This document shows positions 1-64,000 of a stretch of 64,000 nucleotides of DNA, one piece after another (the stretch's first letter is position 1; the number at the start of each line of letters is the position of its first letter). The notes below the pieces were generated by a model. That model ran no database searches. It was not told where the DNA came from and worked only from the letters and a program-made list of their open reading frames with translations. Both the position numbers and the translations under genes were made by a program. Source of the DNA: Collimonas sp. PA-H2 (GTDB lineage Bacteria; Pseudomonadota; Gammaproteobacteria; Burkholderiales; Burkholderiaceae_D); the NCBI RefSeq assembly GCF_002564105.1, contig NZ_PDBX01000001.1:4526001-4590000 (forward strand), read 5' to 3'.

Positions 1-24
1 TCACTGGTTCAGGCTGCCTGCGCT

Positions 25-795
25 TCAGGTTCGCGTAGCGCAGCAGGAAGCGGCCGCGGGACCCTGTCCCGATGTGTAGCGGTCGTGGTGGCGCACCCAC
101 TCCATCTTGTGCGGCACATCTCGCTCGTCGCGGCCCTTGGGCGTGAGGTCCATCATGTTATACGCGCCCATCATGACCTCCACGCCGCGGCCGTAGGTCG
201 AGTAGGTGTGGAAAACCTGGCCGGCGTCGTCCTTGTAGAACACGCTGACGCCAGGCGCCTCCTCGGCCGGGAAAGGCCGTATGCCGTAGTTGTAGTAGAC
301 CTCACCCTTGGCCAGTTGCTCCGGCGTGAAGCTGACGTTGAAGTCGTGGTTGAAATCGCTGCCATGCGAGGACACCCACCTGAACTGCCAACCCATGCGC
401 TGGCGAAAGCGTTCGATGTCGGCCAGCGGTGCGCGCGAAATGGCGATCACCGTGATGTCGCGCTGCGCCAGGTGGACGTTCATGCCATCCGTGTGGTCCG
501 CCATGAACGAGCAGCTGGGGCAGCCTTGCTCCCATCCCGGGCCGAACATGAAATGCTGCACCAGCAGCTGGCGGCGGCCGTCAAACAAGTCGGAGAGCGT
601 GCGCCGGCCCTCGGCGGTGTCGAATACGTAGTCTTTCTCGACGCGCTCCCACGGCAGCGCGCGGCGCTCGGTCGCAACCTGGTCATGCAGGCGCATCAAT
701 TCCTTTTCGCGCGCCAGCAGCGTCTTGCGTTCGCTTAGCCAGTGCTCGCTGGAGACGACGGGATGGCTTTTTGCTTCGGAAATAGTGGTGTTCAT
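25..795 (-). CDS. DUF899 family thioredoxin-like protein
   Basis: 256-residue protein of the DUF899 family, which has a thioredoxin-like fold. It keeps the family pattern of a conserved N-terminal Trp-rich segment followed by FMFGP and a CPSC pair (GCPSCSF, about residue 91), the expected redox-active CxxC. The C-terminal part holds the typical aromatic segment ending in a GAYN-like motif. The ATG at 795 has an AGGAGC ribosome site 6 nt upstream. It is the last gene of a minus-strand run, 29 nt after a glutathione S-transferase, so a shared role in thiol or oxidative-stress chemistry is an inference. No reaction has been established for most DUF899 proteins. Confidence 0.85.
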   Translation of the reverse strand: MNTTISEAKSHPVVSSEHWLSERKTLLAREKELMRLHDQVATERRALPWERVEKDYVFDTAEGRRTLSDLFDGRRQLLVQHFMFGPGWEQGCPSCSFMADHTDGMNVHLAQRDITVIAISRAPLADIERFRQRMGWQFRWVSSHGSDFNHDFNVSFTPEQLAKGEVYYNYGIRPFPAEEAPGVSVFYKDDAGQVFHTYSTYGRGVEVMMGAYNMMDLTPKGRDERDVPHKMEWVRHHDRYTSGQGPAAASCCATRT

Positions 796-824
796 GATCT
801 GCTCCTGGTCTGATGGAAAAGGGT

Positions 825-1436
825 TCAGGTGTTAGCTGTTTGTTCGCGATGCAGCGCCGCTTGCACGGCGGGACGGGTAGCAATACGTTCCTGGAACGCT
901 TGCAGGTGCGGGAACGGCGACAGGTCGAAGTTCACGAACGCCGACCAGCGCGTCACCACAAACAGATAGGCATCGGCGATGCTGAACTGTTCGCCCAGCA
1001 GGAATGGCGTGAAGCCAAGCGTGGCGTCGATCAGCCCGTAGTGCTTGCGCAGATGGGCCATGCGATTGGCGCGTCCTTCATCGCTGGTCTCTGGGTAGAA
1101 CAAGGGCAGATAGCCCTGGTGCAGCTCTGAATTGATGTAGCCCAGCATCTCCTGCAGGCGGTAGCGCGCCATACTGCCGTTGGCGGGCGCCAGCTGCGCT
1201 TCCGGCTTCAGGTCGGCCAGGTATTGCACCACGGCCGGACCTTCCGTCAGCACACGACCGTCGTTCAGCTGCAAGGCGGGCACATAGCCCTTGGGATTGA
1301 TGGCGAGATAATCTTCGCCGTGTTCAGTGCGTTTGGTCTTGCTGTCGACCTTCACCAGTTCGATGGTCAGGCCAAGTTCGTTGGCAATGATGTGCGGCGA
1401 CAGCGAACAGGCGGATGGAATGTAGTACAGCTTCAT
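825..1436 (-). CDS. gst: Glutathione S-transferase (GstA-like)
   Basis: 203-residue cytosolic glutathione S-transferase. The N-terminal thioredoxin-fold domain begins MKLYYIPSACSLSPHI, typical of bacterial beta-class enzymes with the catalytic Cys/Ser near residues 9-11. The cis-Pro region (GYVPAL) and the ExPAVVQYLAD glutathione-binding motif follow. The C-terminal helical domain carries the GEQFSIADAYLF capping-box motif. The open frame extends 28 codons further upstream, but the ATG at 1436 is preferred because AGGAGC lies 6 nt before it and family members start there. It probably conjugates glutathione to electrophiles or works as a peroxidase; the substrate cannot be read from sequence. 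DUF899 follows after 29 nt. Confidence 0.92.
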   Translation of the reverse strand: MKLYYIPSACSLSPHIIANELGLTIELVKVDSKTKRTEHGEDYLAINPKGYVPALQLNDGRVLTEGPAVVQYLADLKPEAQLAPANGSMARYRLQEMLGYINSELHQGYLPLFYPETSDEGRANRMAHLRKHYGLIDATLGFTPFLLGEQFSIADAYLFVVTRWSAFVNFDLSPFPHLQAFQERIATRPAVQAALHREQTANT

Positions 1437-1548
1437 GGTCTTGCTCCTTGGATTGGGGTTGATCAGGACAATGCCTGAATCAGACTGGCGTGCGAGGGCC
1501 CTCGGCTGCGCCGGAGACATGGTCCAACTCGATGTGCTGCTACGGTGA

Positions 1549-2226
1549 TTACGACCCGGCTGCTTTCGGACGTCGCACGGCGCGCACCTTGCCGCTGCCG
1601 CCGCCGCCGCAGTAAAACAGGCCTGCGCCGTCGGATTCGAGCCCGCTGACGTTGACGCCGGGCGGCATTTCCAGCCGCTCGAGCACGGCGCCGCTGTTAG
1701 GGTCGACGCGGCGGATTTCGCTTTCGTCGCCTTCCCATGTGCCGTGCCACAGCTCGCCGTCGACCCAGGTCACGCCGGTGACGAAGCGGTTGGACTCGAT
1801 GGTGCGGATGATGGCGCCGGTGGCCGGATCGATCTGGTGGATCTTACGGTCGCGGTGCTGGCCCACCCACAGGCTGCCCTCGGCCCAGGCCAGCCCGGAG
1901 TCGTTGCCGTGGCCGGGCGCCGGGATCGAGGCCAGCACCTTGCCGCTGGCGGGGTCGATCTTGTCGATGCGCTGCTCGGCGATCTGATACAGGTGGCTGC
2001 CGTCGAAGGCGGTGCCGGCGTCGCAGGGGCAGTCTAGCGCGCGCGTGGGCTCGCCGCTCTCGGGATCGAAGGCAATCAGCCTGGCGCCGGTGGCGGCCCA
2101 GACGCGCTGGCCGTCGTGGGTCACGCCGGCTATGCTGGCGGCGCCGGCGAAGGGGCCGTATTCGCGCACGATCTCGGCCATGTGTGCTGTCGCCTGGGGT
2201 TTGTCTTTGCTGGTTTTTTGGCTCAT
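1549..2226 (-). CDS. Beta-propeller (Vgb/YncE-like) protein
   Basis: 225-residue protein made of repeated segments of about 40 residues with pattern 'V-W-V/Y ... I-DPATG ... I', as in IDPASGKVL, IDPATGAI and VDPNSGAVL. This is typical of YncE, glutamine-cyclotransferase or virginiamycin-B-lyase-like beta-propellers. No signal peptide is visible. The open frame extends 94 codons upstream in a different composition (Arg/Trp-rich, antisense-like, overlapping the upstream regulator); ATG 2226 with AGGAGCC 5 nt upstream is the real start. It sits 46 nt after the winged-helix regulator gene, suggesting co-transcription. Ligand or enzymatic role is unknown. Confidence 0.8.
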   Translation of the reverse strand: MSQKTSKDKPQATAHMAEIVREYGPFAGAASIAGVTHDGQRVWAATGARLIAFDPESGEPTRALDCPCDAGTAFDGSHLYQIAEQRIDKIDPASGKVLASIPAPGHGNDSGLAWAEGSLWVGQHRDRKIHQIDPATGAIIRTIESNRFVTGVTWVDGELWHGTWEGDESEIRRVDPNSGAVLERLEMPPGVNVSGLESDGAGLFYCGGGGSGKVRAVRRPKAAGS

Positions 2227-2272
2227 TGCTGGCTCCTGATGGCGCATCTCGGATCGGCGCCGTAAGACAACT

Positions 2273-3493
2273 CTATTCCATCTGCAGCGTAGTGGGGAGT
2301 AACAAGATTGTCGTGAATCCCGCCAGCGGCGGCGACAGCCAGCGGCGCATCCGCGTCTGCCCGATTGAACGTACTCGTCCGGCGGCTTCCATCTCGGCCA
2401 GCGCGCGCTGCACGGTGCGCTGGCTATCTCCCAGGGCCAGCGCCAGGGCCGAGGTCGACCAGGCCGCGCCGTCGGCCAGCAGCGCTGCCAGCGCCGCCTG
2501 GTCGCCATCGATGGGCGGCGCCAGCACGGCCACGGCGCGCTCGGCTAGCGGTTTGAGGGCGAAACCTTGCGCGGTAGCTTCGATCTGCGCCAGTTCTGTG
2601 ACGAGTGCGCGCAGACGGCCGATCTCGACCCGCAGGCGCGCCCGGTGCGATTCGTTGGGGTGGCGGGTGCCGAATGCACGGGCGATCAAGGCTACGCGCC
2701 CAACATCGCCAGGCCAGGCCTCGGCCAGCGCGCGCGCCAGCGCGAACAGCACCGGCCGGCGCGCCAGCGATTGCCACGCAGCGCCTGTGCCCAGCCCGCG
2801 CCGGCAAGCGTCAATCACCAGCGCGTCGGAGGCCAGCAGCGCCGCCACCTCGTCGAGGCGCAGCATTTGCTCGCCGTCGGCGCAGAGGCGGCGGGCGGCA
2901 GGACGATCGAGCGTAGCCCGCGCTTCCGCCACCTCGGCCAGCAGCGCTGGCACGCCTGCGTGTCCAGCCGCTTCATGCGCACGGGCTAGCGCCACTCGTG
3001 CCGGGACGATGCGCAAGGAGCGCAGCGCCAGCTCCGCCGCCGCCAGTTCGGCCACTGCCGCCAGCGACGGCGGCAGGCCGCGCGCATCGAGCGGCGCCAG
3101 CGCCGCCTCGGCTTCGTCCAGGCGGCCAAGCAGCAAGAGTTTGCGTACCGCGATGAGCCGCGCCTGCAACGCGTTGGCGTGATCGCCGTGCGCTTCAAGC
3201 GTGGCCAGGGCCGCCGTCAGCGTACGCGGCGAGCCGCCGAGGTCGCGCGCGGCCAGCGCCACCTCGGCCTCGGCCACCACGCAGCGTGCGCGCGCCAGCT
3301 CCTCGTTGGCGCCGAAGCCGCGGGCGGCGAGTCGCAGCAGCTCGCGGGCGCGCGGGTGCTCGCCCAGCTGGGCCATGGCGATGCCGCGCAAGGCCAGCGC
3401 CGGCGGGTCGTCGCGCAGGGCGACGCGCTTGAGGGCGCCGAGTATGTCGCCGGCAGCGAGGGCGCGCGCGGAGGCGGCTATCAAGGAGTCCAT
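2273..3493 (-). CDS. TPR-like helical regulator with C-terminal HTH
   Basis: 406-residue, Ala/Leu/Arg-rich protein. Most of it is alpha-helical with TPR-like repeats (blocks such as ALRGIAMAQLGEHPRARELLRLA and LLLGRLDEAEAALAPL). The C-terminal 65 residues resemble a winged helix: AALLADGAAWSTSALALALGDSQRTVQRALAEMEAAG is a helix-turn-helix with recognition helix around SQRTVQRAL. It is therefore probably a DNA-binding regulator. ATG 3493 (MDSLIAAS) is preferred over a start 13 codons upstream because it begins the conserved helical repeat. It is first gene of the minus-strand run with the beta-propeller, GST and DUF899 genes and likely controls them. Exact family not recognised. Confidence 0.7.
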   Translation of the reverse strand: MDSLIAASARALAAGDILGALKRVALRDDPPALALRGIAMAQLGEHPRARELLRLAARGFGANEELARARCVVAEAEVALAARDLGGSPRTLTAALATLEAHGDHANALQARLIAVRKLLLLGRLDEAEAALAPLDARGLPPSLAAVAELAAAELALRSLRIVPARVALARAHEAAGHAGVPALLAEVAEARATLDRPAARRLCADGEQMLRLDEVAALLASDALVIDACRRGLGTGAAWQSLARRPVLFALARALAEAWPGDVGRVALIARAFGTRHPNESHRARLRVEIGRLRALVTELAQIEATAQGFALKPLAERAVAVLAPPIDGDQAALAALLADGAAWSTSALALALGDSQRTVQRALAEMEAAGRVRSIGQTRMRRWLSPPLAGFTTILLLPTTLQME

Positions 3494-3562
3494 GGCGATA
3501 GAATACACTGCCGCGCCACGACGTCCCCGCATGCTGTTGCATTTGCCAGGTTTACGCTAATA

Positions 3563-3582
3563 TACTGTATATACATACAGTA
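3563..3582 (+). promoter_or_regulatory. LexA (SOS) box
   Basis: The 20-mer TACTGTATATACATACAGTA is a near-perfect palindrome that differs at one position from the classical gammaproteobacterial LexA consensus (CTG-N10-CAG, here CTGTATATACATACAG). It ends 12 nt before the start codon of the radical SAM gene at 3595, where bound repressor would block transcription. The divergent regulator starts 70 nt to the left, so it could be affected too. Confidence 0.85.
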
Positions 3583-3594
3583 ATTGGTGCTTCG

Positions 3595-4737
3595 ATGTCG
3601 GATCAGCAAAAGAAACATCCTGCCCAGGTAATGCATTTCCAGGGAGCCAGCGTGGTGCGCAAAGGCCGGGGTGCGACCAGCAATATGCAAGGCCGTTACG
3701 AAACTGACCAGCGCGAAGATTTCGACGACGGCTGGGACGGCGAGGATGAGCAGCTCGAGCCGCCCGTGGTGCGCACCATCGTGACCGAGGAACAGGCAAA
3801 AAGCATCCTCAGCCGCAATGCCTCGCCGGACCTGCCGTTCGGCGTTTCCCTGAATCCCTATCGCGGCTGCGAACACGGCTGCATCTATTGCTTTGCACGG
3901 CCCACCCACAGCTACCTGGGCTTGTCGCCCGGGCTGGATTTCGAGAGCCGGATTTTTGCCAAGATGAATGCGCCGCAGCTGCTGCTGCGCGAGCTGGCCA
4001 CGCCATCCTATGTGCCGGCCTCGATCGCCATCGGCGTCAATACCGACGCCTATCAGCCCTGCGAACGCGAGCTTGGCTTGACGCGCCGCATCCTGCAGGT
4101 CTTGCACGATTGCGAACATCCGCTGGCGCTGATAACCAAGTCGTCGCTGATCGAGCGCGATATCGATTTGCTGGCGGCGATGGCGGCCAAGAACCAGGCG
4201 GTGGCGGCGGTCACCATCACTACGCTGGATCCCGTCATTGCGCGTACGCTGGAGCCGCGCGCTGCCGCGCCGGCGCGCCGTTTGCGCACGATAAGGACTT
4301 TGGCCGAAGCCGGCATCCCGGTCAGTGTCAGCATCGCGCCGCTGATTCCCTTCATCAACGAGCCGGACCTCGAGCGGATTATCGAAGCCGCAGCCGAGGC
4401 CGGCGCAGTGTGCGCCAATTACATTGTGCTGCGCTTGCCGTGGGAGGTGAATCCGTTGTTCCAGGATTGGCTGAATGCGCATTTCCCGGATCGCGCGAAA
4501 AGAGTCATGAACCATATCCGGGAAATGCGCGGCGGCGCCGACTACAATGCGGATTTCGGTACGCGCATGCGCGGCGAAGGCATCTGGGCCGATTTACTGC
4601 GGCAGCGCTACAAGAAGGCGACGGCGCGCTGCGGGCTGGTCCAGCGCGGTTCGTTCTCCAAGCTGGACAGCTCTCAGTTCAAGCGTCCACAGCTGCTTTC
4701 GGAACGGAAGCCGACGCCGCAGATGGATTTGTTTTAA
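3595..4737 (+). CDS. PA0069-family radical SAM protein, spore photolyase-like
   Basis: 380-residue radical SAM enzyme of the PA0069 / Rv2578c / SplB-related family. The cluster-binding motif is CEHGCIYC (Cx3Cx2C) near residues 93-100, preceded by NPYRG and followed by the family signature FARPTHSYLGLSPGLDFE. The remainder is the TIM-barrel part with ITKSSLIERD and VSIAPLIPF motifs. Related proteins are distant homologues of spore photoproduct lyase, so a DNA-repair role is plausible, and the LexA box 12 nt upstream of ATG 3595 supports DNA-damage control. No good Shine-Dalgarno is visible between box and start. A GNAT gene follows immediately downstream. The true substrate is not known. Confidence 0.92.
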   Translation: MSDQQKKHPAQVMHFQGASVVRKGRGATSNMQGRYETDQREDFDDGWDGEDEQLEPPVVRTIVTEEQAKSILSRNASPDLPFGVSLNPYRGCEHGCIYCFARPTHSYLGLSPGLDFESRIFAKMNAPQLLLRELATPSYVPASIAIGVNTDAYQPCERELGLTRRILQVLHDCEHPLALITKSSLIERDIDLLAAMAAKNQAVAAVTITTLDPVIARTLEPRAAAPARRLRTIRTLAEAGIPVSVSIAPLIPFINEPDLERIIEAAAEAGAVCANYIVLRLPWEVNPLFQDWLNAHFPDRAKRVMNHIREMRGGADYNADFGTRMRGEGIWADLLRQRYKKATARCGLVQRGSFSKLDSSQFKRPQLLSERKPTPQMDLF

Positions 4738-4805
4738 CCATGATCCTTGGTGCGAGCACGGGTGGAGCAGTGAACGATGATATGTGCGGTGGATGGAGGG
4801 CGGGC

Positions 4806-5348
4806 GTGACGGCTTACCGGATTGAATTGGCGGCGGCGGATGATGTTGCGGCTTTGGCCGCGGTGGAGAGGGCGGCCGCGAGGCTGTTCCCTGAACGGTT
4901 GCTGCCGCTGCATCTGCGCGGCGAAACGATGGCGCCTGAAAAACTCATGGCTGCGCAAGCGGCCGCCATGCTGTGGGTGGCAAAGGACAGCGCCGCCACG
5001 GTGCTCGGTTTTGCCTGCGTCGCCATGCATGGCCAGGTGGCGGTGCTGGCGGAACTCGACGTCCTGCCTGCCTGTGGCCGGCACGGCATAGGCAGCGCCT
5101 TGCTGGCGGCGGTCGTTGCCTGGGGCAATGCGCGCGCGATTCCGACTTTATACCTGACCACTTTCCTGGAGTTCGCGCCCAGCCAGGCGCTGTACCGCAA
5201 ATTCGGCTTTGTCACGCTGGGGGCAGCGCCGGATTTCCTGGCGGCGGCGCTCAGGCAGGAGGCCGAAGCGGGGCTGGGGCAGCGGGTTGCCATGCGGCTG
5301 ACTTTTCCGCGCAATAAGGCGGCTAAAACCTGCCCGTCACGCGATTGA
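4806..5348 (+). CDS. GNAT family N-acetyltransferase
   Basis: About 180 residues with the GNAT fold: an N-terminal YRIELAAADDVAAL strand/helix, the beta-4 strand VAVLAELDVLPACGRHGIGSALLAAVVAW with the acetyl-CoA loop (Q/R-x-x-G-x-G/A, here R-H-G-I-G-S), and the C-terminal APSQALYRKFGFVTLG motif. I chose GTG 4806 because GGAGGG lies 5 nt upstream and the fold starts right after it. ATG 4740, which nearly abuts the radical SAM stop at 4737, is an in-frame alternative adding 22 residues. Probably co-transcribed with the SOS-controlled radical SAM gene. The acceptor substrate is unknown. Confidence 0.85.
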   Translation: MTAYRIELAAADDVAALAAVERAAARLFPERLLPLHLRGETMAPEKLMAAQAAAMLWVAKDSAATVLGFACVAMHGQVAVLAELDVLPACGRHGIGSALLAAVVAWGNARAIPTLYLTTFLEFAPSQALYRKFGFVTLGAAPDFLAAALRQEAEAGLGQRVAMRLTFPRNKAAKTCPSRD

Positions 5349-5376
5349 AATGCTATGCAAGCAGGCGGCGCGAGGT

Positions 5377-6021
5377 TTACAGCTGGCCTTTGAGCAGCAC
5401 CAGCAGGGCGCCTGAACCGCCCTCGGCCGCGGTGGCCTGGCAGAAGGCCAGTACTTCATCCTTTTGCACCAGCCAGTTGCGCACCTTGGATTTCAGCACT
5501 GGTTCCTTGTTGATCGAACCCAGGCCCTTGCCGTGGATGATGCGGACGCAGCGCCAGCCGCGCTTGGCAGCCAGGCGCAGGAATTCGGCCAGGGCTTCGC
5601 GCGCTTCTTCGCGCCGCAGGCCGTGCAGGTCGAGCTGCTGCTGGATGGTCCAGTGGCCGCGCCGCAGCTTGCGCATGACATCGGGGCCGATGCCGTTACG
5701 GGCGAAGCTGAGCGTGTCATCGGTGTCGAGCAGGGTTTCGATGTTGAAATCGTCAGACAGAGATTCTTCCAGCGCGGCTTGTTCGTCGGCGATGTGCTGG
5801 CGGGCTATCGGCAGTGGGCGCGGGATAGCGGGCGTGAATTTGGGCGGTACGGCAAGCGGCTTGACGTTGCCGATGCTGCTGCGGAAGATGTCGGCGTCGC
5901 GCCGCGCTTCCTGCTCACGGCGTTTGGCTTCAGCCGCGGCGGCCTGGCGTGCTTCGTCCTGCGCCTTGATTTCCTTGCGCAGCGATTTGAGGGCGCTGAA
6001 GTCTTTGATCGGGCCGGCCAT
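5377..6021 (-). CDS. Smr-domain protein (MutS2 C-terminal-like nuclease)
   Basis: 214-residue protein with a charged coiled-coil N-terminus (SLRKEIKAQDEARQAAAAEAKRR, about residues 10-40) and a C-terminal Smr domain of about 80 residues: LDLHGLRREEAREALAEFL, then VRIIHGKGLGS and LVQKDEVLAF. LDLHG and HGKGLGS are hallmark Smr motifs associated with nicking endonuclease activity on branched DNA or RNA. ATG 6021 (MAGPIKDF) is the start by family comparison; the frame is open for 24 more codons upstream. Such stand-alone Smr proteins are widespread in Betaproteobacteria, where this gene often lies next to trxB and ftsK. Confidence 0.92.
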   Translation of the reverse strand: MAGPIKDFSALKSLRKEIKAQDEARQAAAAEAKRREQEARRDADIFRSSIGNVKPLAVPPKFTPAIPRPLPIARQHIADEQAALEESLSDDFNIETLLDTDDTLSFARNGIGPDVMRKLRRGHWTIQQQLDLHGLRREEAREALAEFLRLAAKRGWRCVRIIHGKGLGSINKEPVLKSKVRNWLVQKDEVLAFCQATAAEGGSGALLVLLKGQL

Positions 6022-6121
6022 GATATGTGCGTCTGCTAATAGTGAAAGGCGGCGGTGTGCAGCAAACTGACGATGGTGGCGAGGTAGTGGCAATAAGCAG
6101 CGCCGCCGCCATCAGCGAGTA

Positions 6122-6144
6122 GGGTGAGCACATCGTGCCCACCC
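6122..6144. repeat. Short palindromic repeat, GGGTGGGCAC family (copy 1)
   Basis: GGGTGAGCAC, three bases, GTGCCCACCC: an imperfect inverted repeat between the smr start region and the trxB 3' end. The same core occurs at 10522-10647 and 17589-17617. It could act as a transcript end for trxB, whose stop lies 8 nt away on the minus strand. Confidence 0.7.
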
Positions 6145-6151
6145 GTGAACC

Positions 6152-7469
<1,318 letters not shown>

Positions 7470-9821
7470 ATGACTAGAACAAGCCAAGCCTATACCCGCA
7501 ACGCCAAACCGCAGGACGCGGCGCCTTTGCCAAGCCGTCTGGTGCGGCTGTTGTATGAAGCGCGCTGGATCATCTATGCGGTCATCACGGCCTATCTGCT
7601 CATCATTTTCGCCACCTATTCCAAGTCCGATCCCGGCTGGTCGCATGGCGCTCTGGTGCCGCGCATGCATAACTGGGGCGGCCGTGTCGGCGCCTGGGTG
7701 TCCGACCTGATGCTGTTCGTCTTCGGCGCCTCTGCCTGGTGGTGGTGCGCGCTGCTGCTGCGCACCCTGTGGCAGGGCTACCGGCGTATTTCGCAGCGCT
7801 TCGTGGTGGAGAAAAACGCCGAGCCCGAACATCGCCACGAAGGTTTGATCCGTGGCGCCGGCTTCGTTCTGATCCTGGTCGGCAGCCTGGGCCTCGAATA
7901 TACCCGCATGCAATGGCTGGCGGCGCATGTGCAGCTGCCGCGCGCGCCGGGCGGCGTGCTGGGCCAACTGATCGGCAGCGGCGCGCAGAATGCGCTTGGC
8001 TTCACCGGCGGCACCTTGTTTCTGCTGCTGTTGTTTGCGCTCGGCATCAGCCTGTTTTTCCATATGTCCTGGCTGACGGTGGCGGAGCGCATCGGCGCCG
8101 GCATCGAAAACGGTGTGCTATGGCTGAAGAATTTCTACATCGCGCGCCAGGACCGTAAGGTCGGCCAGGTCGCTGCCGTCAAGCGCGAAGAGGTGGTGGT
8201 GCAGGAGCGCGCCAAGATCGTGGTGGCGCCGCCGATCCGCATCGAGCCGCAGATCGTCGCGGTGCCGAAATCCGAGCGGGTGCAGAAGGAAAAACAGAGC
8301 GCCCTGTTTGAAGACCTGCCCGACACCAACCTGCCGCCTTTGTCGCTGCTGGATGAAGCGCCGCCGGCGCAGCAGACCGTCAGCGTCGAAACGCTGGAGT
8401 TCACCAGCCGCCTGATCGAGAAAAAACTCTCCGATTTCGGCGTCCAGGTGACGGTGGTGGCGGCGCATCCGGGGCCGGTGATCACGCGTTATGAAATCGA
8501 GCCGGCGACCGGCGTCAAGGGCAGCCAGATCGTCGGCCTGGCGCGCGACCTGGCGCGTTCGCTGTCGCTGACCTCGATCCGCGTGGTCGAAGTCATTCCG
8601 GGCAAGATGTACATGGGCCTGGAATTGCCTAACCCTAAACGGCAGATTGTGCGCCTGACCGAGATTCTCGGCTCCAAGGTGTATAACGATGGCGTCTCCA
8701 GCCTCACCATTGCACTCGGCAAGGATATCGCCGGTCATCCGGTGGTGGCCGACCTGGCCAAGATGCCGCACTTGCTGGTGGCGGGCACCACCGGTTCGGG
8801 CAAGTCGGTGGGGATCAACGCCACCATCCTTTCCTTGTTGTATAAATCCGACCCGAACCAGGTGCGGCTGATCCTGATCGATCCGAAAATGCTGGAACTG
8901 TCGATCTACGAAGGCATCCCGCACCTGCTGGCGCCGGTGGTGACCGACATGCGCCAGGCCGGCCATGCGCTCAACTGGGCAGTGAACGAGATGGAGCGGC
9001 GCTACAAGCTGATGTCGAAGCTGGGCGTGCGCAACCTGGCCGGCTACAACCAGAAGATCATCGACGCCGACAAGCGCGAAGAGAAAATCCCGAATCCGTT
9101 CAGCCTGACGCCGGACGCGCCGGAACCGCTGGAAAAGCTGCCGACCATCGTGGTCATCATCGACGAGCTGGCCGACCTCATGATGGTGGTGGGCAAGAAG
9201 GTGGAAGAACTGATCGCCCGCATCGCCCAGAAAGCGCGCGCGGCTGGCATCCACTTGATTCTGGCGACACAGCGCCCATCTGTAGACGTGATCACCGGCC
9301 TGATCAAGGCCAACGTGCCGACCCGCATTGCTTTCCAGGTCAGCAGCAAGATCGACTCGCGCACGATTCTTGACCAGATGGGGGCGGAAGCGCTGCTGGG
9401 CATGGGCGACATGCTGTACATGCCGCCCGGCACCGGCTTGCCGATCCGCGTCCACGGCGCCTTTGTCTCAGATGAGGAAGTGCACCGGGTGGTCGATTAC
9501 CTGAAGGAACAAGGCGAGCCGAATTACGTCGAAGGCATACTGGAAGGCGGCGTGCTGGAAGACGGCGGCGACGGCGCTGTCGGCGGCGCAGCCGCCGGCG
9601 GTAGCGAAGGCGACGAACTTTACGACCAGGCGGTGGCAGTCGTACTCAAGAACCGGCGGGCTTCGATTTCTCTGGTACAGCGCCATCTGCGCATCGGCTA
9701 CAACCGTGCGGCGCGCTTGCTGGAGCAGATGGAAACCAGCGGCCTGGTCTCAACCATGCAATCCAACGGCAACCGAGAAATCCTGGTGCCGGCGGGTAAT
9801 GGCAACAGCAATACGGAGTAA
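7470..9821 (+). CDS. ftsK: DNA translocase FtsK
   Basis: 783-residue divisome DNA pump that moves the chromosome terminus through the septum and activates XerCD at dif. Four transmembrane helices lie in the first ~200 residues (around 28-48, 76-98, 128-146 and 176-198). A charged linker follows, then the alpha/beta motor: the conserved [14 protein letters not shown] block, Walker A GTTGSGKS at 439-446, Walker [12 protein letters not shown] near 560-570, and [13 protein letters not shown]. The C-terminal gamma winged-helix (about 715-765, [28 protein letters not shown]) recognises KOPS. The linker is short, as in most betaproteobacterial FtsK. lolA follows after 5 nt, so the two form an operon. 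Confidence 0.97.
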
Positions 9822-9826
9822 CAAAT

Positions 9827-10525
9827 ATGCAAAAGAAAATTACCGCCAGCCCGATCGGCGTCCGCAGGAACAATATGTTCGCCAGATTCAAATCCGGACG
9901 TCTGATTATCGGCCTGTCGCTGAGCATGGCGCTGCTGCCTTCGCTGGCCGGCGCCAGCGCGCTGGAACAGTTCAAGTCCTTCGTCAGCAGCACGCAGTCG
10001 GCCAAGGGCGAGTTCTACCAGCAGTTGGTGAAAATCGATGCCGGCAGCAAGACGCCGAAGGTTTCCAGTACCTCCAGCGGCATCTTCGTTTTCGCGCGGC
10101 CGGGCAAGTTCATCTGGACCTATCAAAAGCCGTACGAGCAGATCCTGCAGGCCGATGGCGACAAGCTGTTCATCTACGACAAGGACCTGAACCAGGTCAC
10201 CACCAAGAGCCTGGGCAACGCGCTCGGCTCGTCGCCGGCGGCAATCCTATTCGGCAGCAACGACCTGGAAAAGAATTTCATCCTGAAAGAAGGTCAGGCC
10301 AAGGATGGCATGGAGTGGCTGGAAGCGACGCCGAAAGCCAAGGACACGACTTTCGACCATATCGGCATCGGCTTGCGCGACGGCATACCGCTGGCGATGG
10401 AGCTGCGGGATTCGTTTGGCCAGGTGTCGCTGCTGACCTTCAAGAATTTCGTCAAGAATCCGCCTTTGTCGGCCGGGCAGTTCAAGTTTGTCGTGCCCAA
10501 GGGCGCGGACGTATTGAATCAGTAG
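9827..10525 (+). CDS. lolA: Outer-membrane lipoprotein carrier protein LolA
   Basis: 232-residue periplasmic chaperone that receives lipoproteins from LolCDE and hands them to LolB. The signal peptide is visible ([23 protein letters not shown]). The mature protein shows the LolA pattern: [40 protein letters not shown] with the conserved P-G-x-F-x-W, and a QPLGxLLTF-like C-terminal strand ([20 protein letters not shown]). The start at 9827 has GGAG 8 nt upstream within the ftsK stop region; ATG 9875 (MFARFKSG) is an equally credible start that gives a shorter n-region. The stop codon lies in a palindromic repeat arm. Confidence 0.95.
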
Positions 10526-10647
10526 GGTGGGCACTCCGTGCCCATGCGGACGCGGCGGGGCGCAGAGCCGGAGCGCGAATGTCCAAGACACATTCCGGGA
10601 CATGAATGTCGGCGGCACTGCGTGGGCACGGAGCGCCCACCCTACGC
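10522..10647. repeat. Paired palindromic repeats, GGGTGGGCAC family (copy 2)
   Basis: GTAGGGTGGGCAC with CCGTGCCCA at 10522-10544 and, inverted, GTGGGCACGGAGCGCCCACCCTACGC at about 10622-10647. Each arm is itself palindromic and together they form a larger inverted repeat between the convergent lolA and fdxA genes. The lolA stop (10523-10525) and the fdxA stop (10642-10644) both lie inside the arms. Probably also acts as a bidirectional transcript end. Confidence 0.8.
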
Positions 10648-10968
10648 CTGTTCCAGGAACTCCAGCTTGTTGGCGACTTCGCGCCAGGCTTCGTGGTCAG
10701 GCAAGGGTGATTGCGAACGGGTGATCGGTAACCAGAGTGCGGCCAGGCGGGCGTTGATCTCGATGAAGTGGCGCTGCTCCGGCGGCAGGTCGGTTTCATT
10801 GTAGATGGCGCCGACCGGGCATTCCGGCACGCACATCGAGCAGTCTATGCAGTCCTCGGGCACGATCACCAGGAAGTTCGGCCCCTGCCGGAAGCAGTCC
10901 ATGGGGCAGACTTCGACGCAATCGGTGTACTTGCACTGGATGCAGGAATCGGTGACAACAAAAGTCAT
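10642..10968 (-). CDS. fdxA: Ferredoxin FdxA, 7Fe type
   Basis: 108-residue ferredoxin with two iron-sulfur sites. Cysteines C9, C12, C17 and C21 plus C40, C43, C46 and C50 give the [3Fe-4S] and [4Fe-4S] binding pattern of the FdxA family (TDSCIQCKYTDCVEVCP, then EDCIDCSMCVPECP). The C-terminal ~50 residues (LPPEQRHFIEINARLAALWLPIT) are the typical extension. It is a soluble low-potential electron carrier whose partners are unknown. It converges on lolA; the stop codon falls in the repeat between them. Confidence 0.95.
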   Translation of the reverse strand: MTFVVTDSCIQCKYTDCVEVCPMDCFRQGPNFLVIVPEDCIDCSMCVPECPVGAIYNETDLPPEQRHFIEINARLAALWLPITRSQSPLPDHEAWREVANKLEFLEQA

Positions 10969-11160
10969 GATAGTACGGGTCCGGGTTGGGGCTAGCGTGC
11001 AATGGCGAGGCTGGCGTTGGCATCGAAATCGAGCGGAATTCTCTCACAGTTGCGGTTTTTGCGCCGGCAACGGCGAGCAAGTGCCCCTGGCTAGACTGGA
11101 TTGCGTTTATGCATCATCCTGTTTCATTTTTCAAACCAAGTTTTTCACAGAACCATCTTC

Positions 11161-12468
11161 ATGTCCGATCTCTTTACAGTAGCACCCACTCCGCCACTGG
11201 CCGAAGCGCTCCGACCCAAGACTTTGGATGAAGTGATCGGGCAAAGCCATCTGCTGGGGGCGGGCAAGCCGCTACGGCTGGCGTTCGAATCGGGGCGGCC
11301 GCATTCCATGATCCTGTGGGGGCCGCCGGGCGTCGGCAAGACCACGCTGGCGCGCCTGACCGCGCATGCTTTCGACTGCGAGTTCATCCCTCTCTCGGCG
11401 GTATTCTCCGGGGTCAAGGATATCCGCGCGGCGATGGAGCAGGCGCAGCAGTACCTGGCCCAGGGCAAGCACACCATCCTGTTCGTCGATGAAATCCACC
11501 GCTTCAACAAGTCGCAGCAGGATGCCCTGCTGCCGTATGCAGAATCGGGGCTGGTGACCTTCATCGGCGCCACTACCGAGAATCCCTCATTCGAGGTCAA
11601 CTCGGCTTTGTTGTCGCGGGCGCAAGTGTATGTGCTGCAGGCGCTCACCGAAGACGAGCTGAAGCAGCTGCTGAGGCGTGCGCAGCAGCGCGTGCTGTCG
11701 CACCTGCAGTTTGACGATGCGGCCGTGGACACCCTGATCGGCTATGCCGACGGCGATGCCCGCCGCCTGCTCAATCTGCTGGAGCAGAGCGGCAGTGCGC
11801 TCAAGGCCTCCGGCGTGATGCAGGTGACGGCGGAGTTCCTGGAAAACGCCTTAACCTTGAATGCGCGCCGTTTCGACAAGGGCGGCGATAATTTCTACGA
11901 CCAGATTTCCGCCCTGCATAAATCGGTGCGCGGCTCCAGCCCGGACGGCGCGCTGTACTGGCTATGCCGCATGCTGGACGGCGGCGCCGATCCCAAGTAC
12001 CTGTCGCGGCGGATCATTCGCATGGCCTGGGAAGATATCGGCCTGGCCGATCCGCGCGCGATGCAGATCGCCACCGACGCCGCCGCCACCTTCGAGCGGC
12101 TGGGTTCGCCGGAAGGCGAACTGGCGCTGGGGCAGGCGGTCATCTACCTGGCGATCGCCGCTAAGAGCAACGCCGGCTACAACGCTTTCAACCAGGCCAT
12201 GGCATTTGTGCGCAAGGACAAGTCGCGCGAAGTGCCGGTGCATCTGCGCAATGCGCCGACCAAGCTGATGAAGGAACTCGGCTACGGCCACGAGTACCGC
12301 TATGCGCACGATGAACCGCATGCCTACGCCGCAGGAGAAACCTATCTTCCGGACGGCATCGAAGATCCGCGCTGGTACCAGCCGGTGCCGCGTGGCGTGG
12401 AAGCCAAGATTGCTGAGAAAATGCAGTTCCTCAGGAGTCTCGATGACGACGCCAGGGGCGGCAGATAG
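11161..12468 (+). CDS. rarA: Replication-associated recombination protein A (RarA/MgsA)
   Basis: 435-residue AAA+ ATPase related to clamp loaders and RuvB, acting at stalled replication forks. It starts MSDLFTVAPTPPLAEALRPKTLDEVIGQ. Walker A GPPGVGKTT is at about 54-62, Walker B ILFVDEIHRF near 105-114, sensor 1 FIGATTENPSF, and the C-terminal tetramerisation domain includes SLHKSVRGSSPDGALYWL-type motif residues and GADPKYLSRRIIRMAWEDIGLADP. ATG 11161 is preferred; an in-frame ATG 60 nt upstream would add an untypical hydrophobic leader. In many Burkholderiales serS comes next; here it lies 24 kb away. Confidence 0.96.
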   Translation: MSDLFTVAPTPPLAEALRPKTLDEVIGQSHLLGAGKPLRLAFESGRPHSMILWGPPGVGKTTLARLTAHAFDCEFIPLSAVFSGVKDIRAAMEQAQQYLAQGKHTILFVDEIHRFNKSQQDALLPYAESGLVTFIGATTENPSFEVNSALLSRAQVYVLQALTEDELKQLLRRAQQRVLSHLQFDDAAVDTLIGYADGDARRLLNLLEQSGSALKASGVMQVTAEFLENALTLNARRFDKGGDNFYDQISALHKSVRGSSPDGALYWLCRMLDGGADPKYLSRRIIRMAWEDIGLADPRAMQIATDAAATFERLGSPEGELALGQAVIYLAIAAKSNAGYNAFNQAMAFVRKDKSREVPVHLRNAPTKLMKELGYGHEYRYAHDEPHAYAAGETYLPDGIEDPRWYQPVPRGVEAKIAEKMQFLRSLDDDARGGR

Positions 12469-12530
12469 GCGCTATTGAAGTTTCAAGATTCATGAATCGC
12501 ATTTGACAAACCTGGCGCTACGCAGACGGA

Positions 12531-12597
12531 GTCATCTGGGGTCAGAGTCGATTTTCGCGGCGCTTTATCGCGAAACTCGACTCTGACCCCACATGAC
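12531..12597. repeat. GGGGTCAGAGTCGA palindrome (first of a pair)
   Basis: GTCATCTGGGGTCAGAGTCGA followed by TTTTCGCG and a loop, mirrored by CGCGAAACTCGACTCTGACCCCACATGAC. The stem is about 29 bp with one or two mismatches. It lies between the convergent genes rarA and gntR, where it could end transcription from either side. The core matches dispersed REP-like palindromes common in proteobacteria. Confidence 0.8.
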
Positions 12598-12667
12598 GGA
12601 TTCGGAGAAAGACAGGGCGCATTACATGGTTTTGTTTTCTGACGACGAGGCATGCACTCCGTGGCCC

Positions 12668-12735
12668 GCTAATTAGGGTCAGAGTCAATTTTCTGCAAAA
12701 AAACGCGCAGAAATTTGACTCTGACCCTAATTAGC
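12668..12735. repeat. GGGTCAGAGTCAA palindrome (second of a pair)
   Basis: GCTAATTAGGGTCAGAGTC with AATTTTCTGC, mirrored by GCAGAAATTTGACTCTGACCCTAATTAGC. It shares the GGGTCAGAGTC core with the palindrome 70 bp to the left but has different outer bases, so the two are diverged family members rather than a fresh duplication. The rest of the 347-bp rarA-gntR gap holds nothing else I can support. Confidence 0.8.
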
Positions 12736-12815
12736 TGCGTGTATTAAGCGCGACGAAAAACAGGGTTACGGTTTGGTCGTGTCTTATGAAATTCTCAGTA
12801 ATTCAGGCTGGGCCG

Positions 12816-13529
12816 TCACAGTGTCCGTACCGGCGCAAACAGCTTGGCGAAATCCACTTCCTTGGGCGGAGTGGCCTCGGTCAGCAGTTCGGAGGCGTAC
12901 TCGCCCAGGTGATGCTCCATCAGCTTGGCCGCGCGCTCGCCATCCCCTTGTTCAATCGCATCCAGTATCGCGCCGTGCTCGTCCGCCGAGCAGCTGTTGC
13001 GCTTCGGCGTTTCATACAGGCCGATCAGCAGCGAGGTGCGCGCAATCAGGGTGCGCAGGTAAGCGCTGACGATATGGTTCTGGTTGGCTTCGCTCAGCTT
13101 GATATGGAATTCTCCCGACAGCCGGATCCAGGCGCCCCAGTTGCCTTGTTCGCGCAGGGCGTGCTCGCGTTTCACCAGCGCCCGCAATTCCGGCAAGACC
13201 TTGCGCTTGGCAGCCAGGCTTTTGACCGAGCCGCTTTCGAGGATGCCGCGTGCCTCGAAGACCTCGCGCGCTTCCTTGACGTCATGGGTGGCGATCAGTG
13301 CGCCGCGATTCGGCTGCAGGTCGATCACCCGCTCGTGCGCCAGCTTGACGAAGACCCGCCGCAAGGTGCCGCGCGTGACGCCGAAGGCTTCGCACAGCGG
13401 CGCTTCCACCAGTCGGGTTCCCGGCGGCAGCTGATGATCCAGGATGGCGTCTATGATGGACTGATGGATGCGTGCATCGATCTCGTCGTTGCTCAAGTCG
13501 TCTTGCGCGATCCTGGAAACGGCGCTCAT
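12816..13529 (-). CDS. GntR family regulator, FCD (FadR) subfamily
   Basis: 237-residue transcription regulator. The N-terminal GntR winged helix spans roughly residues 20-80 (IHQSIIDAILDHQLPPGTRLVEAPLCEAFGVTRGTLRRVFVKLAHERVI) and the C-terminal all-helical FCD ligand domain follows with metal-ligand-type residues (ARGILESGSVKSLA, LSGEFHIKLSEANQNHIV, EHGAILDAIEQGDGERAAKLMEHHL). FCD regulators usually sense small carboxylates or nucleobase breakdown products. It is transcribed away from a porin, NCS1 permease and racemase, its probable targets. A 20-nt repeat containing ATTGTGCGCAAT lies 46 nt upstream of the start and again upstream of the porin. Confidence 0.93.
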   Translation of the reverse strand: MSAVSRIAQDDLSNDEIDARIHQSIIDAILDHQLPPGTRLVEAPLCEAFGVTRGTLRRVFVKLAHERVIDLQPNRGALIATHDVKEAREVFEARGILESGSVKSLAAKRKVLPELRALVKREHALREQGNWGAWIRLSGEFHIKLSEANQNHIVSAYLRTLIARTSLLIGLYETPKRNSCSADEHGAILDAIEQGDGERAAKLMEHHLGEYASELLTEATPPKEVDFAKLFAPVRTL

Positions 13530-13575
13530 GGCAGATTCCCCGCCGGCGGGTTTTGCTGTGTTCTGGAAAGGATGT

Positions 13576-13595
13576 GATTCAGGATTGTGCGCAAT
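13576..13595 (+). promoter_or_regulatory. Candidate GntR operator, regulator side
   Basis: GATTCAGGATTGTGCGCAAT, containing the near-palindrome ATTGtGCgCAAT (10 of 12 positions symmetric). It sits 46 nt before the GntR-type gene and recurs exactly at 13903-13922. This suits an autoregulatory site. Confidence 0.6.
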
Positions 13596-13902
13596 TTATA
13601 CATGGATCGAGAAAAATTCTTCAAAGTATTGCCACAGTATAAATCCTAAGCTCGTGACGTGCACGCTCTGCTGAAAATCTCGGGCAATGTTTTTTCCGCC
13701 TTGCCAAGTGCGCATCCAGAGCGCACTAAAAATAATTTTGTGCACAAAGCTGGTTCCGCATGCACGTAATCTGTGCGCCAGTGAACCTGCCGGAGCCATC
13801 GTTTTGTTTCGGCCACGTCTGCGTTTCCTGGTCATCTCCCCTATGTCATACGATTAAAGCGCCTGCCAGAGACCTGGCTTGGCACGGTTCTGGCTTTGTG
13901 TA

Positions 13903-13922
13903 GATTCAGGATTGTGCGCAAT
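13903..13922 (+). promoter_or_regulatory. Candidate GntR operator, porin side
   Basis: Exact second copy of the 20-mer GATTCAGGATTGTGCGCAAT, about 120 nt upstream of the porin start. Paired copies before the regulator and before the first transport gene suggest one regulator controls both directions. Confidence 0.6.
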
Positions 13923-14043
13923 ATGTATTTTTATTGTGCATCTTTCCAGGCCGATGGCCGAAGGGGAAGCAAGTGTGCTGTCGCGGTTGACGGCAGCGCT
14001 TGCCGGACAAGGGTAGCGAACTACACAGACAACAAGGATAAAG

Positions 14044-15117
14044 ATGAACCCACTATGCAAACTGGGAGCAGCAATCGTATTGCTGGGCATGACGGGCAGC
14101 ATTCTGGCGCAAACCAGCGTGGCGGTATCGGGCGTGATCGATACCGGGATTTCCTACGCAAGAAATGCCGGCAATGGCGCCCAGGGCAAGCTGGGCGAGG
14201 CGGACAGCATACTCGGCGTGTCCAACGTCGGCTTCCGCGGCAAGGAAGATCTGGGCGGCGGCCTGAACGCGGTCTTCAATCTGCAGGCCGGCTTCAATCC
14301 TGGCAACGGCGCGCAATCCGCCGGCGGCCAGCTGTTTTCCCGTAACGCTCTGGTCGGCCTGGAAAGCGGTTCCGGTGCGCTGACCTTCGGCAAGCAATGG
14401 AACTTCAACGACGACTGGCTGGTCGGCAGCGTCTTCAAGGGTGGCTACAACTCGGGCGCGATTTTCAAGTTTTCCGAATTCGATGCGGTCAGTGAAATCT
14501 ATAACAACACCGTCAAATATGTATCGCCATCGCTGGCCGGGTTCCAGGGCGGCGCCATGCTGGGCTTGGGCGAGGCCGCCGGCAGCGTGCGCAGCGGCCA
14601 GGTCTACAACCTGGCGGCCTGCTACCAGCAAGGGCCTTTGCTGCTGGCCGCGGCTTACGACCATGAGCAGAGTGCTGGCGTGGCCACCGGCGACAGCGTC
14701 TACAAGCTGGCCACGCTCGGCGCCAGCTACGGCCTGGGCGTGCTGACCGCCCGGCTGGGCTATGCCCACAGCGATATTTCCGGTCCCGGCGTGTTTCAGT
14801 CCATCCCATCGCTGACAGCGAGGAAGGCCTATGCGGTCGAAGCTGGCCTGGATTATGCACTCACACCAGCCTTTACCTGCTCGGCCGATGTGATCTACCG
14901 CAGGAACACCACTCTGGCGAACAGCAGCAAGGTAGCGCGGCTGCTGGCCATCTACAGCTTGTCGAAGCGCACCAGCCTGATCGCCAACCTGGCGCACCTG
15001 AGCAATGCCGGCGGCGCCTCGGAGACGCTGGTCGGCACCGACTCTACGGCGGCCGGCGGCGGCTTCGCCAATCAAAGCCAGACCGCGCTCGCGCTCGGCA
15101 TCCGCCATCTGTTTTGA
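14044..15117 (+). CDS. Gram-negative porin (OmpC/PorB type)
   Basis: 357-residue outer-membrane trimeric porin of the betaproteobacterial type. A signal peptide is visible (about residues 1-22, cleavage after SILA). The mature protein starts QTSVAVSGVIDTGISYARN and contains the family motifs SNVGFRGKEDLGGGLNAVFNLQ and FSRNALVGLESGSGALTFGKQW. It ends in a C-terminal phenylalanine after ALALGIRHL, as expected for BAM-dependent insertion. It precedes an NCS1 permease by 42 nt; together they probably carry a hydantoin- or allantoin-like compound across both membranes. Somewhat shorter than the usual ~380 residues. Confidence 0.95.
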   Translation: MNPLCKLGAAIVLLGMTGSILAQTSVAVSGVIDTGISYARNAGNGAQGKLGEADSILGVSNVGFRGKEDLGGGLNAVFNLQAGFNPGNGAQSAGGQLFSRNALVGLESGSGALTFGKQWNFNDDWLVGSVFKGGYNSGAIFKFSEFDAVSEIYNNTVKYVSPSLAGFQGGAMLGLGEAAGSVRSGQVYNLAACYQQGPLLLAAAYDHEQSAGVATGDSVYKLATLGASYGLGVLTARLGYAHSDISGPGVFQSIPSLTARKAYAVEAGLDYALTPAFTCSADVIYRRNTTLANSSKVARLLAIYSLSKRTSLIANLAHLSNAGGASETLVGTDSTAAGGGFANQSQTALALGIRHLF

Positions 15118-15159
15118 ATTTGAGTCCCCAATCACCCACATACCGGATCAGGAGCAACG

Positions 15160-16617
15160 ATGGAACAGCACAATGCAATCATCAAGCCTTCGTACCACGA
15201 CAGGCTGACCAATGAAGACCTGGCGCCGCTGAAAAAGCAGACCTGGGGCAGCTACAATATTTTTGCGTTCTGGATGTCCGACGTGCACAGCGTCGGCGGC
15301 TATGTCACCGCCGGCAGCCTTTTTGCGCTGGGGCTGAGCAGCTGGCAGGTGCTGGTGTCGCTGCTGGTCGGGATCGTCATCGTGCAGTGCTTCGCCAATC
15401 TGGTGGCGAAGCCGAGCCAGATCACCAGCGCTCCTTATCCGGTGATCTGCCGCACTACCTTCGGCGTGCTGGGAGCGAATATCCCGGCCATCATCCGCGG
15501 CCTGATCGCGGTGGCCTGGTACGGCATCCAGACCTACCTGGCTTCCGGCGCTTTCCTGCTGATCGTGCTCAAGTTCTTTCCGCAGATGGCGCAGTACGCC
15601 GACCTCAAGCTATACGGCTTTGCCGGCTTGTCTTACCTCGGTTGGCTCGGTTTCATGGTGATGTGGGTGCTGCAAGCCATCGTGTTCTGGACCGGCATGG
15701 ATGCGATCCGCAAGTTCATCGACTGGGCCGGCCCCGCAGTCTACGTGGTGATGCTGCTGCTGGCGGCGTGGCTGATCAGCAAGGCCGGATGGAGTAATAT
15801 CGACCTCAACCTGGGCGGCATCAAGTACAGTGGCGCGGCGGCGCTGCCGATCATGATCAATGCGATCGCGCTGGTGGTGTCCTACTTCTCCGGGCCGATG
15901 CTCAATTTCGGCGATTTCTCGCGCTATGGCAAGGACTACAAGTCGGTCAAGCGCGGCAATTTCTGGGGGCTGCCGGTGAATTTCCTCGGCTTTTCACTGC
16001 TGACGGTGATCTGCATCGCCGCCACTCTGCCGCTGTACGGCAAGCTGATCACCGATCCGGTGGCAATGGTCGGCCATATCGACAACACCTTCGCGGTGGT
16101 GCTGGGCGGGCTGACCTTCATGATCGCCACGGTCGGCATCAACATCGTCGCCAACTTCGTTTCGCCGGCTTTCGATTTTTCCAATGTGGCGCCGAAGCAG
16201 ATCAGCTGGCGCATGGGCGGCATGATTGCTGCGGTGGCCTCGATTTTCATCACGCCGTGGAACCTGTTCAACAATCCGCACGTGATCCATTACACGCTGG
16301 ATATCCTCGGTTCTTTCATCGGTCCTTTGTTCTGCATCCTGATCGCTGATTTTTATCTGGTCAAGAAACAGCAGGTGATCGTCGACGACCTGTACAGCAT
16401 GGATGAAAAGGGCGCCTACTGGTACAGCAACGGCTACAACCCGAAAGCCATCATGGCGCTGATCCCGTCCGCCATCATTCCGATCCTGTGCGTGCTGGTG
16501 CCGGCTTTCGGCAGCCTGGCCAATTTCACCTGGTTCATCGGCATGGGCTGCGGCTTGCTGATCTACTGGACCATCAGCGTCAGGCAGGCGCTGCCGGCCG
16601 CCGCGGTAGCCAATTAG
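15160..16617 (+). CDS. NCS1 family nucleobase/hydantoin/allantoin permease
   Basis: 485-residue inner-membrane symporter with about 12 transmembrane helices, of the NCS1 family (PucI, Mhp1, CodB relatives). The N-terminus carries the family motif TWGSYNIFAFWMSDVHSVGGYVTAG, followed by the conserved PSQITSAPYPVICRTTFGVLGANIPAIIRG, and later the NFGDFSRYGKDYKSVKRGNFWGLPVN block. Closest in pattern to hydantoin and allantoin transporters rather than cytosine permease; the exact substrate is inferred from the racemase that follows. ATG 15160 is preceded by GGAG at 15150. Operon with the porin upstream and the racemase downstream is likely. Confidence 0.95.
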   Translation: MEQHNAIIKPSYHDRLTNEDLAPLKKQTWGSYNIFAFWMSDVHSVGGYVTAGSLFALGLSSWQVLVSLLVGIVIVQCFANLVAKPSQITSAPYPVICRTTFGVLGANIPAIIRGLIAVAWYGIQTYLASGAFLLIVLKFFPQMAQYADLKLYGFAGLSYLGWLGFMVMWVLQAIVFWTGMDAIRKFIDWAGPAVYVVMLLLAAWLISKAGWSNIDLNLGGIKYSGAAALPIMINAIALVVSYFSGPMLNFGDFSRYGKDYKSVKRGNFWGLPVNFLGFSLLTVICIAATLPLYGKLITDPVAMVGHIDNTFAVVLGGLTFMIATVGINIVANFVSPAFDFSNVAPKQISWRMGGMIAAVASIFITPWNLFNNPHVIHYTLDILGSFIGPLFCILIADFYLVKKQQVIVDDLYSMDEKGAYWYSNGYNPKAIMALIPSAIIPILCVLVPAFGSLANFTWFIGMGCGLLIYWTISVRQALPAAAVAN

Positions 16618-16687
16618 TCGCTGCAACCGGCTTGGCAGCGCCAGGCCGGCCATGCCGCTGCGGCGGCGTCTTTTCCGGCATTCTATT

Positions 16688-17422
16688 TTGAAAATAAAAA
16701 TCATCAACCCGAACACCACCTGGAGCATGACCAGGAAAATCGGTCAGTGCGCGCGCCAGGTTGCGGCCGGCGGCACCGAGATCGTGGCGGTCAGCCCTGG
16801 CATGGGGCCGGCCTCCATCGAGAGCCATTACGATGAGGCGCTCAGCGTACCGGGCATCCTGGAGGAAATCAGGCTGGGCGAAGCGGCTGCCGTCGATGCC
16901 TATGTGATCGCCTGTTTCGGCGACCCCGGCCTGTACGCCGCGCGCGAGGCCGCACGCGGCCCGGTGATCGGCATCGCGGAAGCGGCGATGCATGCCGCCA
17001 GCCTGATCGGCGCCAACTTCAGTGTGGTCACTACCCTCGAACGCACTTGCGGCATCGCCTGGCATCTGGCCGAGCGCTATGGCATGCAGCGCTTCTGCCG
17101 CCGGGTGCGCGCCTGCAAGCTGAATGTGCTGGAGCTGGAGCAACCCGGGTCGGCTGCCTACCGCATCATCCTGGAAGAGTGCCGGCAAGCGATGCAGCAG
17201 GACCGGGTCGACAGCATTGTGCTCGGCTGCGCCGGCATGACCGATCTCTGTCAGGCCATCGAAGAAGAACTGGGCATCGCCGTGATCGACGGCGTGGCGG
17301 TGGCGGTGAAGCTGGCGGAAAGCCTGGTGCAGCTGGGCCTGAAGACCGGCAAGCGCGGCGATCTTGCCTATCCCTTGAAAAAGCCGTATAGCGGCTTGCT
17401 GGAAAGTTTTTCCCGATCCTGA
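16688..17422 (+). CDS. Asp/Glu/hydantoin racemase family protein
   Basis: About 244 residues, hydantoin racemase (HyuA/HyuE) type: starts with KIKIINPNTTWSMT. The two catalytic cysteines of the family are seen in VIACFGDPGL and IVLGCAGM. It would interconvert D- and L-5-substituted hydantoins or act on allantoin. The start is uncertain: TTG 16688 places the conserved KIKIINPN at the N-terminus as in relatives, whereas ATG 16652 would add 12 atypical residues; neither has a strong ribosome site. It follows the NCS1 permease by 70 nt. No hydantoinase or carbamoylase gene lies in this window. Confidence 0.9.
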   Translation: MKIKIINPNTTWSMTRKIGQCARQVAAGGTEIVAVSPGMGPASIESHYDEALSVPGILEEIRLGEAAAVDAYVIACFGDPGLYAAREAARGPVIGIAEAAMHAASLIGANFSVVTTLERTCGIAWHLAERYGMQRFCRRVRACKLNVLELEQPGSAAYRIILEECRQAMQQDRVDSIVLGCAGMTDLCQAIEEELGIAVIDGVAVAVKLAESLVQLGLKTGKRGDLAYPLKKPYSGLLESFSRS

Positions 17423-18326
17423 ACCGCGCATGGTCCTGGCCGATAGTGGCCTTGCGACAGGCGACGTCGTTCATTCCGTCCGTCGCGACGCGCCCAAGCC
17501 TGTGCTTCTAGCCGAGGCACAGACTTGGACTTTGCTTCCTCTCAGTGACATGCTTTGCGCACCAAATCGGGGCATGCTTGCTATTGCCGTAGGATGGGCA
17601 CGATGTGTCCACCCTACATAATTTCATTGTCAATCACGATACCTTCACGTAATCACCCTGCGTTTCGCATGCCGCACCATCTTTTTTTGATGTCCTTATG
17701 GCATCGCGCCTGCCGCCAGCTGCGTTTGAGACAAAGAAGCGGCCATTTATCTTTCTATAGATTTTTTTGTTCTATATATATATGTTTTTTGCGATAAGGG
17801 AATCCAACAGAAATCAGCCGCGCTTGGCCTCGATATTGCTTCTATTCGTGAAGTGAAGCGGCTTCTTTCATTACTCTGTTGTGTTCATCGCGCCGTCCCA
17901 TAGACAACCCTGTCTGTCTGAATGTCAAATGGCGAGTGCGCTGCAGGGTAACAATCGTCTTCGCCGTTTGCGGACTTGTTAACAGCAAGCCAAGCAAATG
18001 TTCAAATAATTAAATGTTTAGCGAGAATTATATTGTTATGTCCCTTTTGTCTTATTGACGGCCAGCGTAAATTAGCCCTACATTTTGGTCTTGAATTAAG
18101 TAGAGCTAAAATTCAGTACGCGTTTTTTTTGCAATGTGTTGGTTTTGCAAGGAGGCGTCGCAGGAGCGTCAGTACTGAAAAAAGCCAAGCTGTTTTTACG
18201 CAATTGCCGGCATCCCTGATTTTAAGCTTAGCCCTGCCAGCGGTTGGCAGAGCGCATATCCCATGAGGGAAGCTGTCAGTCATATGCCGAAAAATGCTGC
18301 AAAAGAGCCACATAGGAGAGCCGCTT
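17423..18326. other. Long AT-rich intergenic region before the ECF sigma gene
   Basis: About 900 bp without a convincing gene. It contains the third GGGTGGGCAC-type palindrome at 17589-17617. A possible sigma-70-type promoter for the sigma gene is TTGACG (18055-18060), an 18-bp spacer and TACATT (18079-18084). I could not find a clear Fur box; AT-rich stretches near 18000-18040 are only weak candidates. Short open frames here are compositionally unlike genes. Confidence 0.5.
17589..17617. repeat. Short palindromic repeat, GGGTGGGCAC family (copy 3)
   Basis: GTAGGATGGGCAC, three bases, GTGTCCACCCTAC: a nearly perfect inverted repeat with outer GTAGG/CCTAC ends. It matches the arms found after trxB and between lolA and fdxA. 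Confidence 0.75.
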
Positions 18327-18827
18327 ATGCCCAAGCTTGAGGCTACATCGATACAGTCCTTATATATCGAGCACCATAACTGGTTGCTAGGATGGTTGCG
18401 TCGGCGTCTAGGCAATATCGACCACGCCGCGGATATTGCCCAGGATACGTTCGTGCGCGTGCTGCTGAAGTCGGCGATCGAGGTGATCGAGGAGCCGCGC
18501 GCCTACCTGACCGTCATCGCCAAGGGCCTGGTCGCCAATGCCCATAGGCGCGATGCCCTCGAGCGCACCTATCTGGAAACGCTGGCCTTAGTGCCTGAGG
18601 CGCTGGCGCCGTCGCAGGAATATCGTGCAATGCTGCTTGAAACCTTGTTTGAAATCGACGCCATGCTGGACCGGCTGCCGGCCAAGGCGCGCAGCACTTT
18701 CCTGCTGTCGCAGCTGGAAGGCCTGACCTATGCCGAGATTGCCGAGCGCCTCGACATTTCAGTGCGCACCGTCAAGCGCCACATGGTGCTGGGCTTTGAA
18801 CAATGCCTGATGTTTTCCCTGCCATGA
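18327..18827 (+). CDS. FecI-like ECF sigma factor
   Basis: 166-residue extracytoplasmic-function sigma factor. Region 2 (about residues 10-75) shows LYIEHHNWLLGWLRRRLGNIDHAADIAQDTFVRVL, and region 4 (about 110-160) shows IDAMLDRLPAKARSTFLLSQLEGLTYAEIAERLDISVRTVKRHM with a clear helix-turn-helix. This is the iron-starvation FecI class. ATG 18327 has AGGAGA 8 nt upstream; a start 33 nt earlier lacks this. Its stop overlaps the fecR start (ATGA), showing translational coupling. It should drive transcription of the TonB receptor gene downstream. Confidence 0.93.
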   Translation: MPKLEATSIQSLYIEHHNWLLGWLRRRLGNIDHAADIAQDTFVRVLLKSAIEVIEEPRAYLTVIAKGLVANAHRRDALERTYLETLALVPEALAPSQEYRAMLLETLFEIDAMLDRLPAKARSTFLLSQLEGLTYAEIAERLDISVRTVKRHMVLGFEQCLMFSLP

Positions 18828-19783
18828 ACGACACGCAAATCAATCCCGCGATCATCCGCGAAGCCGCAACCTGGCTGATGACCTTGCACGGCGGCGAAGC
18901 GACCGAAGCCGACCAGCAAGCCTGGCAGCGCTGGCGTTCGCGCAGCCCCGAGCATCAGCGCGCCTGGCTGTGCGCGCAAAAAATCAATAGTGCATTCAGC
19001 GACATCCCGGCCGAGCTTGGCATGCCGGTGCTCGATCGCCCGGTGTCGTACCAGCAGCGGCGCACGGCGTTGAAAGCCTTGTCGCTGCTGCTGACAGCGG
19101 CCCCGGTAGCGTGGCTGGCGACCAGGATGCCGTGGGAGGAGTGGACTGCCGAGTATCAGACCGGCACCGGCGAACAGCGCGATGTTGCGTTGTCCGACGG
19201 CTCCCGGCTGGTGCTGAACACGGCCAGTTCGGTCGACGTCAAATTCGATGCCGCCAAGCGGCTGGTGCGGCTGTACACCGGCGAGATGCTGGTCAGCAGC
19301 GGACGCGACCAGCGTGTCCCGGCGCGGCCGTTCCTGGTGCAGACCCGGCACGGCATGCTGCGTGCGCTGGGTACCCGTTTCGATGTCCGGCAAGAAGGCA
19401 TGCGCAGTCATGTGGCGGTGTTCGAGGGCGCCGTCGAAGTTGTTCCGCAAAAATCGGAGGGTAAGGCGCTGCTGCTGAAGGCTGGCCAGCAATGCGCATT
19501 TACTGCCAAAGGCGTAGAGCCGGTGCAGAAGGCCGATGGTACGCTGGCGCTGTGGTCGCAAGGCGTGCTGGTTGCCGAGAAAATGCGCCTTGCCGATTTC
19601 ATCGACGAGCTGGCGCGCTATCGTCATGGCCGTCTTGTGTGCGATCCGGCGGTAGCCGATCAGCTGGTGTCGGGAGCATTCCAGCTGAACGACACGGACC
19701 AGGTGCTGTATTTGCTCAGCAAGGTACTGCCGGTGCGCGTAGAGAAAATAAGCCGCTATTGGGTGACTGTGACTAAAGCCTAG
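18824..19783 (+). CDS. FecR-like anti-sigma / sigma regulator
   Basis: 319-residue inner-membrane regulator. The cytoplasmic N-terminal DUF4880 domain (about residues 5-55: AIIREAATWLMTLHGGEATEADQQAWQRWRSRSPEHQRAW) binds the sigma factor. One membrane helix lies near 85-105 (ALKALSLLLTAAPVAWLA). The periplasmic FecR domain follows (TGTGEQRDVALSDGSRLVLNTASSVDVKF), with a C-terminal STN-like region that would contact the receptor plug. ATG 18824 overlaps the sigma stop. The stop codon TAG at 19781-19783 lies in the terminal inverted repeat of a fold-back element, so the last residues may have been set by that insertion. Confidence 0.93.
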   Translation: MNDTQINPAIIREAATWLMTLHGGEATEADQQAWQRWRSRSPEHQRAWLCAQKINSAFSDIPAELGMPVLDRPVSYQQRRTALKALSLLLTAAPVAWLATRMPWEEWTAEYQTGTGEQRDVALSDGSRLVLNTASSVDVKFDAAKRLVRLYTGEMLVSSGRDQRVPARPFLVQTRHGMLRALGTRFDVRQEGMRSHVAVFEGAVEVVPQKSEGKALLLKAGQQCAFTAKGVEPVQKADGTLALWSQGVLVAEKMRLADFIDELARYRHGRLVCDPAVADQLVSGAFQLNDTDQVLYLLSKVLPVRVEKISRYWVTVTKA

Positions 19784-19959
19784 TGTAGTGTTTCGCACAT
19801 AATGACACTTAATAAACGGCGTCTTTTCGCGCCATGCGTCGTTGCAAATCCTCGCGATAGCCCACTATCGCTCCGGTTTGCGCGGGGCGGCCATCCGCCT
19901 AGCCTGGCACGAAAATCCACCATTTCTTAAGCGCCATTACATGCGAAACACTACACTAG
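19780..19959. mobile_element. Fold-back (MITE-like) palindromic element, ~180 bp
   Basis: The ends are CTAGTGTAGTGTTTCGCA (19780-19797) and its reverse complement (19942-19959). The whole interior also pairs: left CTTAATAAACGG against right CTTAAGAAATGG, TTTTCGCGCCA against TTTTCGTGCCA, and a central hairpin in which GCGATAG CCCA CTATCGC is near the middle. It encodes nothing. The left end carries the fecR stop codon. No obvious target duplication was resolved. It may form a strong RNA hairpin between fecR and the receptor gene. Confidence 0.75.
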
Positions 19960-20117
19960 CTGGCAGGGCGTATCTTCCAATATATTCCAATGCGGCGGAT
20001 TTGAAATTTGATGTGGTGTGGTTTGACCTGACAGAGCAGCCTCCTTTTTCATGCGATTTTATGCGATGGGGTTTGCCGGGCAGGCGCTTCTGATAGCTAA
20101 CCGAGAAAGCAATTCGT

Positions 20118-22556
20118 ATGGTTCTACAAAATTCTCGGCGACGGATTTTTGATACATCGCGGCCGCTTTCTGTGGTCATGCGCCTACATATGGCCTGCTG
20201 GTGCCTGGCGTCGGCAGGCTTTGGCGCCCCTCAGCTGGCATGCGCCCAAGCCGCGCAGCAGGCAAAAAATTATGCAATAAGCGCAGGCAAGTTGAACCAG
20301 GTACTGGCGGTCTTTGCCGCGCGGGCCGGCGTTTCGCTTGCCTATGATCCGGCGCTGGTGCTGGATAAGCTCAGTCCCGGCCTGAATGGAACTCATGCCG
20401 TGGCCGACGCACTCATTCATCTGCTGAGCGGCACCGGGCTGGAAGCGGTCGCCAAGGCCGAGGGCGGTTATGCGTTGCGGCGCCAGGCGGCGCCATCGGC
20501 GCAGCGGCCGTTGCAGACGGCCGATGTGCCGATGGCGGCAGGCGCCGCCAGGGACGATGCGCTGCTGATGGAGATGATTGTCTTTCCACCGCCCGATGGC
20601 GCGGCCGTACAGGGTTTTGCCGCCGTCAGCAGCAGTAGCGCCACCCGCACCAGCATGCCGCTTTCCCAGATTCCGCAATCGGTGCAGGTGGTGACGCAAG
20701 AGGCGCTGGCCAGCCAGCAGTCGCAATCGGTGCTGGATGCCTTGCACGACGTCAGCGGCGTCAATATCTATAACCTCGGCGTCGATACCACGGTGTATAT
20801 CCGCGGATTCCTGGCGCCGACCCGCATCAACGGCCTGGAGCAAGGCCCATCCCGCATCGACAATGCCAGTTCGCCGCTGCATACGCCGCTGGCGGCGATC
20901 GACAGGATAGAAGTCATCAAAGGCGCCGATTCGATCGTCGCCAACGGCGACATGGAGCCGGGCGGGCTGGTCAACATCATCACCAAGCGGCCGCAGGCCG
21001 AGCCGGTGCGGGAACTGACGGTGGAGATGGGAACCCAGGGCCACCAGCGCTATGCGCTCGACCTGGCCGGCGCGCTGTCGGATGACCAGGCCTGGACGCA
21101 CAGGGTGATCCTGTCCGGCAGCCACGACTCGGATGCGATCGACCGCTACGACAGTTCGCGCGACGTCTATTTCGCGCCGTCGCTGGGCTATCGCCGCGAC
21201 GGCACCGTGGCCGTGGTCGGCATCAATTATCAGCGCAACCAGCAGGCCAACGGCGGCCTCGGCCCGATCGGCGTGGTGGACGATGGCTTGCTGAGCACCA
21301 GCGTCGGCGCCAGCTATGACGTACAGCAGAAGATGGGCGGCAACTGGGGCTGGCAGAGCAAGGGCAACTATATGCGGACGCGCTTGTCGTCGCGTTCATA
21401 TAACTGCGTGCAAAGCGACGCAGCCGATGCCGGATTGCGGGATTGCCAGACGCAGGCGCTGGAATCGAGCGCCTACGGCTGGAATCTGGAAAACAGCGTG
21501 CACGGCACTTTTCATAGCGGCCAGGTCAAGCATACGGTGCTGGCAGGCGTAGCGCTCAGCTATAGCTGGCGAGCGGTGCCGATGGCGGAAATAGGTCCAC
21601 CCATGATGGCGACGCTGTCCCGCAGCAGCCTGCCGGAAGTGCCGGCAACCAATCTGACGCCGTTCGGCCCGGCGGTGACGCTGAACTATAACAACTGGTT
21701 TTTGCAGGACCAGCTGAGCTGGCGGCGCTGGCGTTTCCTGGCAAATCTCGGCTATACTCGCGCCTGGTCGCACGCCACCGACCCGCAAACGGAGAAAGTC
21801 ACGTCGCTGCATCCGCAGAGCAAGCCGGTCTACAATATCGGGCTGTCCTACCAGTTGAACGATAACGTCACGCTGTACGCCAACCGGCAAAAAAGTTTCG
21901 TGCTGCAGGCGCAGCCGTCGGGCATCCGCTACGGCGGCGGCGCGCCTGGCCTGTACAACCTGCCGCCGACGGACGGTAAATCGCTGGAAGCGGGCGTCAA
22001 GCTGAATCTGCTGGATGAACGCCTGATACTGACGACGTCAGTGTTCCGGGCATCCCATGCGAATGTGCTTTACGGCTTTGCCTACGATGCCGACGGCAAC
22101 CTGTACACTGGACTGCTACCGCCCACCATCAGCCGCGGCATGGAGTTCGACCTGGCCGGCAGTCCACTGCCAGGCTGGAATCTCATCGCGTCTTATAGCT
22201 ACACCGACTTCCGCTACGCACAGCCGGCCGGTTTCGTGGTCGAACCTTCGCTGATTGCGCGCCACCAGGCCAGCTTCTGGAGCAGCTACGACCTGCAGAC
22301 GCCAGCCTGGCGCGGCTGGGGCTACGGAATTGGAGTGACTGCCCGCACCGGTTATCCCAGCAACAGCGGCGAGCATATCGGTGGCCAGGTTTCGCTCGAT
22401 GGCAACCTGCGTTACGCCACCAAGCGCTGGTCGCTCACCCTCGGCGCTCGCAATCTGCTCAACCGCCGCCTGTACGGCAGCTTCGCCAATCTGCAGGAAG
22501 GCATCGGCTTTGAGCCGGGCAGGGTGTTCGTGTTAACCGGCCGTTATAATTTCTGA
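20118..22556 (+). CDS. TonB-dependent siderophore receptor with STN signalling domain
   Basis: 812-residue outer-membrane receptor of the FpvA/FecA transducer type. A signal peptide runs to about residue 45 (long n-region, cleavage near ACAQA). The STN domain (about 50-100: AISAGKLNQVLAVFAARAGVSLAYDPALV) signals to FecR. The plug domain follows (SQIPQSVQVVTQEALASQQSQSVLDALHDVSGV, YIRGF, DRIEVIKGADSIVANGDMEPGGLVNIITKRP). The 22-strand barrel ends in a terminal Phe (VFVLTGRYNF). Together with the ECF sigma and FecR genes upstream it forms a cell-surface signalling system, most likely for a ferric siderophore; the ligand is unknown. It is separated from fecR by the fold-back element. Confidence 0.95.
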   Translation: MVLQNSRRRIFDTSRPLSVVMRLHMACWCLASAGFGAPQLACAQAAQQAKNYAISAGKLNQVLAVFAARAGVSLAYDPALVLDKLSPGLNGTHAVADALIHLLSGTGLEAVAKAEGGYALRRQAAPSAQRPLQTADVPMAAGAARDDALLMEMIVFPPPDGAAVQGFAAVSSSSATRTSMPLSQIPQSVQVVTQEALASQQSQSVLDALHDVSGVNIYNLGVDTTVYIRGFLAPTRINGLEQGPSRIDNASSPLHTPLAAIDRIEVIKGADSIVANGDMEPGGLVNIITKRPQAEPVRELTVEMGTQGHQRYALDLAGALSDDQAWTHRVILSGSHDSDAIDRYDSSRDVYFAPSLGYRRDGTVAVVGINYQRNQQANGGLGPIGVVDDGLLSTSVGASYDVQQKMGGNWGWQSKGNYMRTRLSSRSYNCVQSDAADAGLRDCQTQALESSAYGWNLENSVHGTFHSGQVKHTVLAGVALSYSWRAVPMAEIGPPMMATLSRSSLPEVPATNLTPFGPAVTLNYNNWFLQDQLSWRRWRFLANLGYTRAWSHATDPQTEKVTSLHPQSKPVYNIGLSYQLNDNVTLYANRQKSFVLQAQPSGIRYGGGAPGLYNLPPTDGKSLEAGVKLNLLDERLILTTSVFRASHANVLYGFAYDADGNLYTGLLPPTISRGMEFDLAGSPLPGWNLIASYSYTDFRYAQPAGFVVEPSLIARHQASFWSSYDLQTPAWRGWGYGIGVTARTGYPSNSGEHIGGQVSLDGNLRYATKRWSLTLGARNLLNRRLYGSFANLQEGIGFEPGRVFVLTGRYNF

Positions 22557-22631
22557 CTTGGGCAAGCGCAGCGCCTGGCGGCAACAGGGAACCGATAAAA
22601 ACTTACCAGCTCCCCGCACCGGCAGCAGCGC

Positions 22632-23162
22632 CTAGCGCACCTTTTCCTGCGCCGGCATTACCGTCAGGTTCTCACCCTGCGGCGTGCGCAGCGCCTTGCC
22701 TGCCATCTTGCGGACCGCCCTGGCGTTGCCGACAGTGACCGGTAGCGACACCGCCTTGGTGCGGTCGCCCAGCGTGACGAACACATTCAGCTCATACACG
22801 CCGTCGGCCGCGGCACGGACGTTGGGCGTATCGGTGACCACCCCATCCTGGTTGCTGACCAGGTTGGCGCTGCCCAGCGTGACCACGGACAAGCCGGCAT
22901 TGCTGCGGTATTCCACGTGCAGCGGGGTATTCGGCTGGTCGGTAGTAAATTGCAGCAGGATTGGCAGGGTGGCGTTCTTGCTGGTTGTGCTGCCGGACGC
23001 CAGTTCGACGGTGACTGCGGCGCTGACTTTTTCGCCATGGCGGGCGTCCGTCGCTTTTTGCGCGATCTCCGGCAGGGGTTTGGCGATGCCATGCTGCATG
23101 CCGCAAGCCAGCGCAGTCAGCACGGCTAGCGCCAGCAGGCTATTTTTCATGAGGACAGTCAT
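22632..23162 (-). CDS. Small exported protein coupled to the metalloprotease
   Basis: 176-residue protein with an N-terminal signal peptide (MKNSLLALAVLTALACG, cleavage near GIA/K). The mature part resembles an immunoglobulin-like beta-sandwich (AAVTVELASGSTTSKNATLPILLQFTTDQPNTPLHVEYRS ... YELNVFVTLGDRTKAVSLPVTVG). No cysteine pairs or catalytic motif. ATG 23162 overlaps the stop of the upstream metalloprotease gene (ATGA), so the two are translationally coupled; ATG 23150 (MKNSLL) is an alternative start. A chaperone, inhibitor or substrate-binding partner of the protease is a reasonable guess. Family not recognised. Confidence 0.75.
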   Translation of the reverse strand: MTVLMKNSLLALAVLTALACGMQHGIAKPLPEIAQKATDARHGEKVSAAVTVELASGSTTSKNATLPILLQFTTDQPNTPLHVEYRSNAGLSVVTLGSANLVSNQDGVVTDTPNVRAAADGVYELNVFVTLGDRTKAVSLPVTVGNARAVRKMAGKALRTPQGENLTVMPAQEKVR

Positions 23163-24904
23163 TGCATTTCTCCGGTTTTGACCTGTGCAAGCAGGATCTT
23201 GAAGCAGCCGCTATTGGCGCTGGCGTTGATGGTGGCGACATAATCGTCCTGCGCCGGCAGGTCATAATCGACATCGTAGGCGCCGCCGAGATTCGGATCT
23301 TTCACCATATTGCCCGCGATCGGCTGGCCTTTGCTGTACAGCTGGAAGGAAGGATACAGCCCGCCGTCGGCGCTGATGCGCACCGTGTGCTTGCCTTTCT
23401 GCGGCAGGCTGAAGCGCAGGTAGCGATAAACGCCCAGCTTGTTGTTCTTGCCGTAGGCGCTGGTGGTGCATACCGTCGCATCCTTGCCGACCGTACCGGC
23501 CTTTGATTTTACGCCGGCTTCCAGCGCGGTATACACCGGCAGCACAAATCCCTTGTTGGCAGCGATCACCGCCGGCGGCAGATCGGCTTGCCTGAGGCCG
23601 AACATGTCGAGCTGATCCCTGTTGACGGTGTTGATTTCCGCCAGCAGATTGTCGAGCGTGGCCTGGCCGGCGGCATTGACATTGCCGCGCAGCGCGGTGG
23701 CGAAGGAAAACAAGCTGGTGAAGGCGGGCGATTTCTTTTGCGCCGCCATGGCCTGGTAGATCGGCAGGAAGCCGATATCGGGCGACTGATGCAGGCGATA
23801 CAGCACGGACTGCACCGCGACTTCGCCGAACCAGGCTTTGGCGGCATCGTCCGGGATCTGGTCGACCTTGAACACCACGCCGACCTTGCCCTGTTGCTCG
23901 CCCTGGGTGTCTACATACATCGGATCGTTGCGCGCCATGCTGGAAAACGCATTGCCCCAGCCTTCGCTGAACGCCAGCCGCATGTCGAGCAGGTTGGCGC
24001 TGCTGTGCGGGCCGCCGGTGCTGTCGTCGCGCGAAAAGCTGGCCTGGAAATAGTGCCCCCACTCGTGCGCGATGACGCCGGCATCATACTCGTCGGTGTC
24101 GACATCTTCATGGCCGAGGATATGCAGTCCGTGTATGGTCTTGTCGCCGGCGCCGTTGAAGAAGGTGCCGTCATCGCTGCCCGGACTCCAGAATATATTC
24201 AGGGGCGGGAAGCTCAGGTTCTTGTCGGCTTCCAGCACCTTGTGGCTGGCGCTGTAGACCGTGTCGAGAATGGCGAACGGCCCGGCGCTGCGCGGATTGG
24301 CATAGCTTCCTGTCGCCGCATCCCAGCCGGAGGCCGCATTGAGGTCGTGGATGCTGGCTTTCCTGCCGCTGTTGAAGCTGGCGCCATCCATTGCAAACAA
24401 GGCGGCGCCGTCGACCGTGACGCCGTAGCCGTCCGATGAGTTGTCGCGCACCGCGAAATTCCAGCTCGGCCCGGCGACCTTGCCGGCAGTATGCAGCATC
24501 TGCGCCTTGGCGCGCACGTGGACTGCGGTGTCGAGCGGGGCCTGGAAACTGTAGCTGCCATGTGCGTCGGTTTCGGTCGACAGCAATACCTTGCTGCTTT
24601 TATCGTTGATCAGTTCGACCACGACATTGCGCGCCGGCTTTTGCACGGTCTTAGCGTAGTCGAGTTTGGCCAGCCATTGGCCCTGACCGTCCTTGCTGGC
24701 CACCGCCGGCACGAAATCGTAGGTGATCCTGCCGGATACGGTGGCTGCCGCAGGCGGATTTTTCGCCGCTGCCATGCTTTGATTTTGCGCATTCTCTGAG
24801 CTGGCGGCCGGCGCCGAACTGTTGCCGTCGCCGCAGCCCGCAAGCAGCAGCGCGGCCAAGCTCATCATCGCCAGCTTGCCTTGCGCTTGATTTGTGTCGC
24901 TCAT
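23159..24904 (-). CDS. Lipoprotein zinc metalloprotease (HExxH)
   Basis: 581-residue predicted lipoprotein: signal peptide SLAALLLAGC with a lipobox Cys near residue 24, then a disordered Ala/Asn/Ser linker. Residues about 55-145 look like a carboxypeptidase-regulatory or transthyretin-like sandwich (VSGRITYDF ... VVVELINDKSSKVLLSTETDAHGSYSFQAPLDTAVHVRA). The catalytic region contains VIAHEWGHYF with H280-E281-xx-H284 and a probable third ligand Glu in FSEGWGN (about 313), a gluzincin-like layout. The C-terminal region is beta-rich with pre-peptidase-like features. ATG 24904 is chosen over a start 29 codons upstream because it leads directly into the signal peptide. Exact peptidase family unassigned. 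Confidence 0.8.
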   Translation of the reverse strand: MSDTNQAQGKLAMMSLAALLLAGCGDGNSSAPAASSENAQNQSMAAAKNPPAAATVSGRITYDFVPAVASKDGQGQWLAKLDYAKTVQKPARNVVVELINDKSSKVLLSTETDAHGSYSFQAPLDTAVHVRAKAQMLHTAGKVAGPSWNFAVRDNSSDGYGVTVDGAALFAMDGASFNSGRKASIHDLNAASGWDAATGSYANPRSAGPFAILDTVYSASHKVLEADKNLSFPPLNIFWSPGSDDGTFFNGAGDKTIHGLHILGHEDVDTDEYDAGVIAHEWGHYFQASFSRDDSTGGPHSSANLLDMRLAFSEGWGNAFSSMARNDPMYVDTQGEQQGKVGVVFKVDQIPDDAAKAWFGEVAVQSVLYRLHQSPDIGFLPIYQAMAAQKKSPAFTSLFSFATALRGNVNAAGQATLDNLLAEINTVNRDQLDMFGLRQADLPPAVIAANKGFVLPVYTALEAGVKSKAGTVGKDATVCTTSAYGKNNKLGVYRYLRFSLPQKGKHTVRISADGGLYPSFQLYSKGQPIAGNMVKDPNLGGAYDVDYDLPAQDDYVATINASANSGCFKILLAQVKTGEMQ

Positions 24905-25378
24905 CTCTGTCCCCGAATATGAAAAGAAGCATTCATTTCGGCTGCCGGCATGACGCCGGCAAGCAAGACATACAGCCCCGAATCTGGCCATTCTCTGTAA
25001 CCGCCCATATGCAAAACTCCTGATTTATAGTTTAGAAGCGAGCACTCGGTCGTCGATTGCAAAACCTTTCATAGCGGTTTTATCAACAGTCCTTATTTAG
25101 GTTGCCCCGCGAAAATATAAAAGAGGCCAAACCGGATAAATGTTTTTTGCCCGGGGTGCGATCGATCGTTGATCGATGCTGGCGTCATGGCGGCATTTTC
25201 TGTCGCAGACAGTTACAAATAATCGGGCCGGAACATGGCCCTTTTTCCTTTCTGGATGGGCATCCCTAGTGAAAGCGGATATCAGCGTCGACAACATCGG
25301 CACCGATGCCACTTGCAAGCGAATGGCCAGGCGCGAGCCGGGTGCTATATTTTTTGAATTGAAAGAAAGGAGTCGAGC
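24905..25378. other. Intergenic region with a terminator-like hairpin
   Basis: About 470 bp between the divergent metalloprotease and the 71-residue gene. It should contain the protease promoter near 25000-25090. A hairpin GGGCC-GGAACAT-GGCCC followed by TTTTT lies at 25225-25246, preceded by GTTACAAATAAT. A similar arrangement recurs at 25622-25657. No gene supported. Confidence 0.5.
25225..25246 (+). terminator. Hairpin with U-tract upstream of the 71-residue gene
   Basis: A perfect 5-bp GC stem GGGCC/GGCCC with a 7-base loop followed by five T. It looks like a short intrinsic terminator or attenuator in the leader of the small gene starting at 25379. The related hairpin at 25637-25657 suggests both are copies of one element. 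Confidence 0.5.
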
Positions 25379-25594
25379 GTGACTGCCTATGTGGATAGAT
25401 CAGACCGGCTTTCGTTGCTGACCCAGGCCGCTGCCGAGGCGACCGGCCGGCGTTTTTGCTCGCATCATCAAGGTCAGGTAGCGGCCGGCGAGGGCGATTT
25501 CGTCATGCGCAATAAAGTCCGGCGCTGGGTTTGTTTCCGTTGTCAGAAAAATATCCAAAGCCAGAATGCGGCATTGCTGAAGCAGCGCGCGTGA
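25379..25594 (+). CDS. Small protein with zinc-ribbon-like Cys/His pattern
   Basis: 71-residue basic protein starting at GTG 25379 with AAAGGAG 6-7 nt upstream. It holds RRFCSHHQ near residues 24-31 and WVCFRCQKN near 50-58, so Cys/His pairs spaced like a degenerate zinc ribbon (CxxH ... CxxC). No other domain. Function unknown; a nucleic-acid-binding or regulatory role is only a guess. It lies just before a standalone DUF4096 gene, and both are preceded by similar hairpins, suggesting shared control. Confidence 0.6.
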   Translation: MTAYVDRSDRLSLLTQAAAEATGRRFCSHHQGQVAAGEGDFVMRNKVRRWVCFRCQKNIQSQNAALLKQRA

Positions 25595-25636
25595 TTGCCC
25601 GCTGCAGCACCCGGTGCGGCTGTTACAAATTATTTT

Positions 25637-25657
25637 GAGCCGGAATGGCCCTTTTTT
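25637..25657 (+). terminator. Hairpin with U-tract upstream of the DUF4096 gene
   Basis: GAGCC-GGAAT-GGCCC followed by TTTTTT, about 75 nt before the DUF4096 gene and about 45 nt after the 71-residue gene. It may simply terminate the small gene, but the surrounding sequence (GTTACAAATTAT ... GCCGGAATGGCCC) resembles the one at 25212-25246. Confidence 0.5.
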
Positions 25658-25729
25658 GCGTCCTTGCGGGGCAAGCAAGGTAGGGGAGTTAGAAGTCCTA
25701 ATATCGTGACCGAAAAGAAGTGAGCAGCC

Positions 25730-26269
25730 ATGTCGAGCATCTACGGAATCAATCAGGGCCATGCCGAGAACACGGTTTTCTCGGGGAAAAAACAAAATAC
25801 TGCTACTGCATCGTATGTGAAGTTGAAAGACGAGCAATGGGAGAAGCTGGAGCCCATGCTGCGCGGAAAAGAGGGCGATGCCGGCGCCAGGGGCCGCGAC
25901 AATCGCCTGTTCATCGATGCCGTCTTGTGGATTTCAGGCAGCCGCCGCCTGTGGCGCGATCTGCCGCTGCGGTTTGGCAAATGGAACACCGCCTACATGC
26001 GCTTCATGCGCTGGAACCAGGGCAATCTCTGGCGCCGCCTCGCCGAAAACATCACGGACGACCCCAAGCTGCGGGCAGCGTTCGACAACATCGTCGACTA
26101 TGGCGATGAATGGAGCCTGCGCATCAGGCAGCGCGCTTCCAGGCGTGTCAGCCGCGAGGCTTACGATGCGGCCGTCAAGCACGCCACGACCGAAGCGGCG
26201 CAGTCCGCGGGCGACGACTCGACCTTGCACTGGCTCAGCCTGGTGAACGAGAAACTGTCGCCGGAATAA
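25730..26269 (+). CDS. Standalone DUF4096 protein (IS5-type transposase N-domain), long form
   Basis: 179-residue protein. Residues about 30-110 match the N-terminal DNA-binding-type domain of IS5/IS1182-like transposases (DUF4096): LKDEQWEKLEPML, DNRLFIDAVLW, RDLPLRFGKWNTAYMRFMRWNQ. No DDE catalytic domain follows. Instead there is a ~65-residue helical extension ending in LHWLSLVNEKLSPE. The same layout and HWLSLV tail occur in the protein at 61882-62331. It has a 29-residue N-terminal extension and no signal peptide. No terminal repeats or second transposase part lie nearby, which argues for a stable host-type gene, perhaps a DNA-binding regulator, rather than an IS fragment. Function unknown. 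Confidence 0.75.
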   Translation: MSSIYGINQGHAENTVFSGKKQNTATASYVKLKDEQWEKLEPMLRGKEGDAGARGRDNRLFIDAVLWISGSRRLWRDLPLRFGKWNTAYMRFMRWNQGNLWRRLAENITDDPKLRAAFDNIVDYGDEWSLRIRQRASRRVSREAYDAAVKHATTEAAQSAGDDSTLHWLSLVNEKLSPE

Positions 26270-26657
26270 GCCTGGGCGCTGCCGCCGTGAGGCGATAGCG
26301 CCGGGTTTGCCAGGCAGGCTGGAGCGCTGCCGGCCAATTATCATCCACCAGACTGCTCAATGGCATCCGCGCGCCCCGTTATGGGGCTACGCAATATGCG
26401 TATTGCCGGCCGCGCTCATCCCCTCAAACTATCATTTCTCCGCAGTTCTAAGGTAATCTAAAAAAGATCCTTGACTCCAGTTTTAGTCTGACTATAATTT
26501 CCGACGCCTGACCGAGGATACAACAGCTGTAAACGTTATCGTAGTTGCCATATTAAATATTATAAATATTAAAAAGTTACTGTCGGATTAGCACGGCGCA
26601 GATCGTGCTTTCCGATTTGAATGTGATAAACATCAGGTACAGGCCGGAGACAATTGA
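26270..26657. other. Intergenic region before the XRE-cupin regulator
   Basis: 388 bp, the right half strongly AT-rich. It contains the promoter described at 26471-26498 and a ~150-nt untranslated leader. No gene supported. Confidence 0.6.
26471..26498 (+). promoter_or_regulatory. Sigma-70-type promoter of the XRE-cupin gene
   Basis: TTGACT at 26471-26476, a 16-bp spacer and TATAAT at 26493-26498. This is the best consensus match in the region and points to transcription starting near 26505, giving a long AT-rich leader before ATG 26658. Confidence 0.65.
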
Positions 26658-27272
26658 ATGGAAATACCAGAGCTGGGGATCTCTATCCGCACGCGGCGTC
26701 ATGCCATCAACAAGACGCTGGTGGAACTCGCCACCGAAACCGGCTTGACCGCCGGCTTTATTTCACAGCTGGAGCGCAATCTCACCAGTCCCTCGATCAC
26801 CTCGCTGGTGGTGATCGCCAAGGCGCTGGGCGTGTCGATCGGCGATCTGATCCAGCAACCCGCGCAACTGCAGCCCGACACCTATCGCGGCCAGCGCCAG
26901 CCGTACTCGGTGGCCAGCGGCCGCGTCAAGTACGAGCGGCTGTCGACTGTGTTCCCCGGCAGCCAGGTGCATTCCGTGAAATTCACCATGCCGGCCGGCT
27001 ACAAGTCAGAAATGGTCTCGCACGAAGGCGATGAAATGATCTATGTGCTCAGCGGCCGGGTCGGCTACACGGTAGGCAAAGACAACTACGTGCTGAATGT
27101 CGGCGACAGCCTGCACTTCGACGCCAACATCCCTCACAGCATCGAATCGCTGCCGCATGAAAACCAGGTGGCCGAAGTGATCTGGGTCGGCACCGTATCC
27201 CTGTTCGACGGGCCGCAGCAGCCTGAACCCGCGGTACAGAAACATCTGCTGCGCGGCACCGAATTCTTTTGA
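26658..27272 (+). CDS. XRE family regulator with cupin domain
   Basis: 204-residue regulator. An N-terminal lambda-repressor-like helix-turn-helix spans about residues 8-65 (IRTRRHAINKTLVELATETGLTAGFISQLERNLTSPSITSLVVIAKALGVSIGDLI). The C-terminal cupin barrel (about 120-190) has the metal-site pattern around HEGDEMIYVLSGRVGYTVGKDNYVLNVGDSLHFDANIPHSIES. This PuuR/SutR-like class senses small amines, amino acids or peptides. It precedes a peptidase and a dipeptide transporter in the same direction, its likely regulon. A perfect GC hairpin 60 nt downstream and a sigma-54-like site separate it from those genes. Confidence 0.93.
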   Translation: MEIPELGISIRTRRHAINKTLVELATETGLTAGFISQLERNLTSPSITSLVVIAKALGVSIGDLIQQPAQLQPDTYRGQRQPYSVASGRVKYERLSTVFPGSQVHSVKFTMPAGYKSEMVSHEGDEMIYVLSGRVGYTVGKDNYVLNVGDSLHFDANIPHSIESLPHENQVAEVIWVGTVSLFDGPQQPEPAVQKHLLRGTEFF

Positions 27273-27305
27273 GGCTTTACTTGTAAGGCGATTCTGGCCG
27301 GTTTA

Positions 27306-27321
27306 TGGCATGGTTTTTGCA
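27306..27321 (+). promoter_or_regulatory. Sigma-54 (RpoN) type promoter
   Basis: TGGCATGGTTTTTGCA matches the -24/-12 consensus TGGCACG-N4-TTGCA with one mismatch and correct GG-to-GC spacing. It would start transcription near 27333, in front of the M24 peptidase and the dipeptide transporter genes. No RpoN-dependent activator gene is in the window. Confidence 0.55.
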
Positions 27322-27335
27322 CTTGCAAGACGGGT

Positions 27336-27366
27336 GTAGCCGCAGGCGTCCAGCGCCTGCGGCTAC
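27336..27366 (+). terminator. Perfect 13-bp hairpin after the XRE-cupin gene
   Basis: GTAGCCGCAGGCG, loop TCCAG, CGCCTGCGGCTAC. No T-tract follows, so it may be a Rho-independent end with poor tail, an mRNA-stabilising hairpin at the 5' end of the sigma-54 transcript, or a REP-like repeat. Confidence 0.55.
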
Positions 27367-27484
27367 GTAATACTTATATGCAGGAATTGCAGTTGTGATG
27401 GAGTGGTAATGGAGCAGACGATGTATCGGGAATGGATGCAAGCAATAGCCGGCCGCGATTGCCACGGCAACCTGCGGGGTGCTC

Positions 27485-28873
27485 ATGTTTGAGCCGACGG
27501 TCTACGCGCAGCGGCGGCGCCGGCTGAAGCAGCAGTTTTCCTCCGGCTTGCTGCTGTTCCCGGGGAATGCCGATGTCTCCATGAACTATCCGCACAATCA
27601 TTACTGGTTTCGTCAGGATTCTTCGTTTTCCTATTTTTTCGGCCTCGACCAGCCCGAGCTGGCCGGCCTGATCGACATCGATGCCGATGCCGACATCCTG
27701 TTCGGCGACGACGCCGGCCTGAACGAGGTCATCTGGGTTGGTCCGCAAGACACGCTAGCGCAGCGCGCCCGCAGCGCAGGCATCGAGCGCGTGCAGCAGG
27801 CCGGCGAGCTGGCGGCAACGCTGGCGCAGGCGCGCAGCCAGGGCCGCACGATTCACTACCTGCCGCCGTATCGCGGCGAAACCATACTTGAACTGGCCAG
27901 GCTGCTGGACTGCACGCCGGCGCAATGCCAGGCCGGCGCTTCCGAGAGCTTGATGACGGCGGTGATTGCGCTGCGTGAAATCAAGAGCGACGCCGAAATC
28001 CAGGAAATCGAGAACGCCCTCAGCGTCACGCGCGACATGCACCTCGCCGCCATGCAGTTGGCCAAGGCCGATACCTTTGAGTATCAGGTGGTGGCGGCGA
28101 TGGAAGGCATCATGCGCGGCCACGACCTGCAAGCCGCCTATCCGATGATTTTTTCCCGCAGCGGCGAGATCCTGCACAACCGCGATCATCACAACCGCTT
28201 GCGCAGCGGCGACCTGGTGGTCAACGACGCCGGTGCTTCCAGCGTGCTCGGCTATGCCAGCGACATTACCCGCACCTTCCCGGTCGGCGGCCGCTTCAGC
28301 GAACGCCAGCGCAGCCTGTACCAGATCGTGCTGGCGGCGCAGCAGCTCGCCATCGACATGATGCGGCCAGGTGTTTCTTATCTTGAAGTACACAAGCAGG
28401 CCGCGCGCCATATGGTGGCGGCGATGTCCGAGCTCGGCTTCTTCTGCGGCACGGCGGAGCAGGTGGTTGAATCGGGTGCCTACGCGATCTGCTTCCCGCA
28501 CGGCCTGGGACATCAGATGGGACTGGACGTGCACGATATGGAAGGCCTGGGCGAAACCCGGGTCGGCTATGACGCCAGCGTCAGCCGCAGTGAGTTGTTC
28601 GGCCTGCGCAACCTGCGTCTGGCCAAGCCTTTGCAGGCCGGCATGGTGGTGACGGTCGAGCCGGGCATTTATTTCATCCCGGTGCTGATTCAGCGCTGGC
28701 GGGACGAGGCGCGCCACAGTAACCTGATCAATTACGAGAAGTTCGCCGAATACCTGGACTTCGGCGGCATCCGCATCGAAGACGACGTGCTGGTGACCAG
28801 CTCCGGCGCACGCGTGCTGGGGCCGGCGATTCCCAAGACCTGCGCCGAGATCGAAGCCTTGATGGCGGCCTGA
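27485..28873 (+). CDS. M24 family Xaa-Pro aminopeptidase (PepP-like)
   Basis: About 462 residues, aminopeptidase P type. The N-terminal AMP_N domain (about 1-135: FEPTVYAQRRRRLKQQFSSGLLLFPGN, NHYWFRQDSSFSYFFGLDQPE) precedes the pita-bread catalytic domain. Metal ligands are seen in VNDAGASSVLGYASDITRTFPVGG (two Asp), FPHGLGHQMGLDVHD (His), VTVEPGIYF (Glu) and GGIRIEDDVLVT (Glu). It is a cytosolic two-metal enzyme removing N-terminal residues before proline. ATG 27485 is preferred; GTG 27479 would add two residues. It lies directly ahead of a peptide ABC transporter, so it likely processes imported proline peptides. Confidence 0.93.
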   Translation: MFEPTVYAQRRRRLKQQFSSGLLLFPGNADVSMNYPHNHYWFRQDSSFSYFFGLDQPELAGLIDIDADADILFGDDAGLNEVIWVGPQDTLAQRARSAGIERVQQAGELAATLAQARSQGRTIHYLPPYRGETILELARLLDCTPAQCQAGASESLMTAVIALREIKSDAEIQEIENALSVTRDMHLAAMQLAKADTFEYQVVAAMEGIMRGHDLQAAYPMIFSRSGEILHNRDHHNRLRSGDLVVNDAGASSVLGYASDITRTFPVGGRFSERQRSLYQIVLAAQQLAIDMMRPGVSYLEVHKQAARHMVAAMSELGFFCGTAEQVVESGAYAICFPHGLGHQMGLDVHDMEGLGETRVGYDASVSRSELFGLRNLRLAKPLQAGMVVTVEPGIYFIPVLIQRWRDEARHSNLINYEKFAEYLDFGGIRIEDDVLVTSSGARVLGPAIPKTCAEIEALMAA

Positions 28874-29000
28874 GCGGGCCATGTGTGTTTGCAATATAAA
28901 AACGGCATCTGAATGTAATACAGATTCAAGCTTGTGCACTCGATATGAATTGTTGTTAAATGAATCAGTTTCACCATAACCTAACGAAAGAAAGAGACCT

Positions 29001-30611
29001 ATGATGAAAAGAAAATTGATTGCCAAGGCCGCGCTGCTCGCCGTCATGTGCGCCAGCGCCGGTTATGCGACTGCCGCCAAGACCCTGGTGTTCTGCTCGG
29101 AAGGCAGCCCGGAAGGCTTTAATCCGCAGCTGTACACTACCGGCACCACCTTCGATGCGTCGTCGGTGCCGATGTACAACCGCCTGGTCGAATTCGAACT
29201 GGGCACCACCAAGCCGATTCCCGGCCTGGCGGAATCCTGGACCGTCTCCGACGACGGCCTGACCTACACCTTCAAACTGCGCAAGGGCGTCAAGTTCCAC
29301 AGCAGCGCCAAGTTCAAGCCGACCCGCGATTTCAACGCCGACGACGTGCTGTTCTCGTTCAACCGCATGGGCGACGCCAACCATCCTTACCACAAGCTGG
29401 CCGCCGGCCAGAGCTTCGGCTACTACCTGGACATGGGCATGGACAAGATCGTCGACAAGGTTGAAAAAGTCGACGACAGCACCGTGGTGTTCAAGCTGAA
29501 ACATCCGGAAGCGCCGTTCATCGCCGACCTGGGCATGGATTTTGCGTCCATCCTGTCGGCCGAGTATGCCGACAACATGAAGAAGGCCGGCACGCCGGAA
29601 GTGATCGACCGCGAGCCGGTCGGCACCGGTCCTTTCCAGTTCGTTTCCTATCAAAAAGATGCGGTGATCCGCTACAAGGCTTTCGACGCTTTCTGGGGCG
29701 GCCGTCCGAAACTGGACAGCCTGATCTACGCGATCACGCCGGACGCCTCGGTGCGCTACGCCAAGCTCAAAGCCAACGAGTGCCAGGTGATGGCGTACCC
29801 GAAACCGGCTGACATCGAATTGATGAAAGCCGAACCGGCCATCACCATGATGACCAAGCCGGGCTTGAACATCGGCTACATCTCCTTCAATGTCGAGAAA
29901 AAACCGTTCGACAACAAGCTGGTGCGCCAGGCGCTCAATATGGCGGTCGACAAGCAGACTATCCTCAAGACTGTCTACCAGGGCGCCGGCGTCCCGGCCA
30001 AGAATCCGATCCCGCCGACGCTGTGGGGTTATAACGACAAGATCAAGGATTACACCTACGATCCAGTCAAGGCCAAGGAATTGCTGGCCAAGGCTGGCTA
30101 TCCGAACGGCGTCGAGGTCGAGATGTGGTACCTGCCGGTGACCCGTCCCTACAATCCGGACGGCAAGCGCATGGCCGAACTGATCCAGGCCGACTGGGCC
30201 AAGATCGGCGTCAAGACCAAGCTGACTACCTATGAATGGACCGAGTACCTGAAACGCAGCAAGCAGGGCGACCAGCACTCGATGATGTTCGGCTGGTCCG
30301 GCGACAACGGCGATCCTGACAATTTCTTCGCGCCGTTGCTGGGCTGCGAAGGCGTCAAGGGCGGCGGCAATACCGCGCGCTGGTGCAACAAGGATTACGA
30401 AGCATTGATCCAGAAAGCCAAGCTGACGCCGAAACAGGACGAACGCGCCAAGCTGTATGAGCAGGCGCAGGTGATCCTGCACGAAGAAGCGCCATGGATC
30501 GACCTGGCCCATTCGGTGCGCTTCACGCCGATCCGCAAGGAAGTGCTGAACTTCAAGATGGCGGTGTTCGCGCACCATCATTTCGAAAAGGTTGACCTGG
30601 CCGGCAAGTAA
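29001..30611 (+). CDS. dppA: Periplasmic dipeptide-binding protein (DppA-like), copy 1
   Basis: 536-residue solute-binding protein of the SBP_bac_5 family. A signal peptide ends near residue 26 (ASAGYATAA/K). The mature N-terminus KTLVFCSEGSPEGFNPQLYTTGTTFDASS, the motif YTFKLRKGVKFHSS and ISFNVEKKPFDNKLVRQALNMA are typical of DppA. It captures dipeptides for the DppBCDF permease encoded downstream. A GC-rich hairpin separates it from dppB, a common arrangement that allows higher expression of the binding protein. A near-identical paralogue lies at the other end of the operon. Confidence 0.95.
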   Translation: MMKRKLIAKAALLAVMCASAGYATAAKTLVFCSEGSPEGFNPQLYTTGTTFDASSVPMYNRLVEFELGTTKPIPGLAESWTVSDDGLTYTFKLRKGVKFHSSAKFKPTRDFNADDVLFSFNRMGDANHPYHKLAAGQSFGYYLDMGMDKIVDKVEKVDDSTVVFKLKHPEAPFIADLGMDFASILSAEYADNMKKAGTPEVIDREPVGTGPFQFVSYQKDAVIRYKAFDAFWGGRPKLDSLIYAITPDASVRYAKLKANECQVMAYPKPADIELMKAEPAITMMTKPGLNIGYISFNVEKKPFDNKLVRQALNMAVDKQTILKTVYQGAGVPAKNPIPPTLWGYNDKIKDYTYDPVKAKELLAKAGYPNGVEVEMWYLPVTRPYNPDGKRMAELIQADWAKIGVKTKLTTYEWTEYLKRSKQGDQHSMMFGWSGDNGDPDNFFAPLLGCEGVKGGGNTARWCNKDYEALIQKAKLTPKQDERAKLYEQAQVILHEEAPWIDLAHSVRFTPIRKEVLNFKMAVFAHHHFEKVDLAGK

Positions 30612-30618
30612 GGTCGCA

Positions 30619-30670
30619 ACGGGGCAGGGCCGGCCAGCGCGGCAATAACGCGCTAGCTGCTCTGCCCCGT
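30619..30670 (+). terminator. Long stem-loop between dppA and dppB
   Basis: Outer arms ACGGGGCAG (30619-30627) and CTGCCCCGT (30662-30670) with an inner AGCGCG/CGCGCT stem. There is only a weak T-tract (TCTTTG). Likely an attenuating or mRNA-stabilising structure that lowers expression of the permease relative to the binding protein. Confidence 0.65.
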
Positions 30671-30711
30671 CTTTGTAGCACTCGCATTTTTTTATCACGA
30701 TAGGTATTCCC

Positions 30712-31722
30712 ATGTTTGGATTCCTCCTGCGCCGTGTCGGCCTGGTCATTCCGACCTTTCTCGGCATCACGCTGCTGGTGTTTTTATTGATACATCTGAT
30801 CCCCGGCAACGCCGTCGAAGCCATGACCGGCGAACGCGGCATGGACCCGGCCCGCTATGCGCAAATGGCGCACGACCTGGGGCTGGACCAGCCGATCTAC
30901 ATGCAGTATTTCAATTACCTGGGGAATCTGTTCAAGGGCGACCTCGGCATGTCGATCATGACCCATACCTCGGTGCTGAGCGAATTCAAGACCCTGTTCC
31001 CGGCGACGCTGGAACTGTCCTTTTGCGCGATCCTGTTTGCGCTGATCATCGGCCTGCCGGCTGGCATGCTGGCGGCGCTCAAGCGCAACACCGTGCTGGA
31101 CTATTCGGTGATGGGCGCCTCTCTCACCGGTTATTCGATGCCGGTGTTCTGGTGGGCCCTGCTGCTGATCCTGCTGTTCTCCGTGACGCTGGGCTGGACT
31201 CCGGTTTCCGGCCGCATCGATATCCTGTTCGACGTGCCGCCAGTCACCGGCTTCATGCTGATCGACAGCCTGCTGTCGGACGATAGCGGCGCCTTCAAGT
31301 CGGCGCTATCGCACTTGATCCTGCCGACGATTGCGCTCGGCACCATCCCGCTGGCCGTGATTGCGCGCATGACGCGCTCCGCCATGCTGGAAGTCTTGCG
31401 CGAGGATTATGTGCGCACCGCGCGCGCCAAAGGCCTGTCGCCATGGCGTGTGGTCGGCGTGCATGCCTTGCGCAATGCGCTGATTCCGGTAGTGACTGTG
31501 GTCGGCCTGCAGGTCGGCACCTTGCTGGCCGGCGCGATCCTGACTGAAACCATCTTTTCCTGGCCGGGCATCGGCAAGTGGCTGGTGGCGGCGATCCAGC
31601 GCCGCGATTATCCGGTAGTGCAGGGCGGCATCCTGCTGTCGGCGATCACCATCATCCTCGTCAACCTGGCCGTCGACCTGCTGTACGGCGTAATCAATCC
31701 ACGCATTCGCCACCGCTCATGA
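30712..31722 (+). CDS. dppB: Dipeptide ABC transporter permease DppB
   Basis: 336-residue inner-membrane permease with six transmembrane helices, BPD_transp_1 family. N-terminus MFGFLLRRVGLVIPTFLGITLLVFLLIHLIPG is the standard DppB/OppB helix 1, and the EAA motif is ARTARAKGLSPWRVVGVHALRNALIPVVTV near the C-terminus. It forms the channel with DppC. The stop overlaps the dppC start (ATGA). Confidence 0.96.
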   Translation: MFGFLLRRVGLVIPTFLGITLLVFLLIHLIPGNAVEAMTGERGMDPARYAQMAHDLGLDQPIYMQYFNYLGNLFKGDLGMSIMTHTSVLSEFKTLFPATLELSFCAILFALIIGLPAGMLAALKRNTVLDYSVMGASLTGYSMPVFWWALLLILLFSVTLGWTPVSGRIDILFDVPPVTGFMLIDSLLSDDSGAFKSALSHLILPTIALGTIPLAVIARMTRSAMLEVLREDYVRTARAKGLSPWRVVGVHALRNALIPVVTVVGLQVGTLLAGAILTETIFSWPGIGKWLVAAIQRRDYPVVQGGILLSAITIILVNLAVDLLYGVINPRIRHRS

Positions 31723-32651
31723 ACCATACCGATACAACGCAGGCGCCAGCGCCGCAAGCCATTTCCCTGCCCAAGGCGGCCGCCAGCGCGCCGCCGCATC
31801 CGCTGCGCGAATTCTGGGGCTACTTCAGCCAGAACCGCGGCGCCGTCATCGGCCTGGTGGTCATCGTCGCCATGGTCCTGATGGCGCTGTTCGCAGATAT
31901 CATCGCGCCGCATTCGCCGATCGAACAGTTCCGCCAGTCGACCCTGGTGCCGCCGGTATGGCAGACGGGCGGCAGTAGCCAGTTCCTGCTCGGCACCGAC
32001 CCGGTCGGCCGCGACATGCTGTCGCGCCTGATCCATGGCGTCCGCCTGTCTTTATTGATTGGGCTGGTGTCGATCTCGCTGTCGCTCACCACCGGCGTGC
32101 TGCTTGGCCTGCTGGCGGGTTATTTCCGCGGCATGGTTGAAATCGCTGTCATGCGCCTGATGGATATCATGCTGGCCTTGCCTAGCCTGTTGCTGGCGAT
32201 CGCCGTGGTGGCGATCCTCGGCCCGGGCCTGATGAACGCCATGTATGCGATCGCGGTGGTGATGCTGCCGCACTATGCGCGGCAGACGCGGGCAGCGGTG
32301 ATCGGCGAGATGTCGCGCGACTATGTCAGCGCCTCGCGCATCGCCGGCGCCGGCACCTTGCGCATCATGTTCAATTGCGTGCTGCCGAACTGCCTGGCGC
32401 CGCTGATCGTGCAAGCCACGCTCGGCTTCTCTTCCGCCATCCTGGATGCGGCCGCACTCGGCTTCCTCGGCATGGGCGCGCAGCCGCCGACGCCGGAATG
32501 GGGATCGATGCTGGCCAGCGCCATGGAATTCATCCAGAGCGCATGGTGGGTAGTGGCTTTCCCCGGTCTGGCGATTCTGATCTCGGTGCTGGCGTTCAAC
32601 TTGATGGGTGACGGCTTGCGCGATGCGCTCGACCCGAAACTGAAACGATAA
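31719..32651 (+). CDS. dppC: Dipeptide ABC transporter permease DppC
   Basis: 310-residue permease with six helices and an N-terminal OppC_N segment ([36 protein letters not shown]). The [24 protein letters not shown] motif and the EAA loop [30 protein letters not shown] are clear. ATG 31719 overlaps the dppB stop by the ATGA arrangement, which fixes the start. dppD follows after 16 nt. Confidence 0.96.
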
Positions 32652-32667
32652 GGCGAGACTGAATATT

Positions 32668-33705
32668 ATGGCACTGCTTGAAATCAAACAGCTGCGGGTC
32701 GAATTCGGCTCGACGGCAGCGCCGTTCACCGCGGTGGACGGCCTCGACCTCAGCATCGAAGCCGGTGAAGTGGTCGGCATCGTCGGCGAATCCGGCTCCG
32801 GCAAGAGCGTCACCTCGCTGGCCTTGATGGGCTTGATCGACTATCCCGGCCGGGTCAAGGGCGAGCGCATGGCCTTCGACGGCCGCGACCTGCTGACCAT
32901 GCCGGACAAGCAAAGGCGCGGTCTGCTGGGCAAGGATATCGCGATGATCTTCCAGGATCCGATGACCAGCCTCAATCCCTCGTTTACCGTGGCGTACCAG
33001 CTGATGGAAACCCTGCGTGTACATCAGGGCGGCTCGAAGAAGGAATTGCGCGCCAAAGCGCTGGCCTTGCTCAAGCAGGTCGACATTCCCGATCCCGAGC
33101 GCCGGCTGGATGCTTACCCGCACCAGCTGTCGGGTGGCATGAGCCAGCGCGTGATGGTGGCGATTGCGATCGCCTGCAACCCACGCCTGCTGATAGCCGA
33201 CGAGCCGACCACGGCGCTGGATGTCACGGTGCAGGCGCAAATGCTGGAACTGCTGCTGCAACTGCAACGCGACCGCGGCATGGCGCTGATGCTGATCACC
33301 CACGACCTGAGCGTGGTGGCACAGACCGCGCAACGCGTGATGGTGATGTACGCCGGCCAGGTCGTAGAGACCGGCCGCGTGCCAGACATCTTCAACGCCC
33401 CCAAGCACCCTTATACCCAGGCCTTGCTGGCGGCGCTGCCCGAACACAATATCGGCCGCGCCCGTCTGCAGACCATCCCTGGCGTGGTGCCGGGCCAGTA
33501 CGATAGGCCCACCGGTTGCCTGCTCAGTCCGCGCTGCGCCTATGCGCAAGACCGCTGCCGTGAGCAGCGTCCTGAATTGCTGGGTGCGCCGCAGGAGCAG
33601 GTGCGCTGTCATTTTCCGCTCGATCAAGAAGGCCGCCCGACTAACGGCTGGTTCGAGATTTCCCGCAAAACACCTGAAGCATTGCTAAGCAGTGGGACAG
33701 CATGA
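32668..33705 (+). CDS. dppD: Dipeptide ABC transporter ATPase DppD
   Basis: 345-residue ATPase. Walker A GESGSGKS near residues 43-50, Q-loop [13 protein letters not shown] signature LSGGMSQRV, Walker [14 protein letters not shown] and switch His in LITHDLSVV. The C-terminal oligopeptide extension ([24 protein letters not shown]) carries the four-cysteine cluster motif typical of DppD/OppD. It pairs with DppF to energise import. Its stop overlaps the dppF start. Confidence 0.96.
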
Positions 33706-34706
33706 TGATGAATTCCAATATGAACGAAATCGCCAGCCCCGTGGTCCTGCTGGAAGCCAAGAACCTGATCAAGCACTACAGCGTATCGCAGGGTTTGTTC
33801 AAGCCCAAGGCTACCGCGCGCGCGCTGGATGGCGTGTCGTTCGCCCTGCAGCCTGGCAAGACGCTGGCGGTGGTGGGCGAGTCCGGCTGCGGCAAGTCAA
33901 CCCTGGCGCGCCAGATCACCATGATCGAACCACCTACCGGCGGCGAGCTGTGGATGGATGGCGCCAATATCGCCGACGCTGACCACGCCACCCTGAAGCG
34001 GGTGCGGCCGCTGGTGCAGATGGTTTTCCAGAATCCCTACGCCAGCCTGAATCCGCGCAAGAAAGTCGGCCAGATGCTGGAAGAGCCGCTGATCATCAAC
34101 ACCGGATTGAACCATGCCGAGCGCGCCGAAAAAGCGCGCGCCATGATGGCCAAGGTCGGCTTGCGGCCGGAGCACTATAGCCGTTATCCGCACATGTTTT
34201 CCGGCGGCCAGCGCCAGCGGGTAGCAATTGCGCGCGCGCTGATGCTGGACCCCAAGGTGATCGTGGCCGACGAACCGGTGTCGGCGCTGGACGTCTCGAT
34301 CCAGGCGCAGGTGCTGAACCTGCTGATGGATCTGCAGCAAGCCAGCGGCGTCGCCTATCTGTTCATCTCGCATAATTTATCGGTGGTGGAGCACATCGCC
34401 GACGACGTGCTGGTGATGTATCTCGGCAAGACCGTCGAGCACGGCAGCAAGCAGCAAGTGTTCAGCCGTCCGCTGCACCCCTATACCAAGGCGCTGCTGG
34501 CCAGCACGCCGCGCATCGATCCGGCGCAGCGCCAGCAAAAGATGATGCTGCCGGGAGAACTGCCGTCGCCGCTGGCGCCGCCGCCCGGCTGCAGTTTCAA
34601 TAACCGCTGCCCGTATGCTGTCGAACGCTGCCGCCAGGAAGTGCCGCTGTTGCGCGAGTTCGGCGGCAGCATGGTGGCCTGCCATCGGGTAGAAGAAATC
34701 CATTAA
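33702..34706 (+). CDS. dppF: Dipeptide ABC transporter ATPase DppF
   Basis: 334-residue ATPase partner of DppD. Walker [11 protein letters not shown]-loop [15 protein letters not shown], signature FSGGQRQRV, Walker [15 protein letters not shown], His loop [12 protein letters not shown]. The C-terminal cysteine-rich extension ([22 protein letters not shown]) is present. The frame opens with ATGATGATG overlapping the dppD stop; any of these could be the start, with 33702 giving the longest product. A second binding-protein gene follows after 11 nt in the same operon. Confidence 0.96.
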
Positions 34707-34717
34707 GAAGGGTGAGA

Positions 34718-36328
34718 ATGAGCAAGAAGTTGAAACTGGCCGCTGCTATCAGCATGGCGGCGCTGCTTGGCGCCGCCACCAATGTGGCGCTGGCGGCCAA
34801 GACCCTGGTGTTTTGCTCGGAAGGCAGCCCGGAAGGCTTCAATCCGCAGCTGTTCACCACCGGCACCACCTTCGATGCCTCCTCTGTACCGCTGTACAAC
34901 CGCCTGGTTGCCTTTGAACTGGGCACCACCAAGATCATCCCGGCGCTGGCGCAATCGTGGACCGTGTCGGACGATGGCTTGACTTACACCTTCAAGCTGC
35001 GCAAGGGCGTCAAGTTCCACAGCAGCGCCAAGTTCAAGCCGAGTCGCGATTTCAACGCCGACGACGTGCTGTTTTCGTTCAACCGCATGGCAGACGTCAA
35101 TCATCCCTTCCATAAACTGTCCACCGGCGCCAGCTTCAGCTACTTCCTCGACATGGGCATGGACAAGATCGTCGACAAGGTCAGCAAGGTTGACGACTAC
35201 ACCGTGGTATTCAAGCTGAAGCACCCGGAAGCGCCGTTCATCGCCAACCTGGGCATGGACTTCGCTTCGATTCTGTCCGCCGAATACGCCGACAAGATGA
35301 AGGCTGAGGGGACAGCAGACGTGATCGACCGCGAACCGATCGGCACCGGCCCGTTCCAGCTGGTCTCCTATCAAAAAGACGCGGTGATCCGCTATAAGGC
35401 CTTCGACGCCTATTGGGACGGGCGGCCGAAACTGGACAGCCTGATTTTCGCCATCACGCCGGACGCCTCGGTGCGCTACGCCAAGCTCAAGGCCAATGAA
35501 TGCCAGGTGATGGCGTTTCCCAAGCCGGCTGATATCGAGCTGATGAAAAACGATCCGGCGATCACCCTGCTGACCAAGGAAGGCCTGAACGTCGGCTACA
35601 TCTCCTTCAATGTCGAGAAAAAGCCCTTCGACAACAAGCTGGTGCGCCAGGCCCTTAACATGGCCACCGACAAGCAGACGATTCTGAAAACGGTGTACCA
35701 GGGCGCCGGCCAGATCGCCAAGAATGCGATCCCGCCGACGCTCTGGTCCTACGACAACAAGGTCCAGGACTACGCCTACGATCCGGTCAAGGCCAAGGCC
35801 TTGCTGGCCAAGGCCGGTTATCCCAACGGCGTCGAAGTCGAGCTGTCCTACCTGCCGGTGACCCGTCCCTACAATCCTGACGGCAAGCGCATGGCCGAGC
35901 TGATCCAGGCCGACTGGGCCAAGATCGGCGTCAAGGCCAGGCTCAACACCTACGAATGGACCGAATACCTGAAGCGCAGCAAGCAGGGTGCGCAGCAGGC
36001 GATGATGTTCGGCTGGTCGGGCGACAACGGCGATCCGGACAATTTCTTCGCCACCTTGCTCGGCTGCGAATCGGTGCGCAGCGGCGGCAATACCGCGCGC
36101 TGGTGCAACAAGGATTTCGAAGCGCTGATCCAGAAAGCCAAGCTCAGCACCAATCAGGCCGAGCGCAGCAAGCTGTATGAGCAGGCGCAGGTGATCGCGC
36201 ATGAAGAAGCGCCATGGATCCCGCTGGCGCACTCGCTGACGCATACGCCGATCCGCAAGCAGGTGATCGGCTTCAAGATGTCGGCGTTCGCCTTGCACGA
36301 CTTCAGCAAGGTCGATCTGGGCAAGTAA
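34718..36328 (+). CDS. dppA: Periplasmic dipeptide-binding protein (DppA-like), copy 2
   Basis: 536-residue SBP_bac_5 protein, very similar along its whole length to the one at 29001-30611 (same mature start KTLVFCSEGSPEGFNPQL, same YTFKLRKGVKFHSSAKFKP block, same QADWAKIGVK and YEWTEYLKRSKQG segments). Differences cluster in scattered surface and probable ligand-region residues (for example WGYNDKIKD versus WSYDNKVQD). Signal peptide to about residue 26. ATG 34718 with AAGAAGG upstream is preferred to GTG 34712. Two binding proteins sharing one permease would widen the range of peptides imported. Confidence 0.94.
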   Translation: MSKKLKLAAAISMAALLGAATNVALAAKTLVFCSEGSPEGFNPQLFTTGTTFDASSVPLYNRLVAFELGTTKIIPALAQSWTVSDDGLTYTFKLRKGVKFHSSAKFKPSRDFNADDVLFSFNRMADVNHPFHKLSTGASFSYFLDMGMDKIVDKVSKVDDYTVVFKLKHPEAPFIANLGMDFASILSAEYADKMKAEGTADVIDREPIGTGPFQLVSYQKDAVIRYKAFDAYWDGRPKLDSLIFAITPDASVRYAKLKANECQVMAFPKPADIELMKNDPAITLLTKEGLNVGYISFNVEKKPFDNKLVRQALNMATDKQTILKTVYQGAGQIAKNAIPPTLWSYDNKVQDYAYDPVKAKALLAKAGYPNGVEVELSYLPVTRPYNPDGKRMAELIQADWAKIGVKARLNTYEWTEYLKRSKQGAQQAMMFGWSGDNGDPDNFFATLLGCESVRSGGNTARWCNKDFEALIQKAKLSTNQAERSKLYEQAQVIAHEEAPWIPLAHSLTHTPIRKQVIGFKMSAFALHDFSKVDLGK

Positions 36329-36340
36329 TCCGGCAAATAA

Positions 36341-36380
36341 GCGGGCAGGGCGCAGGGCCAGGGGCTGTGCCTGCCCCCGC
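36341..36380 (+). terminator. GC-rich stem-loop at the end of the dpp operon
   Basis: GCGGGCAGGGCGCAG (36341-36355) pairs with CTGTGCCTGCCCCCGC (36365-36380) with a small bulge. Weak downstream T content (TTGTTGTTGTG). It is the probable transcription end of the peptide-transport operon before serS. Confidence 0.65.
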
Positions 36381-36411
36381 GCCGCCTGACTTGTTGTTGT
36401 GTCTCTGATAA

Positions 36412-37797
<1,386 letters not shown>

Positions 37798-37854
37798 GTA
37801 ATTGATTTAACGGGCTTATTTTTGCGCGTGAAAGCGGGCAAACCGGCTGTGACG

Positions 37855-37877
37855 GGGAAGCAATAAAAAGGCTTCCC
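37855..37877. terminator. Hairpin after serS
   Basis: GGGAAGC, a 9-nt A-rich loop, GCTTCCC. No T-tract follows on the plus strand; an A-rich loop is present. Probable transcript end for serS ahead of the tRNA promoter. Confidence 0.5.
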
Positions 37878-37902
37878 AATATCAAAAAAAGCCTGCTATA
37901 AT
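37873..37902 (+). promoter_or_regulatory. Promoter of the tRNA-Ser gene
   Basis: A perfect -10 box TATAAT at 37897-37902 with a weak -35 (TTCCCA, 37873-37878) 18 bp upstream. It places the start about 35 nt before the mature tRNA. Confidence 0.65.
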
Positions 37903-37945
37903 CTTGCGCTTTGCTGCATTAAACACAGCAAGTCGACCGAAAACC

Positions 37946-38036
<91 letters not shown>

Positions 38037-38080
38037 TACACGTAGTATCCATGCGGGTTTCAGAGCATGGGCAAGAAATC

Positions 38081-38107
38081 AAAGCCACCCTAATCGGTGG
38101 CTTTTTT
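38081..38107 (+). terminator. Intrinsic terminator after tRNA-Ser
   Basis: AAGCCACC, loop CTAATC, GGTGGCTT, then TTTT: a strong stem followed by a T-run, correctly placed to end the tRNA transcript. Confidence 0.85.
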
Positions 38108-38132
38108 CTTTTGTGGGGGGATTTTCTTGCCA

Positions 38133-38928
38133 TTATGTCGATTTCCGGCCGATCTTCCCGACGGCAACTGTCAGCGTATCGATCGCCAGATGGCTGTATC
38201 GCTGAGTGCTGCGCGGGTCCTTGTGACCCAGTACACGGCCGACCGTAAATAGGTCCACACCAGCATTAATCAGCTCGCTGGCCGCACTATGGCGCAGGTC
38301 ATGGAAGTGAATATGCACCAAATCGCAAACTTGCCTGGCGCGCTGGAATGCCCTCTGAATCGTGATCTTTGGTGTTTTTTGGTTGAAGTGCCGGACGCAG
38401 ACCAAAATACGTGGCTGGTAGGAATCACCCGCGGGTCGCCGTTCTTGGTATCCATCAGGTAAAACGTCTGGCCTCGAATCTGGGCACGCAGTATCTCACC
38501 AAGTCTGAGGCCAGAATAGAAGGCAATCCTTATTGCCAAGCGTGTAGGGCGATTGGTGCATGCCCTAGAGAGCATCAGCATCAGCATCCGCGCACGGCTG
38601 GCGTATTCCTGTCGTTCATTCTTGACTACAGGTACGGTAACCCTGGAGGCCGGATCGTCCTTGCACATGTTATGGTATTTCCATCCGTACCGGCATGCCG
38701 CAGTCAAATATCTGATTCGGTTTCTGATCGACGCCGGCGAGAATGAGCGCTTGTCGTCCTCATTTGCTCTGACGCCCTTGGCAGCAAAGAACTTGCAGGC
38801 AGCTCTGGTCTCCATGATAGCTTGCCAAGCGCTGTTGATTTGTATGAGACTCTTGACGACATATTTTTTTTATAGTCGCGAAGGCTTAGTCGATCTATCC
38901 GATTTCCTTCAGTGCCCGGATTGAGCAT
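38133..38928 (-). pseudogene. Tyrosine-type site-specific integrase, frameshifted
   Basis: The reading frame of a phage/island integrase is split in three. The N-terminus begins MLNPGTEGNRIDRLSLRDYKK and breaks at an A8 tract near 38870, continuing as INSAWQAIMETRAACKFFAAKG. The middle carries the first catalytic Arg (FYSGLRLGEIL) and DTKNGDPRVIP. A second frameshift near 38400 moves to the segment with HFHDLRHSAASELINAG and LGHKDPRSTQRYSHL, which supply the H-x-x-R, His and Tyr nucleophile residues. All catalytic motifs are still readable, so inactivation is recent. Its position at the tRNA-Ser 3' end fits an integrated element. Confidence 0.85.
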
Positions 38929-38995
38929 CGTTATGGACTAGCGCACTGATATTAAACCTGAGTTCACTGTCAATAAGCTATCGGGCATCCAGCGG

Positions 38996-39556
38996 CTAGA
39001 ACTTGGGTTGGTTGACTCCAACAATTATGAGTCCCCACATGATCGTCCCTATGACAATCACTGTCCAATTCGATCGGCTGAATTTGGAATTTTCGGCGTA
39101 ATGAGAATCTACTGCCGCATTTATCCGATTTACATGTGCCTGCATCGGAAGCAAGTAAATGAACGAAAGCAGGTAGTACAACAGCCACGGCTCTCGAAGT
39201 CGGGCAGCGACTGTAATTAGCACCCATCCTGCGGCCCATGCAATGGGAGGCACAACTGATTGCACTCCGATATTAGCGCCATATTTGTGAATGCGGGAAA
39301 AGCATTGATAGCAGAAAAAGACCGAGAATACGGACCTAACGCCTGGAGCTATGTTGGAGTTCTCTCGGATCTTGATGATCCGCCAGTTTCTGTAGAACCA
39401 GTAAATCTCATAAATTCCCGCCGTGAAGATAGACATGATAGCGAGCTTGAAAAGAGATACTGAAAAAAATGACGGCTCAATTTCGATAGTTTTGTAAAGC
39501 TGCGAGCCATTGGAAATGTCGTTTACCTTAATGGCACTCATTGAATCAGTGATCAC
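38996..39556 (-). CDS. Predicted membrane protein, DUF4234-like
   Basis: 186-residue protein with about four hydrophobic segments (LAIMSIFTAGIYEIYWFYRNW near 35-57, then VPPIAWAAGWVLITVAARL, LLYYLLSFIYLLPM and VIVIGTIMWGLIIVGV). The motif T-x-G-I-Y-x-x-Y-W-F-Y resembles the DUF4234/TM-domain families of small bacterial membrane proteins. AT-rich compared with the core genome. Function unknown. Confidence 0.6.
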   Translation of the reverse strand: MITDSMSAIKVNDISNGSQLYKTIEIEPSFFSVSLFKLAIMSIFTAGIYEIYWFYRNWRIIKIRENSNIAPGVRSVFSVFFCYQCFSRIHKYGANIGVQSVVPPIAWAAGWVLITVAARLREPWLLYYLLSFIYLLPMQAHVNRINAAVDSHYAENSKFSRSNWTVIVIGTIMWGLIIVGVNQPKF

Positions 39557-39772
39557 TTTTCCCCCTGGAGTCTAATGGTTGATTCGCGGACATCTCGATT
39601 CGACCATGGCTGATAATGTTGCTGCACATTATCGTTTCTTGATTGTATAATTTGCAAATGAATTATGTGAATTTCTAGGCGGCGCGTGCTCTCAGGCGAC
39701 CCGTAAGATTGAGATCTGATACAAAAAATCGTTTGGGGTAATGATTGCCACCCTACAGGGCGCTATTGAGGC

Positions 39773-40285
39773 ATGAAAAATCGCAATCCTGCACTGCTCT
39801 CGTTCAAGCCGATTGAGCCAGGAGACCTTCGCCGCCTCCTCGATCTTGCACGACAAGATAGGCACGCCTTTTTTCAGAAGTACCCAGAATGGGCCCGACT
39901 TTACGCCGATCGTGTCATCGGAGTAGCCCTTTGCCAAGGAGCTGCGGTCCACTACACGGACACAACTGCCGGCATCAACGACTTTGATGTTTACACATTT
40001 TTTGCTGCCCATCCCGAGCGTCGCTGGTATTCAAAACGGCTGAAGTCCGTGGATTTTGGGAATCCGAAGTTTGGACAATCCGAGATAGCTAGGCCAGGTT
40101 TTCAGGGGCGTCGAGTGGACCTCATGAGCCGAGCAATCGAAGTGTTGCCGGGTGCGGATTTGGCTGACACTCTGTGTCGTTGGTTAAGTGCTGGCGCGAG
40201 CGAAACAGCCCGTGAGCTCCGCAAAAAAACCGTGGTGTTGCTAGAGCCCGAGGATAGACTTGGCACAGTGGTGTGGCCAATTTAG
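39773..40285 (+). CDS. Conserved protein with nucleotidyltransferase-like motifs
   Basis: 170 residues. The centre reads GAAVHYTDTTAGINDFDVYTFF and later RRVDLMSRAI. A G-x(n)-G-x-x-D-x-D core followed by a separate VDL strand is the layout of the minimal nucleotidyltransferase fold (MNT/AbiEii-like), with D-F-D as candidate metal ligands. This assignment is by motif reading only. It stands alone in accessory DNA with no obvious partner toxin or antitoxin next to it. Confidence 0.6.
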   Translation: MKNRNPALLSFKPIEPGDLRRLLDLARQDRHAFFQKYPEWARLYADRVIGVALCQGAAVHYTDTTAGINDFDVYTFFAAHPERRWYSKRLKSVDFGNPKFGQSEIARPGFQGRRVDLMSRAIEVLPGADLADTLCRWLSAGASETARELRKKTVVLLEPEDRLGTVVWPI

Positions 40286-40345
40286 TCGGCATCCCCAATA
40301 CCTGCCATCAGATGTTGTAGGGCAGAAGAACAAGGAAATTAATTA

Positions 40346-40828
40346 ATGAAAGAGTCTACTTTGAAGTTGGTATTTTTTTGTGGTTTGTTAGTGTCGAGTG
40401 TGGCGTTGTCAGCTGGAGTTTGGAAGCCGGCCGTACTCAAGCCAAGTGACGAGGCAAAATGGATCTTGAATGTTAATAACCATCAAACCGCCGATGGCTC
40501 CAGCGTAAGAGACGTGCTGGCCTATGCGGAACGAGTTCGCCCCAGGCAATTCAAGGTCGCGAAGATTGATGTCGGCTATAACGGTGCTACTGGAAAACCG
40601 GATTCAGTATTTATTGGCTACTGGATCGGTCGCAATCGCAAAGAGGGCGATCAATTCATTGATTTGGGATATCCAATGACAAAGAATGGCGCGATTGCGA
40701 CCATTGATTTAAAAGATAGACCAACGCTAACCGCATTGGAGAAAGGCCGTGAATCCTTCTTGCACGAAATTGACTCCATCTATTCCGAAAATTGCGTACA
40801 GCCGGGAACTACAGAGCGACTCTGCTAA
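40346..40828 (+). CDS. Hypothetical exported protein
   Basis: 160 residues with a Sec signal peptide (LKLVFFCGLLVSSVALSAG, cleavage near residue 23). The mature part contains ILNVNNHQTADGSSVRDVLAYAERVRP and VFIGYWIGRNRKEGDQ, and ends with a possible Cys pair (ENCVQPGTTERLC). No known domain recognised. A purine-rich region lies before the ATG. The gene is immediately left of the IS3 element and is not interrupted by it. Confidence 0.6.
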   Translation: MKESTLKLVFFCGLLVSSVALSAGVWKPAVLKPSDEAKWILNVNNHQTADGSSVRDVLAYAERVRPRQFKVAKIDVGYNGATGKPDSVFIGYWIGRNRKEGDQFIDLGYPMTKNGAIATIDLKDRPTLTALEKGRESFLHEIDSIYSENCVQPGTTERLC

Positions 40829-40893
40829 TGAGCTGTAGTGCAGTTAAGTTGGTATGAGGTTCCCTCTGTTTTTCGTCTTCCAACAGACGACTT

Positions 40894-41784
40894 CTATGCA
40901 GCTCGTTTTTCCTGATTCTGTTCACTGATCCAGCGCTGTAGAAACTGGAGCGGCGATTTATAACCGAGGGTCGAATGCTGCCGCTTGCGATTGTAAAACA
41001 CCTCGATGTATTCGAAACTGGCCGCCCTCATTTCAGTCTGGGTGGTGTAGCGCAGGCCATGGTAACGTTCGTTCTTGAAACTGTTGAACCAGCTCTCAGT
41101 CGGCGAATTGTCCCAGCAATTTCCCTTGCGGCTCATCGAACACGTCATACCGAACTCACGCAACTTGTCCTGGTAGGCCTGACTGGCGTACTGGCTGCCG
41201 CGGTCCGAATGATGCAGGACGCCGGGCGCAGGACGTCGGCGGAACCAGGCCATCGTCAGCGCGTCTGCCACCAACTCAGTCGTCATACGCGGCTTGAGCG
41301 ACCAGCCGATCACTTCCCGATTGAACAGATCCAGAACGATGGCGAGGTACAGCCAGCCTTCATCGGTCCACAAGTAGGTGATGTCGGCCGTCCAAACCTG
41401 ATTCGGCGCCGCCGGCGCGAAATCGCGGTCAAGCAGGTTTCTCGCCACTGGCAAACCGTGCTTCGATTCGGTCGTAACCCGGTAGCGCCGCTTGTGGCGC
41501 GCATGAATTCCGTGCGTGCGCATCAACCGCTCTACGCGTCCCTTGCTCGCCGTGTAGCCCCGCCACCGCAACTCGCGGATCATCCGAGGACTGCCATAAG
41601 CACCTTTTACCTCGGCGTGGATGGCGCGGATCATGGCCAGCGTCTGGCCGGCCGTCAGGCGCTTGCGATCGGGCGTGCCGCCACTCTTCCAGGCTCGGTA
41701 ACCGCTGATGCTCACGTCGAGCGTATCGCACATTTCCCTCAGCGCGAATCGATTAGTCTGCGCATCGATCCAGGCGTACTTCAC
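40894..41784 (-). CDS. IS3-family transposase OrfB (DDE integrase core)
   Basis: 296 residues with the rve DDE domain. Catalytic residues are seen in VWTADITYLW (first Asp), LHHSDRGSQYASQAY (second Asp) and NSPTESWFNSFKNE (Glu). The N-terminal HTH_21 segment (GSPRMIRELRWRGYTASKGRVERLMR) is present. The open frame begins at a GTG overlapping the orfA stop; the active transposase is probably the OrfAB frameshift fusion. Confidence 0.95.
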   Translation of the reverse strand: MKYAWIDAQTNRFALREMCDTLDVSISGYRAWKSGGTPDRKRLTAGQTLAMIRAIHAEVKGAYGSPRMIRELRWRGYTASKGRVERLMRTHGIHARHKRRYRVTTESKHGLPVARNLLDRDFAPAAPNQVWTADITYLWTDEGWLYLAIVLDLFNREVIGWSLKPRMTTELVADALTMAWFRRRPAPGVLHHSDRGSQYASQAYQDKLREFGMTCSMSRKGNCWDNSPTESWFNSFKNERYHGLRYTTQTEMRAASFEYIEVFYNRKRQHSTLGYKSPLQFLQRWISEQNQEKRAA

Positions 41785-42086
41785 AGAACATCCTTCGCGA
41801 AGTACGCCGCTGCCTTTTTTATGATTTCGTTCTCCCGCTTGAGCTTGGCATTCTCGGCACGTAAGCGCGACAATTCCATCTCTTCCGGTGTCACAACCTT
41901 GCTACCAGCGCCGTTCAACTTGCCAGCCTTAGCGGCCTTGACCCAGTTGCGCAGCGTTTGTTCGCTTAGACCAAGTTCCTTGGCTGTCGCCGCGAAGGAC
42001 TCGCAGGCATTGACCCGTCTGACTGCCAATTCCTTGAATTCCGCCGTGTATGAACTTCTTGAAATCTTCATTTCTTGCCTTCCCAA
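41781..42086 (-). CDS. IS3-family transposase OrfA
   Basis: 101 residues with an HTH_Tnp_1 domain (SRSSYTAEFKELAVRRVN ... ATAKELGLSEQTLRNWVKAAKAG) and a C-terminal leucine-zipper-type coiled coil (ELSRLRAENAKLKRENEIIKKA). The codons ATA AAA AAG near 41815 form the AAAAAAG slippery heptamer that permits -1 frameshifting into orfB. Confidence 0.93.
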   Translation of the reverse strand: MGRQEMKISRSSYTAEFKELAVRRVNACESFAATAKELGLSEQTLRNWVKAAKAGKLNGAGSKVVTPEEMELSRLRAENAKLKRENEIIKKAAAYFAKDVL

Positions 42087-42174
42087 AGTAACGTCAATTT
42101 TACGTCACCTGTGGAAGACGAAATTTCAGGGAAAGCTCAGTATGAAAAGCTAATTTTATTGGATTGGTTTCAGA

Positions 42175-42681
42175 ATGTCAGTAACCGCCACTGAGATAAA
42201 TAAATTGATCGAGAGCGAACTTGCAGGTATTCATGATGCAGGTGTTGTGCATCACATTCGCACTCTATTGGTTACGCCGCAATCGATTTTGCGAGATTGG
42301 GACTTTGGAGGCATTGGCGAAAAATATCCATGTTGGTCTATTCTGGATCACGAAAAATCCGGTACAGGCATTGGTCATTGCGAATTTGGTTTTGGTCCTA
42401 AAACCCCCTGGGGACTCGTTGGTCTAGCTGGCCATGACCACATGTCACTTGGGATGGATTGTGAATGGTTCTCCACCTTTGTTGAAGCTTTCTTTGACTC
42501 GATGGCAGCTACAGAGCTGCCAATATGGAGAATCTTCAAACAGGAGGGCGGAGCGTACCCAGGGATAGCTATTACTGGCGAAGCCGATTGGAATTCCACT
42601 TGGGAGAAAATAGGCAGGTTGAGAGCCGTCGATCCAGGTGGACGATACCATTGTTCGCATGATATTCAGTTTCGACTATAG
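42175..42681 (+). CDS. Hypothetical protein, immunity-like
   Basis: 168-residue acidic, Trp- and aromatic-rich soluble protein (RDWDFGGIGEKYPCWSILDHEKSGTGIGHCEFGFGP, WNSTWEKIGRL). It lies just after the IS3 element and before a DUF6678-type gene. The composition and context resemble immunity proteins of polymorphic toxins, but I do not recognise the family. Confidence 0.6.
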   Translation: MSVTATEINKLIESELAGIHDAGVVHHIRTLLVTPQSILRDWDFGGIGEKYPCWSILDHEKSGTGIGHCEFGFGPKTPWGLVGLAGHDHMSLGMDCEWFSTFVEAFFDSMAATELPIWRIFKQEGGAYPGIAITGEADWNSTWEKIGRLRAVDPGGRYHCSHDIQFRL

Positions 42682-42703
42682 CTAATGGGGGCGACTTGAA
42701 AGG

Positions 42704-43036
42704 ATGATAGGCCGTACTGTGTTTTCTCTGATGAATGAAACGAAGTGGAATGAACTGCGACGTGCAATGTGCAAACTGGGCCAAGCCTCGCCGAAGTGGC
42801 GCATTTTGGATGTTCAGAGTGACCACCTTTCCGGTTGGGATTCGGAATGGTTTTACCACTTTCCCTTAGGCGGATATAAAACGATTCGCTGGGTTGAAAT
42901 TGCGGTCGACTCGGCAGCGCAGCGAAAAATACTCCTTGATCTTTTGGTGCCAATGCATGTACCTGGAGAGCAGACGGATATCGGTTTTCGTATTTTCGGA
43001 TATGGTGAACTAGGTGCTGCCATAAGCTATTTGTAG
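42704..43036 (+). CDS. DUF6678-like small protein
   Basis: 110 residues: LMNETKWNELRRAM, WRILDVQSDHLSGWDSEWFYHFPLGGYKTIRWVEI. The 'NxTKW...L' start and 'GWDxEWFYHFPxGGYKxIxWxEI' core match the DUF6678 family, which is often found as immunity-type or orphan genes. A start at an internal ATG (MNETKW, 42731) is possible. 22 nt after the preceding gene. Confidence 0.65.
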   Translation: MIGRTVFSLMNETKWNELRRAMCKLGQASPKWRILDVQSDHLSGWDSEWFYHFPLGGYKTIRWVEIAVDSAAQRKILLDLLVPMHVPGEQTDIGFRIFGYGELGAAISYL

Positions 43037-43078
43037 TTCCATCCATCGGAGATTGGAAGTTACATCCGTATTTTAAAT

Positions 43079-43555
43079 ATGAAAAACAAGTCAAAAACAA
43101 AGCTGGACACAATTGTCGATACCTACGAAGAGCTCGCAGCGGAGTATAGAGCTCTCGGCGATCAAAAATTAATAGACCTATTTGATTCCTTTATACCGTT
43201 CATCCAAACAGCGAAAGCTAATCCCCAAGTGAAGCGTTCAGCGATTGTTGCAGGCTGCGAGCAGGGCTTAAGAGAAACGCCGCTGCTCCTCACTAATTTT
43301 AAGCTGTCAGAAGATATTCAAGGTGTGGCACTTAAAATATTTTATAGAGTGGTGGAGATTCATATGCCTGTTTTTTTCGAAAAAGAGCGGCAGAAGCGAG
43401 AGATGATAGTTCGCCGTGGAAAGATCAAAGGAGAAAGCGAGTGGCATCTACTCAGAAATCGCGTGGACGAGATTGAAGGGGACGCCGCTCATGAAGTGGA
43501 ACTACTAGCGCTCTACAAGATGCTGGATGATTACGAGAGCGCTGCATATGAATGA
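43079..43555 (+). CDS. Hypothetical helical protein
   Basis: 158 residues, predicted mostly alpha-helical and charged (TIVDTYEELAAEYRALGDQKLIDLFDSFIPF, EKERQKREMIVRRGKIKG). No recognised domain. Its end overlaps the following membrane-protein gene by 8 nt (ATGAATGA), so the two are coupled. Confidence 0.6.
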   Translation: MKNKSKTKLDTIVDTYEELAAEYRALGDQKLIDLFDSFIPFIQTAKANPQVKRSAIVAGCEQGLRETPLLLTNFKLSEDIQGVALKIFYRVVEIHMPVFFEKERQKREMIVRRGKIKGESEWHLLRNRVDEIEGDAAHEVELLALYKMLDDYESAAYE

Positions 43556-43904
43556 AGATCTATCCCGCCTTGTATCGGCAAATAGATACGAAACCCTGCA
43601 CTGGAGCTTGATAAACATTTTCGCACGTCTGTTCGGGATTATGGCGTTGCTTGTGGGGTTTGCGTTTGGACTAGCAGCATTGCTTCAATTTTGGGGCGCT
43701 GGCCTGTCCACTCCGGGAGTTAGCGCCTTGGAGAATTTCTTTCTATCGGCTTTCTCTCTAGCGCTGGCTGCAACGTTTCTGACCGTGCGTCCTTACAGAC
43801 TTGACGTGGCGCGTGAGGATTCGAATACGTCAGATAAGCCTGGGCGGAAGTTGGGATGGTGGACTGGCACTCCCAAAAGAAAATATGTGGGAATTGAAGA
43901 GTGA
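43548..43904 (+). CDS. Small two-helix membrane protein
   Basis: 118 residues starting MNEDLSRLVSANRYETLHWSLIN, with two transmembrane segments (LFGIMALLVGFAFGLAALLQF near 28-48 and NFFLSAFSLALAATFLTV near 63-82) and a basic tail (GRKLGWWTGTPKRKY). ATG 43548 overlaps the upstream gene. Function unknown. Confidence 0.6.
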   Translation: MNEDLSRLVSANRYETLHWSLINIFARLFGIMALLVGFAFGLAALLQFWGAGLSTPGVSALENFFLSAFSLALAATFLTVRPYRLDVAREDSNTSDKPGRKLGWWTGTPKRKYVGIEE

Positions 43905-43905
43905 T

Positions 43906-44142
43906 GTGAAAAATAAGCATTCGATCCCTATTCCGGCGATTGTTGCAATCGGATTTAGTTTGCCAATAGTGTTGGTCCTTGCGCTTTTATATTGTCTTTA
44001 TTCGTTCGACGTTCCCACGCCAGAACAATCTTGCAAAAAATATTGTGCGACGAAAAACCAGTCTGGTCAGTTGGTTTCGATTTTTACGCGAATTCAATCC
44101 CCAAAAGATGGGAGACCAACGCAATGTCAGTGTAATCATTGA
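43906..44142 (+). CDS. Small membrane-anchored protein
   Basis: About 78 residues: one N-terminal transmembrane helix (AIVAIGFSLPIVLVLALLYCLYSF) and a Cys-rich periplasmic tail (EQSCKKYCATKN, QCQCNH). GTG 43906 with GAAGAG just upstream is preferred; ATG 43885 would overlap the previous gene. The two CxxxC/CxC pairs may form disulfides. Function unknown. Confidence 0.45.
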   Translation: MKNKHSIPIPAIVAIGFSLPIVLVLALLYCLYSFDVPTPEQSCKKYCATKNQSGQLVSIFTRIQSPKDGRPTQCQCNH

Positions 44143-44294
44143 GCACCTGCAGTTGATTGAATTGAGTCTGTCGTGATTCGTTCAAAACGACTAATTGGGA
44201 TCAATGGGCGGAAGCACCAAAGTGATATTATTCAGGCAATCAAATCGTAAAGAAATGTTTGCTCAGTTCGGTTTCCCACATGTTGGAAGTGCTT

Positions 44295-44579
44295 ATGTCC
44301 GAGAATATATCTGAAGAGAAGTTGCTGGCTCATGCCCTGTACCATATCCGCCTTCTCCTATCTGGGTTCCTCGGAAGCCAAAACCAAGGATCGCTTGAAG
44401 TTCGCGTGGCGGCTCACTTTGCATACGCTTTACACAACGAGGCGCTCGCTGTAATTGACGGTAAAAGCTTTGATGTTTCAAGTGCCTTGAAAAATATTGA
44501 GCACATAGATCAGATCCTCAACGTCGAAGATGGCAAACGATTTATCCACGTCATATCGGCCAATGGTTCAACTAGCTAA
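44295..44579 (+). CDS. Hypothetical small helical protein
   Basis: 94 residues: SEEKLLAHALYHIRLLLSGFLG, VRVAAHFAYALHNEALAVIDGKSFD, IEHIDQILNVEDGKRF. Predicted all-helical with His-rich faces, no recognised family. ATG 44295 has GGAAG upstream; starts at 44259 or 44280 are possible. Confidence 0.5.
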   Translation: MSENISEEKLLAHALYHIRLLLSGFLGSQNQGSLEVRVAAHFAYALHNEALAVIDGKSFDVSSALKNIEHIDQILNVEDGKRFIHVISANGSTS

Positions 44580-44768
44580 CTATTTGAGAGTGTGAAAATA
44601 TGCTGTTTTCACTTGCATACGCTGAGCATGACTAAGTCCAATTAATTATTCCGGCTCTAGGTTAGTATGCGAATTTCAGCTGTCGGCCTATTCCGATCGG
44701 TCGGGCCAGCCATGGCATTGAATAGCGAAAGCACATTCACCATTGCATGATTACTGGCTCAAATTACG

Positions 44769-45170
44769 ATGAAACTTCCACACGATATCGAAGCGGAAAT
44801 TTACTTTCTAACGCCTGCCGAAGGTGGGAGGAGTTCTCCTGCATTTGACGACTATCGACCACAGATTTACTACGATGGGCGTGATTGGGACGCTAGACAC
44901 ATTTACCCTGACGTCAAACAAGTCAATCCCGGAGATACCGTCAGAGCTTTTTTGGGGTTCCTGAGTCCGGCAGAGCACCTTGGGAAGATTTATCCCGATA
45001 TGACGTTCGAAATTAGAGAGGGCGCACGAACCGTCGGGAGAGGAAGAGTAACTCGAATTATTGCACTTGAAGAGTCGGCAACTCGCTCAAAAACGGATAA
45101 GATCCTCGATGAACCATCAGCTCAGTCGTCAATTGCCTCAACGCCAAGCAGCCTAAGTCCCTCAACGTGA
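44769..45170 (+). CDS. Standalone EF-Tu domain III-like protein
   Basis: 133 residues. The first ~107 match the third beta-barrel of elongation factor Tu: DIEAEIYFLTPAEGGRSSPAFDDYRPQIYY, VNPGDTVRAFLGFLSPAEH, FEIREGARTVGRGRVTRII. No GTPase domain is nearby, so this is an orphan domain III protein, a known but uncharacterised class. The last ~20 residues (SAQSSIASTPSSL) read antisense into the end of the arr gene and look acquired by rearrangement. Possible tRNA- or EF-Ts-type binding is inference. Confidence 0.7.
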   Translation: MKLPHDIEAEIYFLTPAEGGRSSPAFDDYRPQIYYDGRDWDARHIYPDVKQVNPGDTVRAFLGFLSPAEHLGKIYPDMTFEIREGARTVGRGRVTRIIALEESATRSKTDKILDEPSAQSSIASTPSSLSPST

Positions 45171-45556
45171 TCCTTCATAGCCTGGAGTGCTTCGGGGGAG
45201 TGCCCCTGCCAATCCGTGACCTCGCCCGCGACACGTAGCGGCTCCCGGGAGCGGTACGACTTCGTCGGATTACCCGGGTATTTCTTGTCCGTCAGATTGG
45301 GGTCATCCATGATCGGGCCGGTCGGTTCCACTATGTAGATTCTGCCGCGACCTTCGCCGAGCGCTAGCTCGGCTCCCCAGGTGGCTGCCTCCAGGGTGGC
45401 GCTCAGGTAGACGTAGGTCGCCGTCTTCCTCTTGCCGTAGTTAGAGCTGTAGCCGGGCTCGATCAGGTCTCCCGGCTTCAGGTCAGCCCGGGTGCCATGG
45501 TAGAGCCGCTGTGCACTCAGATCGTCGGTGGCTGCCACCGGTTCGCTCTTAATCAT
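45122..45556 (-). CDS. arr: NAD(+)-rifampin ADP-ribosyltransferase (Arr)
   Basis: 144-residue Arr family protein that ADP-ribosylates rifamycins. It keeps the H-Y-D catalytic pattern: LYHGTRADLKPGDLI (His), TYVYLSATLEAATWGAELA (Tyr) and EVTDWQGHSPEAL (Asp). The motifs YVVEPTGPI-like IYIVEPTGPIMDDPNLTDKKYPGNPTKSYRSREPL are intact. Length is typical. It converges on and overlaps the EF-Tu-like gene. Functional resistance is likely from sequence, but expression cannot be judged. Confidence 0.92.
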   Translation of the reverse strand: MIKSEPVAATDDLSAQRLYHGTRADLKPGDLIEPGYSSNYGKRKTATYVYLSATLEAATWGAELALGEGRGRIYIVEPTGPIMDDPNLTDKKYPGNPTKSYRSREPLRVAGEVTDWQGHSPEALQAMKDHVEGLRLLGVEAIDD

Positions 45557-45826
45557 ATTTCTCTTCCTCTTCTGGGCAAGTCATAGATGACGTCCAGCTG
45601 ATGCTTATACAGGCAGAACTGGCCGGCATGTAATGTGGACGGTTGATAAGCAAGCTCCGAGATCCGCATTATTGCTAGCGTTGGATCTGATCTGAGCGCT
45701 TATGCAATGCTAATTATTCATGAAATGCGTCAAGCCTGAGCACGCCGGTCGATGGAGTCGACACTGTTCACCCGGCAGTTGTGTTGCAATAGCAAGACTG
45801 GTGAAGTCTACTTACACGGCGGGCTT

Positions 45827-46024
45827 ATGTCTACCGAGCAGGGATATTCAACGCGCCGCGTGTTTCTTCTATCTGCGGCGGCACTGCTGGGGCGCCAAGG
45901 TCGACGATTAGATCTGGGCGCGGCCATTGCAGCGTCAATCCGGCGTTCAGCAATTATGCTGTCACGACATCGTCCCAATCGATGCGATAGCCATGCAAGG
46001 AACCGAACATCTTTTCCGGTGTGA
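45827..46024 (+). pseudogene. Truncated Tat-signal protein fragment
   Basis: MSTEQGYSTRRVFLLSAAALLG is a twin-arginine signal peptide start, but the frame quickly runs into sequence antisense to the neighbouring monooxygenase remnant and stops. Only the signal region of an exported protein seems to survive. Low content beyond residue 25. Confidence 0.4.
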
Positions 46025-46620
46025 AGAAGGTCTTCATCGCAAGCGGCATCAAAAGGCTGAACAATGCCTTGGCCACCGGCCCGGAGGCCTTTCTATTGTT
46101 GGTCTTGGCGGCGTCCGCGGCGACTTTCTCGACCCTGGGCCGGCGCAGCTGCTCGTAGGCGAGAAAGGCCGTGGCAGCGTCGGGCAGGTCGGGCAGGCAG
46201 CGCGCCAGCTGGATGGCGCTCTCCATGGCGAGCGACGCTCCCTGGCCTGAACTTGACGATGGCGCGTGCGCGGCGTCGCCGACTAACACCATGCGGCTGC
46301 GATGCCACTGCGGCACCGGCGGCAGGATTTCTCCCGCGCCTGCGACGAGCAACTGCTCGGGACTCGTGTGGGCGAGCAATGCGCCGCCGGCACGGCCCTC
46401 GCCTCTGCCGCAGTCAACGGCATCGGGTGCGGCAGATTGCCAAACCACATGGTGCTGCCATCCGGCTCCGTCCAGTGGCCGAGAAATGCGCGCTTTCCAT
46501 GCACGAAGTGCATGGCGCCGGGGCGGCCGATTGCGCCGCTGCCCATCGCACGACCGCCGAATCCGAGCAGGCCGGTGTACTGCGGCCCCGGCGCCTGCGG
46601 ATCGATCAGCGTGCGGACTC
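45954..46620 (-). pseudogene. FAD-dependent monooxygenase, 5'-truncated and frameshifted
   Basis: Remnant of a PheA/TfdB-type FAD_binding_3 hydroxylase. The C-terminal part is intact: RMVLVGDAAHAPSSSSGQGASLAMESAIQLARCL, the conserved GDAAH/P loop, and a tail ending GYRIDWDDVVTA. The upstream segment (LIDPQAPGPQYTGLLGFGGRA, GKRAFLGHWTEPDGSTMWFG) is in another frame, so a frameshift lies near 46370. The N-terminal dinucleotide-binding region is missing: the frame ends at 46620 where a truncated MarR gene begins on the other strand. Confidence 0.75.
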
Positions 46621-46938
46621 ACGACGGGCGCCATCACTGGGCTGGTCGACCGGCTGGAGAAGGCCGGCTTCGTCCGGCGCGAAGCCGACCCGACCGACCG
46701 CCGCAAGGTGCGCGTCGTGGCCTGCGAAGAGCGTGTGCGTCAGATGGCTATCTACTATGAGCGGCTGGCTCAGCGTACCGAAGCCGTATGGGCGCAGTTC
46801 AATGAAGAGCAGTTGCGCACGGTGCTGGAATTCGCGCACCGTTCCAGCGAGGTATCGATGGAGGAGGTGGCGCACATCCGCAGCTTGCCGATCTTGAAGG
46901 CGATCGACTCAGCAAGCAAGCTTAAACCGAAGGATTGA
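46612..46938 (+). pseudogene. MarR family regulator, 5'-truncated
   Basis: About 108 residues of a MarR winged-helix protein: LTTGAITGLVDRLEKAGFVRREADPTDRRKVRVVA is the recognition helix and wing. The N-terminal dimerisation helices and first half of the helix-turn-helix are absent, and no start codon with a ribosome site fits. It abuts the truncated FAD-monooxygenase on the opposite strand; one deletion seems to have removed both 5' ends and the shared promoter. Confidence 0.7.
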
Positions 46939-47040
46939 TTCGGAGGCGTGTCAGCGAGGGCGTATAAGCCTATGCGCACCAGGAAACGTCATCGTTGCAG
47001 TGGGGCACAATCCTATTCAATATAGTGAGTAGGAGATTGG

Positions 47041-47472
47041 AGTGATCGACGTCGCATTATTCGACGCTGGCGTCTTCGTGACCAGGTCTCCTTGAGGGAG
47101 ATCATCAGGCGCTTGGGGATCTCCGGAAGCTCCGTCAGACGCTATCTACGCTCAGAAGTCATAGAGCCGGCTTATCGGGATCGACGCACTCCCAGTGCTC
47201 TTGATCAGTGCGCCTTCAAACTTTCAACTTGGCTTAATACCGAAGCGACCAAATCTCGAAAGCAACGCCGTAGCTTGAAACAGATCCATGCTGATCTATG
47301 TGAGCTAGGCTTTGAGGGGTCTTACGACCGGGTTGCCGCCTTTGCGCGACAGTGGCTACTGGATCAACAAGATAGGGGCAAGTCGGCAAGTAAAGGCACA
47401 GTAATAGAAAAGACACCCTTGGGAATTGAGGTGGAATTGTCTTCGTCAATTGTCAGTTTCGCTATTGGATAG
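47041..47472 (+). pseudogene. IS21-type IstA transposase fragment
   Basis: About 125 residues with the N-terminal HTH of IstA (SLREIIRRLGISGSSVRRYLRS) and RRSLKQIHADLCELGFEGSYDRVAAFARQW. The DDE catalytic part and IstB are absent, and no proper start codon is apparent (TTG 47092 is possible). A further trace of the same element is at 49185-49305. Confidence 0.7.
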
Positions 47473-47488
47473 CGGATTGTCGCTTCTT

Positions 47489-47932
47489 TCAATGGGGTTT
47501 TAATGCAAGAATAGCTGCAGCACGTTTTTCGACGTGTTCAGCATTTTCCTCTCGTCCGGTTTGACGGTATACCATGGCCAGCTGGCTGAGTGTATTGGCG
47601 ATGTCCTGGTGATCTTGACCAAGTATGCTCTCCTTTATCGCCAGCGTACGCTTGAGAAATGACTCTGCCAGCGCGTATTGTTTTTGGGCGGAATATAGCC
47701 ACGCAAGATTACTCATTATTCCTGCGACGTCCAGAGGTAGTGAGGTGGCTGTTCCCTGGATAATCTGGAGAGCTGCCTTCTCTGCAACGACGGCTGCAGC
47801 AAATTTCCCTTGCTGGCTCAGTGCCACGGCTTCGTTATTCAAAGTTCCCCAGTTATCTTCTTGTGCATATGCCAGCGGACTTCCGCCAAATGCCAGCAGA
47901 AGCAACAGCAATGATTTCGTCAGTATTTTCAT
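47489..47932 (-). CDS. Exported TPR protein
   Basis: 147 residues: a signal peptide (KILTKSLLLLLLAFGGSPLAYAQ) followed by three tetratricopeptide repeats (NNEAVALSQQGKFAAAVVAEKAALQI, SNLAWLYSAQKQYALAESFLKRTLAIKE, LSQLAMVYRQTGREENAEHVEKRA). Kinesin-light-chain-like TPR_12 pattern. ATG 47932 is chosen because it starts the signal peptide. Probably a periplasmic scaffold; partners unknown. Confidence 0.75.
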   Translation of the reverse strand: MKILTKSLLLLLLAFGGSPLAYAQEDNWGTLNNEAVALSQQGKFAAAVVAEKAALQIIQGTATSLPLDVAGIMSNLAWLYSAQKQYALAESFLKRTLAIKESILGQDHQDIANTLSQLAMVYRQTGREENAEHVEKRAAAILALKPH

Positions 47933-48210
47933 GAGTTTTTCAGTCCCTTCTATATCCATTCATTCCAAGCGGGTCATATCTTTGATCGTCCCGCCGAGAT
48001 TAATTTTGAAGCCCAGAAATAGCTGACTTGTACCGGACTACCGTAAGTCGGCCTCGTATAGTTCATTAAAAATAATCGAGGTACTACAGAAGCGACAGAT
48101 GATTGTCGGTCTGCGGCTTGACCAGATTCCTGTAGCGTAGACGCACTTGTCGTCTTCGATGTTTTCATAACAGCTGTAGTTTCTTGAGTCATTGCTTGAT
48201 AAAAGGAAGC

Positions 48211-48465
48211 TCAAACCATACGCTTGCAACGTCCAAACGGATCATGGCTGTGAAGGATAGGGGGATCGTTGCTTGCATTTGCTGCAGCATTTTCAGCTAA
48301 GATTTCCTTTATCGTCGTCACAGAAACGCCATACCTGTTGGCCAACATCCGTATAGGTGCAATGCTGCCGGCATTTATCAGCGCCATATGTTCGGCTTTT
48401 AACGCAGCATGGCTCCATGTTCCGTCTTGATCCTTGGCTGTGCCGGATTTTTTTGCAATTGGCAT
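48211..48465 (-). CDS. Small helix-turn-helix-like protein
   Basis: 84 residues. The centre, APIRMLANRYGVSVTTIKEILAEN, reads like a helix-turn-helix with recognition helix SVTTIKEIL. The flanks are polar and low in conservation signals. No recognised family. A 48-residue open frame (48479-48625, minus) lies just upstream and may be co-transcribed. Confidence 0.4.
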   Translation of the reverse strand: MPIAKKSGTAKDQDGTWSHAALKAEHMALINAGSIAPIRMLANRYGVSVTTIKEILAENAAANASNDPPILHSHDPFGRCKRMV

Positions 48466-48695
48466 ATCGGATAGATTTCTATGTCACACTTTTACGTTCC
48501 ATGGCGCTGGCGAGCAGATCTGCTATCAGTGTTTCCTCTGCATGCAGCGGAAGGGCAGTAAACAACGAACCAACCATTAAAATTTCTGCTGGAAAATTCA
48601 CAAAAAACATTGCGTCCCATCTCATTTTTATTACAACATCGCAATGCACTTAACTTCGCACATGCGAAGAAGTCACAACGACAATCAATAACTGC

Positions 48696-49050
48696 TCAGG
48701 CTTTATGAATGGCAATCAGCCAAGCTGCATATTCCAAGGTCGATTTGTAACCCGACATGCTGGGATGTGTGTGATTGGCTGCGGTAGTTAATTGGTCTTT
48801 TAACGCCAGCAAATATTTTTTCGGATTGTCGGAATTTTTCTTGGCGGTGTCGTAAATATCTTAGACGATGTGATGAGTCGCGATTTTGACGTTTTGACCG
48901 TAGAGCGACAAAGCTGCCAGCGTTTCAATTTTCTTGAAATATTTATTGTCCAAATAATTTTCTAACTTGGCCCCCAATTGCCTACTCCAGAAAACATAAC
49001 TGCCATTGATATAATTTAAGAGAATATTAGGGATAGATAGACTGCCTGTC
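48696..49050 (-). pseudogene. Decayed relative of the 94-residue protein of 61274-61558
   Basis: Reading the minus strand gives KKIETLAALSLYGQNVKIATHHIV, a TAA stop, then DIYDTAKKNSDNPKKYLLALKDQL and THPSMSGYKSTLEYAAWLIAIHKA before the natural stop. This matches the intact protein at 61274-61558 (LAALTLYGMN, LLAFKNRL, THPSLPAYKKVIDYAASLIVIE). One in-frame stop interrupts it, and a second stop lies upstream near 49053. The N-terminal extension here (YINGSYVFWSRQLGAKLENYL) suggests the ancestor was longer than 94 residues. Confidence 0.7.
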
Positions 49051-49184
49051 TATTCGCTTGCATGGCATTTCACAAGAGTTTTCAAATTCATCATTAATAG
49101 AAAATGATTTGCGCTTTTTTGCGCACAATCTGCGCATGAACATAAATGGTGATCTCCTGAGATAGGAGTCACGCGATCAAGGCA

Positions 49185-49305
49185 CTGGTTGACGTCACCA
49201 GAGTTATGCGTTCGCCTTCGTGACCAAGCCTCATTATGCGTTGTGCTTTGAGGGATCGTACGACTGGGTTGCTGCCTTTGCGCAGCAGTCGCGAGGTGTT
49301 TTCCC
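49185..49305 (+). pseudogene. IS21-type trace
   Basis: Short stretch reading CFEGSYDWVAAFAQQSR, matching GFEGSYDRVAAFARQW of the fragment at 47041-47472, and preceded by similar DNA around GCGTTCGCCTTCGTGACCA. Too short to be a gene. Confidence 0.5.
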
Positions 49306-49499
49306 GTGTACCCGCAAATAGGTAGCAGCCCAGCTGACGGAGCTTAGAATGACTGGCGTGACATTGGCAGCGATTGCGCCTTCGTTGCTAGGGTAGGTCT
49401 GGCAAGATAAAGTCACGACACTGAACAACTGAATTTGATCACACGACAGCACACGTCAAACCGGAGAATGTCAGATCAGATCGTGGCTATTACAGTTTT

Positions 49500-50231
49500 T
49501 TACACCCTCTTGGTATAAGGTTCCCCAGTAGGATCCGAGTCGAAGACACGTTTTCCCGATTCATGTTCAGTAGGACGTGTCCGCTCGCGTTTTTCGATGA
49601 CCAGCATGCTATCGTAAAAATGTAGTGAATGCATATGTCGAGTTTGCTCATTGACCGCGAAACTTTCCGCATCTTTTGAATGCCATGCATTGAGCTGGTC
49701 GATTAAATCTTTTGACATTTCTATGAAAGTATCCCGCTTGCGGTAGCCACCGCCATGGCTGGCCCAGTAGCTGGTATGCAGATCTTCACATACATATACG
49801 CCGCCATCTTTGAGATGTGGAAACAACACGTCAAAGGACTTTATTTGCTGATGCATGAAATGCCCGCCATCGTCGATAATAATGTCGAGTGGAGGTAATT
49901 GCGAGACAAGCTGGCTCAGGAAATTGTCGTCGCCTTGGTCGCCAATATAGATAGATACACCAGCTTCCTCCAATTGCTTGCATCGCACATCGATGTCGAC
50001 TCCATGTACATGAATCTGCGAACCAAAATAGTGTCGCCACATTTGCAGGGACCCACCGTGATAGCAGCCAATTTCGAGGAGATGAAGCGGCTTCCCTTTG
50101 AAACGCTGGAAATGCCATTCGTACGCTTCGAAATAATGCTGCCACTTCCGCATGTAGCGTCCTTGATTGCCGTGGAAATATTCGGCCAATTCATTGTTTT
50201 CAGTAGGAATTTTAGGTTCTCCAGTCTTCAA
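49500..50231 (-). CDS. Class I SAM-dependent methyltransferase
   Basis: 243 residues, Rossmann methyltransferase of the Methyltransf_24 / macrocin-O-methyltransferase group. Motif I is LHLLEIGCYHGGSLQMW, the acidic post-I residue lies in HGVDIDVRC, and IIIDDGGHFMHQQIKSFDVLFPHLKDGGVYVCEDLHTSYW gives the DDG metal/substrate region. Such enzymes commonly modify sugars of surface polysaccharides or glycosylated metabolites. It is next to a family 2 glycosyltransferase on the same strand. Confidence 0.88.
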   Translation of the reverse strand: MKTGEPKIPTENNELAEYFHGNQGRYMRKWQHYFEAYEWHFQRFKGKPLHLLEIGCYHGGSLQMWRHYFGSQIHVHGVDIDVRCKQLEEAGVSIYIGDQGDDNFLSQLVSQLPPLDIIIDDGGHFMHQQIKSFDVLFPHLKDGGVYVCEDLHTSYWASHGGGYRKRDTFIEMSKDLIDQLNAWHSKDAESFAVNEQTRHMHSLHFYDSMLVIEKRERTRPTEHESGKRVFDSDPTGEPYTKRV

Positions 50232-50372
50232 AAATATAGGTTATTGCTGTTTACTTAATGTGTGTTTTCTTGGAGCCAGTTTAAATTATTTTTCACGATT
50301 TCTGATTTTGGCGTTTCGAAGAAAATCAAATCGGAAATGATCAAAATATTTTGAACGAGCGGTGCAGGTGCG

Positions 50373-51344
50373 TCACTTTAGCTCTTGATAAAACAAACGG
50401 TCTAGAGCAGCTATATCCTTGACATCCAGATAATTGGCACGAGTCCATTCGGCACGCCGTTGGTTCAGCAATGATACTAGGCAAGTCTTAGTTTCTTCAA
50501 CGTCCAATCCCCAGCGCTGGTCAACTTCGCGTAACGCAACCGCTGCGGCTCGATGTAATGCACTCAATGACTCAAAGTCGAGTGGAGTATCGAATTTTAA
50601 CTTGTACAGCGGCATCAGATGACGTATATCATGCCCGCTAAGCTGAGGGAAGAAGGCGGGCAACATGCGCGCGTACAGCCGTTCTTTTCCTCGATATAGG
50701 AGATCCGTATTCAGATTGAATGAAGTCATGCCGCCATGAATACGGTATGAGGTCAATACACTAGGTAAATTGGCAAACCGTGCTCCCAGCAGCAGACAAT
50801 CAAACCAAAAACCCAGGTCGTCTGTTATATAAAGGTTAGGGTCGTATCTGAGGGCATGTTTTTGGACGAAAGCGCGGCGAAACATGGCACTGGGATTGGC
50901 AAGATATGCATTGCCGCTGACGAAGCGTGCTTTGATACGCCCATCATCAAGCGGGAAATTACTGCATCCTTCTTCGAGCCCAAAATGCCGGATCTGACTG
51001 CCGACAACCATGATGTCATGATGTTCGTCAAGAAACCTTGTTTGCTGGAGCATGCGTTCCGGGGCCGCAAGATCGTCGTGATCCAGGCGCGCGATATACT
51101 CACCGCGGGCTAAGTCGAAAGCGCGATTGACATTGATTATGCGGCCCTGATTATTTTCATGACGATGAATTTTGACTCGCTTATCTCCAACGGCTCGGAC
51201 TAAATCAAGCGTGTTATCGGTACTTGCATCATCTAGTATCAATACTTCGAAATCGACATCTTGCTGCGTGAGTATTGAATTTAAGGTCGCCTGAATGTGA
51301 AGATGAGCATTGAATGTCGGTATGACTACTGATACTTTCGGCAT
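50373..51344 (-). CDS. Family 2 glycosyltransferase
   Basis: 323 residues, GT-A fold. N-terminal VSVVIPTFNAHLHIQATLNSILTQQDVDFEVLILDDASTDNT with the nucleotide-binding Asp, then YIARLDHDDLAAPERM carrying the DxD (DHDD) motif. The C-terminal part is helical (LRYDPNLYITDDLGFWFDCLL). Cytosolic enzyme transferring a sugar from a nucleotide donor, probably to a cell-surface glycan. The methyltransferase gene lies 141 nt downstream. No other polysaccharide genes are present here, so the pair looks like an isolated remnant or minor modification module. Confidence 0.9.
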   Translation of the reverse strand: MPKVSVVIPTFNAHLHIQATLNSILTQQDVDFEVLILDDASTDNTLDLVRAVGDKRVKIHRHENNQGRIINVNRAFDLARGEYIARLDHDDLAAPERMLQQTRFLDEHHDIMVVGSQIRHFGLEEGCSNFPLDDGRIKARFVSGNAYLANPSAMFRRAFVQKHALRYDPNLYITDDLGFWFDCLLLGARFANLPSVLTSYRIHGGMTSFNLNTDLLYRGKERLYARMLPAFFPQLSGHDIRHLMPLYKLKFDTPLDFESLSALHRAAAVALREVDQRWGLDVEETKTCLVSLLNQRRAEWTRANYLDVKDIAALDRLFYQELK

Positions 51345-51456
51345 AGATTTTTTCCTGTTGGACCCTGTGATTTTAAAAAAACGAGTCGATTACAAATCAA
51401 TCCTTAATAAGTCGTTGAAAAAGACAAAAACATCTTCGAAATTTGTCGACGCTGAA

Positions 51457-52080
51457 TCAATATTTATCGTTTGCTAACCCGCACCATATCTGGATATGGT
51501 TACGCCTCACAAGAGTCAGCACCACGTCTTGCTTGGCGATCGGGATCGAGGTTTCCAGCACTTCTTTCAGGATCGGACGGCGTTCCAGCTTGCCAAGTCG
51601 CAAATCGCGCACCAGGATCTTGATGATGTCGCGATGGCCAGGGTAGCGTACGGTCTTGTAATCCAGGTTCTGGATCCGGCCTTGCCAGCTTTTGCGCAGG
51701 GTGCCTAGGCCGCATTGCGGTACGCAGGCGGTGGTCGAATCCTGGGCAAACGATTTGACGAAACAGGTGCTCTCGACATCTTCGGTCAGGTCGAAGTAGT
51801 GCGAGTGGGCGGCTTTGGCCGCTGTCGCGATGACCGGGGTCAGGAAGTGAGGGCAGGCCGGCAAGGTGACGTCATGGCCGCTAATCAGCTTGGTCACGGT
51901 AGGGGCGTGCGAAATATCCGCCAGGATCGTGGTGATGTTAGGAAAGCCCGCTTGTTTCGCGTATTCCAGGCGCTGTGGATCGCGGTCGGCCACGGTCAGG
52001 ATATAGTCGCGGCTGCGCGACAGGTTGAGGATAGCGTCGCCGATGTTGCCGGCGCCAATGAGAATCAATTTAATAGACAT
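51457..52080 (-). pseudogene. Saccharopine dehydrogenase family protein, internally deleted
   Basis: The N-terminal NAD(P)-binding domain is good (KLILIGAGNIGDAILNLSRSRDYILTVADRDP). At CVPQCGLG the sequence jumps to LRKSWQGRIQNLDYKTVRYPGHRDIIKILVRDL, skipping the ~100-residue catalytic section expected in relatives between PQCGLAPG and DYKTVRYPGH. The C-terminus then continues for about 60 residues. The frame stays open across the deletion, so a shortened protein may be made, but it cannot be a functional dehydrogenase. Confidence 0.75.
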
Positions 52081-53016
52081 GTAGCTACAGATTTTATGGG
52101 TTTAGCGGCGAACCTCATCCATCGCGCCCTGCGCATGGTCCATGATATTTTCATTAGCAGGAAGTCGGTGTTACTAACATGTTGATTCCATCGACGCGAT
52201 CATCAATGCCATTGATCGTTTGCGTTCAATCCATGCCGCGCACTGACGAAGTAAATGATCCTAAAGGGCAAGATGCCGCCAGTCCATTGCTTTGAGTACG
52301 CTTTTACAATGCTTATGAATTTCATTATTGTTTGGTAATCCTCTGTATTTTTCAGTACACATTTGGCGGATCTTGCCACCTTTCTGAAATGGAAGGCACG
52401 CGTTTGCCATGGAGGATTCAACTCTGAATTTTGCCAATCTTTTCCTGTTTTCCCGCATGGAATGCAGTCTCGAATGCTGATCTGTTTGCGTCTGCAGAAA
52501 GAACAGATGGGATTTGGTACGACGATGGGTGATCTCAAAACAACGAATGATTACGTCTTCATGATGTTTTCGAAAATAGACACTTTGCCGAGTACTTTTT
52601 TATTTCGATGTGGGAATATTGCTCAAGTTAGTACTCGTTAAGAATTCAATGTGCAGGGAATTTTGCATCACCGTTATTCTGGAGCGGCGGCTACTTCATG
52701 AGAGTGCCGCTGCTTATCCTCAAAAGGGAAACATCATGGCTCACACCAAATTCAGCTTGACTTACCTCGCTCCTCGCGCATCTTCATCCGAAGACTTAGC
52801 GCACCGCGCATTCCACTTCCTCTTTCACGATTTCCGGCACAGGTAGCGATAACGCTGCAGCCATCCAGTTAGCGGACTGTCGGTCCGTTATCTTCTGCAT
52901 CATCTGTCGAGTCCTTGCGACAGGTGATACAGATTCCTGCGCCTGGTCAATTTGCATCGCTCATCGCCATGCAAGGCTACGGCATTTTTATCTGTCCCAT
53001 TCAAGAGGGTCGTTAC
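52081..53016. other. Leader region of the sedolisin gene
   Basis: About 940 bp without a large gene. 52258-52345 is closely similar to 61589-61680 (CCATTGCTTTG ... TTTACAATGCTTAT). TTACGTCTTCATGATG at 52551-52566 recurs at 62897-62912 and, with one change, at 61762-61777. A 36-codon frame lies at 52736-52846. Two hairpins follow: GCGGAC-TGTCG-GTCCGT near 52873-52890 and CTGTCG-AGTCCTT-GCGACAG near 52905-52924. Confidence 0.55.
52736..52846 (+). CDS. Possible 36-residue leader peptide
   Basis: ATG at 52736 with AAGGGA 7 nt upstream. The peptide begins MAHTKFSLTYLAP and ends in a His/Phe/Arg-rich stretch (AHRAFHFLFHDFRHR). It is followed by two potential hairpins and then by the sedolisin start 170 nt downstream. 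It could be a small protein or a leader whose translation controls the peptidase gene. Coding status unproven. Confidence 0.35.
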   Translation: MAHTKFSLTYLAPRASSSEDLAHRAFHFLFHDFRHR

Positions 53017-54879
53017 ATGAAATCGAAAAAAATAAGCAATGATGTTTTGGTTGCCCGGGTTTCGGCATTATCGTTGGCATTGTCCCTGGCATTTTCATCC
53101 GTATCCGCCCATGCTGCAATAACGGATAACAGTGTTTGGGTGCCAACCAAGACGCAAGCATTCTTGAAGTACGTGCAAGCGAAACAACGGAGCTTGGCGA
53201 CTGATGTCAATCAGAAGACGCCGTCAGAAGCAGCGGTGGAATTGGTGCAAGGCGAGCCGGTGCATGTGACGGTAAGCTTGAATTTACGTAATGAAGCCAA
53301 GCTCGACCAGTTTTTGCAAGAATTGCATACGCCTGGAAGCGCTTCATATGGAAAAGTTCTGACGCCGGCACAATTTTCCGAAAAATTCGCACCGACAGAA
53401 CAAGATGTAGATAAGGTGGTGAAGCACTTAAGCAAGTCCGGTTTCGTCAATATCACGGTCTCGCCAAATCGCCAGCTAGTGTCTGCAGACGGCACAGCTG
53501 CAACAGTTCAGAAAGGCTTTCGCACTTCGCTGAAACGCTTTCAGCATCAGGGCCGCAGCGTGTTTGCGAATACGGACGTAGTACAAGTACCGGCGGCACT
53601 GGGTAGTATTATCGGGTCTGTGCTAGGGCTGCAAAATGTCGCCATCGCGCACACATTAAGTTCTCAAATCCCTACAACGGAAACAAGCCTGGCGTCGCAG
53701 GGCAAAGCTGCGGCTGTGCCAAATGCTACGCCGGTAAAAGCTTCGCCAAATGCGGCAGCTATTGCCGCTGTGTATAACGGAGGAAACACGCCAACTGCAT
53801 CGACGACGGCCGTTGCCATTATCGCGGTGGGAAATCTGGCGCCAACCCTCAACGACTTAACCCAATTTACAACGAGCAACGGCTTTGCAGCCGTGAATAC
53901 GAAGGTGGTGCAGACCGGTCCAGTGGGCAGTAGCTACGCCGCTGTCAATGGTCAAGACGAGTGGAGTCTGGATAGTCAAGCAATCATCGGAGCTTCTGGC
54001 GGCGCCGTAAAACAAATGACATTTTATGTGTCGCCTGACTTCGGTACTGATAATCTGATTGCTGCCTTTAACCAGGCGGTAATCGATGGCGTGGCCAAGG
54101 TCATTAACGTTTCAATTGGCGGTTGTGAATCGTCGATATTCAACGCCACCGGTTTTGCCGCATCAGACAATGTATTCAGGCAGGCGGTTGCGCAAGGCCA
54201 GACTTTTTCTATCGCGGCAGGAGATGCAGGTGCCTACAATTGCCAATTCAGTCCTGTTTCTGGATCGGCAGGGGTTGTGACGAGCCCAGGGAGCTACGAT
54301 GTCAGCTGGCCGGCAAGTTCACCCTATGTGATTGCGGTTGGCGGCACGGCTGTGTACACCAATGCCGGCGTATACAGTAGTGAAACCGTTTGGAATGATG
54401 GACTGAGTACGATTGGTTCATATTCAGGCGGCTATGATTTTAATCGACGTTTATGGGCAACCGGTGGCGGTTTCAGCAAATACGAGCCTGCACCCGCCTG
54501 GCAGGGCTTAACTGGAAAAGCCAATCGAGGCCTGCCTGACATCGCGTTTGATGCCGCTGGCATTAATATTGTCTACAACAATCAGATCACCGGCCTTCGC
54601 GGCACTAGTGTAGCTGCGCCAATTTTCGCTGGCATATGGGCACGCCTGCAATCGGCTAACGCCAACGGATTGGGTTTTCCAGCCGCAAGTTTCTACAAGT
54701 ACTTTCCGTTGGCAGCTAACTCAGCTTTGTTGCACGACGTTATCTCGGGCACAAACGGCACTACCAATGCAAATGGTTACAAAGCAGCTCAAGGGTGGGA
54801 TGCAACTACCGGTTTCGGTAGCCTGAACATTTCCAATCTCAATACTTTTGTTAAGAACACTTTGGATTTTGCGCGTTAA
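53017..54879 (+). CDS. Secreted sedolisin (S53) serine-carboxyl peptidase
   Basis: 620 residues: Sec signal peptide (about 1-33, LALSLAFSSVSAHA), an activation pro-domain (about 45-215, typical LNLRNEAKLDQFLQELHTPGSASYGKVLTPAQFSEKFAP) and the subtilisin-like catalytic domain. Candidate triad: E315 and D319 (DEWSLDSQ, spaced four apart as in sedolisin) and S531 (LRGTSVAAP), with D403 (AAGDAG) for the oxyanion hole. The C-terminal GWDATTGFGSLN is the calcium-site region. ATG 53017 starts the signal peptide. Active at acidic pH in characterised relatives. Secreted protein digestion would supply the peptide transporter encoded at 29-36 kb, though the loci are far apart. Confidence 0.95.
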   Translation: MKSKKISNDVLVARVSALSLALSLAFSSVSAHAAITDNSVWVPTKTQAFLKYVQAKQRSLATDVNQKTPSEAAVELVQGEPVHVTVSLNLRNEAKLDQFLQELHTPGSASYGKVLTPAQFSEKFAPTEQDVDKVVKHLSKSGFVNITVSPNRQLVSADGTAATVQKGFRTSLKRFQHQGRSVFANTDVVQVPAALGSIIGSVLGLQNVAIAHTLSSQIPTTETSLASQGKAAAVPNATPVKASPNAAAIAAVYNGGNTPTASTTAVAIIAVGNLAPTLNDLTQFTTSNGFAAVNTKVVQTGPVGSSYAAVNGQDEWSLDSQAIIGASGGAVKQMTFYVSPDFGTDNLIAAFNQAVIDGVAKVINVSIGGCESSIFNATGFAASDNVFRQAVAQGQTFSIAAGDAGAYNCQFSPVSGSAGVVTSPGSYDVSWPASSPYVIAVGGTAVYTNAGVYSSETVWNDGLSTIGSYSGGYDFNRRLWATGGGFSKYEPAPAWQGLTGKANRGLPDIAFDAAGINIVYNNQITGLRGTSVAAPIFAGIWARLQSANANGLGFPAASFYKYFPLAANSALLHDVISGTNGTTNANGYKAAQGWDATTGFGSLNISNLNTFVKNTLDFAR

Positions 54880-55511
54880 TCATTCGGCGTGATCGTAGTG
54901 AGTTTGTTTGAAATCGGCCTTCGGATCATCCGGTCCGAAGGCTGGCTGCCTGCGTAGTGGGCGAGTGTTCGCTATGATTAATCTATGATTAATTATAGGA
55001 ATTGAGGGAATGGCGAAATCGGTCACCGAAGAAAAGTCGATAGCTGTCTCGTCCCTTCTGACTCGTTCTTCTCTCAGGTACGTAAGCTCATGCACCTGAC
55101 TTGTGATGGCGGCGATTGCTGAAAAGCGAACGATGCCGCTTTCCTCTCCTGGCGTCAAACATCATTGGCGTTGCAAGTCCTTGGACCCCGGCGATTCTGA
55201 TCCTGTGGCCGTCACCCCGCTGCGCCGGTGAATGGCGCACTTGCCTGGTCAAGCTGCATCGTGCGAGTCATAGCGTCACTCCCGAGTGATGAAAACCCAT
55301 TTTTTAGCCGCACTAACAATTATCCTGTAGGCAAAGATAAGGTAAGAATTGCGCCTGTTCATTTGGGAGCTACTTCCAGGGAAGTCCAGCTATCGTGCAA
55401 ATCCCGCAGGGAAATGTAACAATCGGCATTGAATAGTCGATAGAATAAGAATGATGCATATTTGGCTGCCGATGATTGTAAAAAACGCGTGAAATATCTT
55501 GGATCACTGAA
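54880..55511. other. Intergenic region after sedolisin
   Basis: About 630 bp. A hairpin GCCTTCGG/CCGAAGGC (54917-54942) probably ends the sedolisin transcript, although no T-run follows. From about 55385 to 55511 the sequence matches 59287-59413 upstream of the second regulator copy (CCAGCTATCGTGCAAAT, GTAACAATC, TTGAATAG, GATGCATATTTG), so it belongs to the duplicated module and likely contains its promoter. Confidence 0.6.
54917..54942 (+). terminator. Stem-loop after the sedolisin gene
   Basis: GCCTTCGG, 10-nt loop, CCGAAGGC. No T-tract downstream. Placed 38 nt after the stop codon. Confidence 0.55.
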
Positions 55512-56846
55512 ATGCATAATTCATCAGGCGCGCTTGCCGATATAGATCCTATGTCAGCCGGGTTCGATATAGACCGGGATGGTTTCGTTTCTTACAAAAA
55601 CTCGCTGCTTTTTTTGCCCCCCAAGGAACGCGGGTCCTTTCGTCTATTGCTGAATGCCTGGCCGAAAGTCGTTTCAAAAGAAGATTTTTCAAAAAATGTC
55701 TGGGCCGGGCGCATGTCGGACGAAAGCCTGGCGCGCTGTATTACACAACTGCGCCGAGGTCTCTCCAATCTTGGCGTCGTGCAGATCGATTCCCTTTATG
55801 GCCAAGGTTATCGTCTGACGATCTTGTCGGATAAAGTGAGGCGATTACCGGCATTGCCGGCGGCCCCGCAATCCAGAAAATCCGAGGCAGCAAAGCCGCA
55901 TGCCGCACTAATCGAAGCTTGCATCCACGCCCGGCAATTACTTGAACGTCGTTCGCCTGATGCCTTTTCTCAAGCCGAATCAATACTCAAAAATGTCATC
56001 GCCAAGGCCCCCGACTATATGGTGGCGAAACTGCTGCTCGCACAATACGTAGCCGATAGGGCGTTTTTCGACGGGAACATACAGCGCTCACAAATCGACG
56101 ATGCTCTTGGCGAATTAAGGGCCGTGCAAGATGCCGAGCCATATTTGCAAGGCCTGCAATCACAGATGGGCTATCTCCTCGATTGCAAGTGGCATTTCGA
56201 TGAGGCTAAGGCCGCGCACGAGCAGGCGCTGCAAATGTCGCCTGACGACGACGTCGCCTATTATCGTTATGGTTTTCATCTGCTGACCAGTAATGCTCCG
56301 TCCGAGGCCGTCAGCGCTTTGCGTTCTGCCGTTCAGCTCAATCCATTCTCGCCGAATATGGCGGTCGGACTGGTACGTGCCTACGCTTGCGCAAATATGG
56401 ATCCTGCCGAAGTGCTAGTTCATGCGCGAAGCGCATATTCAGCTCATCCGGATAGTCCTTCGGCTTATGTGAATCTGCTCTACACGCTAGCCTGGGTGGA
56501 TCCGCAACCGGAAATCGCCCATGCGGCGCGTCATTTCGTGCAAAAGAACCGTTATGCGCACGCCCTTTCGTCCAGGGCCGTGGCATACGTACTTGCGCGT
56601 TGCGGCGATCATGCAGGAGCGCTGGAAATCATTGAGAAACATAGCAGTATCCATGGGATACATCTGGCGGCTTTAGTCGCCATGGGAATGCTCGACGAGG
56701 CGATGGAGAAAGTTAATGCCGCTGCTGAAACCGGATTTGGCGTCTTGCCTTTTTCAATCAGCGTTCCGGAATGCGATGCGTTGAAACAGCATCCAGATTA
56801 TGCCCAGGTGCAGGCTAAGGTATTTGGCCGTGTTCCCACGAAATAA
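55512..56846 (+). CDS. Winged-helix/TPR regulator (CadC/HilA-like), copy 1
   Basis: 444 residues. Residues about 15-105 form an OmpR/PhoB-type winged helix (LLFLPPKERGSFRLLLNAWPKVVSKEDFSKNVWAGRMSDESLARCITQLRRGLSNLG, wing VQIDSLYGQGYRLTIL). There is no receiver domain or membrane helix. Residues about 125-440 are helical repeats of TPR type (AHEQALQMSPDDDVAYYRYGFHLL and LVRAYACANMDPAEVLVHARSAY). HilA of Salmonella has a comparable architecture. Very similar to the protein at 59414-60751 and related to the one at 63174. Targets unknown. Confidence 0.85.
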   Translation: MHNSSGALADIDPMSAGFDIDRDGFVSYKNSLLFLPPKERGSFRLLLNAWPKVVSKEDFSKNVWAGRMSDESLARCITQLRRGLSNLGVVQIDSLYGQGYRLTILSDKVRRLPALPAAPQSRKSEAAKPHAALIEACIHARQLLERRSPDAFSQAESILKNVIAKAPDYMVAKLLLAQYVADRAFFDGNIQRSQIDDALGELRAVQDAEPYLQGLQSQMGYLLDCKWHFDEAKAAHEQALQMSPDDDVAYYRYGFHLLTSNAPSEAVSALRSAVQLNPFSPNMAVGLVRAYACANMDPAEVLVHARSAYSAHPDSPSAYVNLLYTLAWVDPQPEIAHAARHFVQKNRYAHALSSRAVAYVLARCGDHAGALEIIEKHSSIHGIHLAALVAMGMLDEAMEKVNAAAETGFGVLPFSISVPECDALKQHPDYAQVQAKVFGRVPTK

Positions 56847-56992
56847 TGAAGAGCGCAACTGAATAAAATTGACGTGGCATTATCCTGCGCTGGCACCGCC
56901 ATTGCCAGATCTTCTGAAGTAAAAATATCGGCAGACTCCCGACAATCTTTTAAAGCATCGCCAGCCAGCCAATGCTGGCAGGCAGGCTGCGT

Positions 56993-57090
56993 CACGATTC
57001 ACGGCTTAACTCTATCGACAATACTGCGGCAATGAACACGCGATTTTTTTGAAAATGATGCGCATTTTTAGGTGGCGACAAAATGAAGTC
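56993..57090 (-). pseudogene. DUF4096-type gene remnant
   Basis: Minus-strand reading gives KKFDFILSPPKNAHHFQKNRVFIAAVLSIELSRES then TGA. It matches KKIDFILSRPKSAHHF(R)KDNRLFIEAVLW...HESWRNLP of the intact gene at 60783-61109, with one codon lost and Trp replaced by stop. Confidence 0.7.
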
Positions 57091-57114
57091 AAATTTTTTC
57101 AATGGAACGAAAAA

Positions 57115-57300
57115 TCAAGATGCTTCCATAACGATTAGCGACGCCGCATAGTCGAGGGCTTTTCTGTAATCTAGCAGGCTTGGATGCGTGAGATCATGCA
57201 AGGTCACTAATCTGCTTTTGAAAGCCAATAGATTGAACTCGGGATCTCCCGTTCTTTTAGAATCAGATAGCGGCAACCTCATTGATTGCATGAGTAAAAA
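57115..57300 (-). pseudogene. Remnant of the 94-residue gene
   Basis: DNA closely similar to 61274-61460. The minus-strand protein can be followed only with frameshifts: AINEV, then a 1-nt loss before RYLIL, further indels, ending DYAASLIVMEAS. The 5' region of a LysR-type gene now overlaps its upstream end. Confidence 0.7.
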
Positions 57301-57343
57301 TTGTTGTGGTAAACCCGGTTATGAACGAAGAGGCCAGCAAAGC

Positions 57344-58267
57344 ATGAAACCACTAGATCTGACGCATTTCGATCTCAACCTTTTGGTTGTACTTGAGGCG
57401 CTTTGGGCCGAAAGACACGTCGGCCGCGCCGCCGAAAGATTGCATTTGTCCCAGTCCGCAACCAGCCATGCTTTATCGCGGCTGCGTGCGGCCTTTGATG
57501 ACCAGCTTTTCATTCGTAACCCCCGCGGGATCGAACCGACGCCGCTGACCGTCGAGTTAATGCCGCGAGTGACGGCGGTGCTCGAGTCGGTCAGGCTCGT
57601 CGCCAGTCCACGTGGCCCGTTCGATCCAGGCCGTTTGCAAGCGATGATTTCAATAGCAGCCACTGATCACGCCATATTGACCGTCATCGCCCCCGTTCTG
57701 GCTAAGATCCAAGCTGCGGCGCCGGGTGTCGTGCTGAGGTTCAGGCCAGCCGATCTCGAATCCGCTCTGCGCATGTTAGACAGCGGCGATCTCGACATTG
57801 TGCTAGGGTCGGGCTCTTTTGCCCAGATCCCGCAGCGTTTTGATTGCCAGCTTATCCATAAGGAGCGTTTCGTCGGCATCGCGCGCAAGGGGCACCCGGC
57901 TTTGGTCAAGCGAGGCAAGAAGCTGCACATGGAACTGGATGACTTCGCTCGGTTGCCTCACATTCTGGTATCGCCGCGCGGCGATACGCGGGGCGCTGTC
58001 GACGATGCGCTGGAGGCCCTCGGTCGTACCCGCAAGGTGAACGCCACCTGTCCCAGTTTTCTGGCTGTTCCGTTCATGGTCGGCGCTTCGCTATCGATAG
58101 CAGTTATCGCCGAGCGGGTCGCACTGCGGATGCAGGAGACTGCGCAGCTGAGCCTTTTTGAGCAGCCTTTGGCGCTACCAACCTGGGAGGTGCTCGTTGT
58201 TCGAGCCCGAGGGCGCGTCAACGAACCCGCCGTTCAGTGGATTACGAACATGATGATCGCCGACTGA
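57344..58267 (+). CDS. LysR family transcriptional regulator
   Basis: 307 residues. An N-terminal winged helix (FDLNLLVVLEALWAERHVGRAAERLHLSQSATSHALSRLRAAFDDQLFIRNPRGIEPT, residues about 7-66) is of the NodD/LeuO-like subgroup, with a periplasmic-binding-protein-type effector domain (about 95-300). ATG 57344 (MKPLDLTHFDLN) is the family start; the frame is open 52 codons upstream into the decayed repeat. It precedes an alpha/beta hydrolase gene in the same direction, a probable target. This gene pair is the cargo between two copies of the duplicated module. Confidence 0.93.
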   Translation: MKPLDLTHFDLNLLVVLEALWAERHVGRAAERLHLSQSATSHALSRLRAAFDDQLFIRNPRGIEPTPLTVELMPRVTAVLESVRLVASPRGPFDPGRLQAMISIAATDHAILTVIAPVLAKIQAAAPGVVLRFRPADLESALRMLDSGDLDIVLGSGSFAQIPQRFDCQLIHKERFVGIARKGHPALVKRGKKLHMELDDFARLPHILVSPRGDTRGAVDDALEALGRTRKVNATCPSFLAVPFMVGASLSIAVIAERVALRMQETAQLSLFEQPLALPTWEVLVVRARGRVNEPAVQWITNMMIAD

Positions 58268-58410
58268 CAGCGGCGGGGGCCTGCCGCGGTGGGAGCGACC
58301 AAGAGGATATGAATCTTGTGCATCGACATGCTGCGTAAATGCCATTGGATCGAATGCTTCTGGCCTCCTAGAATTCGGTTGTCGTTTATTTAACCATCTA
58401 GGAGTACCCC

Positions 58411-59136
58411 ATGAAAACAGAACCCACCTTGGTGATGATCCCTTGCTTCTCAGGAGCTCCGTGGCAGCTTGACCAGTTGACCTACTTACAGAATCGCTCC
58501 ATGCGCACCATTCGTTTGCCCGACGACGTGTGCGAACTGGAGACCTTGGCCGACTTCATCGCTGACCAGGTGAAGGACCTCGAGCGCTATGTGTTGGTTG
58601 GCGATTCGTATGGCGCGGTCTCCTCGATCGCGTTTGCGACGCGGCAGCCGGCGGGCCTGAAGGGCCTGGTGCTCTCTGGCGGTTTTGCCAAGAACCCGAT
58701 TACCTCGCCGTTGCTCAAGCCGCTGGCAGCACTTGTATCGTTCTTCCCCGGGTCCTTTTACCGACAAGCGACCCTTCGGTTCCACGCAGCGCAGTTGGCT
58801 TCGTCGTTTGACAAGGAGGGCGAGATACCTTGGTCAACCGCAAAGAGTCGCGCTCTCTTCATCAGCGAGACGCCGCATAAGGCCTACGTCAACCGCATAC
58901 GCTCGATCGAGAAGGCGGACTATACGGCCCTGCTGAAGAAGATCGATGTCCCCACGCTGATCCTGACTCCCGAAGAAGATAAGCTGATCGGCGAAGAAGC
59001 CGCGGGGATCCTCCGGAAAGGCATAAAGGCTTCGCAGGAAGTAATCATGCCACGCACCGGTCACATGTTCAGGTTCTCGCATCCTGGCGCCTACTCTTTC
59101 GAGATCAGGAAGTTTCTGGAGCGGGCATCGCTGTAA
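58411..59136 (+). CDS. Alpha/beta hydrolase
   Basis: 241 residues. The nucleophile elbow is GDSYGAVSS (Ser near residue 69), the acid may be Asp in LTPEEDKLIGEE, and the catalytic His lies in RTGHMFRFSHPG near the C-terminus. The N-terminal strand reads TLVMIPCFSGAPWQLDQL. It belongs to the broad esterase/lactonase fold; substrate unknown. AGGAG 8 nt before ATG 58411. Regulated probably by the LysR protein encoded upstream in the same direction. Confidence 0.88.
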   Translation: MKTEPTLVMIPCFSGAPWQLDQLTYLQNRSMRTIRLPDDVCELETLADFIADQVKDLERYVLVGDSYGAVSSIAFATRQPAGLKGLVLSGGFAKNPITSPLLKPLAALVSFFPGSFYRQATLRFHAAQLASSFDKEGEIPWSTAKSRALFISETPHKAYVNRIRSIEKADYTALLKKIDVPTLILTPEEDKLIGEEAAGILRKGIKASQEVIMPRTGHMFRFSHPGAYSFEIRKFLERASL

Positions 59137-59413
59137 GGACTCTGCAAATAGAGGCGCCGTCAAGATTCGCGCCGGATATCTTTGGCGTCACATAGGCGCA
59201 TTGTGAAGCCGAAATAGCTCGGATTCCCAAGCGACATCCGCGACCTCTATCGCCCTGGTCGGTAACGAACCGAGGGAATCCGGCTCGCCAGCTATAGTGC
59301 AAATTTCGCGAGGAAACGTAATAATCAGTATTGAATAGCCGCTAGAATGGAAATGATGCACATTTGTTTGTCGATGATTGCAAAAATCGCATGATTTTTT
59401 TTGGGTCAGTCAA

Positions 59414-60751
59414 ATGCATAATTCATCAGGCACACTTGCCGATGTAGATCCTGTGTCAGCCGGGTTCGATATAGACCGGGATGGTTTTGTTTCTTACAAA
59501 GACTCACTTCTGTTTTTACCCCCCAAAGAACGCGGCGCCTTCCGTCTGTTGCTGAATGCCTGGCCGAAAGTCGTTTCAAAAGAAGATTTTTCAAAAAATG
59601 TCTGGGCCGGGCGCATGTCGGACGAAAGTTTGGCCCGCTGTATTACGCAGCTGCGTCGAGCTCTCTCCAATCTTGGCATCGTGCAGATCGACTCCCTTTA
59701 TGGTCAAGGTTATCGCCTGGCGATTTTGTCGGACAAAGTGCGGCGATTGTCCGCTGTGCCGGCGATGGCTCATTCCCCTCACAAATCCGATGTGGCAAAA
59801 CCCCATGCTGCGCTAATTGAAGCCTGCATCCACGCCCGGCAATTATTTGAACGCCGTTCGCAAGATGCCTTTTCCCAGGCTGAATCAATACTCAAGAATG
59901 TCGTCTCCAAGGCTCCCGACTATATGGTGGCTAAACTGTTGCTCGCACAATACGTCGCCGAACGGGGTTTTTTCGATGCGAATATACAGCGGTCACAAAT
60001 TGACGATGCTCTTGGCCAATTAAGAATCGTCGAAGATACCGAGCCATATCTGCAAGGTTTGCAATCACTGAGAGGGCATCTTCTTGATTGCAAGTGGCAT
60101 TTCGATGAGGCCAGGGTTGCGCACGAACAGGCCTTGCAAATGTCTCCCGACGATGACGCCGCCTATTATCGCTATGGTTATCATCTGATCTACACTAATG
60201 CCGGATCCGAGGCTGTCAACGCTTTCCGTTTCGCGGCTCAACTCAATCCGTTCTCAGCGAACATCGCCACCATGCTGGTACGCGCCTGCGCTTGTGCAAA
60301 CATGGATCCGGCCGAAGTACTGGCGCAAGCACGAAGCGCATATTCAGCGCATCCGGACAGTCCCTGGACTTATGTGATCCTGCTCTATACCTTAGCCTGG
60401 GTGGACCCGCAACCGGAACTCGCCCACGCCGCACGTCATTTCGTGCAAAAGAACCGCTATGCGCACGCCCTCACGTCCAGGGGCGTAGCTTACATACTTG
60501 CGCGTTGCGGTGATCATGCAGGAGCGCTGGAGATCATTGAAGAGCATAGCAGCATTCATGGGATACATCTGGCGGCTTTGGTCGCCATGGGAATGCTTGA
60601 CGAGGCGATGATAAAAGTGAAGGCTGCTGCTGAAACCGGATTTGGCGTCTTGCCATTTTTACTCAATATTCCAGAATCTTCTGCATTGAAACAACATCCG
60701 GATTACGCCCAGGTGCACGCCAAGGTATTTGCCCGCATGCCTAAGGGATGA
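59414..60751 (+). CDS. Winged-helix/TPR regulator (CadC/HilA-like), copy 2
   Basis: 445 residues, aligned end to end with copy 1 at 55512-56846 (same MHNSSG start, identical RMSDESLARCITQLRR and SIHGIHLAALVAMGMLDEAM). Differences are mostly conservative and spread across the TPR region. ATG 59414 is chosen to match copy 1; an upstream in-frame ATG at 59378 exists but falls in the conserved leader. The sequence between 59290 and 59413 parallels the leader of copy 1. Probably a cytosolic DNA-binding regulator whose TPR part senses a protein partner. Confidence 0.85.
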   Translation: MHNSSGTLADVDPVSAGFDIDRDGFVSYKDSLLFLPPKERGAFRLLLNAWPKVVSKEDFSKNVWAGRMSDESLARCITQLRRALSNLGIVQIDSLYGQGYRLAILSDKVRRLSAVPAMAHSPHKSDVAKPHAALIEACIHARQLFERRSQDAFSQAESILKNVVSKAPDYMVAKLLLAQYVAERGFFDANIQRSQIDDALGQLRIVEDTEPYLQGLQSLRGHLLDCKWHFDEARVAHEQALQMSPDDDAAYYRYGYHLIYTNAGSEAVNAFRFAAQLNPFSANIATMLVRACACANMDPAEVLAQARSAYSAHPDSPWTYVILLYTLAWVDPQPELAHAARHFVQKNRYAHALTSRGVAYILARCGDHAGALEIIEEHSSIHGIHLAALVAMGMLDEAMIKVKAAAETGFGVLPFLLNIPESSALKQHPDYAQVHAKVFARMPKG

Positions 60752-60782
60752 ATGATATCGACGGGAGAAATATTCTATTGCT

Positions 60783-61109
60783 TCATTGCCTGTTTTGATC
60801 GAAGCGCTCGCAGAACAGAACGATTTTATCCAATAGAAATTGCAGTTCTCGATCTTCAATCTGACTGTGTGCCAAAGCGTGCCAGATTTTACGCTGATGC
60901 CAGTCGAGCAAGCGGAGGTAATGGGCAGGCCATTTGCCAAACCTGGGCGGCAGATTGCGCCATGATTCATGGTTTAACACTATCCACAATACTGCTTCAA
61001 TGAATAGGCGATTGTCTTTTCGAAAATGATGCGCACTTTTAGGGCGCGATAGAATGAAGTCTATTTTTTTCCAATGATCGTCAGCTAGTTTTTCGCCGTA
61101 TATCAACAT
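60783..61109 (-). CDS. Standalone DUF4096 protein, short form
   Basis: 108 residues comprising almost only the IS5-transposase N-terminal domain: LADDHWKKIDFILSRPKS, RKDNRLFIEAVLWIVLNHESWRNLPPRFGKWPAHYLRLLDWHQRKIW. No DDE domain, no inverted repeats flanking. It lacks the HWLSLV tail of the longer forms. It converges on the regulator gene (31-nt gap). A decayed homologue occupies the same place in copy 1. Confidence 0.65.
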   Translation of the reverse strand: MLIYGEKLADDHWKKIDFILSRPKSAHHFRKDNRLFIEAVLWIVLNHESWRNLPPRFGKWPAHYLRLLDWHQRKIWHALAHSQIEDRELQFLLDKIVLFCERFDQNRQ

Positions 61110-61273
61110 CTACTGTCCAGTAATAATTTAAGCCTGGCTAACCCACTGTTGTCATCCGAGATCGTGTCGACAGCATGGCGGCGATGACGTGCGTCATGAT
61201 CAGCCCCAGTGGAATTTTTCAATATGTGCTCACTATAACGAGCGATGCTCCGAATTTTCAGTGGAGCGGAAAA

Positions 61274-61558
61274 TTAAGGCGCCTCTATAACGATCAGTGA
61301 CGCCGCATAGTCGATGACTTTTTTGTAAGCCGGCAGGCTGGGATGCGTGAGATGACTCAAGGTCACTAAGCGATTTTTGAAAGCCAACAGATTGATTTCC
61401 GGATCCCCTGATTTTTTCAGAATCAGATAACGGCAAACTTCATTGATCGCGACATGCACCTGGCCGATAGCATTCATGCCGTAAAGCGTAAGCGCTGCCA
61501 GGTTTGAGATTTTATCGATGCATTCATCGAGCACTTTGTCGTTGGAGATAATTTTCAT
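61274..61558 (-). CDS. Unrecognised 94-residue helical protein
   Basis: ISNLAALTLYGMNAIGQVHVAINEVCRYLILKKSGDPE, LLAFKNRLVTLSHLTHPSLPAYKKVIDYAASLIVIE. Predicted all-alpha with a conserved THPSxxxYKxxxxYAAxLI block shared with the decayed copies at 57115-57300 and 48696-49050. No known domain recognised. It is transcribed toward the DUF4096-type gene with a 164-bp gap, which suggests but does not prove an operon. Confidence 0.6.
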   Translation of the reverse strand: MKIISNDKVLDECIDKISNLAALTLYGMNAIGQVHVAINEVCRYLILKKSGDPEINLLAFKNRLVTLSHLTHPSLPAYKKVIDYAASLIVIEAP

Positions 61559-61881
61559 ATGGTTTAGACGGCATGATGATTAAGGAAATCATCCTAGAGA
61601 TCAAGCTGCCATCAGTCCATTGCTTTGTGCGATCTTTCACAATGCTTATCAATTCCAATCTTATTTGGTAACACTCAATGCTCGCCGGCAAGTATTCGGC
61701 GTGTCTTTTTGTTTTCGCGGGTGCTGCGCGCACTGTGTTGAAGACGAAGATTCATCAATGTTTACGTCTTCCTGATGATTTAGTTAATCATTGTTTTTGT
61801 ATGTCACACGAAGAAAATAATCATTTATATTACATTCAGTGTCGGCCGCGTGACGGTCGGTTTATCTCTCTTATGTAATGG
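61559..61881. other. Shared leader region between divergent small genes
   Basis: 323 bp between the 94-residue gene (minus) and the long-form DUF4096 gene (plus). 61589-61680 repeats sequence found at 52258-52345. TTACGTCTTCCTGATG at 61762-61777 matches elements at 52551 and 62897. It probably contains promoters in both directions. AT-rich. Confidence 0.5.
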
Positions 61882-62331
61882 GTGCCAGTCATGTTTCTTC
61901 GAGATGATCAGTGGGGGAAATTGGAGCCGCTAATGCTTGGCAGAAAGGGTAATCCTGGAGTCAGCGGGCGTAATAATCGGCTGTTTATCGAAGCCGTGCT
62001 TTGGCATATTTCCGGCAAATGCTGCTGGAGCGAATTGCCATCTGAATTTGGCGGGTGGAATTCCGTCTACATGCGATTCAGGCGTTGGAACCAGAGCGGC
62101 TGCTGGCGCCAAATGCTTGAAGATCTGAGGGATGACACAGAGTTGTCTGGCGTAATCAGGCGCATTGCGGCATACGCTGACCAACAGACGCAAAGCGCAG
62201 CGAGAAGAAAAACCAGGAGAGCCGAGCGCGAGATTTATCGGGCATCGGTAACGCACATTGGAAAAGAAACAGCAGCGTCTAACGATAGTGAGGCAGACAG
62301 TCATTGGCTGTCGCTGGTGGATGCCGTTTGA
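61882..62331 (+). CDS. Standalone DUF4096 protein (IS5-type transposase N-domain), long form 2
   Basis: 149 residues. The DUF4096 domain occupies about 5-85 (LRDDQWGKLEPLMLGRKGNPG, NNRLFIEAVLW, ELPSEFGGWNSVYMRFRRWNQ). The extension has RRAEREIYRASVTHIGKETAAS and ends SHWLSLVDAV. The protein at 25730-26269 has the same extension layout (REAYDAAVKHATTEAAQS ... LHWLSLV). GTG 61882 or ATG 61891 may start it. A 72-residue gene follows after 29 nt. Not flanked by terminal repeats. Confidence 0.75.
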   Translation: MPVMFLRDDQWGKLEPLMLGRKGNPGVSGRNNRLFIEAVLWHISGKCCWSELPSEFGGWNSVYMRFRRWNQSGCWRQMLEDLRDDTELSGVIRRIAAYADQQTQSAARRKTRRAEREIYRASVTHIGKETAASNDSEADSHWLSLVDAV

Positions 62332-62360
62332 CTAATGCCGATTTAAAATCCTGAACGAAA

Positions 62361-62579
62361 ATGAAGAGATTTGCACATATCGTTAATGCGGAAAAATTGG
62401 AAGAGAAGTTGACGGCTGATTTTCAGGGCACTCAAGCGGATGACAACGCCAGCATTCATATGCATGCAGAAAGAGAGAAATGTGAAATTGTCGCGAGAAA
62501 AAAAGTCGAGGCGCGTCGAATGCTTGAAGATGCTTTGGAAGAAATCAGGCAGCGCCAGGCCGAGTGGAGCGCCAGGTAG
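62361..62579 (+). CDS. Small coiled-coil protein next to DUF4096
   Basis: 72 residues, highly charged and helical (ARKKVEARRMLEDALEEIRQRQAEWSAR), with MKRFAHIVNAEKLEEKLTADF at the start. Likely a coiled coil. Same direction and 29 nt after the DUF4096 gene, so possibly co-expressed. No known family recognised. Confidence 0.5.
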   Translation: MKRFAHIVNAEKLEEKLTADFQGTQADDNASIHMHAEREKCEIVARKKVEARRMLEDALEEIRQRQAEWSAR

Positions 62580-63173
62580 AAGCAGACGTGGCCGACGAGT
62601 CTTGCTTAGCTTTTGCGATTGCTTATGCGATCATGACGGCAATTAAATAATGCGCTCAGATTGCTCAGATCTTGGCATTAGAAGAACCACTGGACTTCCT
62701 TCTTGGCGATGCTTTCACTGGCGTGATGTGTGAGTATGTGTCGCTGCTGAACACGCTATCCATCTGGCGCCATGCGTGTCTTTTATCGGGATTGCTAACC
62801 GAATCCTTACGAAATTATCGTTGATGCCGTAGGCTGATAAGAGCGTGGGAGATGATATGTGTCGAGCAGAAGGAGTAGGGCGGCAACGACCAATAATTAC
62901 GTCTTCATGATGATTTTGTAAGCTAGTGTTTATTGTCGCTACAAAGGCGCAAAGTGCATATAGCATTAGCAAAGATCTCGATAGCGTTTGGGATGAAACG
63001 ATAGCTTCCCAGGTCAAATCTGTCTGAGAACAGGACTGAAGGTAAAGCGATTTTCAATATTCTTGAAAAGAATAAGTCCTATGTCGCCGACTGTGAGGTC
63101 GGGCTTGGGTTGAAAATATTGAGCAGTGAGAGATAAAAGCAATAGTTGTTTTCGAATATTACAAGAAAAGAAA
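62580..63173. other. Leader region of the third regulator copy
   Basis: About 590 bp with no convincing gene. The element TTACGTCTTCATGATG lies at 62897-62912, about 260 nt before the regulator start. The leader does not resemble those of copies 1 and 2. Confidence 0.5.
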
Positions 63174-64000
63174 ATGCAGCCCTGGCATCGGAACATTTCG
63201 GGCATTGCTCCCGCATCTATTGGGCTTATGGTCGATCAATATGGATTTGTGGCTTATAAAAATTCAGTACTCGATTTGCCGCCCAAGGAGAGGGGGGCAT
63301 TAAGTCTTTTGCTCCAGGCATGGCCGAAGTCGGTTTCAAAAAAAGACTTTGCCCTGCATGTATGGAATGGGCGGATGTCAAACGAAAGTCTCGCGCGTTG
63401 CATGGCGCAGCTACGGCGAGTACTCTCGCATATTGGCATGATAAAAATTGATTCATTGTACGGGCTCGGATATCGCCTGAGCATCCAGCCAGGTGATGTT
63501 GATGCATCGACTCAGTTTCCAGCCGATCGTGGCCAGCAATCCGGTACGGTCAAGGTGCACCCTTCAGTAGCGGCAGCGTGTTTCTACGCGCAGCAAGTTC
63601 TCCAAAATCATTCGCCAACGGCTTATGATAGAGCGGAATCGATCATCAACCATGTGATCTCTCAAGCCCCCGATTACATCCCGGCGCAACTGGTGCTGGC
63701 CCAATGCAAGGCTAACCGGGCGATCAGTGGAACGCCTGGCAGTCCGCAAGCGATTGACGAAGCGCTGAAAATACTGGCCTCTATTGAGCGCGCCGAGCCA
63801 GGCGCATCGGGTTTGCATTCACAAAAGGCTTATCTTCTCGATGGCAAGTGGCGGTTTAATGAAGCTCGGCTGATGCATGAGCAAGCCTTGCTTCTGGCGC
63901 CGGAAAGTCCTGCCACGCATTTCAATCATGGCTTGCATCTGCTCGCGACTGGCGCAGCTGCCGATGCCGTCACGGCGTTCCGCTCCGCCATCGAATTGAA
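63174..64000 (+). CDS. Winged-helix/TPR regulator, copy 3 (runs off the window)
   Basis: Open from ATG 63174 to the window edge (275 codons, no stop). The winged helix is recognisable: SVLDLPPKERGALSLLLQAWPKSVSKKDFALHVWNGRMSNESLARCMAQLRRVLSHIG followed by IKIDSLYGLGYRL. TPR-like repeats follow (AEPGASGLHSQKAYLLDGKWRFNEARLMHEQALLLAPES). It is clearly more diverged from copies 1 and 2 than they are from each other, so it is an older paralogue. The purine-rich AAGAAAAGAAA precedes the ATG. Confidence 0.8.
   Translation, partial: MQPWHRNISGIAPASIGLMVDQYGFVAYKNSVLDLPPKERGALSLLLQAWPKSVSKKDFALHVWNGRMSNESLARCMAQLRRVLSHIGMIKIDSLYGLGYRLSIQPGDVDASTQFPADRGQQSGTVKVHPSVAAACFYAQQVLQNHSPTAYDRAESIINHVISQAPDYIPAQLVLAQCKANRAISGTPGSPQAIDEALKILASIERAEPGASGLHSQKAYLLDGKWRFNEARLMHEQALLLAPESPATHFNHGLHLLATGAAADAVTAFRSAIEL

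Follow-up and report, generated by a model that had tools for sequence, protein, structure and literature searches.

A putative adhesin regulon linking HilA-like regulators and solo DUF4096 genes in Collimonas sp. PA-H2

INTRODUCTION

What is the role of the repeated regulator and small genes at the right-hand end of a 64,000-nt window (the whole stretch of DNA analysed) of the Collimonas sp. PA-H2 genome? The preliminary description took them for a self-contained system of a regulator (R), a DUF4096 gene and a gene for a 94-residue protein, matching nothing known. The latter statement was too strong, as the regulators are HilA/EilA-like and DUF4096 has been described within the IS4/5-family transposases. 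HilA is an OmpR-type winged-helix protein without a receiver domain and with a large C-terminal region, and HilA-like regulators are known mainly from gut bacteria. EilA is described as regulating the adhesin gene air (PMC7781526), and EilA and YgeH are reported to take the place of HilA in strain 042 (PMC4210603).

RESULTS AND DISCUSSION

Layout of the locus

The features are listed below, in window coordinates unless the genome is named.

55386..55511, +: leader/promoter region of R1, conserved among R paralogs of three species
55512..56846, +: R1, HilA-like winged-helix/TPR regulator, 444 aa; closest relative C. humicola hum_a (dN 0.039, dS 0.40)
56968..57099 (about), -: solo DUF4096 gene relic after R1, from locus comparison
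57121..57258 (about), -: 94-residue gene relic after R1, from locus comparison
57350-59136: LysR and hydrolase genes, separating copy 1 from R2
59288..59413, +: leader/promoter region of R2
59414..60751, +: R2, HilA-like regulator, 445 aa; closest relative C. humicola hum_b (dN 0.038, dS 0.37)
60783..61109, -: short solo DUF4096 protein, 108 aa, without C-terminal tail; the short form also occurs in C. humicola
61274..61558, -: 94-residue protein gene, intact; no curated family match
61762..61787, +: shared element, 95 bp 5' of the DUF4096 gene, in the divergent DUF4096/94-residue gap
61882..62331, +: solo DUF4096 protein, 149 aa, C-terminal tail SHWLSLV; precedes R3
62361..62579, +: short ORF of 72 aa, separating the DUF4096 gene from R3; all family matches below cut-off, perhaps not a real gene
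62897..62922, +: shared element 5' of R3
63174..64000, +: R3, HilA-like regulator, running past the window edge; 448 aa once completed, adhesin gene directly downstream
Genome 4590799-4590824: shared element of the adhesin gene
Genome 4591009-4599186, right of the window: giant trimeric autotransporter adhesin gene, starting ~490 bp after R3
52551..52576, +: degraded element copy with one core mismatch and flanks lost, at least 339 bp 5' of a pro-kumamolisin-type peptidase gene
25730..26269, +: further solo DUF4096 gene outside the locus and not linked to it; neighbours in common in 8 of 15 genomes

Much of the gene order given in the preliminary description holds. Copy 1 does consist of an intact regulator followed by decayed, reverse-oriented small genes, and it shares its leader with copy 2, the two being 86% identical over 300 nt that span the leader and the start of the gene. 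Copy 2 had been called intact, which is true of R2 and the 94-residue gene but not of its DUF4096 gene, which ends before the linker and tail of most relatives while the profile match continues past a stop. The two copies do repeat the same gene order, but the LysR and hydrolase genes intervene. Copy 3 was rightly seen as a more diverged regulator beside a DUF4096 gene, R3 being intact with 46% identity to R2 (R1 and R2 share 84%). Extending the sequence to the right, as had been proposed, completed R3 and brought in the adhesin gene, the largest gene of the locus, behind which lies one more DUF4096 gene. The adhesin carries ESPR (PF13018) and YadA stalk (PF05662) domains, with the YadA anchor (PF03895) in the same frame; adhesin extents were estimated by open-frame length, and distances to adhesins are therefore approximate.

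The regulators are conserved and some lie next to adhesin genes

Selection on the regulators, suspected earlier, is borne out: all three are intact, and a dN/dS of ~0.10-0.27 across the R pairs compared (Nei-Gojobori method, in-house script, as for all dN/dS values here) supports it. C. humicola holds separate orthologs of R1 and of R2; therefore, the duplication that gave R1 and R2 is not recent, and the recent tandem duplication confined to this strain that the preliminary description had set against its own reading is ruled out. A search of relatives found R genes accompanied by DUF4096 genes in Glaciimonas soli, C. arenae and C. humicola as well.

The N-terminal OmpR-type winged helix (Trans_reg_C) scored 31.1, 32.2 and 30.2 bits in R1, R2 and R3 against a cut-off of 26.2, and no Response_reg receiver domain was matched in R1, R2 or the window fragment of R3. 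C-terminal TPR_14 and TPR_19 repeats were above cut-off in R1 and R2 and below it in the R3 window fragment. The best NCBIfam family of all three was NF009037 (HilA/EilA), yet at 67-77 bits against an equivalog cut-off of 589; therefore, we do not file R as HilA or EilA and claim only that it may work like them. R resembles HilA (Salmonella SPI-1) and YgeH (ETT2) in its OmpR-type winged helix, missing receiver domain and large C-terminal region, but differs in that its linked candidate target is an adhesin; by eye, no type III secretion genes were recognised beside R. Another parallel is EilA-air of enteroaggregative Escherichia coli, where a HilA-like regulator controls a surface adhesin, although here the NF009037 score is far lower, the adhesin is a trimeric autotransporter with an ESPR signal, the hosts are Collimonas and Glaciimonas, R is multicopy, and DUF4096 and 94-residue genes join the locus.

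R genes occur in 3 of the 15 genus genomes (search at E 1e-20). A DUF4096 gene lies within 2 kb of 7 of 16 R genes (0.25 expected) and a 94-residue gene within 2 kb of 5 of 16 (0.11 expected), where expected counts, here and for adhesin ends below, assume uniform placement. A DUF4096 gene followed by R and then by an adhesin gene is seen in our genome and also in C. humicola (L045), G. soli (L048) and C. arenae (L145), with the adhesins of these loci confirmed through ESPR plus YadA head or stalk domains. An adhesin gene is the more constant companion of the module. A type VI VgrG gene was seen near one orphan R gene (L046).

A shared DNA element as a candidate operator

An element, TTACGNCTTCNTGATGRTTTNGNNAA (up to 2 mismatches), lies 5' of the DUF4096 gene, R3 and the adhesin gene. 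We consider it probable, at about 0.57, that the locus is an adhesin regulon in which R activates through this element and the DUF4096 protein is a domesticated N-domain serving as an accessory regulator. We infer that HilA-like activators (R3 and its paralogs R1 and R2) would bind a conserved element of ~45-60 bp at the adhesin promoter, at R3's own promoter and at the divergent DUF4096/94-residue promoter, switching on the adhesin, R3, DUF4096 and 94-residue genes together, and that the solo DUF4096 protein would most likely bind DNA and play an accessory part in regulating adhesin and other loci. On this reading, drawn by analogy with EilA and air, R would be a dedicated adhesin activator.

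A scan of the 15 genomes gave 10 matches to the element, all within the 3 genomes carrying R genes, and the reversed pattern gave 0 matches in the same genomes. Among the 23 of 77 adhesins compared, which lie in loci chosen for DUF4096, R or 94-residue genes and are not a random sample, the element was present at 8 of 9 located within 20 kb of an R gene (a limit of our choosing) vs 0 of 14 others; the counts were 7/8 vs 1/15 at 10 kb and 5/5 vs 3/18 at 5 kb. The element matrix was trained on 5 of the 8 adhesin sites; the 3 held-out sites, all from C. arenae, scored 22-30 vs -7.4 or less for element-less adhesins, so that the held-out comparison stands at 3/4 vs 0/14. At one adhesin, 5.4 kb away from an R gene, the element is missing and an AraC-type gene lies nearby, and nothing scoring >14 was found at R1, R2 or the orphan R loci. 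The shuffle controls keep base make-up only and not the kinship of sites. Because the element and R share one locus, part of their co-occurrence could be common descent. The window copy at 52551 looks like a relic.

Two other accounts of the element deserve attention. (i) The DUF4096 protein, or a third regulator, might bind it, with R a mere neighbour. The element does also lie 5' of the DUF4096 gene, as would be expected of an autoregulated factor, and AraC-type or response-regulator genes are present at some other adhesin loci. However, DUF4096 genes occur in 14 of 15 genomes and the element is confined to the 3 that carry R genes, a point that is not decisive since the DUF4096 branch of this locus is itself less widespread; overall, we regard this account as unlikely, though worth keeping in view. 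(ii) The element might be no operator, but passively left over from adhesin promoters having been duplicated segmentally, or from the end of a mobile element. Adhesin loci are indeed duplicated within genomes, the 52551 copy is relic-like, and the mutual orthology of some sites fits, but the element precedes three unrelated kinds of gene, keeps a T-A-N-A-T-T block at a fixed +64 to +69 at the nine sites other than that of R3, and is little altered from one species to another although their R genes differ at dS 0.37-0.54, which makes a passive relic rather improbable.

Solo DUF4096 genes as stably inherited cellular genes

The N-terminal DUF4096 domain (PF13340) is above the Pfam cut-off, as in IS5-family transposases (NF033580, PF13340). 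Unlike these, the solo proteins are without the DDE half, carry a conserved C-terminal tail in 77 of 104 distinct ORFs (two matches in one ORF counted once; 27 are without the tail as the pattern was written) and are inherited syntenically. Full IS5_3 transposase (NF033580) was above cut-off in 0 of 15 genomes; of the 131 IS5_3 matches, 111 begin no later than position 25, and none of these 111 extends beyond position 131 of 258. A DDE-like motif, sought by regular expression with no positive control, was found downstream at 0 of 105 loci.

The genomes with solo DUF4096 genes hold 2-17 matches each, and syntenic groups span 13, 12, 10, 9 and 8 of the 15 genomes (105 of 108 matches, 3 with ORFs of 100 aa or less being excluded here and from the flank comparison). 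Median dN/dS was 0.10-0.33 across groups, for ORFs shorter than 210 aa and pairs having more than 80 aligned codons and an unsaturated dS above 0.05. Similar flanks within a genome were limited to few pairs, mostly in duplicated adhesin loci. In-frame stops interrupt the profile match of three R-adjoining genes (our genome, 4586783; G003, 2832235; G007, 1513464). The 108-aa form is 82% identical to its C. humicola counterpart with a dN/dS of 0.11 (a single pair), and may have been truncated early or else be a short version that has been retained.

A link to adhesins is visible: 19 of 108 DUF4096 genes are at most 1 kb from an adhesin end, against 0.31 expected, and all 28 DUF4096-adhesin pairs up to 3 kb apart share the same strand. 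The other side of this count is that 81 of 108 genes are farther than 3 kb from any adhesin end, and no shared upstream motif was evident by eye across eight DUF4096 groups. The protein is predicted to have a helical N-terminal part, followed by a long helix and then a flexible linker, and it usually ends in the conserved tail. PDB fold searches (Foldseek, VIA-align) gave no match supporting DNA binding, and a PDB sequence search gave no useful relative. In a wider sample of 195 genomes drawn from a larger group, DUF4096 was found at E 1e-25 in 24 genomes of 10 genera.

Could these genes instead be IS5 remnants, or first ORFs of mobile elements, hitchhiking at adhesin islands? The identity of the domain, database names that are mostly "transposase" among the named entries, nine matches with identical scores in a further genus of the family, the pattern expected from a live element, and a few true remnants in Collimonas holding fragments of both halves together (e.g., G007:C11:1410342-1410713) would be consistent with this. 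Synteny, purifying selection, the confinement of most IS5_3 matches to the N-terminal part, and similar flanks in few pairs (though one pair, 156872/3706364, has 234 bp upstream alike at 75%) all argue against it, and we find hitchhiking hard to credit. Live IS5 elements are rejected on the grounds of synteny, purifying selection, the few similar flanks and the missing catalytic half; judged from synteny and flank comparison, the shared ends and variable location of mobile genes do not appear. The comparisons indicate that the solo DUF4096 genes are a domesticated family of IS5-transposase N-domains, stably inherited as cellular genes, and their products are possibly repurposed DNA-binding proteins.

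The 94-residue protein

The 94-residue protein is predicted to form a helical bundle of four helices (mean pLDDT 90). It had no Pfam or NCBIfam match at E 0.1 and no PDB relative by sequence at E 1, and Foldseek and VIA-align searches gave no useful lead. The family occurs in 11 of the 15 genus genomes and, at E 1e-6, in 12 of the 195 genomes of the wider sample (3 genera). That R, DUF4096 and the 94-residue protein form a separate, closed three-gene system, as first supposed, is very improbable and is rejected: the trio is clustered in our genome, C. humicola (with a truncated 94-residue gene) and G. soli, but 8 genus genomes have 94-residue genes without R, the partners are far more widespread than R, and none of them is present in 4 of 7 named R loci within the stretch compared.

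Implications

Read as an adhesin regulon, a repeat that had lacked an explanation becomes open to experiment, since both an operator and a target can be proposed for it. Tentatively, and at somewhat less than even odds, a wider history may be proposed, in which, in Collimonas and relatives, an IS5 N-domain was severed from its catalytic half, gained a conserved C-terminal tail and expanded into a vertically inherited family of proteins acting as transcription factors, one branch of which came to control giant surface adhesins together with HilA-like regulators and through a dedicated operator. Transposon-derived transcription factors reportedly occur across animals (PMC10027918). In bacteria, the available text of PMC8987985 describes factors recruited from mobile elements (Ner/SfsB and antitoxins), which resemble our reading of DUF4096 in that the host kept a mobile-element DNA-binding domain, but these are of Xre and RHH types, and "IS5" has 0 occurrences in that text. 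A family mostly filed as "transposase" is indicated to consist of stable cellular genes and, if DUF4096 proteins bind DNA, would show that in bacteria, too, the N-domain of a transposase can give rise to a multigene regulator family. HilA-like control of an adhesin in soil bacteria would, in turn, widen this class of regulators.

Regulators and their genomic setting

The genome that holds the window comprises 5.95 Mb in two contigs. G+C is about 55-69% up to about 38 kb of the window and mostly 45-56% thereafter, except in a stretch near 45-48 kb (G+C 0.58-0.61); the repeated regulator locus sits within this second, compositionally distinct part. A tRNA-Ser gene at the border is a possible island edge.

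Features of the regulator locus and its surroundings (window positions unless marked as genome positions).
37946-38035: tRNA-Ser gene, at the border of the G+C drop
53011-54879: pro-kumamolisin-type peptidase gene, preceded by a degraded version of the shared upstream element
55512-56846: R1, HilA-like regulator, 84% identical to R2
57350-59136: LysR regulator and alpha/beta hydrolase genes, separating copy 1 (R1 and its reverse-oriented small genes) from R2
59414-60751: R2, HilA-like regulator, 84% identical to R1
62361-62579: 72-aa ORF between a DUF4096 gene and R3, a candidate gene
63174 onward: R3, HilA-like regulator, 46% identical to R2, completed beyond the window edge
genome 4591009-4599186: giant adhesin gene after R3, with ESPR signal, YadA stalk and YadA anchor
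genome 4599466: further DUF4096 gene, behind the adhesin

The Trans_reg_C winged helix exceeds the Pfam cut-off in all three regulators, and the same search, with R3 as its window fragment, found no receiver domain in any of them; TPR repeats lie above the cut-off in R1 and R2 and only below it in the R3 fragment. Their top NCBIfam family is HilA/EilA, at a score far under its equivalog cut-off. Three regulator matches at E 0.001 occur in this genome, and Collimonas humicola and Glaciimonas soli hold their nearest named relatives. The preliminary description held that all three open regulators are under selection, which was borne out by dN/dS values of about 0.10-0.24 in pairs with this genome where dS was computable (maximum 0.27 among the pairs listed). 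R1 is nearest to one C. humicola homolog (dN 0.039) and R2 to another (dN 0.038), against dN 0.087 between R1 and R2. Because each is closer to its C. humicola counterpart than to the other, the duplication predates the split of the two species, and a recent tandem duplication confined to this strain is ruled out.

The small genes of copy 1, described as decayed, are indeed relics for both DUF4096 and the 94-residue gene, the latter relic lying directly upstream of the LysR gene. Copy 2 had been called intact; behind R2 the 94-residue gene is whole, but the DUF4096 gene has a short, 108-aa form that C. humicola also has. When the copies of the 94-residue gene that the three species carry at these loci are compared, dN/dS is 0.27-0.45; the adhesin-linked pair of this genome (436 and 5251 kb) gives 0.08. 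Elsewhere in this genome, a VgrG gene (L038:7318-10128) and a 94-residue gene are separated by about 1 kb. The DNA of the 72-aa ORF is similar in G. soli and C. humicola but carries indels, so that the ORF may not be a gene.

Conserved gene order with an adhesin

Extending the sequence to the right, as had been proposed, completes R3 and brings in the adhesin gene and then the further DUF4096 gene. The single-strand order DUF4096, R gene (any homolog of R1-R3), adhesin recurs in C. humicola (L045), G. soli (L048) and C. arenae (L145, where the DUF4096 gene is short and has stop codons within its profile match); at all three, the start of the adhesin has ESPR together with YadA domains of the head or stalk type. 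At another R locus (L051), an adhesin start lies about 5.5 kb off. The locus is real and multi-species, although the three-gene association, for which a search of relatives had been proposed, held only in part: the DUF4096-R order is found in three other species, but the stretches fetched around four of seven R loci (L046, L047, L049, L050) contained no DUF4096, 94-residue or adhesin match. The L046 and L047 R genes are nearly identical (dS 0.04) and lie on different G. soli contigs with similar upstream DNA, as if recently copied, with no partner genes seen in the stretches fetched; a VgrG gene is near that of L046.

Gene families in 15 genus genomes and their proximity to adhesin ends.
DUF4096: 108 matches, 14/15 genomes; within 1 kb, 19/108 (0.31 expected); within 5 kb, 29/108 (1.55 expected)
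R genes: 16, 3/15 genomes; within 1 kb, 3/16 (0.07 expected); within 5 kb, 8/16 (0.37 expected)
94-residue family: 36 matches, 11/15 genomes; within 1 kb, 1/36 (0.12 expected); within 5 kb, 10/36 (0.61 expected)
YadA anchors: 77, 13/15 genomes

DUF4096-adhesin pairs up to 3 kb apart are on the same strand in 28 of 28 cases. Beside adhesin genes we also observed BamE-OmpA fusion proteins (L028:7111-7983 and L238:1916-2734, the two tested), and ORFs resembling them by eye occur at other adhesin loci. A fragment in L239 (G007:C11:1532647-1533015) looks by eye like the TPR region of an R protein and lies between an intact 94-residue gene and an adhesin that has the element, so that L239 is apparently a second locus copy with a decayed regulator.

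A shared upstream element

The gaps before the DUF4096 gene and before R3 have a stretch in common, which also precedes the adhesin. Whole-gap comparisons scored 134, 156 and 178 against shuffled maxima of 122, 137 and 170 (200 shuffles); since this excess is modest, the case for the element rests on a pattern scan. With up to 2 mismatches, TTACGNCTTCNTGATGRTTTNGNNAA has 10 matches in the 15 genomes, distributed as 4, 2 and 4 in the three with R genes and none in the 12 without, and its reversed control has none in the 15. The genes downstream are adhesins (5, one about 790 bp off with a small ORF in between), DUF4096 (2), R3 (2) and the peptidase (1, degraded); G. soli adds three sites, before DUF4096, R3 and adhesin. 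The nine non-R3 sites are conserved between roughly -15 and +45, and at +64 to +69 they have a T-A-N-A-T-T block that could be a -10 box. Past +50, the threshold is exceeded by 13 columns, and by at most 5 after shuffling; the shuffled control takes no account of orthology among some of the sites.

Above a score of 14, a matrix built from 12 sites recovered three additional C. arenae adhesin promoters and, in C. humicola, a stretch that ends 125 bp short of a 94-residue gene (shuffled maximum -0.2). Among 23 adhesins whose upstream DNA was available, the element is present at 8/9 of those with an R gene no more than 20 kb away versus 0/14 others (Fisher p 1.8e-5), in a table where five of the eight element-bearing sites were part of matrix training, paralogous adhesins are non-independent and the loci fetched are a biased sample. 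Held-out sites alone give 3/4 versus 0/14 (p 0.005). These proportions shift with the distance limit (7/8 versus 1/15 at 10 kb), which slightly reduces our confidence in the main reading, control of the adhesin by the regulators.

The solo DUF4096 family

Of 108 DUF4096 matches, 100 fall within ORFs 108-195 aa long; this genome has 15 DUF4096 genes plus one 40-aa remnant. A tail like D-S-T-L-H-W-L-x-L-V (our own pattern) ends 77 of 104 distinct ORFs; a few have apparent variants (e.g., NWIWLLTHK), and several adhesin-linked copies have none. Groups with common neighbours span 13, 12, 10, 9 and 8 genomes (18 of 105 ungrouped), and median dN/dS over 16 groups is 0.10-0.33, with a top single pair of 0.49. 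IS5_3 transposase was above cut-off in no genome of the genus: of 131 matches, 111 begin no later than position 25 and every one of these finishes by 131 of 258, and the other 20 are parts of the remaining profile, including four equal-scoring transposases of this genome at 55-251. DDE_Tnp_1 genes occur in 13 genomes; one, on the opposite strand and among those four transposases, lies between a DUF4096 gene of this genome and its adhesin. Within the best 120 of 5187 database matches, the entries that carry a name are mostly labelled 'transposase', in Collimonas, Glaciimonas, Paraherbaspirillum and Herbaspirillum. As a set of stable genes, the proposed domesticated transposase-domain family is well supported.

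Two unusual ORFs were seen: one of 303 aa (L138:3887-4798, genome G003) combines DUF4096 with a region whose HTH_3 match is weak and below the cut-off, and one of 298 aa (L196:3950-4846, genome G008) has two DUF4096 domains. In the predicted DUF4096 model, the N-terminal part is helical, another helix spans 86-132 and the end is of low confidence. Its comparison with PDB folds gave no significant match; therefore, it is from the domain's origin that we infer DNA binding.

Proposed control of the adhesin

We consider it somewhat better than an even chance (about 0.57) that the HilA-like regulators control the adhesin through the element as a candidate operator. R3, perhaps together with R1 and R2, would bind the element and activate the adhesin, R3 itself and the divergent DUF4096/94-residue promoter. 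There is a precedent for a HilA-like regulator of an adhesin in EilA, which is described as regulating the adhesin gene air (PMC7781526); in strain 042, EilA and YgeH are reported to be able to replace HilA (PMC4210603). At some of the other adhesin loci studied here stand AraC-type or response-regulator genes, a pattern that would be in keeping with each adhesin having its own regulator. It is less likely that the element is bound instead by the DUF4096 protein, a putative DNA binder, because that family occurs in 14 of the 15 genomes and the element in only three. Our preferred view of the DUF4096 protein is that of a candidate domesticated accessory regulator.

HilA-like control of this adhesin would be new here as a variant of known regulation. 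The more novel claim embedded in the locus is the domesticated transposase-domain family, whose role as a regulator is a candidate one.
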